A DNA stretch of 38,097 nucleotides. It comes from Acidobacteriota bacterium (GTDB lineage Bacteria; Acidobacteriota; Blastocatellia; Pyrinomonadales; Pyrinomonadaceae). Made by a program: the position numbers and the translations under genes. Below, piece after piece: positions 1-38,097 of this stretch. The notes beneath the pieces are model-generated. The model saw only the letters and a list, made by a program, of their open reading frames with translations, was not told the DNA's origin and did no database searches. The stretch lies in NCBI GenBank assembly GCA_021323895.1, contig JAJPKD010000042.1:1-38097 (forward strand). The letters run 5' to 3'. The stretch's first letter is position 1, and each line of letters opens with the position of its first letter.

Positions 1-2
1 AA

Positions 3-1580
3 GAGCAGGACATCATGAGCGGCGACACGATGACTGGCATTCTCAACGACAAGAAGAAACTCCAAAAGATCGAGGTGCGTGGGAACTCTTACCTGCGTTC
101 GATGGATCCCGGGCACGCGGCCGAAGCTCATGCAATCGATATGGATTTCTATTTCGACGCGGATCAGCGGCTGCAGCGCGCGTATGGCTCGCGCGACGTT
201 CGCGCACAAACATTGAATGCCGATTCGGATGTGCAACTGAGCGGATCGAATACTATCGACATGAATTTTCAGGCGCAGGGCGATCAGAGCGTGCTGAAAG
301 AAATGAAGGCCGACGGCCGATCGGTGGCGACGATGTCGGCGCCGAAATCGCGCGAGAACGATCCACGCGCAGCCAGCAAAAGGTTGACGGCAGATTCGAT
401 CAAGATGACCTGGCACACGAACGGCAAGGATTTAGAAAAGGCTGAAGCCGCCGGCAACGCCGAGTTGTACGTCGAGCCGGTACAAAAAACTCCGAAGAAC
501 GACAAGAAAACTTTGACCGCATCGCGGTTCGACTGCGATTTCTTCGAGAGCGGCAACGTCACCAAGACTTGCAACGCCACCGGCGGAGCGAAAGCTTTGC
601 TTGTGCCCTGGCAAGCAACCGACAAGCGCGGCACTCGCACGATCACTTCGCAAACGATGAAGGCTGCGTTTGTTCGCGAAACGCAGGACATCGATCGAGT
701 TGATGCGATTGGCGACGCGAAGTTCAATGAACTCGATCGCAACGGAACGGCCAACACGATTGCCTACACGGCTGCGGATGAAACGGTGCGATTGCGCGGC
801 GGCGATCCGACGGTTTGGGATTCGCGCGCGCGCACCAAAGCGATTGAGATCGATTCCAACAACGCGACGCACACTTCCGTCTGTCGCGGTAAAGTCGCGA
901 CTACTTACTACAGCCAGGAACAAACTAATGGCGCCACGCCGTTTCGCAAGGTCAAGAGTCCGGTTTACATCACCGGCGATCGCGCCGAGATTGATCACGA
1001 TTCGGGACGCGCGACTTATACCGGATCGGCGCGCATGTGGCAGGACGACAACTACGTCCGCAGCGATTCGATCACGCTCTATCGCGCTGACTCGAAGATG
1101 GAAAGTTGGGGACACGTGCAGAGCGCGCTATACCAAGCGAAACAGAAGAACGGTAACTCGACGGCAGTTGTGCCGGCCTTTGCCACCTCGGATTTCATGC
1201 GTTACTCGGACGCTAAACGGCTGTTGCACTACGAGAGCAACGTCGATATTAAGCAGGGTACTGATCGGCTGACTTCCGCCGTTGCCGATGTTTACTTGCA
1301 GAAGGATGTTAACGAGGTCGAACGCACCATCGCGCAGAAGAACGTCACGATCGTGCAGCCGGGAAGACGAGGCACCGGCGATTGGTGTCAGTACACGACT
1401 GCCGATGAAGTGGCCGTGCTGACCGGAAACCCAGCGCACGTCGAAGACGCCGAGCAGGGAACCACCGACGGCAATCGCTTGACGATGTATCGTCGCGAGA
1501 ACCGTGTCGTCGCTGATGATGCGCGCGGCAGTCAATCACCTGGCCGCGTGCGATCGACGCATAAGATTACGAAGCCGTAA
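3..1580 (+). CDS. LptA/OstA-like LPS-export or organic solvent tolerance family protein, probably 5'-truncated by the window edge
   Basis: 521-aa ORF (track start 15) with repeated beta-strand-type motifs (LTADSIKMTW, ITGDRAEIDHDSGRATYTGSARMWQDDNYVRSDSITLYR) typical of OstA/LptA domains; frame is open to the window start. Confidence 0.7.
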   Translation, partial: EQDIMSGDTMTGILNDKKKLQKIEVRGNSYLRSMDPGHAAEAHAIDMDFYFDADQRLQRAYGSRDVRAQTLNADSDVQLSGSNTIDMNFQAQGDQSVLKEMKADGRSVATMSAPKSRENDPRAASKRLTADSIKMTWHTNGKDLEKAEAAGNAELYVEPVQKTPKNDKKTLTASRFDCDFFESGNVTKTCNATGGAKALLVPWQATDKRGTRTITSQTMKAAFVRETQDIDRVDAIGDAKFNELDRNGTANTIAYTAADETVRLRGGDPTVWDSRARTKAIEIDSNNATHTSVCRGKVATTYYSQEQTNGATPFRKVKSPVYITGDRAEIDHDSGRATYTGSARMWQDDNYVRSDSITLYRADSKMESWGHVQSALYQAKQKNGNSTAVVPAFATSDFMRYSDAKRLLHYESNVDIKQGTDRLTSAVADVYLQKDVNEVERTIAQKNVTIVQPGRRGTGDWCQYTTADEVAVLTGNPAHVEDAEQGTTDGNRLTMYRRENRVVADDARGSQSPGRVRSTHKITKP

Positions 1581-1586
1581 AGAACA

Positions 1587-1636
1587 GAGGCTGGAGACTA
1601 GAGGCTGGAGACTAGATGTTCCCAGCCTCTAGTCTC
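1587..1636. repeat. GAGGCTGGAGACTA tandem plus inverted copy upstream of trpB
   Basis: GAGGCTGGAGACTA x2 (1587-1600, 1601-1614); CCAGCCTCTAGTCTC (1622-1636) is the perfect reverse complement of 1594-1608. Confidence 0.9.
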
Positions 1637-1648
1637 TGCGAGTGTTCC

Positions 1649-2878
1649 ATGAACGCAATCACACAACCAGATTCACTCGGCCACTGGGGACCTTACGGCG
1701 GACGCTTTGTGCCTGAGACTTTGATGGCGCCGCTGGAAGAGTTGACCGCGGCGTATGCAGCAGCGCGCGAAGACGAAACCTTCCAAAGTGAACTCGATCA
1801 ATTACTGCGCGACTATGCCGGCCGGCCGACCCCTCTGTTTTTCGCTCAGCGTTTGACTGAACATTGCGGCGGTGCGCGAATCTATCTGAAGCGCGAAGAT
1901 CTTCTGCACACGGGCGCGCACAAAATCAACAACACGCTCGGGCAAATTTTGCTGGCGCGGCGCATGGGCAAGCGTCGCATCATTGCTGAAACCGGCGCGG
2001 GCCAACACGGCGTGGCGACGGCGACAGTGTGCGCGCTGTTCGGACTTGAGTGCGTTGTTTACATGGGCGCGGAGGACATGCGACGCCAGGCGCTGAATGT
2101 TTTTCGCATGCAATTGCTCGGCGCCGAAGTGCGCGAAGTCGATGCCGGATCGCGCACGCTAAAAGATGCAATCAACGAAGCTCTGCGTGATTGGGTGACG
2201 AATGTCGCCGACACTTACTATTTGCTGGGCAGCGCTCTTGGTCCACATCCTTATCCGTTGATCGTGCGCGATTTTCAAAGCGTGATCGGTCGCGAAGCGC
2301 GAGCGCAAATTGCAGGCAAAGAAAATCGCTTGCCCGATTGTTTGATTGCCTGTGTCGGAGGTGGATCAAATTCAATTTGTTTGTTCCATCCGTTTCTGGG
2401 TGACGAATCAGTGAAGATGATTGGCGTGGAAGCCGGCGGCCGTGGCAACGAACTCGGCGAACACGCCGCGCGATTCAACTCGAATGGCGGCGGCCGGCCT
2501 GGAGTCTTGCAAGGAACGATGAGTTACGTCTTGCAGGATGAGCGCGGACAAATCGCGATGACACATTCGATCTCAGCGGGCCTTGATTATCCTTCGATTG
2601 GACCAGAGCACGCCTTCCTTCACGACGAAGGTCGCGTCGAATACACGTCCGTATCTGATGATGAAGCGCTGGATGCATTTCAGTTGCTATCGAAACTCGA
2701 AGGAATCATTCCGGCGTTGGAATCGGCGCACGCCGTAGCGCATGCGATAAAAGTCGCGCGCGAGATGAAGAGCGATCAGATCATGATCGTTAATCTGTCG
2801 GGTCGCGGCGATAAGGATATTGATAGCGCGCGAAACAAAATAATCACTGAGGACGCAGAGAAAATTAGCCGCAGATGA
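1649..2878 (+). CDS. trpB: Tryptophan synthase beta chain
   Basis: [45 protein letters not shown] motifs; start at 1649 preferred over ORF start 1616, which lies in a repeat. Confidence 0.97.
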
Positions 2879-2946
2879 ACGCGGATTTTCGCAGATTGGA
2901 AAAGCCAATTTCTAATTCGCGTTCATCCGCGAATATCCGCGGCTAA
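2865..2946. repeat. Imperfect inverted repeat spanning trpB stop and trpB-trpA gap
   Basis: TTAGCCGCAGATGAACGCGGAT...CGCGTTCATCCGCGAATATCCGCGGCTAA. Confidence 0.88.
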
Positions 2947-2968
2947 TGTTCTGTTTTCCAACTAACGG

Positions 2969-3838
2969 ATGTCGATGTCCCGAATTGCTGAAGCATTTAC
3001 TAACCTCAAACGCGCGGGCCGGAAAGGCTTCATCCCTTTCATCACCGCTGGCGATCCCGATCTGCGAACTACGAAAGAACTAATCGTCGAGTTGGCGCGC
3101 GCCGGCGCGACTGTCATCGAACTCGGCATTCCCTTCAGCGATCCGATGGCTGACGGCCCCGTAATTCAACGCGCATCCGAGCGCGCTCTGCGTCACGGAT
3201 TTGGAATCGCCGATGTGCTCGAGATCGTTTCCGAAGCGCGCGGGGAAACAGACGTTCCGGTAATTCTGTTCAGCTATTTCAATCCATTACTTCAATTTTG
3301 CGTCGAGGGGAGGACAAGTCCTCCCTCTAAACAAATTGGTTTAGAGGCCGGACTTGTCCGGCCCGGAGTGGACTTTGAAAAACTTGCCAGCGAAGCCAAG
3401 CGCGCGGGCGTGGACGGCGTGCTCGTTACAGACCTCGTGCCTGAAGAAGCGATCGAATTCGCTTCAGTACTCAAAGCTACTGATCTTGATCTGATTTTTC
3501 TGGTGGCTCCGACTTCCACCGATGAACGTTTGAAAATGATCGCCGAGCGCACGAGCGGTTTCATCTATGCCGTCTCGCGCGCGGGAGTTACCGGCGCGCG
3601 TGAAGAGATGAATGTTGAAGCTGAGAAGCTGGTCAACCGTGTGCGTCGATTTTCTCCTCTGCCGGTTGCCGTTGGATTCGGTATCTCCAAACCTGAACAG
3701 GTCCGCGACGTTTGGCGTTACGCGGATGGGGCCGTGGTCGGATCGGCAATCGTCCAATTGGTTGAAAAATCGGTGAATTCCGCGGACGTTGTGATCAAAG
3801 TTGGCGAGTTCGCACGTCACTTGGCAGCCGGAAGTTAG
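2969..3838 (+). CDS. trpA: Tryptophan synthase alpha chain with an in-frame repeat-encoded insertion
   Basis: FIPFITAGDPD, ELGIPFSDPMADGPVIQRAS, AGVDGVLVTDLVPEE, SRAGVTGAR motifs; about 20 extra residues (GRTSPPSKQIGLEAGLVRPG). Confidence 0.96.
   Translation: MSMSRIAEAFTNLKRAGRKGFIPFITAGDPDLRTTKELIVELARAGATVIELGIPFSDPMADGPVIQRASERALRHGFGIADVLEIVSEARGETDVPVILFSYFNPLLQFCVEGRTSPPSKQIGLEAGLVRPGVDFEKLASEAKRAGVDGVLVTDLVPEEAIEFASVLKATDLDLIFLVAPTSTDERLKMIAERTSGFIYAVSRAGVTGAREEMNVEAEKLVNRVRRFSPLPVAVGFGISKPEQVRDVWRYADGAVVGSAIVQLVEKSVNSADVVIKVGEFARHLAAGS
3308..3364. repeat. GTTTAGAG-family paired hairpin element inside trpA
   Basis: GGGAGGACAAGTCCTCCC-TCTAAAC-AAATTG-GTTTAGA-GGCCGGACTTGTCCGGCC. Confidence 0.93.
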
Positions 3839-4055
3839 CTCTCGACGAAAAGAGACGTTTGGAGTATCCTAACGCCGCTTTTTTTGAGACTTGAAAATCT
3901 GAACCGCGCGCTCTCACTCCCGGCCCGCATCGGGATTGCGCAGAGAGGGCTGCCGAGACCGCGCAGTCGCTTAATGCCTCAAACCCTCTGAAAATAATCG
4001 CGTTGCACGCGTGAAACACTGTTCCATTCTTGCTTGACTTGTGTTATGCTGCGCC

Positions 4056-4098
4056 GTGTCAGTACCCGGAGCGATAGCGACGGGATCAAAGCGGTACT
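4056..4098. repeat. GTGTCAG-family half-element upstream of recA
   Basis: GTGTCAGTA-CCCG-GAGCGATAGCGA-CGGG-ATCAA, followed by GCGGTACT remnant. Confidence 0.85.
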
Positions 4099-4148
4099 AA
4101 TTAAGCAGCACACAACGTGATCTCAGAGAAGAGGAGCAGAAGAAAGAG

Positions 4149-5228
4149 ATGCCTGTTATGCCTGAAGACCGAATTGCAGACCGCAGCCGCGCCATCGAAG
4201 CCGCGCTGCTCAACATCGAAAAGCGTTTTGGCAAAGGATCGATCATGCGCTTAGGTGAGCGCGACGTGCTCGACGTGCCGGCGATCTCGACGACGTCGTT
4301 GTCGCTGGACGCGGCGATTGGTGTCGGCGGCGTGCCGCGCGGTCGCATTGTCGAAATCTACGGCCCGGAAAGTTCCGGCAAAACCACACTGGCCTTGCAC
4401 ATCGTCGCCGAAGCGCAGAAAGCTGGTGGCGTGGCTGCATATATCGACGCTGAACATGCGATGGATGCCGACTATTCTGCCAAGCTGGGCGTCAACGTTG
4501 ATGACATGTTGATTTCGCAACCGGATTCGGGCGAGCAGGCGTTAGAGATTGCCGAAGCGCTGGTTCGATCAAACTGCGTGGACGTGATCGTGGTCGATTC
4601 AGTCGCGGCGCTGGTGCCGCGCGCGGAGCTCGATGGCGAGATGGGCGATTCGCTGCCGGGTTTGCAGGCGCGTTTGATGTCGCAGGCGCTGCGCAAACTC
4701 ACCGCGATCGTGGCCCAGTCGAATACGTGCTTTATCTTCATCAACCAGATTCGCGAAAAGATCGGCGTGATGTTTGGGAATCCGGAAACCACGACCGGCG
4801 GCCGCGCGCTTAAGTTTTACTCCTCGCTGCGCCTCGACATTCGTCGCATCGGCGCGATCAAAGATGGCGACCGCGTCGTTGGCAATCGCACGAAAGTGAA
4901 GGTCGCCAAGAATAAGGTCGCGCCACCGTTCCGCGAAGCCGAGTTCGACATCATGTACGGCGAAGGTATCTCGCGCGAAGGCGACCTGCTGGATCTGGCG
5001 ACGAATAATCGCGTCGTCGAAAAAAGCGGCGCCTGGTTTTCTTACAAGGGCGAACGCCTGGGCCAGGGTCGCGAGAATGCGAAGCAAACTTTGAAAGATC
5101 AGCCGGTCATTCTTGAGAAGATCAAGAACGAGGAGAAGCGCGCGCTAGGTTTGCCAGTGAAGGAAGAAGCGGCCGCCACGAATGGCGGCGAGCAAAAGAA
5201 GGCAGCCGCGGCGACCGAGAAGAAGTAG
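4149..5228 (+). CDS. recA: Recombinase RecA
   Basis: [61 protein letters not shown]-like aagaaagag upstream. Confidence 0.98.
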
Positions 5229-5395
5229 CTTTCTACAACTGTGCGTTTAGTCTGGGGCGATCGCTGATGGGTCGTCGTTGGTAACTCCTACTACCTTCCT
5301 TACCTTGAGGCAGTAAAGGGTAGCGGTATCTTTCAAGAGTCTGCCTTTACACCGATTCAATAATCCCCACATAATTCAGTTCGTCAAATTCTTCG

Positions 5396-6721
5396 ATGAC
5401 CAAATCGATTCTCATCAAAGGCGGACACGTTGTGACGATGGATGAACGCGATTCCATCGTGCGCGGTGATGTGTTGGTTCGCGATGGGCGTGTCGCTGAA
5501 ATTGGTGGCGAGATTGATGACACGGTCAATGAAGTGATCGATGCGCATGGCTGCGCCGTCCTGCCTGGCTTTGTGCAGACGCATATTCATCTCTGTCAGA
5601 CTTTGTTTCGCGGCGCGGCCGACGATCTCGCGCTGATCGATTGGCTGAAGAAGCGTGTGTGGCCGTTGGAAGCCGCGCACACGCCTGATTCGATTCGCGC
5701 TTCAGCGCAACTCGGCATCGCGGAGCTAATCAAAGGCGGAACGACTTGCGCGCTGACGATGGAGACGGTGCGGCACACAGAAGAAGTCTTGCGCGTCGTT
5801 GACGAAAGTGGATTCCGCGCAACCGTCGGCAAGTGCATGATGGACAAAGGTGATGGTGTTCCTGAAGCGCTGCATGAAGAAACGCGCAAATCTATCGATG
5901 AATCAATCGCGTTAGTGAAGAAGTGGAACGGGCAAGCGAATGAAAGAATTCGCTGCTGCTTTGCACCACGCTTTGCGATCAGTTGCACGCGCGAGTTGCT
6001 CAGCGAAGTTTCTCAGCTGGCGAAACAGCATGGCGTCATCATTCACACTCATGCGTCGGAAAACCGTAGCGAATGCGAAATCGTGGAGCGCGAAACTGGT
6101 GAGCGCAACATCGATTACTTGAGTTCGCTGGGAATCACTGGCTCGCACGTGGTGCTTGCCCACTGCATTCACCTCGACAACACGGAGATGGAGACACTGG
6201 CGAAAACGAAAACCAACGTAGCGCACTGCCCGTCGTCGGACTTGAAACTTGGATCGGGAATCGCGCGAGTGACGGAGATGCTGGCACGCGGCATCCCGGT
6301 TTCGCTCGGGGCAGATGGCGCCGCGTGTAATAACCGCCTCGACATGTTCACCGAAATGCGCACGGCGGCGTTGTTGCAGAAGGCCCTGCACGGTCCTGAA
6401 GTTTTGCCCGCGAATCGAGCCTTGCACATGGCGACAATCGATGGCGCGCGAGCGTTGGGATTGGACAATGAAATTGGTTCGATCGAAGTCGGCAAGCGCG
6501 CCGATGTTATCGTTGTCGATCTAGAAGAATTTCACTCAACGCCTGCGAGTGATGTTGTGTCCGCGCTGGTTTATTCGTCGCAACCGACGGACGTCCGCGC
6601 CACGATCATTGACGGCGAAAGTGTCATGAGCGCTCGCAAGTTGTTGAAGATGAACGAAGCGAGCGTGATCGAAAACGCGAATCGTGAAGCTAAAGGGTTA
6701 TTTGAACGAGCGGGCATTTGA
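5396..6721 (+). CDS. Amidohydrolase family protein (S-adenosylhomocysteine/5'-methylthioadenosine deaminase or TrzN-like)
   Basis: [52 protein letters not shown]. Confidence 0.88.
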
Positions 6722-7620
6722 AAACCGACACGCTAACACTTCCAGCTTTCGCCAAAATCAACCTGAGCTTGCGTGTGCTCGGCAAGCGCGATGATGGCTA
6801 TCACGAACTCGAGACGATCTTTCAGACAGTCAGCCTCCACGACACGATCGAATTCACCGCGACGGATGATCCTGCGATGGTCACTTCCAGCGACGATCTG
6901 TCGCTGTGGATGGGTGAAACAAATTTAGTAACACGCGCGGCCAAAGCGCTACATGCTCGGTTTGCGCCGGCGCAAGGCGCGCGCATTCATCTGCAAAAAC
7001 GAATTCCGATACAGGCTGGGTTAGGCGGCGGCTCTTCCGACGCGGCGGTCACGCTGATCGGGCTAACGCAGCTTTGGGGATTAAAAGCTTCGGCGAATGA
7101 GTTGATGGAGATCGGCGCCAGTCTGGGCGCTGACATTCCGTTCTTTTTCCGTGGCGGGACGGCGCGGGGAACCGGCACTGGCAACCAGATAGAAACGCTG
7201 CCTGACGCGGGCGAAATGTTTCTTCTGATCATCAAACCGAACGCAAACATCAGCACCGCGGATGCGTACAAAGCCCTGAATGCACCTGCCTTGACATCGC
7301 AGAACTCGAAAACTATTCTTTCAATTTCCGAAGCGAAAGAGTTTTTTGACAATTCGACCTTTGCATCTCTCCAAAATGATTTCGAGGCAGCAGCATTTAT
7401 GCTCGAACCGGAGAGTGAGCGAGCCAAACTTGCATTGCTGAAAGTCGGTGCGCGTGTCGCGATGTTAGCAGGCAGCGGCTCAGCGGTGTTTGGAATTTTT
7501 GCTGACGAAGATGCGCAACGACGCGCCATTCAGGCAATCGAACTCGAAACTGGTTGGCGCGTCTTTCCTTGTAAAACGGTGGGGCGCGGTGAATATGGAT
7601 CGAGGCTGCAAGTCCCTTAA
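6718..7620 (+). CDS. ispE: 4-diphosphocytidyl-2-C-methyl-D-erythritol kinase
   Basis: [48 protein letters not shown] start overlaps upstream TGA stop. Confidence 0.95.
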
Positions 7621-7652
7621 GGATGAGCATCAGGGGCTCGCTGGCGGTTCGA

Positions 7653-7681
7653 GCCTTCCGTTACAGTCGGGCTTCTGACAC
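7653..7681. repeat. GTGTCAG-family half-element (reverse orientation) upstream of tRNA-Gln
   Basis: GCCT-TCCGTTACAGTC-GGGC-TTCTGACAC. Confidence 0.75.
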
Positions 7682-7702
7682 AGAGCACTCGGTCTTTCAT
7701 GC

Positions 7703-7777
7703 TGGGGCGTCGCCAAGTGGTAAGGCAGCGGTCTTTGGATCCGGCATTCGTAGGTTCGAATCCTTCCGCCCCAGCCA
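7703..7777 (+). tRNA. tRNA-Gln (anticodon TTG), CCA encoded
   Basis: TGGGGCG...CGCCCCAGCCA acceptor, GGTTCGAATCC T-arm, CTTTGGA anticodon loop; some stem mismatches. Confidence 0.88.
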
Positions 7778-7785
7778 ATTTCTTC

Positions 7786-7860
7786 AATGATGAGTTTTGA
7801 ATAATGAGTTATGAGTTCGGGAAGGACTCAAAATTCATAACTCATAACTCAGCACTCATT
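7786..7860. repeat. Inverted repeat between tRNA-Gln and prs
   Basis: AATGATGAG...ATGAGTTATGAGTT / TTCATAACTCATAACTCAGCACTCATT. Confidence 0.85.
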
Positions 7861-7866
7861 ACTTAA

Positions 7867-8814
7867 ATGGGAACCACAGGCGGCATAAAAGTTTTCTCTG
7901 GAACTGCGCATCGCAGTCTCGCGGAAGAGATTTGTCGCGAACTGTCGTGCGACCTCGGTAAGGCCAACACAACCCGCTTCTCGGACGGCGAATTCAATTT
8001 TCAGATTGAAGAGAACGTGCGCGGCGCAGATTGTTTTCTGGTGCAACCGACTTGTCCGCCGACCGACGCGTATTTGATGGAGCTGCTCGTGATGATTGAT
8101 GCGTTTCGTCGATCCTCGGCGGCGCGTATCACGGCGGTGCTGCCGTATTATGGCTATGGCCGGTCGGACAAGAAGGATCGCCCGCGGGTGCCAATTTCGG
8201 CAAAGCTGGTGGCGAATCTGATCACGACCGCCGGCGCTGAGCGAATCCTGACGATGGATTTGCACGCAGCGCAGATTCAGGGGTTCTTTGATATTCCGGT
8301 GGACCACTTGTACGCCGCCCCGGTAATCATTCGTTATTCCCAGGAACGGCCTCTGCCAAATTTGACGGTGGTTGCGCCCGATACTGGCGGAGCGGAACGC
8401 GCGCGCGCCTATGCGAAACGGCTGGATGCGGAACTGGCGTTGTGCGACAAGCGCCGCGACAAGCCAAACGTCGCGGAAGTGATGAACGTCGTCGGTGACG
8501 TGCAAGGCCGCAACTGCTTAATCGTCGATGATATGTGCGATACGGGCGGCTCGCTGACGAAGGTCGCCCAGGCCCTGCGGCAAGCGGGCGCGGCGCGAGT
8601 TGACGCCTGCTTTACGCATCCGGTACTCTCAGGACGTGCCGCACAGCATCTGGCGACCTCGGGTATCGAGCAGATTGTGGTGACGAACACTGTGCCGCTG
8701 AACTCAAAAGCAGCGGAGTTGAAAAACATTCAAGTCTTGAGCATTGCGCCTCTCTTGGCGAAAGCGATCAAGTCGATCCATGAAGAGACCAGCGTCTCTT
8801 CGCTCTTCGTATAG
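7867..8814 (+). CDS. prs: Ribose-phosphate pyrophosphokinase
   Basis: FSDGEFNFQIEENVRGADCFLVQPT, YYGYGRSDKKDRPRVPISAKLVANL, CLIVDDMCDTGGSL. Confidence 0.97.
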   Translation: MGTTGGIKVFSGTAHRSLAEEICRELSCDLGKANTTRFSDGEFNFQIEENVRGADCFLVQPTCPPTDAYLMELLVMIDAFRRSSAARITAVLPYYGYGRSDKKDRPRVPISAKLVANLITTAGAERILTMDLHAAQIQGFFDIPVDHLYAAPVIIRYSQERPLPNLTVVAPDTGGAERARAYAKRLDAELALCDKRRDKPNVAEVMNVVGDVQGRNCLIVDDMCDTGGSLTKVAQALRQAGAARVDACFTHPVLSGRAAQHLATSGIEQIVVTNTVPLNSKAAELKNIQVLSIAPLLAKAIKSIHEETSVSSLFV

Positions 8815-8876
8815 CGAAGGGCAAACACTGAAAGTCGAGTAGCCGTCGGTCCTCAGCTTTCAGCAAAAAAATTTAG

Positions 8877-8929
8877 GTAGCATAGGCTTCAGCCTGTGAG
8901 TTTGGATCACAGACTAAAGTCTATGCCAC
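8877..8929. repeat. GTrGCrTA-family paired hairpin element upstream of rplY
   Basis: GTAGCATAGGCTTCAGCCTGTG...CACAGACTAAAGTCTATGCCAC. Confidence 0.9.
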
Positions 8930-8947
8930 GTTTTGGAGACAGTAATC

Positions 8948-9622
8948 ATGGCAGAGAAAAAGGACATCATTATTAAGGCGACGCGCCGCGAAGGTCGCGG
9001 CAAGAATGACTCGCGCCGCGCGCGTCGCGCGGGGCAAGTACCCGTGACGATTTACGGCGGCGCTGGCGAAGCAGTAGCCGCATTAGCACAGCTCAGCGAT
9101 TTGGCCGCGATTCTGCGTTCCGACACTGGCCGCAACACGATCTTCACCGTCGATATCGATGGCGGCGAAGCGACTGAAGTCATGTTCGCAGATCGGCAAA
9201 TCGATCCGGTGCGCTCGCGTTTGGTCCATGCGGATTTCAAGCGTTTGGTGAAGGGCCAGAAGATCGAAGCGACGGTGCCGTTGCGTTTGGTTGGCGAGCC
9301 GATTGGCGTGCGTGAGGAGGCTGGCGTCCTCGAGCAAATCATTCGTGAGATCGAAATTCGTTGCCAGCCGCGCGACATTCCTGAGCACCTGGACGTCGAT
9401 GTGACCAATCTCGGCGTTCACCAAGTGCTCCACGTTTCGGATATTCCGGCGACGGCGGACGTGGAAATTCTCGCCGAGCCCGACACGGTGATCGCCACCG
9501 TCAGTGTCGTGAAGGAAGAAGTCGTCGAAGCGCCGCCGGTGGAAGGCGAAGCGCCGGCCGAACCCGAAGTCATCGGCAAGGGCAAGAAGGAAGAGGAAGG
9601 CGAAGGCGGCACAGAGTCGTAA
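8948..9622 (+). CDS. rplY: 50S ribosomal protein L25 (CTC family)
   Basis: TRREGRGKNDSRRARRAGQVPVTIYG, HVDFKR-like segment; between prs and pth as in many bacteria. Confidence 0.95.
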   Translation: MAEKKDIIIKATRREGRGKNDSRRARRAGQVPVTIYGGAGEAVAALAQLSDLAAILRSDTGRNTIFTVDIDGGEATEVMFADRQIDPVRSRLVHADFKRLVKGQKIEATVPLRLVGEPIGVREEAGVLEQIIREIEIRCQPRDIPEHLDVDVTNLGVHQVLHVSDIPATADVEILAEPDTVIATVSVVKEEVVEAPPVEGEAPAEPEVIGKGKKEEEGEGGTES

Positions 9623-9624
9623 CG

Positions 9625-9724
9625 CATTGCCGATTTGCGATTGCCAAATGCCGATTGAACGAGGATTGGGTTTTCAGCGTGGCCGGTTTTTCAATCGGCA
9701 ATCATCAATGGGCAATCGGCAATG
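9625..9724. repeat. Inverted repeat (CATTGCCGATT / AATCGGCAATG) between rplY and pth, overlapping pth start codon
   Basis: CATTGCCGATT 9625-9635 and AATCGGCAATG 9714-9724; second nested arm pair CCGATTGAAC / TTCAATCGG. Confidence 0.88.
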
Positions 9725-10324
9725 TTAATCGTTGGCCTTGGAAATCCCGGAGATGAGTACGCGCGCACGCGCCATAATCTGGGGTTCATGTTGATTGACA
9801 GGTTAGCAGCGACATCCGATGCGACGGTAAAGCGCAAAGAATGTCAGTCGCTGGTTGGCAATGCAGCGATCGAAGGCGAGCGCGTGGTGCTGGCGAAGCC
9901 GCAGACGTTCATGAATCTCAGCGGCGATGCGGTCGGTTGTTTGACTTCGAAGCACGCGGCGGCCGGGAACTCGCTGATTGTCATCAGCGACGATCTGGCC
10001 TTGCCGTTTGGCGCGATTCGCTTGCGCGAGCGTGGCAGCGCCGGCGGCCATAACGGACTGAAGTCGATTATCGGCGCGCTCGGGACGAACGAATTCACTC
10101 GCTTGCGAATTGGAATTCAGCCCGAACATCCGTTGACTGACGCGAAGCGATTCGTGCTTTCGGAGTTCTCAAGCGCCGAAAAAGAGAAGTTGGACGAGAT
10201 TTTCGATCGAGCAGCGGAGGCGCTGCGGTCGGTTTTGAAAGACGGCATAAAGAAAGCGATGTCGTTATTTAATAGCGAAGGGCAAAGCGCAAAGCACAAA
10301 GGTCAAGAACCTGAGAACGCTTAG
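9722..10324 (+). CDS. pth: Peptidyl-tRNA hydrolase
   Basis: MLIVGLGNPGDEYARTRHNLGFM, GGHNGLKSIIGALGTNEFTRLRIGI. Confidence 0.96.
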   Translation: MLIVGLGNPGDEYARTRHNLGFMLIDRLAATSDATVKRKECQSLVGNAAIEGERVVLAKPQTFMNLSGDAVGCLTSKHAAAGNSLIVISDDLALPFGAIRLRERGSAGGHNGLKSIIGALGTNEFTRLRIGIQPEHPLTDAKRFVLSEFSSAEKEKLDEIFDRAAEALRSVLKDGIKKAMSLFNSEGQSAKHKGQEPENA

Positions 10325-10348
10325 CGCTATGTACTTGGCTCTTTGCGC
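10275..10348. repeat. GCGCAAAG-type inverted repeat spanning pth 3' end
   Basis: GCGAAGGGCAAAGCGCAAAGCACAAAGG ... CTTGGCTCTTTGCGC. Confidence 0.8.
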
Positions 10349-10366
10349 AATGACTGGAGGATTATC

Positions 10367-10789
10367 TTGGCGGATAAGCGAACTTACGAAATGGTTTTCA
10401 TCGTCGATCCCAACGTTGCGGATGACGAAGTGATGAAACTCAGCGAAGGTGTGCAGAAGATCATCACTGGACAGGGCGGCAGCATCACGAAAACTGAGAT
10501 GATGGGCAAGCGCCAGCTCGCCTATGAAATCAATCACAAAAAGGACGGCACGTATGTGCTACTCGAGGTCGAAGGCTCAGGCAAAGAGATCGCCGAAGTC
10601 GAGCGCCGCATGCGCGTAAATGATCAGATTCTGCGCTACATGACGATCCGCGTCGATGAGGATCGCCGGCGTGCGGATAAGTTGAAGGATCGACGCGCGC
10701 GCAAAGCTGCCAAGCAGCCCGGCAAAGGCAAGTCTAAATCTGCCGCAGTCGATTTCGACGCTGATGAAGACGAAGCCATAGCAAGCTAA
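10367..10789 (+). CDS. rpsF: 30S ribosomal protein S6
   Basis: [44 protein letters not shown] 10355-10359 favours the TTG start at 10367 over ORF start 10343. Confidence 0.95.
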
Positions 10790-10803
10790 GAAGGGAAAGA
10801 TTT

Positions 10804-11088
10804 ATGTCATCAAATTACGAAGACCGCGATCTTGGTTTTGAACAATATGATCGAACCATGCCGCGCGGCCCGCGCCGCTTACAGCGACGCAAAATTTGCC
10901 GCTTCTGCATCGAGAAGGTCGATCTGATCGACTTCAAGGATGTGAAGCTGTTGCAAGGCTACGTGCCCGAGCGCGGCAAGATTCTGCCTCGGCGCATTTC
11001 GGGCGTTTGCGCAGCACATCAACGCATGCTGGCCGAAGCGATTAAGCGCGCGCGTAACATCGCGCTGCTGCCGTACGCAGCGGACTGA
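10804..11088 (+). CDS. rpsR: 30S ribosomal protein S18
   Basis: [47 protein letters not shown]. Confidence 0.97.
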
Positions 11089-11098
11089 ATATTTTGTT

Positions 11099-11185
11099 CC
11101 CTCTCCCTTTGGGAGAGGGTTAGGGTGAGGGTTTACGCGGCGACAACTACGTCCCTCACCCCAGCCCTCTCCCAGCGGGAGAGGG
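11099..11185. repeat. CCCTCTCCC nested palindrome between rpsR and rplI
   Basis: CCCTCTCCCTTTGGGAGAGGGTTAGGGTGAGGG ... CCCTCACCCCAGCCCTCTCCCAGCGGGAGAGGG. Confidence 0.93.
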
Positions 11186-11207
11186 AAAATGAGGAACTAA
11201 AGACATC

Positions 11208-11768
11208 ATGGCACACACACAAGTTCTCTTACGCGAAGACATCGATAATCTTGGCGCACGCGGCGAAATCGTGCGCGTCAAAACCGGCTATGCGCGCAAC
11301 TATCTGCTGCCGCGCAACCTGGCAGTCGAGGCGACGGCCAACAACGTTCGCCAGATCGAAGGCGAAAAGGCCGCGCTGGCAAAACGCGAAGCGAAAGAGC
11401 GGGGCACGGCTGAGTTACAAGCTTCGGCCCTACAGAAGCTGACGCTGAAATTCGAACGCAAAGTTGGCGAGGCCGGTGTGCTTTACGGCTCAGTCACTTC
11501 GATGGACATTGCGCACGAGCTGGAAGCGCAGGGCTATGAGATTGATCGACGCAAGATCGTTTTGCGCGAACCGATCAAGCGCTTCGGCAATTACTCGGTG
11601 CCGGTGCGCCTGCATCGCGACGTGACTGTCGAACTGCCAATCAGCGTACTCGGTGAAGGCGGCGTCGAAGTGGACGTCGAAGCATTGCAGGGCGAAGGGG
11701 CGAGCCCGGAAGCGCCGGTCGAAGCGGCCCAAGAAAGTAACGAAGCCGAAGAGTCGGGTGCGGAGTAG
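11208..11768 (+). CDS. rplI: 50S ribosomal protein L9
   Basis: VLLREDIDNLGARGEIVRVKTGYARNYLLPRNLA. Confidence 0.97.
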   Translation: MAHTQVLLREDIDNLGARGEIVRVKTGYARNYLLPRNLAVEATANNVRQIEGEKAALAKREAKERGTAELQASALQKLTLKFERKVGEAGVLYGSVTSMDIAHELEAQGYEIDRRKIVLREPIKRFGNYSVPVRLHRDVTVELPISVLGEGGVEVDVEALQGEGASPEAPVEAAQESNEAEESGAE

Positions 11769-11863
11769 CCGCTGAACCAGCCGGGTAAGCGGCGACAGAA
11801 TTTGGCCCAGGGTGAAGCGAGCGCAGCGAGCGAAACTCTGGGATCAGGTAACGGAAAAGAGAG

Positions 11864-11991
11864 CGAGCCTGCGGAGCAGGCGACAGACGAAAGCGCAGTT
11901 TCTGTCGCCCGCTTGGCGGGCTCGATTAATTGCTCCCCACTAGATCTTCGGGCTGACGCCCGAGGCTTTATGTATCGCCTGCTCCGCAGGC
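11864..11991. repeat. Multi-hairpin element between rplI and dnaB
   Basis: CGAGCC-TGCGGAGCA-GGCGACAGA (11864-11887), inverted TCTGTCGCC-CGCTTGGCG-GGCTCG (11901-11924), CGGGCTGACGCCCG (11949-11962), GCCTGCTCCGCAGGC (11977-11991). Confidence 0.9.
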
Positions 11992-12126
11992 TGGGTGTTC
12001 ATTCATCGTAAAGAGCGATGCAAAGACCAATTCGCAAATATAACTGCTTTGCAATTACGATCTGTTAGCGAGTTCTCCCGCGACTAATGTATATTCCAAC
12101 TTCACAACATCACTAAGTTTTTTCCA

Positions 12127-13560
12127 ATGGCAACACCTGAACCGATTCGCGACGCGATTCTTGAGCGACCACTTCCCAGCAGTCCCGACACTGAGCGTGC
12201 CATTCTCGGCGCGATCATTCTCGACAACTCATTAGTTGCGCAGGCAGTTGAGTTGCTCAAGCCGAGCGACTTCTACGTGCCCTCGCACCGCAGAATCTTT
12301 GTCGCGATGACCGCGTTGTTCGAACGTGGATCAGAAATTAATCCAATCCTGGTTGCGGAAGAATTGCGGCGCGACAACTCGCTCGATCAATCGGGCGGGA
12401 TCTTGTTTCTTACGAATCTCACCAACGGTTTGCCGCACGTCACGAGCATCGTGCAGTTCGCGAAAGTAGTTCGCGGAAAATCTCTGCTGCGCCAGTTGGT
12501 CAAGACCGCGGAAAAGATCACCGCCGAAGCGCTCGAAGAGGAAGACGAGCCGCAGAACATTCTCGATCATGCGGAGCATGCGATATTCGCGCTGGCTGAT
12601 GAACGCATCCGCCAGGGCTTCGAACACATCAAGCATCCGGCCGAGCGCGTGCTCGAAAAAGCCGAAGCCGTTGAGCACCGAGACCTGGTCGTAACCGGCG
12701 TGCCTACAGGCTTTAGAGGGCTCGATTCGCTGACTTCCGGTTTGCAAAAACAAGATCTGGTAGTAATCGCGGCGCGGCCTTCGATGGGTAAGACGAGTCT
12801 CGCGTTGACGCTTGCGCAGCACGCGGCGATTGAAAGCAACGCGGTGGTCGGCATCTTCTCGCTGGAAATGTCGGCAGAGGCGCTGGCGATGCGCATGCTC
12901 TGCTCTGAGGCGAGTGTGGATGCTCAAAAGTTCCGCAGTGGTTATCTCTCGAATGAGGAATGGACGCGGCTGGGAAAGGCGCTCGGTCGTTTGGCTGACG
13001 CGCGCATCTTCATCGATGACACGGCTGCGATTTCGGTTTTGGAGATGAGAGCGAAGGCTCGCCGCCTGGCGACTGAACAGAAGCAACTCGATCTCATCGT
13101 GGTCGATTATCTTCAGTTGATGTCGGGTTCATCAGGTCGCTTCGAATCGCGGCAGCAGGAAGTTTCGCAAATCACTCGTGAGTTGAAAGCGCTGGCGAAG
13201 GAGCTCGATATTCCCATGGTGGCTCTGTCGCAGTTGTCGCGCGCGCCTGAGAATCGCACCGACCATCGTCCGCAGCTCGCCGACCTGCGCGAGTCGGGCG
13301 CAATCGAACAGGACGCGGACGTGGTGGCTTTCATTTACCGGGAAGAGCAGTACAACAAGACCGAAGAGAACAAGAACATCGCCGAGCTAATCGTGGCCAA
13401 GCAGCGCAACGGCCCCACCGACACAGTCTATCTCGCCTTCGTAAATCAATTCGCCAAGTTCGCCGATCTCGAACGCGAAGCGCTGGGCGCGTATCTCGCC
13501 CGGTTCGATCGATCGTCAAAGGGAACACCACGCATCAATCGTGGCGACGACGGCTTCTAG
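12127..13560 (+). CDS. dnaB: Replicative DNA helicase DnaB
   Basis: PDTERAILGAIILDN, AARPSMGKTSLALTLAQ, VDYLQLMSGS, SQLSRAPENRTDHRPQLADLRESGAIEQDAD. Confidence 0.98.
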   Translation: MATPEPIRDAILERPLPSSPDTERAILGAIILDNSLVAQAVELLKPSDFYVPSHRRIFVAMTALFERGSEINPILVAEELRRDNSLDQSGGILFLTNLTNGLPHVTSIVQFAKVVRGKSLLRQLVKTAEKITAEALEEEDEPQNILDHAEHAIFALADERIRQGFEHIKHPAERVLEKAEAVEHRDLVVTGVPTGFRGLDSLTSGLQKQDLVVIAARPSMGKTSLALTLAQHAAIESNAVVGIFSLEMSAEALAMRMLCSEASVDAQKFRSGYLSNEEWTRLGKALGRLADARIFIDDTAAISVLEMRAKARRLATEQKQLDLIVVDYLQLMSGSSGRFESRQQEVSQITRELKALAKELDIPMVALSQLSRAPENRTDHRPQLADLRESGAIEQDADVVAFIYREEQYNKTEENKNIAELIVAKQRNGPTDTVYLAFVNQFAKFADLEREALGAYLARFDRSSKGTPRINRGDDGF

Positions 13561-13566
13561 GAATTC

Positions 13567-13678
13567 ATCCGCAGATTACGCAGATTACACAGATAAGCAG
13601 AGGGAATTGATGCATTGTGCGGTCCACGCTCCAACTGCATTTCCATTTGAATCGGTGTAATCTGCGTAATCTGTGGAT
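13567..13678. repeat. 28-bp inverted repeat between dnaB and alr
   Basis: ATCCGCAGATTACGCAGATTACACAGAT (13567-13594) vs ATCGGTGTAATCTGCGTAATCTGTGGAT (13651-13678): 26/28 complementary. Confidence 0.95.
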
Positions 13679-14818
13679 AACTCTTCCTTCGCATCCGGTC
13701 GTCCAACCTGGGCCGAAATCGATCTCAGCGCGCTCGCGCACAACTACCGACTCATCCGAAAACACGTCGGCGGCGACGTGAAGATTCTCGCGGCCGTCAA
13801 AGCCAATGCTTACGGGCACGGCGCGGTTGAGTGTGCCCATCGTCTGGAAAGCGAAGGCTGCGATTGGTTCGGTGTCGCGTTGCCGGAAGAGGGAATTGAG
13901 CTGCGAAGCGACGGGATTACACGGCCGATTCTCTGTCTCGGCGGTTTTTGGTCGGGTCAGGAAAGCGCGCTTTTGCAGCATGGGTTGACGCCGGTCGTTT
14001 ATCGCCTCGACATGATCGAAGCGCTCGATCGCCAGGCCCATGCAGCGAATGCGATCGCTGATGTCCATGTGAAGATCGATACCGGCATGGGACGCTTGGG
14101 TGTGCGCGCCGGCGAAGTTCGAGAATTCTGCGACGCAGTAACTCGTTTTAAGAACATTCGCATCGATGGATTGATGACGCATCTGGCCGCCGCGGATGAC
14201 GAATCGAAAGAACAATTCACCAACGATCAGTTGTCGAAATTCGATGAAGCTGTCGCGATCTTTCGCGAACGAGGTTTCCGGCCGACCTTCATTCATGCCG
14301 CGAACTCAGCCGCGACGTTCGCGAAACGCCGCACGACCGACAATCTCGTGCGTCCCGGCGGATCGCTGTACGGCTTTGTGGGCGATGTCTTTCCGGCGAA
14401 CATCGATGCGCCGCAATTGCGGCCGGTGATGTCTTTGCACACGCGCGTCGCTCTACTCAAGAAAGTTCCGCGCGGCGAGAAGCTCGGCTACGGCTGCACG
14501 TTCGAGACGCAGCGCGACTCATTGATCGCCACGCTGCCGATTGGTTACGACGATGGTTATCGGCGCGCGCTATCGAACAAGAGTCGAGTGATTGTCCGCG
14601 AACAATTCGCGCCGGTCGTGGGACGAGTTTCAATGGACCTAACCTTGATCGACGTTACCGATATTGACGGCGTGTCGCTCGATGATGAAGTGGTTTTGCT
14701 GGGTCACGACGGTGAGTCGTTCATCACAGCCGAGGTCCTTGGCGAACTTGCCGGAACTATCTCGTACGAAATAACCTGTGGCTTCAGCGGTCGCGTACCG
14801 CGACTCTACAAAGAATGA
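13673..14818 (+). CDS. alr: Alanine racemase
   Basis: PTWAEIDLSALAHNYRLIRK, AVKANAYGHGAVE, GRVSMDLTLIDVT, TISYEITCGFSGRVPR; GTG start inside a repeat arm. Confidence 0.95.
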   Translation: MDNSSFASGRPTWAEIDLSALAHNYRLIRKHVGGDVKILAAVKANAYGHGAVECAHRLESEGCDWFGVALPEEGIELRSDGITRPILCLGGFWSGQESALLQHGLTPVVYRLDMIEALDRQAHAANAIADVHVKIDTGMGRLGVRAGEVREFCDAVTRFKNIRIDGLMTHLAAADDESKEQFTNDQLSKFDEAVAIFRERGFRPTFIHAANSAATFAKRRTTDNLVRPGGSLYGFVGDVFPANIDAPQLRPVMSLHTRVALLKKVPRGEKLGYGCTFETQRDSLIATLPIGYDDGYRRALSNKSRVIVREQFAPVVGRVSMDLTLIDVTDIDGVSLDDEVVLLGHDGESFITAEVLGELAGTISYEITCGFSGRVPRLYKE

Positions 14819-15276
14819 GAACTTTAGCGAACAACAACGATAAAGAAAGCGTCCTCGATCGTCTGCGCCAAGTTCAACCCGACAGCCAACGTCTTTGGGG
14901 CAAGATGACGCCGCATCAGATGGTCTGTCATCTCAGCGATTCCTTCAAAACTGCGATTGGTGAGCGAAGCGTCGCCGGCGACAAGAGCAATTTGCTGACG
15001 AAGACGTTAGTGCGTTGGATTGCGTTGTATGCGCCGATGAAATGGCCGCACGGTGTGCCAACGATGGCCGAGAACGATCAGGAGAGAGGTGGCACTCCGC
15101 CGGAAGATTTCCAGCGCGATGTGAGTGAACTCGAAACTATCATTCGTCGTATCACCAACGCGCAACGCGACTTCAAGTGGGGCCGTCATCCATTGTTCGC
15201 GGAGATGTCTGAACGTGATTGGATGCGCTGGGGCTACCTGCATTGCGATCACCATCTGCGGCAGTTCGGAGTTTGA
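14815..15276 (+). CDS. DUF1569/DinB-like protein
   Basis: WGKMTPHQMVCHLSDSFKTAIGER, HPLFAEMSERDWMRWGYLHCDHHLRQFGV; ATGA overlap with alr stop. Confidence 0.7.
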   Translation: MRTLANNNDKESVLDRLRQVQPDSQRLWGKMTPHQMVCHLSDSFKTAIGERSVAGDKSNLLTKTLVRWIALYAPMKWPHGVPTMAENDQERGGTPPEDFQRDVSELETIIRRITNAQRDFKWGRHPLFAEMSERDWMRWGYLHCDHHLRQFGV

Positions 15277-15279
15277 GTC

Positions 15280-15960
15280 ATGGCTGAGGCCGGCAAGCTG
15301 ACAATCAAAGTTAATGAAGCTGATTCCGTGACGGCGATGCTGTATCCGGCCGCGAAGAAAAATCGCGCGGGCGTGACGATCATACTCGGTCATGGTGCCG
15401 GCGCGGATCAGTTGAGCGGGTTCATGCGCATGGCTGCGGCAGGATTGGCTGAGCGTGGCTTGGATGCGATGACTTTCAACTTCATCTACAAAGAGAAAGG
15501 CAAGAGCGTCCCAGATCCGAAAGCGAAGTTGGAAGCTTGTTACCTGGCAGTAATTGAAGCCGCGGAGAAGAACAAGAAGCTGAAAGGCAACAAGCTCGTC
15601 ATCGGCGGCAAGTCGATGGGTGGACGCATCGCTTCACAGGTTGCGGCCGCGTACCCAGACGGCATCGATGGTCTGGTCTTTCTCGGTTATCCGCTGCATC
15701 CACCGGGACGGCTCGACAAGTTACGTGACGAACATCTGCCAAAGATCAAAGCGCCGATGCTCTTCGTGCAGGGATCGCGCGATGCGTTTGGGACGGAAGA
15801 TGAGATTCGCGCGACGATTAAGAAACATGGCCTGAAGGCCGAGCTTTTCGTCGTCGCATCCGGCGATCATTCTTTCAAAGTTCCGAAATCCATCGCACCG
15901 CAGCAGCAGGTTTACGAGAAGGTGATGGATGAAGTCGCGCGGTGGTGTGTAAAGCTGTAA
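15280..15960 (+). CDS. Alpha/beta-hydrolase, KANL3/Tex30-like
   Basis: ILGHGAGADQLSGFMR, GGKSMGGRIASQVAA, MLFVQGSRDAFGT, GDHSFKVPK. Confidence 0.85.
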   Translation: MAEAGKLTIKVNEADSVTAMLYPAAKKNRAGVTIILGHGAGADQLSGFMRMAAAGLAERGLDAMTFNFIYKEKGKSVPDPKAKLEACYLAVIEAAEKNKKLKGNKLVIGGKSMGGRIASQVAAAYPDGIDGLVFLGYPLHPPGRLDKLRDEHLPKIKAPMLFVQGSRDAFGTEDEIRATIKKHGLKAELFVVASGDHSFKVPKSIAPQQQVYEKVMDEVARWCVKL

Positions 15961-15961
15961 C

Positions 15962-16025
15962 GTGTCAGAAGCCCGAGCGCGAGCGAGGGCAACGTTGCCC
16001 TCCCTGACGGTCGGGCTTCTAACAC
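15962..16025. repeat. GTGTCAG-family full paired element (64 bp, two 32-nt halves) upstream of phzF-like gene
   Basis: GTGTCAGAA-GCCC-GAGCGCGAGCGA-GGGC-AAC/GTT-GCCC-TCCCTGACGGTC-GGGC-TTCTAACAC. Confidence 0.95.
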
Positions 16026-16038
16026 AGCGGAGGATCAC

Positions 16039-16989
16039 ATGCCAAATTACAAATTCATTCAACTCGATGTATTCACCGATACGGCTTTCACTGGCAATCC
16101 GCTTGCGGTCTTTCCCGAAGCCGAAGGCATCACCGATCAGCAGATGCAGCAGATCGCGCGCGAGATGAATTTGTCAGAAACCGTTTTCGTTCTGCCGTCG
16201 GAACATGAAGAAGCGTCGCGGCGATTGCGCATCTTCACGCCCTCGAGCGAGCTGCCGTTCGCAGGTCACCCCATCGCCGGCACGTGGAATTGTCTTGCGC
16301 GCGAAGGCGTGGTTGCGCCGCCCGAAAGTGGCAACGGCTGGGTTCACATCAAGCATGAAGTGGGCATCGGCGTGCTGCCGATCGATATTGAGTTCAAAGA
16401 CGGCGAGCCGGTGCGCGTCGTGATGACGCAAGGAAAATGGGAAATCAAAGCTGAGATCGAAGACTGGAACGATCAAGCGGACATCGCGCGCGGGCTAGGT
16501 TTGTCGCGCGACGATCTCGATGAAACGTTGCCGATTCAGGCATGCTCAACCGGCAATACGATGTTGATGGTGCCGATCAGATCGCTCGCCGATCTCGGAC
16601 GTTGCCGGCCAAATGTTCTGCTGCTGGAAGAAGTGTACGCGCGGAATGGCTTTGCCAGTTCAGGCGCGACTGGATGCTATGCGTTCACGCGCGAAACGAT
16701 TGAAGTGGGCGCGGCGCGCGCGCACGCGCGATTCTTCGTCGGACAGAACATCGGTGAAGATCCTGCCACAGGTAGCGCGGCTGGTCCGTTGGGTGGCTAT
16801 CTGGTCTATCACGACGCGACTCGGGTTGATTCATTGGACGGCATGTACAAGTTCGTGATCGAGCAGGGCGACTTTATCAATCGTCCAAGTCGCATTGAAT
16901 TGGAAGTAAAAGGGGCGCCGGGCAAAGTCGAAGAGGTGCGCGTCGGCGGATCATCGGTGGTTGTGGCAAGAGGCGTGTTGGAATTCTGA
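16039..16989 (+). CDS. PhzF family phenazine biosynthesis-like isomerase/epimerase
   Basis: QLDVFTDTAFTGNPLAVF, MNLSETVFVLP, LPFAGHPIAGTWN, EDPATGSAAGPLGGYL. Confidence 0.93.
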   Translation: MPNYKFIQLDVFTDTAFTGNPLAVFPEAEGITDQQMQQIAREMNLSETVFVLPSEHEEASRRLRIFTPSSELPFAGHPIAGTWNCLAREGVVAPPESGNGWVHIKHEVGIGVLPIDIEFKDGEPVRVVMTQGKWEIKAEIEDWNDQADIARGLGLSRDDLDETLPIQACSTGNTMLMVPIRSLADLGRCRPNVLLLEEVYARNGFASSGATGCYAFTRETIEVGAARAHARFFVGQNIGEDPATGSAAGPLGGYLVYHDATRVDSLDGMYKFVIEQGDFINRPSRIELEVKGAPGKVEEVRVGGSSVVVARGVLEF

Positions 16990-16990
16990 A

Positions 16991-17155
16991 ACGTGTCAGT
17001 ACCGCGAGCGATAGCGAGCGGATCAAGTGATTCTAATGAAAGTGTCAGTATTGATCGCAAACTAGATCAACCAGATCACGTCTTTTGAGCGCGTCGCTAC
17101 CGGTTATCACGGCAAGTACTTGATCCGCTCGCTATAGCTCGCGGTACTGACACGT
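16991..17155. repeat. GTGTCAG-family 165-bp element with 38-bp terminal inverted repeats
   Basis: 16991-17028 vs 17118-17155: 37/38 complementary; contains a third internal GTGTCAGTA hairpin at 17042-17070. Confidence 0.95.
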
Positions 17156-17179
17156 GACGCAAAGCATTCTAATCTCTGA

Positions 17180-18208
17180 ATGAGCAACGAAATTCTCGAT
17201 CTCCTAATCATCGGCGCCGGTCCCGCTGGTTTATCCGCGGCCGATGCGGCGGCGCGCGAAGGTCTATCATATCTCGTCATCGAGAAGGGAACGATCGCCA
17301 ACACGATTCGGCAATATCCCGTGGGCCGCACGATGTTTTCGACGCCGAATGAACTCGAGATGCGCGACGGAGCGCTAAAGCCGATTCGCGAAAAGCCCAC
17401 GCGCGAAGAGCTTCTTTCACACTACATCCATTTCGTGCTTGACCATGACTTGCACATCAACACGAGCGAAGAGGTTATTGATGTCCAAGGTAACTTCGAA
17501 GATGGATTCACCGGGCGAACGCGTTGTCGCAGTCTGCATCGTGATGAACACGATCGAACCTACCGCGCGCGAACAATTCTGTTCGCGATCGGCGCGATGG
17601 AGTTTCCTCGGCGATTGAATATTCCGGGCGAAGACTTGCCGAAAGTCCATCATCGATTCGTCGAGCCATACCCGTATGTGCGCCGGGAGGCTCTGGTGGT
17701 AGGCGGCGGCAACAGCGCTGCCGAAGCTGCGTTGTTTCTTTCCGAAGAAGGCGCGCGCACGACGATGGCGATTTGGCGCGAAGACTGGGAGAACCGCGAC
17801 CCGAAAGCCGGCGCGATGAAGCATTGGGTGCGCTCACCCCTGGAGCGGGAAATCGCTGAAGGGCGCTTGCGCGTGATCCTCTTCAAACAGATCGACGAGA
17901 TTACGGATGATTCGGTGAAGCTCACGACAGACACAGGTGAACCGAAAACGATTCCCAATGACGTCGTGTTTGTGCTGGTTGGGAGTGATGCTGACCTTAG
18001 TCTTTTGAAGAAACTTGGAGTACAGACAGAGCCAGGCAAGCTCACCGAAGTGCCGAAGTACGACGCGGAAACTTGCGAAACCAACGTGCGCGGAATCTAT
18101 GTCGCCGGTCACTTCACTCATTCACTACATATCAAAGCGGCGATCGATGTGCCGCGAAAAATTGTGCCGATAATCGCGCAGAACCTGCGAGTTGCAATTA
18201 GGCGCTGA
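17180..18208 (+). CDS. NAD(P)-binding FAD oxidoreductase, YpdA/thioredoxin-reductase-like
   Basis: DLLIIGAGPAGLSAADAAAREGLSYLVIEKG, VVGGGNSAAEAALFLSEEGA, GIYVAGHFTHSLHIKAAIDVPRKIVPIIAQNL. Confidence 0.85.
   Translation: MSNEILDLLIIGAGPAGLSAADAAAREGLSYLVIEKGTIANTIRQYPVGRTMFSTPNELEMRDGALKPIREKPTREELLSHYIHFVLDHDLHINTSEEVIDVQGNFEDGFTGRTRCRSLHRDEHDRTYRARTILFAIGAMEFPRRLNIPGEDLPKVHHRFVEPYPYVRREALVVGGGNSAAEAALFLSEEGARTTMAIWREDWENRDPKAGAMKHWVRSPLEREIAEGRLRVILFKQIDEITDDSVKLTTDTGEPKTIPNDVVFVLVGSDADLSLLKKLGVQTEPGKLTEVPKYDAETCETNVRGIYVAGHFTHSLHIKAAIDVPRKIVPIIAQNLRVAIRR
18134..18189 (+). repeat. 56-bp direct repeat copy 1 (3' end of oxidoreductase gene)
   Basis: AAAGCGGCGATCGATGTGCCGCGAAAAATTGTGCCGATAATCGCGCAGAACCTGCG; 54/56 identical to 18839-18894. 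Confidence 0.95.
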
Positions 18209-18221
18209 GCGCTGTGATATC

Positions 18222-18452
18222 ATGCATGCCATGAGAGCGATCGAAGCCGAGTTTGAAAACGGATTCCTGAAACCAACTCAACCATTGCCCTTGCGTCCAG
18301 GTGAGCGTGTTAATTTGGTCGTGATCCGAAAGGCGGACCCAAACAGGTGGAATCTTGAGAAGCTCGCGCACGGAAATCACGAAGACGTCGAACTTGCCAG
18401 CGCTGGTCTTGATGATTGGTCCAAGCGGTTAGACCGGGAGGACAACATTTGA
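18222..18452 (+). CDS. DUF104/AF2212-like antitoxin
   Basis: RAIEAEFENGFLKPTQPLPLRPGERVNLVV matches the DUF104 antitoxin pattern; stop overlaps toxin start (ATTTGA). Confidence 0.75.
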   Translation: MHAMRAIEAEFENGFLKPTQPLPLRPGERVNLVVIRKADPNRWNLEKLAHGNHEDVELASAGLDDWSKRLDREDNI

Positions 18453-18802
18453 AGCGAGGTGAGCTGTGGTGGGCTAACCTTGGCGAGCATCGGCCTCTGG
18501 AACAGACAGGCCGGCGACCGGTGATAATCTGGCAATCCGATTCGCTTACACGCGTCCTTCAGTCAGTTCTGGTAATCCCGCTAACTTCGAATACCCAACG
18601 CGCGCACCTTGCTGGAACGGCCGTAATCGAGGCGTCAGAAACCGGCCCGTCGCAAGATTCCGTAGCTCTTGCATTTCAACTTCGCGCAATTCCCAAGTCT
18701 GCGCTCGCTTCACGAATTAGGCCGCTAATGGATTCAGAAATCGCTGAAGTCGAACTGGCCGTCGATGAAGCTTTGGGCCGTCTTGAGCCCGAATCGTTGT
18801 AA
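18449..18802 (+). CDS. MazF/PemK-like toxin (endoribonuclease)
   Basis: KRGELWWANLGEH...GRRPVIIWQSDSLT...VLVIPLTSNTQRAHLAGTAVI...DSVALAFQLRAIPKSAL; TTG start assumed (ORF track starts at 18416). Confidence 0.82.
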   Translation: MKRGELWWANLGEHRPLEQTGRRPVIIWQSDSLTRVLQSVLVIPLTSNTQRAHLAGTAVIEASETGPSQDSVALAFQLRAIPKSALASRIRPLMDSEIAEVELAVDEALGRLEPESL

Positions 18803-18838
18803 AATCAGGTAAACGTTTGCCGCTGACGTTCACATCTA

Positions 18839-18894
18839 AAAGCGGCGATCGATGTGCCGCGAAAAATTGTGCCGCTAACCGCGCAGAACCTGCG
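18839..18894 (+). repeat. 56-bp direct repeat copy 2 downstream of the toxin gene
   Basis: AAAGCGGCGATCGATGTGCCGCGAAAAATTGTGCCGCTAACCGCGCAGAACCTGCG; reads KAAIDVPRKIVPLTAQNLRQTVAG* in the ancestral frame. Confidence 0.95.
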
Positions 18895-18928
18895 CCAAAC
18901 AGTTGCTGGTTGACGCATTCAATCCCCG

Positions 18929-20500
18929 ATGGAAACAGCACTCACGCCGCTGGAATTCGCGCGCCGCGCGCGCAAGCTCTATGGCGATCGCGAAGCCGTC
19001 GTCGATGGCAATCTGCGATTAAGTTACGAACAGTTTTTCGATCGCTGCGATCGGTGGTCGGCGCGACTACAGGAACTTGGCGTGACTCAAGGCGATCGGG
19101 TCGCCTACATCGCGCCAAATACTCACGCCCAACTCGAATCGTTTTATGCCGTTCCGCAGATCGGCGCCGTGCTGGTGCCGATCAACTATCGCCTGACGGC
19201 GGACGATTTTGTGTATCTAATCAATCACAGCGGCGCGAAAGTCGTCTGCGCCCATTCCGATTATCTTGCCGCCATTGACGGCGTTCGTTCCCATCTGTCC
19301 GGCGTGGCGCATTTTGTGGCACTTGAAGGCTCGGGCGAACGCTGGCTCGATTATGAAAAGCTAATTGCGGAGAGCCCGATCAAGTTTCAAAGTTCGCAAA
19401 TAAGCGAAAGCGATTTGCTGACGATCAACTACACCAGCGGCACCACCTCACGGCCCAAAGGCGTGATGATCACGCACCGAAATGCCTGGATGAATTCCAT
19501 CGGTACGCTGGTGCATGAACACATGTCGTGCGCTGATCGTTATCTCTGGACCTTGCCGATGTTTCATGCCAATGGCTGGACGTTTGTCTGGACGGTGACG
19601 GCGGCGGGAGCTACGCATGTTTGTCTTCCGAAGATCGATCCGCGTCGCGTGTTTGAATTGATCGAGCAGGAACGAATCACGATGCTTTGTGCGGCGCCCA
19701 CCGTCTTGATTGGCTTGGCCAACGCAGCTGACGATATTAAGCAGCGCGCGCCACGCGGAGTGCGGATTTTGACGGCGGGCGCGCCGCCGGCGGCCTCGAC
19801 GATTGAACGATTGGAAGACGAGTTGGGGTGGATCGTGACTCATGTTTATGGATTAACTGAAACGACCCCGTTCATTACTGTCTGTGAGCGCCGCGCCGAA
19901 CACGAAGGCTTGACCAGCACGGATCGCGCCACGATCAAAGCGCGACAAGGAGTCGAGTTGATAACTTCGGGCGAAACAGCCGTCGTCGATGAAAGCGGCG
20001 CGGAGGTTCCGCATGATGGCGAGACCGTCGGCGAGATCGTTACTCGCGGCAACGTCGTAATGGCCGGCTATTACGACGACCCTGACGCTACTGCGCAAGC
20101 AATGCGCGGCGGGTGGTTTCACACCGGCGACGCCGCAGTGATTAACCACGATGGCTACATCGAAATTCGCGATCGTCTAAAGGATGTGATTATCAGCGGC
20201 GGGGAAAACATTTCGTCGGTCGAGGTCGAGGGCGTGCTGCTGCGACATCCGGCTGTCCAGGAAGTTGCGATTGTGGGGCTTCCTGACGAGCGCTGGGGTG
20301 AGGCGCCGCATGCGTTCGTGGTGCTAAGAAACGGCGCGCACGCCGATGAAGAGGAGTTGCGCCAATTCGCGCGCGCGCATCTGGCCCACTTCAAAGCGCC
20401 CCATCGGGTGAACTTCGTCGATGAACTTCCCAAGACTACCACCGGTAAGATTCAGAAGTACATCCTGCGGGATGGGCGCAGCGCCATCGAAAAACAATAG
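18929..20500 (+). CDS. AMP-dependent acyl-CoA synthetase/ligase
   Basis: INYTSGTTSRPKGVMITHRNAW, VYGLTETTPF, GWFHTGDAAVINHDGYIEIRDRLKDVIISGGENISSVEVE, LPKTTTGKIQKYILR. Confidence 0.95.
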   Translation: METALTPLEFARRARKLYGDREAVVDGNLRLSYEQFFDRCDRWSARLQELGVTQGDRVAYIAPNTHAQLESFYAVPQIGAVLVPINYRLTADDFVYLINHSGAKVVCAHSDYLAAIDGVRSHLSGVAHFVALEGSGERWLDYEKLIAESPIKFQSSQISESDLLTINYTSGTTSRPKGVMITHRNAWMNSIGTLVHEHMSCADRYLWTLPMFHANGWTFVWTVTAAGATHVCLPKIDPRRVFELIEQERITMLCAAPTVLIGLANAADDIKQRAPRGVRILTAGAPPAASTIERLEDELGWIVTHVYGLTETTPFITVCERRAEHEGLTSTDRATIKARQGVELITSGETAVVDESGAEVPHDGETVGEIVTRGNVVMAGYYDDPDATAQAMRGGWFHTGDAAVINHDGYIEIRDRLKDVIISGGENISSVEVEGVLLRHPAVQEVAIVGLPDERWGEAPHAFVVLRNGAHADEEELRQFARAHLAHFKAPHRVNFVDELPKTTTGKIQKYILRDGRSAIEKQ

Positions 20501-20567
20501 GACTTGCTGCTGCGCTTCGCTTTGTGATAAACGCGCAGCGCAAGCCGCCGCCGAAAAGGAGAAACCA

Positions 20568-21011
20568 ATGGCCAGATCAATCATCGCCGTGATCGCGAGT
20601 TACGTAATCATGTTCGTCTTGAACTTTCTGGGATTTGTCACGCTGTACTCGATTGTCGGCGAAGACCAGGCATTCAAGCCGCGCATGTACCTGGCTTCGA
20701 ACCGCTGGATTGCGATGTCGTGCGCGTTCATTTTTGTTAGCGCGATCATCGCGGGGTTGATTTGCGCGGTGATTGCGAAAGGCGGCAAAGCTAATCTGGC
20801 GCTGGCGATTGTGATTATTGTTTTGGGATGGCTGCTCGCGATTCCGGCGGTCATGAAAGCGAAGGCGAACTCAGGCATGATTCGCGCCGGCAACACGGCA
20901 CAGATGGAGGCCGCGCAAAAAGCTTATTGGCCCATGTGGACGCCTTTTACTTTTCCGATCATCAGTGCGGTGGGCGTGCTTGTTGGCGGGAAATTAAAGA
21001 AACGCGGTTAG
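20568..21011 (+). CDS. Small multi-pass membrane protein of unknown function
   Basis: MARSIIAVIASYVIMFVLNFLGFVTLYSIV..., about 4 hydrophobic segments; AAAAGGAG SD before ATG 20568 (ORF track starts at 20421). Confidence 0.65.
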   Translation: MARSIIAVIASYVIMFVLNFLGFVTLYSIVGEDQAFKPRMYLASNRWIAMSCAFIFVSAIIAGLICAVIAKGGKANLALAIVIIVLGWLLAIPAVMKAKANSGMIRAGNTAQMEAAQKAYWPMWTPFTFPIISAVGVLVGGKLKKRG

Positions 21012-21074
21012 TGAGAGATCGAGCGCCGACAAGATGTCAGCGACCCGCACGCAGGATGCATGCGCTCCATTGAA

Positions 21075-21102
21075 AAAGGGCGAGTCAACCGACTCGCCCT
21101 TT
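21075..21102 (-). terminator. Rho-independent-type terminator downstream of tRNA-Leu
   Basis: Perfect 12-bp stem AAAGGGCGAGTC-AACC-GACTCGCCCTTT followed by T-run on the minus strand. Confidence 0.75.
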
Positions 21103-21110
21103 AGATTTTC

Positions 21111-21197
21111 TGGTGCGGATGAGAGGACTTGAACCTCCACGATGTCACCATCACAGGCTTCTGAGACCTGCGCGTCTGCCAGTTCCGCCACATCCGC
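21111..21197 (-). tRNA. tRNA-Leu (anticodon CAG), CCA encoded
   Basis: Reverse complement GCGGATGTGGCGGAACTGGCAGACGCGCAGGTCTCAGAAGCCTG...GGTTCAAGTCCTCTCATCCGCACCA. Confidence 0.93.
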
Positions 21198-21270
21198 GAA
21201 GGAATTCAATATACGAATCGCGGATCGGAAGTGTCAAACGCCGGAAACGTTTAGTCGCGCTCCCTTAGGT

Positions 21271-21864
21271 TTATCTGTACCGGACGCTTCGATTGCGGTA
21301 TCGCCAGCCGTTGTTTACGTAGGTCACGTGGCGACGACGCCAATAGTCACTCATGTTGTAACGATTGCGAGAACCAACCCTCTCGCCTCGCGACCTGAAA
21401 ATGCTGTTTCTGTTCACGCGGCTTCTCGGTCCGCGTCCGTCCCAGCGTCCTTCGCGAGCGTCGTGGCAATTCACAAACACGTCGCATTTCCAATTCTGAT
21501 TTCTTCCGCGATCGTAGTAGCGATACGTCGGGTACGCGTCCGAGTAATTGTATCGATTGGTGTAGTCCGGTTGCGTGTACCGGTACGAGTAATACGGCGA
21601 CGCGTAATATGGTTCAGTGTATCCGTAGCCGTTCGAGTAATACGTGCTGTAGTACGACTGCGGATATCCATAGTTGTAGGTTCGGTACGTGTACGTGCGA
21701 TACCTTGGCCGCGTTTGGTAAATCACGTAGGGCTGCGTTTGATAGATCACGACGCGGCTGCGATCCGAACGCCTTTGGGCGAAAGCAGTTGCCGGCGCCA
21801 ACATGAACGCCAACAGGGCAAGCATCATCGCGCGTCTGAAGATTGAAGAAGTCAACTTATTCAT
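21271..21864 (-). CDS. Secreted Tyr/Arg-rich low-complexity protein
   Basis: Signal peptide MNKLTSSIFRRAMMLALLAFMLAPATAFAQ; YRTYTYRTYNYGYPQSYYSTYYSNGYGYTEPYYASPYYSYRYTQPDYTNRYNY. Confidence 0.65.
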   Translation of the reverse strand: MNKLTSSIFRRAMMLALLAFMLAPATAFAQRRSDRSRVVIYQTQPYVIYQTRPRYRTYTYRTYNYGYPQSYYSTYYSNGYGYTEPYYASPYYSYRYTQPDYTNRYNYSDAYPTYRYYDRGRNQNWKCDVFVNCHDAREGRWDGRGPRSRVNRNSIFRSRGERVGSRNRYNMSDYWRRRHVTYVNNGWRYRNRSVRYR

Positions 21865-21996
21865 AATTCCTCCTACTTCTTTTCCAGGGTTAATTATGGA
21901 GAGCGCGAGCGTTCGACTAATTATATTCCACTCGTGTTAGCGATCGGCTTGCGCCATTGTTATAGTTGAGTTTCAGCGCGCTATTAATTCTGAATC

Positions 21997-22728
21997 GTGA
22001 TGGAGAGTACGGCAGCAAAGACAACTTTTGCGGATCGCGTCGCACAGGTGCGGGACCTCATCGAGTCATGCGCGCGCCGCTGCCATCGATCATCAGAGGA
22101 GATCACGTTGGTCGCGGTAAGCAAGACGCACCCGGCGGAAGCGGTCCGCGAAGCGATTGAATTAGGTTTGACTGATTTTGGCGAGAATCGCGTGCAGGAA
22201 GCTGAACAAAAGATTCCAATCGTCGGACGCGAGGCTGCGCGTTGGCACTTGATTGGCCACCTGCAATCGAACAAAGCGCGGCGCGCGGTCGAGTTGTTCG
22301 ATGTGATCCATTCGCTGGATTCGGTCGCGCTGGCGCAGCGGCTCGATCGAGTTTGCGTCGAACTCGATCGCGAAACGTTGCCGGTTTTGATTCAAGTCGA
22401 TCTTGGTCATGAAGCAACAAAGACGGGCGCTGACGAAAAGGAATTGGATGAGTTAGTCGCCGCGGTGAATGGATCTGAGCGGTTGCAATTGCGCGGGTTG
22501 ATGACGCTGCCGCCTTTCTTTGATGAAGCTGAGAATGCGCGGCCTTTCTTTCGCGATTTGCGCGAGTTGCGTGATGAACTGCAAGCGCGGGGTGCGTTTG
22601 GCGACCGAGTCGGCGATTTGTCGATGGGCATGACGCACGATTATCAGATCGCTATCCAGGAGGGCGCGACAATTCTCAGAATTGGAACTGCAATCTTTGG
22701 CGAGCGAATCAAACCTGAAACCTGTTAG
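21997..22728 (+). CDS. yggS: YggS family pyridoxal-phosphate homeostasis protein
   Basis: ITLVAVSKTHPAEAVREAIELGLTDFGENRVQEAEQK, WHLIGHLQSNKAR, LSMGMTHDYQIAIQEGATILRIGTAIFGER. Confidence 0.93.
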   Translation: MMESTAAKTTFADRVAQVRDLIESCARRCHRSSEEITLVAVSKTHPAEAVREAIELGLTDFGENRVQEAEQKIPIVGREAARWHLIGHLQSNKARRAVELFDVIHSLDSVALAQRLDRVCVELDRETLPVLIQVDLGHEATKTGADEKELDELVAAVNGSERLQLRGLMTLPPFFDEAENARPFFRDLRELRDELQARGAFGDRVGDLSMGMTHDYQIAIQEGATILRIGTAIFGERIKPETC

Positions 22729-23346
22729 ATGTCCATCCTTCAGTCGATAAACTTACTCATCACTTTTGCGGTGGCGGCGCTGGTTGTCGCCGCGATTCTG
22801 TTGATTATTCTGCGGGTGATCTTCAACTACGCCGACGTAAACCCGTTCACGTGGCATGCGCGCAACGTGCGACGCGCGACCGATCCGGTGCTGGCGCCCG
22901 CGCGGGCGATCCTGATGGGGATGAGACTCGATCCAAACGTCGCGCCGTTCATCGTGGTGATTTTCGTTCTGGTGGCGGGCTACGTGGTTGTGCAGGTGGC
23001 GGGGACATTGCTCAACACTATTGCGGGCATTGTTTTCGCGGTGTCAAGCCATAGTCCGGATATGGCAGTCGCGATCATCGGCTATCTGTTGTTCGGCGTG
23101 ATTGGCCTATACAACATGGCGATCATCGTGCGAATAATTTTCGTCTGGATTGGCATGAGCTACGCGAATGCCTGGAACAGACTACTGATAAAAATTACCG
23201 AGCCGTTGCTGGCGCCGTTGCGGCGGGTGGTGCCGATGGTCGGAATGTTCGACATTTCGCCAATAATCGCCTTCGTAATTCTGTGGGTGTGTCAGGCGGC
23301 GGTCGCCAGGACGTTGCTGGCGAAGTGGCCGCTGGGATTTTTCTGA
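22729..23346 (+). CDS. YggT family integral membrane protein (two YggT repeats)
   Basis: Two hydrophobic repeats containing VNPFTWHARNVRRATDPVLAPARAI and NAWNRLLIKITEPLLAPLRRVVPMVGMFDISPIIAFVIL. Confidence 0.85.
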   Translation: MSILQSINLLITFAVAALVVAAILLIILRVIFNYADVNPFTWHARNVRRATDPVLAPARAILMGMRLDPNVAPFIVVIFVLVAGYVVVQVAGTLLNTIAGIVFAVSSHSPDMAVAIIGYLLFGVIGLYNMAIIVRIIFVWIGMSYANAWNRLLIKITEPLLAPLRRVVPMVGMFDISPIIAFVILWVCQAAVARTLLAKWPLGFF

Positions 23347-23399
23347 TTTGCCGGGAAACCTTTCCGAAAACATGAGTTGCGATTTAATATTAGGCTCGC

Positions 23400-23678
23400 A
23401 TGATCCAGTTCAAGGAAGATGCGTGCGGCGTAACGTTCGCTGTTCGCATCGTCCCCCGCGCGTCGCGTAGCGAAATCGCCGGCGAGCACGATGGCGCGTT
23501 GCGAATTCGCGTTGCCGCGCCACCGGTCGAAGGCGCTGCGAATCGCGAGTTGGTTCGGTTGCTCGCGCGGCAATTCAAAGTTGCGCAGAGTTCGATTGAA
23601 ATCATTTCCGGAATTGCTTCGAAGAACAAGATTGTTCGAATTGCCGGAGTGAGAATCGATCAATTGAGCCGTACTTAG
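23400..23678 (+). CDS. DUF167 (YggU) family protein
   Basis: GVTFAVRIVPRASRSEIAGEHDGALRIRVAAPPVEGAANRELVRLLARQFKVAQSSIEIISG. Confidence 0.9.
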   Translation: MIQFKEDACGVTFAVRIVPRASRSEIAGEHDGALRIRVAAPPVEGAANRELVRLLARQFKVAQSSIEIISGIASKNKIVRIAGVRIDQLSRT

Positions 23679-23692
23679 ATAGATTCCCCCTG

Positions 23693-26653
23693 ATGGAACT
23701 TACCCAAATCTCTCGCTACAAGATCATCGAGAAGCTCGGCTCGGGCGGCATGGGCGACGTTTATCTCGCCGAGGACACGCGTCTCGGGCGCAAAGTCGCC
23801 CTCAAGTTGCTCGCCGAAGAACTCACGCAGAATCGCGATCGGCTGAGCCGCTTCGATCAAGAAGCATACGCGGCGTCGGCGCTAAATCATCCGAACATTC
23901 TGACCATTTACGAAATGGGCGATGAAGGCGGGCGGCATTACATCGTCACGGAATTCATCGATGGACAAACTCTGCGAAAGAGATTCGGAGGTCCGCCGCT
24001 CGAGTTAACTGAAGTGCTCGACATTGCGATACAGATCGCGGGCGCGTTGGAAGAAGCGCACGCCGCGGGCATCATTCATCGCGACATCAAGCCCGAGAAC
24101 ATCATGATTCGCCGCAATGGCCACGTGAAGGTTTTGGATTTTGGCCTGGCGAAGCTGACCGAAGTGCCCGCGTCCGACGAAACCGATACGGAAGCCGTGA
24201 CGCGCGCGCTGGTCCAGACCGACGCGGGCATGGTGTTAGGAACTTCGCAATACATGTCGCCCGAACAAGCGCGCGGCAAACCCATCGATGCGCGCACCGA
24301 CATCTGGAGTCTGGGCGTCGTGCTGTATGAGATGGCGACCGGCCGCGCGCCATTTTCCGGCGATACCAAAACCGATGTGATCATCGCCATCGCGAAAACT
24401 GAGCCGACACCGATCGCCCGGTTTGCGCCAACTGCACCGACCGAATTTGAATGGATCGTTTTGAAGGCGCTGCGGAAAGACGTCGATGAGCGATACCAAA
24501 CAATCAAAGAACTCGAATCTGATCTGAAGAAGCTGAAGCAGCGGATTGAATTTCAGAGCGAGCTGGAACGAACCATGCCGCCAGAGCATTACAGCGCGGC
24601 GCTCAGCCGGTTGGCGGACACTGACGTACCGGCGCCGCCGTCGCAAATGTCGATGCGCCCGGCCGCAACTCCGGCAATCTCAACCGGGCAAATCCCCAGC
24701 ACGGCGCCGACTCGCGCATCAAGCGCGGAATACATAGTCGGTGAGATCAAACGCCACCGGACGGGTGCGATCATCGCCGTGGTTGCGATTGCTTTAGTTG
24801 CAGTGGCTGTTTTCTATTTTGCTTTCTGGCGCACGAAAACTGTCCTAACCGATAAAGACACAATCCTGCTCGCTGACTTTGTAAATACCACCGGCGATCC
24901 GGTTTTCGACGGGACTCTGAAGCAAGCACTTGCGGTGCAACTTGGACAGTCGCCCTTTCTCGACATCTTTTCGGAAGATCGCGTGCGCCAGTCGATGAAG
25001 TTCATGAACTTGCCGACGGACGCGCGCGTGACGCGCGAAGTCGCAAAAGATATCTGCGCCCGGCAAGGAATCAAAGCGATGTTGCTCGGGTCTATTTCTG
25101 GTGTGGCCGCGCACTACATCGTCTCTGTCGAAGCCGTTAACTCGCAAACCGGCGATCAGATCGCGAGCGAGCAATTCGAAGTTGACGGCCGCGACCAGGT
25201 CTTGAAATCTCTCGGACCTGCGGCTTCGCGTCTGCGGGAGAAACTGGGAGAGTCACTCAGCACCATCAAAAAGTTTGACGCGCCGATAGACCAGGTGACG
25301 ACCTCATCGCTGGAGGCGTTGCGACAGTATTCCCTGGGCGCCGAACAACACTCAAAGGCCGACTACGCGCACGCGATTCCTTTCTATCAGAAGGCGATCG
25401 AACTTGATCCGTACTTTGCGATCGCGCATGCGCGGCTGGCGCTTTGTTACAACAACACGCGTCAGTTCGCCTCGGCCCGCGATGAATACAAGCGCGCGTA
25501 TGACTTGCGTGATCGAGTCAGCGAGCGCGAGCGGTTTGTGATCGCGGCTAATTATTACGGCGGCGTGACCGGCGAATGGGACGCGCAAATCAATCAACTG
25601 GAAACGTGGAAGCGAACTTACATCCGCGATTGGGAACCGCTGAACCTCTTGTGCAATCGCTACACGCTCGTCGGGCCGTTTGAGAAAGCCGTGACCGAGG
25701 GACACGGCGCCATCGATCTCAATCCCAAAGACGCGCGGCCTTATGCGAATCTCGCGGTGGCGTTCATGGGACTCAATCGGTTCGATGAAGCGAAACAAAT
25801 CCTGGGGCAGGCGCTGGCGCAAAGGCTCGAGACGACCAACATGCATCTGCGGCTGTTTCATTTGGCGTTCATTCAGGGTGATGCCAACGCGATGAAACAG
25901 CAAATAGACTGGGCGAACGCAAACGCGAGAACCGAAGACGCCCTCAACTGGGAAGGACAGGCCGCCGCGTTCTCAGGTGAATTGGCGAAGGCTGATCAGC
26001 TGTCTGATCGGGTCATCGAAATGAATCGCAAGATCGATGCGAAGGAAGCCGTGGCGCAATTGCTGGCGGTCGCGGCGGTTCGCGATGCGACGCTGGGAAG
26101 TTGCGCGAGAGCAACTCAGGAAGCAAAAGAAGCTTTGGATCTTTCGCGTGAACAGGGCAACGTCGTGAATGCTGCGAACGTGTACGCGGCGTGTGGGCAA
26201 GCCGGTCAGGCACAAATTTTGGTCGATGAATTGATCAAAAGATTTCCGCTGGACACTCTGCTCAGCACGAATTCGGTGCCGATCATCCGCGCGCAAATGG
26301 AATTAGGCCGCGGTAGCGCCAGCCAGGCAATCCAGTTGTTGGAAGCAGCGCGTAAGTATGAAGCCTTCGGCGAATTTTGGCCGCAATACATTCGCGGACA
26401 GGCTTATTTGAAAGACAAAAACGGCGCGCAGGCGCTGACTGAATTCAAAGCTATTCTCGATCATCGTGGCTGGTATCCGACTTCGCCCCTGTACCCGCTG
26501 GCTTACCTCGGAATGGCGCGCGCCGCGGCGTTGACTGCTGACGCGCCGGGTGCTCGCAAAGCTTATCAAGACTTTTTTGCGCTGTGGAAAGATGCCGATG
26601 TCACTCTGCCCGCGCTGGTCGCGGCGAAGTCGGAATACGAGAAGCTCAAGTAG
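23693..26653 (+). CDS. Transmembrane Ser/Thr protein kinase with C-terminal TPR-like region
   Basis: YKIIEKLGSGGMGDVYLAEDTRLGRKVALK, IIHRDIKPENIMI, DFGLAKL, TM segment GAIIAVVAIALVAVAVFYFAF, TPR-like repeats after about residue 540. Confidence 0.92.
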   Translation: MELTQISRYKIIEKLGSGGMGDVYLAEDTRLGRKVALKLLAEELTQNRDRLSRFDQEAYAASALNHPNILTIYEMGDEGGRHYIVTEFIDGQTLRKRFGGPPLELTEVLDIAIQIAGALEEAHAAGIIHRDIKPENIMIRRNGHVKVLDFGLAKLTEVPASDETDTEAVTRALVQTDAGMVLGTSQYMSPEQARGKPIDARTDIWSLGVVLYEMATGRAPFSGDTKTDVIIAIAKTEPTPIARFAPTAPTEFEWIVLKALRKDVDERYQTIKELESDLKKLKQRIEFQSELERTMPPEHYSAALSRLADTDVPAPPSQMSMRPAATPAISTGQIPSTAPTRASSAEYIVGEIKRHRTGAIIAVVAIALVAVAVFYFAFWRTKTVLTDKDTILLADFVNTTGDPVFDGTLKQALAVQLGQSPFLDIFSEDRVRQSMKFMNLPTDARVTREVAKDICARQGIKAMLLGSISGVAAHYIVSVEAVNSQTGDQIASEQFEVDGRDQVLKSLGPAASRLREKLGESLSTIKKFDAPIDQVTTSSLEALRQYSLGAEQHSKADYAHAIPFYQKAIELDPYFAIAHARLALCYNNTRQFASARDEYKRAYDLRDRVSERERFVIAANYYGGVTGEWDAQINQLETWKRTYIRDWEPLNLLCNRYTLVGPFEKAVTEGHGAIDLNPKDARPYANLAVAFMGLNRFDEAKQILGQALAQRLETTNMHLRLFHLAFIQGDANAMKQQIDWANANARTEDALNWEGQAAAFSGELAKADQLSDRVIEMNRKIDAKEAVAQLLAVAAVRDATLGSCARATQEAKEALDLSREQGNVVNAANVYAACGQAGQAQILVDELIKRFPLDTLLSTNSVPIIRAQMELGRGSASQAIQLLEAARKYEAFGEFWPQYIRGQAYLKDKNGAQALTEFKAILDHRGWYPTSPLYPLAYLGMARAAALTADAPGARKAYQDFFALWKDADVTLPALVAAKSEYEKLK

Positions 26654-26746
26654 CTGTTTGCGCAGGTTCGCGAAGCGGTTATTACCTCACCGATGTGATA
26701 TATTCTGCGGTCAAACTCAATCCAATAATTAAGGACCTCGTTTCAA

Positions 26747-27490
26747 ATGTCAGGACATTCGAAGTGGCATAGTATCAAGCACAAGAAAGGCGCGCTCGAT
26801 GCCAAGCGCGGCAAACTGTTTACCAAATTCATCAAAGAATTGACCGTCGCGGCGCGCACGGGCGGCGGCGACCCGGACGCAAACGCTCGTCTGCGCAAAG
26901 CGATCTCTGACGCCAAAGCCGGCAATATGCCGAACGACACGATCGACCGCGCCATCCGCCGCGGCACCGGCGAAGAAGAAGGCGTGAACTACGAAGAGAT
27001 CACGTACGAAGGTTATGGCCCAGGTGGCGTCGCCTTGTTGATTGAGTCAGTAACTGACAACCGCAATCGTACCGTTGCCGAGATTCGCCACATCTTTTCG
27101 AAGAATGGCGGTAACCTTGCTGCCGCCGGCGCCGTGGCCTGGATGTTTGAAAAAAAGGGTTACATTGTCGTTGAGAAGACCGCAAAGCCCGAAGACGAGT
27201 TGTTCGACATTGTCATCGAAGCCGGCGCTGACGATTTGCGTGACGATGAAGACAATTTTGAAATCATCACCGCGCCCGAAAGTTTTGAGGCCGTGCAGAA
27301 CGCAATCAAATCAGCCGGCATAACTCCGCAAGTTGCCGAAATTGAAATGGTCCCGCAGAACTACATCAAACTCGAAGGATCGCAAGCCAGCCAAATGGTG
27401 AAGCTGATGGAGGCGCTTGAGGATCACGACGACGTGCAAAAAGTTTCTGCCAACTTTGACATGAGCGAGGCCGACATGGCCGCAGCTTGA
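26747..27490 (+). CDS. yebC: YebC/PmpR family transcriptional/translational regulator
   Basis: [53 protein letters not shown]. Confidence 0.97.
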
Positions 27491-27557
27491 ACCGAGATCG
27501 GCAAGCCGAACTAATTCTTAGTGACACTCCAGTCGAGTCTGTGCTAGATTCCGCGCC

Positions 27558-28112
27558 GTGCGTGTTCTGGGAATTGATCCGGGAAGTGAAACGACTGGTT
27601 GGGGAGTCATTGAAGGCGACAGCAATGGCCACAGCTATCGCTTGATTGAGTTCGGTTGCGTCAAACTTTCCAGCGCCGCGGCGTTCCCTGCGAGACTCCT
27701 GAAAATCAGCAACGCGATCGAGGAAGTAATCGATCGACACAAACCTGATGCGTGCGCGATCGAAGAAGCGTTCTACTCAGTCAATCCCAAAGTCACGATC
27801 AAGTTGGGCCAGGTTCGCGGGGTCGCTTTACTTGCCGCTGAACGGGCCGCTTTGATAATCGGGGAATATTCACCGCGGCTGGTGAAGCAAACTGTCGCGG
27901 GCTACGGCAACGCCGAGAAGCATCAAGTACAGCAGATGGTGCGCGTGCTCCTCTCGTTGCGTGAAGTTCCGGAACCACATGACGCGGCCGATGCATTGGC
28001 CGTGGCCATCTGTCATTTTCATCATGCGGGCGTCAGCCAGCGGCTAGCCGCGGCTGCCGCTCCCGCGAAAATTAATCCCACGGTTGCGGCTGCTACTCGC
28101 CGCCGCGCGTAG
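27558..28112 (+). CDS. ruvC: Holliday junction resolvase RuvC
   Basis: VLGIDPGSETTGWGVIE, AIEEAFYSVNPKVTIKLGQVRGVALL, HDAADALAVAICH. Confidence 0.96.
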   Translation: MRVLGIDPGSETTGWGVIEGDSNGHSYRLIEFGCVKLSSAAAFPARLLKISNAIEEVIDRHKPDACAIEEAFYSVNPKVTIKLGQVRGVALLAAERAALIIGEYSPRLVKQTVAGYGNAEKHQVQQMVRVLLSLREVPEPHDAADALAVAICHFHHAGVSQRLAAAAAPAKINPTVAAATRRRA

Positions 28113-28116
28113 CTAG

Positions 28117-28141
28117 GTACACAGGCCTCCGGCCTGCTATG
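28117..28141. repeat. Single hairpin element after ruvC
   Basis: GTACACAGGCC-TCC-GGCCTGCTATG. Confidence 0.6.
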
Positions 28142-28201
28142 TAGTCTGCGCGCCACCGCAAGTTTGCCGCCTTTGCAACCTCACCTTGTAAAGGAGCAGC
28201 C

Positions 28202-28933
28202 ATGTCCCCAAGTCAGTTTTCACGCCACTTGTTAGCAACTTTGATCTTCGTCGTTCTTTGCAGCATTGCCTTCAATAGTTACGCACAGAAACCTCGCGTT
28301 CCTCCAGGCGGTCGCCTCGCGATCGTAGCGGACGAGAGACTGGCTGCGTTGCGCAGTTCACCGGATTCCTCCGCCCGTCTCATTCGTCGCATCAGTCGCG
28401 GACGATTTGTTTCGATCAGAGGATCGAGTCGCAGTCGCGATGGTTTGCTCTTCTACCGCGTGGCCGTGACGAGGCGGACTTCCGGCTGGCTGCAAAGCGA
28501 AGCCGTGGTCGCCTCATGGCGAGAGGGCGATGACGATCGCCTGATGCGGCTGCTCGATAGTCCGGATGAATTCGAGCGGGTGGCGCGTGCAAAGATCTTC
28601 CTTGATGCGTTTCCACGATCGCCGCTGCGTGCAAAGGCCTTGATGATTTACGCGAATGCGGCGGAGGAAGCCGCCGCGAAACTCTCTCGCGAAGCCGAGC
28701 GACGCTTCGAGCGCCGCGAGCTGCCGACCGGCGGCGCGCCCGAATTCAGTTATTACCTGAACTACAACGGCCTCGATCGCTACAATCGGCAAAGCGTCAC
28801 TTTCACGTTCGATCGCACCACCAAACAATTCCATTATGAAGGCTGGGCCTGGCGCGAGATTGTGCGACGATATCCGCAGAGCGAGGAAGCAGCGGAAGCG
28901 CGGGCGCGGCTCGAGAAGCTCACCAACAAATAG
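28202..28933 (+). CDS. Secreted SH3-like domain protein of unknown function
   Basis: N-terminal signal (LLATLIFVVLCSIAFNSYAQ) and bacterial SH3-like segment RLAALRSSPDSSARLIRRISRGRFVSIRGSS...GWLQSEAVV. Confidence 0.6.
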   Translation: MSPSQFSRHLLATLIFVVLCSIAFNSYAQKPRVPPGGRLAIVADERLAALRSSPDSSARLIRRISRGRFVSIRGSSRSRDGLLFYRVAVTRRTSGWLQSEAVVASWREGDDDRLMRLLDSPDEFERVARAKIFLDAFPRSPLRAKALMIYANAAEEAAAKLSREAERRFERRELPTGGAPEFSYYLNYNGLDRYNRQSVTFTFDRTTKQFHYEGWAWREIVRRYPQSEEAAEARARLEKLTNK

Positions 28934-29210
28934 TCCTAGCCCAAAAGTTGACCAAGACTAGTCCGCCTGCGCTGAACGGCATTTGCCAGAGTGGTAGAAT
29001 TGCTCCTCGCGATACTTTTGCGCGCTTTATGACAAGACTGTAAACTTCTCTTGAGCGGCCCGCACCGCTTTCTCACCTCCCGGCACGTTGACTCTCACTT
29101 GAAGCGGATCGCGCGCGAACTTGCTTTCTAAGCGGGCGCGGCGCGCAGGGCCTTCGGTGCCTCTCACAAAAACTGTCCCCACAATTGAAAGCTTGAGTTG
29201 TGTCTTGTTG

Positions 29211-30797
29211 ATGAAGCTAGTGCGTCTTAACCAGAGACTGGTGCTGGCACTCTTGAGTGTCGGCGTCGCGGCTTCCTTTGCGATGCATGCTGCGTTTGCG
29301 TCGCGAAATAGTGTGACCTCCTCGTCCGGCGTCGTGATTAGTCAAATCTATGGCGGCGGAGGTAACAGCGGCGCGACGCTGAAGAATGATTTCATCGAGC
29401 TGTTCAATGCGGGGAATTCGACGGTTGATATTTCGTTTTGGTCCGTACAGTACGCTTCCGCGAGCGGTACAGCCTGGCAGGTGACGAATCTCTGCGCCGG
29501 CGGCGGCACATGCACCATCGCGCCGGGTCATTACTTTCTGGTTCAGGAAGCGCAAGGTTCCGGCGGCACCACCGATCTGCCAACGCCGGATGTCATCGGC
29601 GCGATCAATATGAGCGCGACGGGGGCGAAAGTCGCACTCGTCAGCAGCACGACGGCTTTGTCGGGAACCTGTCCGACGGGAAGCTCGATAGTTGACTTCG
29701 TTGGTTACAGCAGCGGTGCAAGTTGCTTTGAAGGTTCCGCGCCGACGGCTGCGCCGAGCAACACGAGCGCGGAAATCAGAATCAACAATGGCTGCACTGA
29801 CACGAACAACAACAGCGCCGACTTCTTCACCGGCGCTCCGAATCCGCACAACGGCGCGTCGCCGGCAGTAAATTGCGGCGTCAGTCCTTCACCATCTCCG
29901 ACAGCTTCGCCCACGGCGACTCCGAATTGCGGCGTTGAGCGTTGGTCCGTAAAAACCGGTACCGATGCGGACGCATCGAGCGTCAATCTGATAAATCAAT
30001 CGATGACGATCGCGACGATGCGAAGCTGGACTCCGCCTTCGCCAATTCCCGCGAACAATCGCATCAGTCCTTACGAAACCAACGTCGTCACCGTGACCGC
30101 AAATCTTCTGGAGTACAAATTCGAAGACGACTCTGACTATCACCTGGTCCTCCAGGATCAGAATGGCAACACGATCATCGCTGAGATTCCCAATCCAGGT
30201 TGCGTCGGATCGGGTAGTCCGTTTGCAGCGGGGATCACGAACACTCGGCTGAAGTTCAATGCGATGTTCACGGCGAGCACCAGTTTTCAATTCGCAAATG
30301 TGCCGGCGCAGGTGACCGGCGTGCCCATGTTTGATTTTTTGCACGGCCAGACGGGAGTTGCGCCGAACGGCATCGAGATTCATCCAGTGCTCGACATAGT
30401 CTTCACGGGCAGCTCGACGCCCCAACTCGCGGTCAAGGAATCGTCGAACAACGAAGCCGCCGCGGTGAATCTCTTGTTGATGAGAGATCCGTTTGACGTT
30501 CTCAACAGCGCAGATTGGCTAAACGCCGGCACTGATAAGAACACGAGAGTGATCCTGTTCGCGGGAAATCTGCAATTGGGGCAAGGCGAGACTGCCTCAT
30601 CGGTTGTAGTCAGGTTGGTCGATAGCGCAAATCATATTTTCGATGTGCCTGCCGAAGACGTGCGGACCGTTCCGAATCTCAGTTTGACTCAAGTGACATT
30701 TCGTTTGCCAGACAGCATTTTGCCCGGCTCATATTTCGTGACCATTAAAGCGCACGGCCAAGCCAGCAATTCAGGCATCATCAGGATTCGCGGGTGA
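29211..30797 (+). CDS. Secreted lamin-tail-domain (LTD) protein with Ser/Pro/Thr linker
   Basis: Signal peptide MKLVRLNQRLVLALLSVGVAASFAMHAAFA; VVISQIYGGGGNSGATLKNDFIELFNAGNSTVDISFWSVQYASASGTAW typical of LTD; linker SPSPSPTASPTATPNCG. Confidence 0.82.
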   Translation: MKLVRLNQRLVLALLSVGVAASFAMHAAFASRNSVTSSSGVVISQIYGGGGNSGATLKNDFIELFNAGNSTVDISFWSVQYASASGTAWQVTNLCAGGGTCTIAPGHYFLVQEAQGSGGTTDLPTPDVIGAINMSATGAKVALVSSTTALSGTCPTGSSIVDFVGYSSGASCFEGSAPTAAPSNTSAEIRINNGCTDTNNNSADFFTGAPNPHNGASPAVNCGVSPSPSPTASPTATPNCGVERWSVKTGTDADASSVNLINQSMTIATMRSWTPPSPIPANNRISPYETNVVTVTANLLEYKFEDDSDYHLVLQDQNGNTIIAEIPNPGCVGSGSPFAAGITNTRLKFNAMFTASTSFQFANVPAQVTGVPMFDFLHGQTGVAPNGIEIHPVLDIVFTGSSTPQLAVKESSNNEAAAVNLLLMRDPFDVLNSADWLNAGTDKNTRVILFAGNLQLGQGETASSVVVRLVDSANHIFDVPAEDVRTVPNLSLTQVTFRLPDSILPGSYFVTIKAHGQASNSGIIRIRG

Positions 30798-30882
30798 AGT
30801 TAGGTTTATTTTTGCGTGGCCGGTGTTAATAATCTCTCCGCCGAGGCGTTTTATGAGCGGGAAGGATTCACAGGAGGAAGCA

Positions 30883-31512
30883 GTGCTGGCCGTCGCAAAA
30901 ACGCTAAAAACCGTGGGATCGTCCGCAGATTACGCAGATTCCGCTGACAGAGGACAAAATAGACGCGCCGATTTGGGGCGATCTGAAAGGTCCCTCAGCC
31001 TCGAAACCCTCTTCGAACAACATCACGATCGAGTTTTCCGCACCGCCTATCGCGTGACCGGCAGTGCCGCTGATGCCGAAGACGTGTTGCAGACAGTTTT
31101 CTTGCGCCTCGCTCATGGACAGGAAGGCGCAGACGCCGCGCAAAACACGGAAGCGTATCTGTCGCGTGCGGCAATCAATGCATCGCTGGATCTGTTGCGT
31201 TCGCGGAAACGATCGAAAGCCGTCGCCATGGACGATGTCGAAGGCGCCGCAAGCGTCGCTGAATTTGTCACGAAGCAAAACCCGGCATCGCATCAGGAAG
31301 ACCGCGAACTACGAACGTTGATTCGCGAAGCGGTGGCGAAGTTGGGCGAGACCGCGGGTCAGATGTTCGCGCTGCGCTATTTCGAAGGATATGGCAATGC
31401 CGAGATCGCGAGCATCATGAACACGTCGCCGCTGGTTGTCGGCGTGACATTGCATCGCGCACGAGCGCGGCTGCGCAAAGAGATTGGAAGATACCTGAGG
31501 CACTCAGTTTAG
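30883..31512 (+). CDS. ECF-type RNA polymerase sigma factor
   Basis: LFEQHHDRVFRTAYRVTGSAADAEDVLQTVFLRL and YFEGYGNAEIASIMNTSPLVVGVTLHRARARLRKEI; AGGAGG 5 nt before GTG 30883 (ORF track starts at 30823). Confidence 0.88.
   Translation: MLAVAKTLKTVGSSADYADSADRGQNRRADLGRSERSLSLETLFEQHHDRVFRTAYRVTGSAADAEDVLQTVFLRLAHGQEGADAAQNTEAYLSRAAINASLDLLRSRKRSKAVAMDDVEGAASVAEFVTKQNPASHQEDRELRTLIREAVAKLGETAGQMFALRYFEGYGNAEIASIMNTSPLVVGVTLHRARARLRKEIGRYLRHSV
30922..30944. repeat. Partial copy of the dnaB-alr repeat arm inside the ECF sigma ORF
   Basis: TCCGCAGATTACGCAGATTCCGC, matches 13568-13587 core. Confidence 0.85.
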
Positions 31513-31557
31513 AGCGCGGACTTGTCCGCGCACGCGGCACAAGTACGACCTCTAAAC
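31507..31557. repeat. GTTTAGAG-family paired element at ECF sigma stop
   Basis: GTTTAGAG-CGCGGACTTGTCCGCG...CACAAGTACGAC-CTCTAAAC. Confidence 0.93.
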
Positions 31558-31596
31558 GGACTCATTGCTTATCGCAATTATTCAGGAGTTGAAATA

Positions 31597-34269
31597 ATGA
31601 AGAACAAAGAACTCGACAACATTTTGGATCAGGTCACGAGCGGCATTCGCTCGGAGAACATCGACGAAGCCACCTTGAGCGCCGCAAAAGAGCGCGTCTC
31701 GATGAAGCTTTCAGAAGGCGCGCTCAGGATGAGTGCGGCCCACCCGCAGGGTGCGGGCGCTCCAATCGAAGGTTGCGCGGATTTTCAGGCGCTCATCCCG
31801 TCGCATCTTGCCGGTGAGCTTTCTGAAGCGCGCAAGCTTTTGCTGGTCGATCACACGCATGAATGCATTCCGTGCCGGCGCGCGTTGAAGCAAGCGCGCG
31901 AAGCTCGAGTTGTTGTTCCGCAGCGAACTGTGCGGGCGGGACGCGCGCGCTCCCAGCAGTACAGCATCCGTCCGGTCGTCCTGCGCTGGGGTATTGCCGC
32001 CGCGCTGGTGATTGGGCTAGGCCTGATCGCGTGGCCACTCGTGCAGCGCTACGTGCCGTTCGGTTCGCTCGAAGCGACGGTGCAAGCTGCGGATGGTCCG
32101 CTCTATCTCGTCTCCGATGCGCAGACGCGCGAATTGAAAATCGGTGAAAAAATTAATCGTGGCGACGTGATTCGCACGTCGAAAGACGGCCATGCCGTGG
32201 TTCGTCTCGGCGACGGATCGACGATCGAAATGAAGGATCGTTCTGAGTTCTCGTTGAATCAGACAATGCGGGGCACGACCGTGAATCTCGACCGCGGCAG
32301 CGTGATCGTCGAAGCTGCGAAACAAAGAAATCACATGTTCGTGGCAACGAGCGATTCACTCGTTTCAGTTACCGGAACCACGTTCGCCGTCAACGCGGGC
32401 ACCAAAGGCTCGCGCGTCAGCGTGATCGAAGGCGAAGTTCATCTCGACACCAACGGTAAGGACAGAGTGCTGCGTCCTGGCGAACAAGCAACGACGAATG
32501 CGGTCATCGAGACTGTGCCAGTCAAGAATGAAGTCGCTTGGAGTAATAACGCGGCGCGTTATTCGCAGATTTTGGAAGGCCTCGCGGCGTTGAAGAAAGA
32601 TCTCAACGCGGTGCCCAAGCCGGGCGTGCGCTACTCGACGCGCTTGCTCGACATGATGCCCGCGGACACGGTTTTGTACGCGTCGCTGCCGAACCTGGCG
32701 AACACGATCGTCGAATCGAATCGCATCATCGAAGAACGCATTCAACAGAATCCAGCGCTGCGCGATTGGTTTGCCAATCGTCAGGGCTCCCGTGGCCCGG
32801 GCATGAACCAGTTGATTTCCGCGATTAAGGATTTCGGCGATCAGTTGGGCGATGAGATCGCGGTCGGCGCGAGCATGAACGATCAAGGTCAGCCGGCTGA
32901 GCCGATCGTGCTGGCGCAACTCAAAAATCCGGCCGGTTTCCGTGCCTTCGTCGATAGCGAAATTCAGAAAATCAACACGAACGGCAAGGGACCGCAGATT
33001 CAGTGGGTGGACGATCCGAAGACCGCGCAGCCTGCTACCGCATCGACGGACAAACAGCTCTACGCATGGATTGCTGGTGATGTGTTGGTGGCCTCGCCGA
33101 AGCTCGAAGGTTTGCAGGCGATCGCGAAGGGCGCCAGCGGATTTTCCGGGACGCCGTTCTATTCACGCATCGCCGGTGTTTACAACGAAGGCGCGGGCAT
33201 TGTCCTCGCGGCTGATCTTGACAAGATCATTGCGCACACTCGCGGCGTGCGGCGAATTGCGGTTGGCGACCAGCATGAGCAGGCGTTGAATCAACTCGGC
33301 GTCTTCAACATGAAGTCGTTCGTGCTCGATCAGAAAGACACCGACGGCAAAACGCACACGCGCGCGGTGTTGGCCTACGATCCTTCGGATCATGGAATCA
33401 CTTCGTGGTTGGCTCAACCGGCGCCGATGGGTTCGTTGGATTACATCTCGCCGGATGCGAATCTGGTCGCGGGCTTCGCGATTAAGAACCCAACCGCCGT
33501 TGTCGATGATTTGCTCGCCGTGCTGAACAATGTCTGTCCCGATCTCAACAAACACCTTGATGATTTGCAGAAGAACCACGGCTTGAATCTGCGCAACGAT
33601 ATCGCGGCGCCGCTCGGTGGCGAATATGCGTTCGCGATCGACGGGCCAATTCTGCCGACGCCTTCGTGGAAGTTGATCTTCCAGGTAAACGATCCGGCGC
33701 ACCTGCAACAGACGTTTGAGCAGGTCGTCAACGAAGTGAATAAGGAAGCCGCGAAGGAGGGCAAGAAGGGTCTGGAGTGGGAACGTTCCGATTCCGGCGG
33801 TCACACTTACTACACGCTGCGCTCGAAAGACTTTGGCGGCGTGGAAGTGAACTACGTGTTCGCGAACGGTTACTTGATTGCCGGGCCGACACGCGCGCTG
33901 GTCGATCAAGCGCTGCGTTTCCACGATTCAGGCAGCACGCTGATTCACTCGCCGAAGTTCATGGCTGGCTTGCCGGCGGACGGCAACGTCAATTTCTCGG
34001 CGCTGATCTATCACAACCTCGCGCCGATTGTTCAGCCGTTTGCGAATCGCATGGGCAACTCGAACAGCGAGCAGGGCAAAGCCATTGCCGCTATGGCCGC
34101 GAACATGGAGCCGACGCTGGCGTACGCTTATGCCTACGGCGATCGGATCGAGTTCAACGCTAACACCGAAGGTGGGCCATTTGGTTTGAGCCCGGCGACG
34201 CTGCTCGGCATGCCGAGCGCGTTTGAGCTTCATCACATTCTCGAACAGGGAATGAAGCCGCAAAAGTAG
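31597..34269 (+). CDS. Anti-sigma/FecR-domain protein: zf-HC2-like N-terminus, TM, FecR domain, large C-terminal DUF3352-like domain
   Basis: CADFQALIPSHLAGELSEARKLLLVDHTHECIPCRRAL; TM LRWGIAAALVIGLGLIAWPLV; FecR-like DGHAVVRLGDGSTIEMKDRSEFSL...VSVTGTTFAVNAGTKGSRVSVIEGEVHL; LLDMMPADTVLYASLPNL. Confidence 0.82.
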   Translation: MKNKELDNILDQVTSGIRSENIDEATLSAAKERVSMKLSEGALRMSAAHPQGAGAPIEGCADFQALIPSHLAGELSEARKLLLVDHTHECIPCRRALKQAREARVVVPQRTVRAGRARSQQYSIRPVVLRWGIAAALVIGLGLIAWPLVQRYVPFGSLEATVQAADGPLYLVSDAQTRELKIGEKINRGDVIRTSKDGHAVVRLGDGSTIEMKDRSEFSLNQTMRGTTVNLDRGSVIVEAAKQRNHMFVATSDSLVSVTGTTFAVNAGTKGSRVSVIEGEVHLDTNGKDRVLRPGEQATTNAVIETVPVKNEVAWSNNAARYSQILEGLAALKKDLNAVPKPGVRYSTRLLDMMPADTVLYASLPNLANTIVESNRIIEERIQQNPALRDWFANRQGSRGPGMNQLISAIKDFGDQLGDEIAVGASMNDQGQPAEPIVLAQLKNPAGFRAFVDSEIQKINTNGKGPQIQWVDDPKTAQPATASTDKQLYAWIAGDVLVASPKLEGLQAIAKGASGFSGTPFYSRIAGVYNEGAGIVLAADLDKIIAHTRGVRRIAVGDQHEQALNQLGVFNMKSFVLDQKDTDGKTHTRAVLAYDPSDHGITSWLAQPAPMGSLDYISPDANLVAGFAIKNPTAVVDDLLAVLNNVCPDLNKHLDDLQKNHGLNLRNDIAAPLGGEYAFAIDGPILPTPSWKLIFQVNDPAHLQQTFEQVVNEVNKEAAKEGKKGLEWERSDSGGHTYYTLRSKDFGGVEVNYVFANGYLIAGPTRALVDQALRFHDSGSTLIHSPKFMAGLPADGNVNFSALIYHNLAPIVQPFANRMGNSNSEQGKAIAAMAANMEPTLAYAYAYGDRIEFNANTEGGPFGLSPATLLGMPSAFELHHILEQGMKPQK

Positions 34270-34316
34270 GTCGCGTGTTTAGGGCAAGAAGATAACCGCA
34301 GCAGGCGCGGAGGAGA

Positions 34317-34356
34317 TCGCAGAGCACACTGAGAAATTCTCAGCGTCACTCTGCGA
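34317..34356. repeat. TCGCAGAG/CTCTGCGA nested palindrome between FecR-like gene and ABC operon
   Basis: TCGCAGAG...CTGAGAAATTCTCAG...CTCTGCGA. Confidence 0.8.
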
Positions 34357-34410
34357 CAGCCTCTGCAGACTCTGCGTTGAACGACTTATCGAAAGATTCG
34401 GGAGGCCTTC

Positions 34411-34671
34411 ATGAATACTCTTAACATTAAAGAATCAAAGCCAGCGGCAGATCGCGGTTTACTAACCAACGGCCTCACGCTCGTGGCTCTCGGCCTCTCG
34501 ATATTATTTCTGAACTCGTGGGACACTCTGGTCGTAAGAACAACCGTTGGATTATTCTGGGTAACGTTTCTGCTGATTCTGAATGGCCCGGTCGCGGTGA
34601 AAGCGTTGCGGGCTCTCGCAAAAAAGAATGACACTCGCCGTCGCAACTACCGATTCTCACCTGAACGATAG
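34411..34671 (+). CDS. Small two-TM protein of unknown function, 5' end of ABC operon
   Basis: [52 protein letters not shown]-type SD; overlaps next CDS. Confidence 0.55.
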
Positions 34672-35596
34672 CGCCGGTGTCATCACTCTCGACAATCTGT
34701 CTGTAAATTTTGGCGGCCGTCCGATTCTCAAAAGCCTGAATGGTGAATTGCGCGGACGTGCGATTGGTCTGCTTGGCCCAAACGGCGCCGGCAAGACGAC
34801 GCTGATACATACGCTGCTTGGTTTTCATCCGCCCGCGTCCGGTACGGCGCGAATCTTTGGCAGCGACATTCGTAGCGATGCCAATCAAATCAAGAGATTG
34901 ATCGGCTACATGCCTGAGCGCGACTCGTTCATCACCAAGATGTCGTGCATTCACTTCGTGCGTTTCATGGCTGAACTCTCGGGCTTGCCTTCAGCGGCGG
35001 CGTTGGAACGCGCGCACGAGGCGTTGTTCTTTGTCGGACTCGGCGAGGCGCGTTATCGGAACGTGGATACGTTTTCACTCGGCATGAAGCAACTGGCGAA
35101 GTTGGCGCAGGCGATCGTCCACGGGCCTAAGCTGATTTTTCTCGACGAGCCGACCAACGGGCTCGATCCGCCGGCGCGCCAGCGCATGATCAAAATGATT
35201 CGCGAGATTCGTGACAGCGGCCAGGCGAACATCGTTCTGTCATCGCACTTGTTGCGCGATGTCGAAGAATGCTGCGAGGAAATTTTGATTCTGAAAGAAG
35301 GCCGGCTGGTCACTTACTGCAATCTTGAAGAAGAGCGCAAGGCAAACAAGAAGTTTCTGATGCTCGAAACGCGGGGCGATCTGCATTCATTCATCGAAGG
35401 CGTGAGCCGCATGGGCGCAGAGTGCGCCGTTACAAGCGATCATCGTTTGCGCATCATTCTGCAGGACGGGAACGAGATTCGCGACTTGTACCGGCTAGCG
35501 GCGGATTCGCAGGTCCAGATTCGCCGGCTGGCTTTCAAACGCGATTCACTGGAAGACATTTTCCTGAAGGCGATGGAGAACGGCGACGTAGCGTAG
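34628..35596 (+). CDS. ABC transporter ATP-binding protein
   Basis: [54 protein letters not shown]. Confidence 0.95.
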
Positions 35597-35636
35597 ACTT
35601 TAGTCTGCGCCGGCGCAGGCTAAAAGCCTACGCTAC
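35588..35636. repeat. GTrGCrTA-family paired element at ABC ATPase stop
   Basis: GTAGCGTAGACTTTAGTCTGCGCCGGCGCAGGCTAAAAGCCTACGCTAC. Confidence 0.93.
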
Positions 35637-35642
35637 CTTGCT

Positions 35643-36560
35643 ATGGCAGTACTGGAACGCACATACAAACGATACGAAGGCACGTTGTCGCCTGAGTGGA
35701 GCCGTTTCCTCATCATCCCGCGGCACGCGGTGCGGAATATCTTTCGCTCGAAACTCTTCACTGGCTTTTATGCGTTGTCATTTGTGTGGCCCCTGGTCTG
35801 CGCGATTCTGATCTACCTGCATCACAACGCGGAAGCGCTGGCGATTCTCAGAGTAAATGTCGTCGATGTGCTGCCGATCGATGCCACATTTTTTCAGACT
35901 TTTGTCGCGGTGCAGGGAACGATCGGGTTTTTCCTCGCGATGCTTGTCGGTCCACAGCAGGTTTCGCGCGACCTGACCAACAACGCGCTGCCGCTTTATC
36001 TCTGCCGGCCATTCAGCCGCAGCGAATATGTCGTCGGCAAAATGTCGATTGTGATCATTCTGCTTTCGACGATCACTTGGATACCGGGTCTGATTCTGTT
36101 TCTCCTGCAAAGCTATCTGGAAGGTTGGACGTGGTTCTCTGCCAACATCCCGATTGCCAGCGCGATCTTTCTTGGCAGTTTGGTTTGGATAGTCCTGCTC
36201 GCGCTGTTAACGCAGACAATTTCGGCCTGGGTGAGATGGAGTCTGGCGGCGCGCGCGGCGATGATCGGTTTGTTCCTGATCCCCGGCGTGTTTGCGACCA
36301 TTGTTAACGAAATGATTCAGACGCATTGGGGAAACATCATCAGCCTCAATGCTCTGATCGCAAACGTCTGGGCCGGTTTGTTTGGAACCTTCGTGCGACA
36401 AACGAGTCAGGTTCAGGAACGCCGCGGCGGACAAATCATTCGCGAGGCCCTGATGACTGAGCCGCCGCTGTGGGCTTCATGGTTCATGCTGTTTCTGATC
36501 TGCGCGCTTTGCCTGTGGCTGTTGTCGCGCAAGGTGAAGGCTTACGAAGTGGTGAAGTGA
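35643..36560 (+). CDS. ABC transporter permease
   Basis: ABC-2-like multi-TM protein between two ATPase genes. Confidence 0.85.
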   Translation: MAVLERTYKRYEGTLSPEWSRFLIIPRHAVRNIFRSKLFTGFYALSFVWPLVCAILIYLHHNAEALAILRVNVVDVLPIDATFFQTFVAVQGTIGFFLAMLVGPQQVSRDLTNNALPLYLCRPFSRSEYVVGKMSIVIILLSTITWIPGLILFLLQSYLEGWTWFSANIPIASAIFLGSLVWIVLLALLTQTISAWVRWSLAARAAMIGLFLIPGVFATIVNEMIQTHWGNIISLNALIANVWAGLFGTFVRQTSQVQERRGGQIIREALMTEPPLWASWFMLFLICALCLWLLSRKVKAYEVVK

Positions 36561-36567
36561 TTGGAGC

Positions 36568-36584
36568 GCGGGCATCCTGCCCGC
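36568..36584. repeat. GC-rich single hairpin after ABC permease
   Basis: GCGGGCATCCTGCCCGC. Confidence 0.75.
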
Positions 36585-36590
36585 AAATGC

Positions 36591-36644
36591 GTTTAGAGCG
36601 CGGACTTGTACGCGCATTGCTAGGAACAAGTCCCGACTCTAAAC
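36591..36644. repeat. GTTTAGAG-family paired element between ABC permease and second ATPase
   Basis: GTTTAGAG-CGCGGACTTGTACGCGC...GGAACAAGTCCCGA-CTCTAAAC. Confidence 0.93.
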
Positions 36645-36653
36645 GAAATCAAG

Positions 36654-37595
36654 ATGAGTACATCAGAAAACAAAATCGTCTTCGATAACGTCTCGAAATT
36701 TTACGGCGAGATTCTCGGCGTGAATCGAGTCAGCCTCGAAATTCCGGCGGGCATCACCAGCCTGGTGGGACCAAACGGAGCAGGGAAGACGACGCTGATG
36801 AATCTGATGACGGGACTGCTGCGCCCAACTCGCGGACGTCTCAGCGTGCTCGGCATTCCCACCGACCACCCTGAACAGTTATTTCGCAAAGTTGGTTATT
36901 GCTCGCAGTTTGATTCGTTTCCGCGGGGGCTGACGGGGCGCGAATTCATCAGCGCATTCCTGATGGTTTCCGGATTCACGCGCAAGCAATCAGATGAACT
37001 AACCGAGAGAGCGCTGGATCGCGTCGAGCTTCTGCCGGCGGCCGATCGAAAGATCGGCGCGTACAGTAAAGGCATGCGACAGCGCGTGCGGCTCGCGCAA
37101 TCGATCGCGCATCAACCTTCGGTGCTGATCCTTGATGAGCCGCTGAACGGCCTTGATCCGATGGTGCGCGCGGAAACGATTGCCTTGTTCAAGCAGCTCG
37201 CGGCTGATGGATTGCACTTGATTATCTCGAGCCACATCCTGCACGAAGTTGACATGATGTCGGATCGCGTCGTGTTGCTGAACAACGGCTACGTCGTCGC
37301 CGAAGGAGCCATCCACGGAGTGCGCGACGAGATGGACGTCGAGCATCCGGCGCAGATTCTGATTCGCTGCGATCAGCCGTCCGTGTTGGCATCGCGAATT
37401 TTCCAGCACGGAGAAGTGGTTGAAGCGCGCGTGCACGACGATCGCCACGGCTTGTTCGTGAAGACCCGCAATCCCGATCAGTTTTATCTGTCGTTGAACG
37501 AGGTCGTGGCGCAGGGTCAGATTACCGTTGAATCGATCGCGCCGGTCGATGATGACTTGAGCGCAGTTTATGACTATTTGATTGGCGCGCAATAA
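36654..37595 (+). CDS. ABC transporter ATP-binding protein
   Basis: [65 protein letters not shown]. Confidence 0.96.
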
Positions 37596-37613
37596 CAAGC
37601 TGACTTCATTTTT

Positions 37614-38097
37614 ATGAGTGCAAACGCCGAGACATTTCAAACGCGTGTCGAGATCAAGGACGCGGGGTTCGCGCTTTGGCTGCGGCAGATCGGCGCGATC
37701 CTGCGGCTCGAGCTGAAGAAGAATTTCTTTGGCAAGCGCTCGCTGCTGGTTTATTTGCTGGCGCTGATGCCGATCGGTTTGCTGACACTGGTCGAGTTGA
37801 TAAATCCGATCGGCCGCGACACCAACCAATTGCCAACGATCTTCTCGATCTTCTACAACTCGATGATTCTGCGCACGGTGGTCTTCTTTGGCTGCGCCTG
37901 GATCTTCATGAATCTTTTCCGCGGCGAGATCGTCGATCGCAGCCTGCACTACTATTTTCTTTCCTCGGTTCGTCGCGAAGTTCTGGTGGCGGGGAAATAC
38001 GTTTCGGGCGTGCTGACTTCAATCGTGCTCTTCGTTACCGTGACTGTCGTCTCGATGCTGATCGTTTTCTTTTCACACTACTACACAACGAGCACGC
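37614..38097 (+). CDS. ABC transporter permease, 3'-truncated by window end
   Basis: Manual translation MSANAETFQTRVEIKDAGFALWLRQIGAILRLELKKNFFGKRSLLVYLLALMPIGLLTLVEL...; open to the window end, absent from ORF track. Confidence 0.82.
   Translation, partial: MSANAETFQTRVEIKDAGFALWLRQIGAILRLELKKNFFGKRSLLVYLLALMPIGLLTLVELINPIGRDTNQLPTIFSIFYNSMILRTVVFFGCAWIFMNLFRGEIVDRSLHYYFLSSVRREVLVAGKYVSGVLTSIVLFVTVTVVSMLIVFFSHYYTTST

Follow-up and report, generated by a model that had tools for sequence, protein, structure and literature searches.

A REP-type repeat pair inserted in frame in the trpA gene of an acidobacterium

RESULTS AND DISCUSSION

The trpA locus and its palindromic element

The DNA analyzed (the window) is a 38,097-nt stretch from an Acidobacteriota bacterium of the family Pyrinomonadaceae. 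The gene encoding the tryptophan synthase beta chain, trpB (ORF at positions 1616 to 2878, plus strand; named from its translation), lies directly 5' of trpA (2969 to 3838, plus strand), an ORF encoding an alpha chain of 289 amino acids (Pfam PF00290, E = 1.3e-86). A TrpA search found this single trpA in the genome, and its frame is open across all 289 codons, with no stop and no frameshift.

Within this frame are two tagged hairpins, which we identify below as REP units and which were scored with covariance model R2. Unit 1 (3307 to 3332, minus strand; 42.5 bits, E = 1.3e-8) consists of the tag GTTTAGAG and the hairpin GGGAGGA-CTTG-TCCTCCC. Unit 2 (3339 to 3364, plus strand; 45 bits, E = 2.2e-9), the top-scoring copy in the genome, consists of the same tag and the hairpin GGCCGGA-CTTG-TCCGGCC. 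The tags face inward and are separated by the 6-nt spacer AAATTG (3333 to 3338, no strand assigned). An earlier note, made without database searches, had described three consecutive perfect stems within the open frame of trpA. The stems and their coordinates proved correct, as did the claim that the frame is kept: hairpin 1, GGGAGGACAAGTCCTCCC (3308 to 3325), and hairpin 2, GGCCGGACTTGTCCGGCC (3346 to 3363), both have perfect 7-bp stems, and the tags pair in a perfect stem between them, CTCTAAAC-AAATTG-GTTTAGAG (3325 to 3346). The term "three hairpins" needs qualifying, however; the stems are perfect, but the 58-nt element folded alone is predicted to form one long hairpin (−37.8 kcal/mol).

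There were five such hairpins in trpA versus a mean of 0.4 in shuffled sequences, but the maximum among 300 shuffles was six; on its own, the number of hairpins is therefore less convincing than the repeat family. The tag GTTTAGAG occurred six times in the window versus 0.36 expected, and 0 of 100 shuffles reached six; GGACTTGTCC, allowing ≤1 mismatch, also occurred six times (1.2 expected). Tag and core searches and the covariance model both found the tag and core of the trpA element again, as claimed, in two intergenic REPINs of two units each (31507 to 31557 and 36591 to 36644, no strand assigned). The tags of these pairs face outward and those of the trpA pair inward, also as claimed.

Comparison with other TrpA proteins

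We aligned 30 TrpAs, including that of the window, drawn from its genus, family, and class. Between NPLLQF and the next helix, the protein of the window carries an additional 24 residues (72 nt), approximately CVEGRTSPPSKQIGLEAGLVRPGV (encoded at 3299 to 3373, plus strand; edges uncertain by about 3 codons). No insertion was present at this site in 28 of the 30 aligned proteins; the TrpA of a congener, G002 (75% identity), has a 15-residue insertion of its own at the same site. Among the 91 genomes of the family with a TrpA match, the alignment runs through the insert region only in the window's genome (G000) and G002. Each of the 38 PDB TrpA sequences retrieved matches in two separate stretches; in those displayed, the break falls at the insert. 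Likewise, the insert is absent from all 39 TrpAs of named genomes, of which those of Ramlibacter and Variovorax have 4-residue extensions at the site.

A clean insertion of 19 to 20 residues relative to close relatives had been proposed. That size fits the REP pair itself, which covers about 57 of the 72 inserted nt (about 19 residues), the remaining ∼15 nt lying around GVDFE; the insertion as a whole, measured against other TrpAs, comes to 24 residues. It is clean with respect to the 28 aligned relatives that have 0 residues there, but not with respect to G002. We considered whether the G002 insertion might be a decayed REP and found no support for this, as its alignment to the REP insert was equaled by 35% of shuffles. 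Because an unrelated-looking insertion occupies the same site in G002, the loop was perhaps extended before the element came, and the ∼15 unexplained nt and the xFE residues common to both proteins point the same way. These sequence comparisons suggest that the TrpA loop had already been extended in a common ancestor, before the REP arrived.

Three of the six congeners (G001, G003, and G004), two of them >90% complete, have no TrpA match, and loss of tryptophan synthesis is possible in these genomes. To call trpA an "essential-type" enzyme gene, as was done earlier, is therefore too strong.

The repeat family and its transposase

Each unit of the family has the head GTTTAGA(G) and a hairpin whose 7-bp stem covaries and whose loop is CTTG. 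The covariance model (E ≤ 0.01) placed about 46 units, nearly all in inverted pairs, at 30 loci of the 4.4-Mb genome; the model also found 23 to 82 units in each of the six congeners and few or zero in most other genera. An exact search of the relatives for paired tags matched the window's own genome only, but the covariance model showed that search to have been too strict. Stems picked without regard to pairing were 84% Watson-Crick over 86 distinct stems, with 507 Watson-Crick pairs versus a shuffled mean of 347 and a shuffled maximum of 381. Adjacent pairs in the fetched loci were outward in 46 cases, inward in 2, and on the same strand in 3 + 4; of the two inward pairs, that in trpA is the only one in the window's genome. 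After spanning ORFs were checked, 2 of about 30 loci in this genome (trpA and a Rieske oxygenase-like gene) were truly intragenic, making the family predominantly extragenic.

The insert in the window's TrpA, together with copies across the genome and the genus, bears out the central claim of the earlier note, that a dispersed palindromic element entered trpA in frame; further copies, including some in ORFs, were sought and found. That no mobile element was involved, the palindrome having arisen by chance or locally in a variable loop, is extremely improbable. The loop does tolerate indels (4 residues in Ramlibacter and Variovorax, 15 amino acids in G002), but both halves of the palindrome match the genus-wide family at E = 1e-8 to 1e-9 and the family is RAYT associated; the family-wide search refuted a chance or local origin.

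The family is associated with a RAYT transposase in congener G001, where REP units at positions 1295 to 1320 (plus) and 1896 to 1921 (minus) of one locus (L148) bracket a RAYT ORF, which itself sits between two ABC-transporter genes. Its product passes the NCBIfam model NF047646 (REP_Tyr_transpos; 87.8 bits, cutoff 80) and also matches PF01797. In G014, from another genus, a RAYT with 69% identity to it is bracketed by 3 + 4 GTTTAGA...CTTG units. Less similar RAYTs (47 to 52% identical; in G002, in G012, and at a second G001 locus) have at their flanks sister REPs with heads GTTTAGAG or GTTTGGAG and other loops; thus, head and loop go with the RAYT lineage. The window's own genome had no match to the G001 RAYT at E ≤ 1e-10, and since this genome is 95% complete, absence of the RAYT is likely but not certain. 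Its Y1_Tnp loci were considered as the cognate RAYT and rejected because their flanks carry other repeats or none of the trpA type.

The family thus has the features of REPs and REPINs: a tagged dispersed hairpin, inverted doublets, an extragenic bias, and a RAYT flanked by inverted copies. It lacks the canonical GT[AG]G (or CGTC) head, its own head being GTTTAGAG. Since REP-like structures that lack GT[AG]G yet are RAYT linked have been described (subclasses 2.6 and 3; PMC6006769), we file the trpA element as a REP/REPIN with an atypical head, not as a GTAG REP. The earlier note had missed this link to REP/REPIN elements and RAYTs.

In-frame copies in other genes

We inspected 93 REP groups for in-frame insertions; the Rieske, VWA, and M1 names were read from sequence. 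Besides trpA, convincing in-frame copies were found in a Rieske oxygenase-like (Rieske dioxygenase) gene, both in the window's genome (contig C312) and in G005; in a gene for a VWA-domain protein of G001, after the signal peptide; and in an M1 aminopeptidase gene of G013. Copies that seemed intragenic at the ProRS, DUF1385-like, and TsaE genes were set aside, since the likely start codon of each gene is downstream of the copy.

The Rieske site differs among species. Near-perfect but differing stems are present in the window's genome and G005; in G002 the tag is kept and the stem has decayed; in G003 essentially the tag alone is left; and G004 has extra length only. The outgroups G014, G015, and G040 are without most or all of the extra residues. 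This series (intact, tag only, decayed, absent) illustrates how a mobile repeat can become ordinary coding sequence. The Rieske ortholog of G006 (L218/L230) has a different palindromic insertion (CGGTACGCAGGCC...GGCTTGCGTACCG) in the same loop that holds the REP in its congeners, which suggests that this loop is an insertion-tolerant spot that has been hit more than once.

Such copies could have been kept because they are useful. The trpA pair might supply an mRNA hairpin through which trpA expression is tuned, or add a novel peptide where TrpA meets TrpB, and both trpA hairpins are indeed perfect and among the highest-scoring copies in the genome. The Rieske loop, too, retains REP-derived sequence in several species, two of them with near-perfect, different stems. 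However, recent insertion explains the high scores equally well, the Rieske copies have decayed in G002, G003, and G004, as neutral inserts would, and the target proteins are unrelated; we consider retention for use quite improbable. A broader version also seems to us improbable: that REP units have repeatedly become fixed in protein loops of the genus, that their palindromes are preserved at orthologous sites (the near-perfect, different Rieske stems of G000 and G005), and that REP-encoded peptides or mRNA hairpins have been recruited, including at the TrpA-TrpB interface.

Predicted consequences for TrpA

Compared with its G002 ortholog, trpA has a dN of ∼0.17 and a dS of ∼2 (saturated), giving a dN/dS of ∼0.09. 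The gene has thus been under purifying selection, although with dS saturated, selection since the insertion is not separately dated. The alignment shows that conserved TrpA residues are retained. In the AlphaFold2 model (40 sequences; mean pLDDT, 89), the TIM barrel is predicted to be intact and the insert forms a loop of low confidence (pLDDT, ∼47 to 63); the best fold matches of this model are solved TrpA chains. The insert probably gives what would be a working enzyme an additional floppy loop, about 20 amino acids long. The insert directly follows residues equivalent to E. coli Asn104 to Phe107; in E. coli TrpA, Asn104 and Phe107 lie at the alpha/beta interface (PMC8187860), so an effect of the insert on TrpB activation is possible.

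The same position could be taken to mean that the REP pair impaired or killed TrpA and that trpA is a decaying pseudogene, and the three congeners with no TrpA match indicate that trpA loss occurs in the genus. But the 289 open codons, the low dN/dS versus G002, the conserved residues, and the barrel predicted to be intact all argue against decay, and we regard it as unlikely.

TrpA might instead be made without the insert if the element were removed before or after translation, in the manner of an intron or a processed RNA. The very stable hairpin predicted for the RNA would be compatible with removal. Yet the insert is in frame and free of stop codons, neither of which removal would require; the same REP family keeps the frame in three other genes; and the 26-nt hairpin unit is too small to be a known self-splicing core. 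Removal is accordingly very improbable. Translation is the probable outcome, because the length of the element kept the frame and both tags are in stop-free frames.

Proposed origin

We think it very likely that a REP dimer of a RAYT-spread family transposed into the β3-α3 loop of trpA and is translated in frame in a TrpA that remains functional. The dimer would be a REPIN-type nonautonomous element of the IS200/RAYT kind, and the β3-α3 loop an indel-tolerant target. A RAYT similar to that found between two copies in G001 probably spread the family, and the window's own genome seems to have lost its RAYT. Dimers of either orientation have been proposed to arise by alternative processing of circular intermediates (PMC3733652), and the inward tags of the trpA pair fit this model: a circular single-stranded intermediate of an outward-tag pair may have been opened between the hairpins rather than between the tags. 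The element, probably translated, would lengthen a flexible surface loop by ∼19 residues and leave TrpA functional.

Relation to known systems

Like known REP/REPIN elements with their RAYT (TnpA-REP) transposases, the trpA family has a short 5' tag plus a hairpin, is dispersed and mostly intergenic in inverted pairs, and includes a RAYT gene bracketed by two inverted copies. It differs from canonical REPs in its head, GTTTAGA(G) versus GT[AG]G, and is further distinguished by a nearly perfect 7-bp palindromic stem with a CTTG loop and by the lack of a cognate RAYT in the window's genome.

REPs inside ORFs, often dimers encoding 20 to 30 amino acids, were reported in 2013; these were GTAG and CGTC REPs in uvrA, recB, dnaE2, and other genes (PMC3733652). 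As in trpA, they are in-frame dimers in conserved enzymes and are presumed to be neutral loop insertions, but the REP family here is another one and the targets are trpA, Rieske, M1, and VWA genes; the main text of PMC3733652 mentions neither trpA nor tryptophan. In-frame REPs in a peripheral loop were also reported in 2018 within tnpA-REP (RAYT) genes of subclass 2.4 (PMC6006769), where, in contrast to trpA, the target is the transposase itself. Rickettsia palindromic elements (RPE) are likewise palindromic mobile elements translated in frame inside genes, and it is in this respect that they resemble the trpA element. Unlike the trpA family, with its RAYT link, the CGTC-type RPE-4 and RPE-6 families have no linked transposase genes (PMC3733652).

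The earlier note knew of no description of this family, and we found none for the GTTTAGAG family in the main texts of the open-access papers searched. The class is another matter: as a RAYT-linked REP/REPIN, the trpA element belongs to a class already described, in-frame copies in ORFs included (PMC3733652). The insertion is therefore an intragenic REP event of a known kind, apparently involving a new repeat family and a new target gene. It brings to light an atypical-head REP/RAYT family from a bacterial group that has received little study, and a REP dimer that is probably tolerated beside the alpha/beta interface of a classic allosteric enzyme.

Other repeats in the window and genome

A second dispersed inverted repeat, CGTGTCAGTACCGCGAGCGATAGCGAGCGGATCAA, occurs in the window at 16983 to 17155, 4046 to 4089, and 15952 to 16025. 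Because it also surrounds a Y1-transposase ORF on another contig (C88, L047), it is probably a further REP family, served by a RAYT of its own. At about 1363 to 1988 of L048 (G000:C216), a RAYT-like ORF bracketed by an inverted pair of TTTTGGAGTGCGGCGGCTTGACGCCGCTTT makes up a third REP/RAYT unit of the genome. Repeats of the CCGCAGATTACGCAGATTACACAGAT type are found in the window at 13565 to 13678, 30919 to 30947, and 2866 to 2947, and a palindrome resembling this type fills the gap between trpB and trpA. The hairpin GCGGGCATCCTGCCCGC (36567 to 36583), which adjoins the REPIN at 36591, is possibly another REP family.
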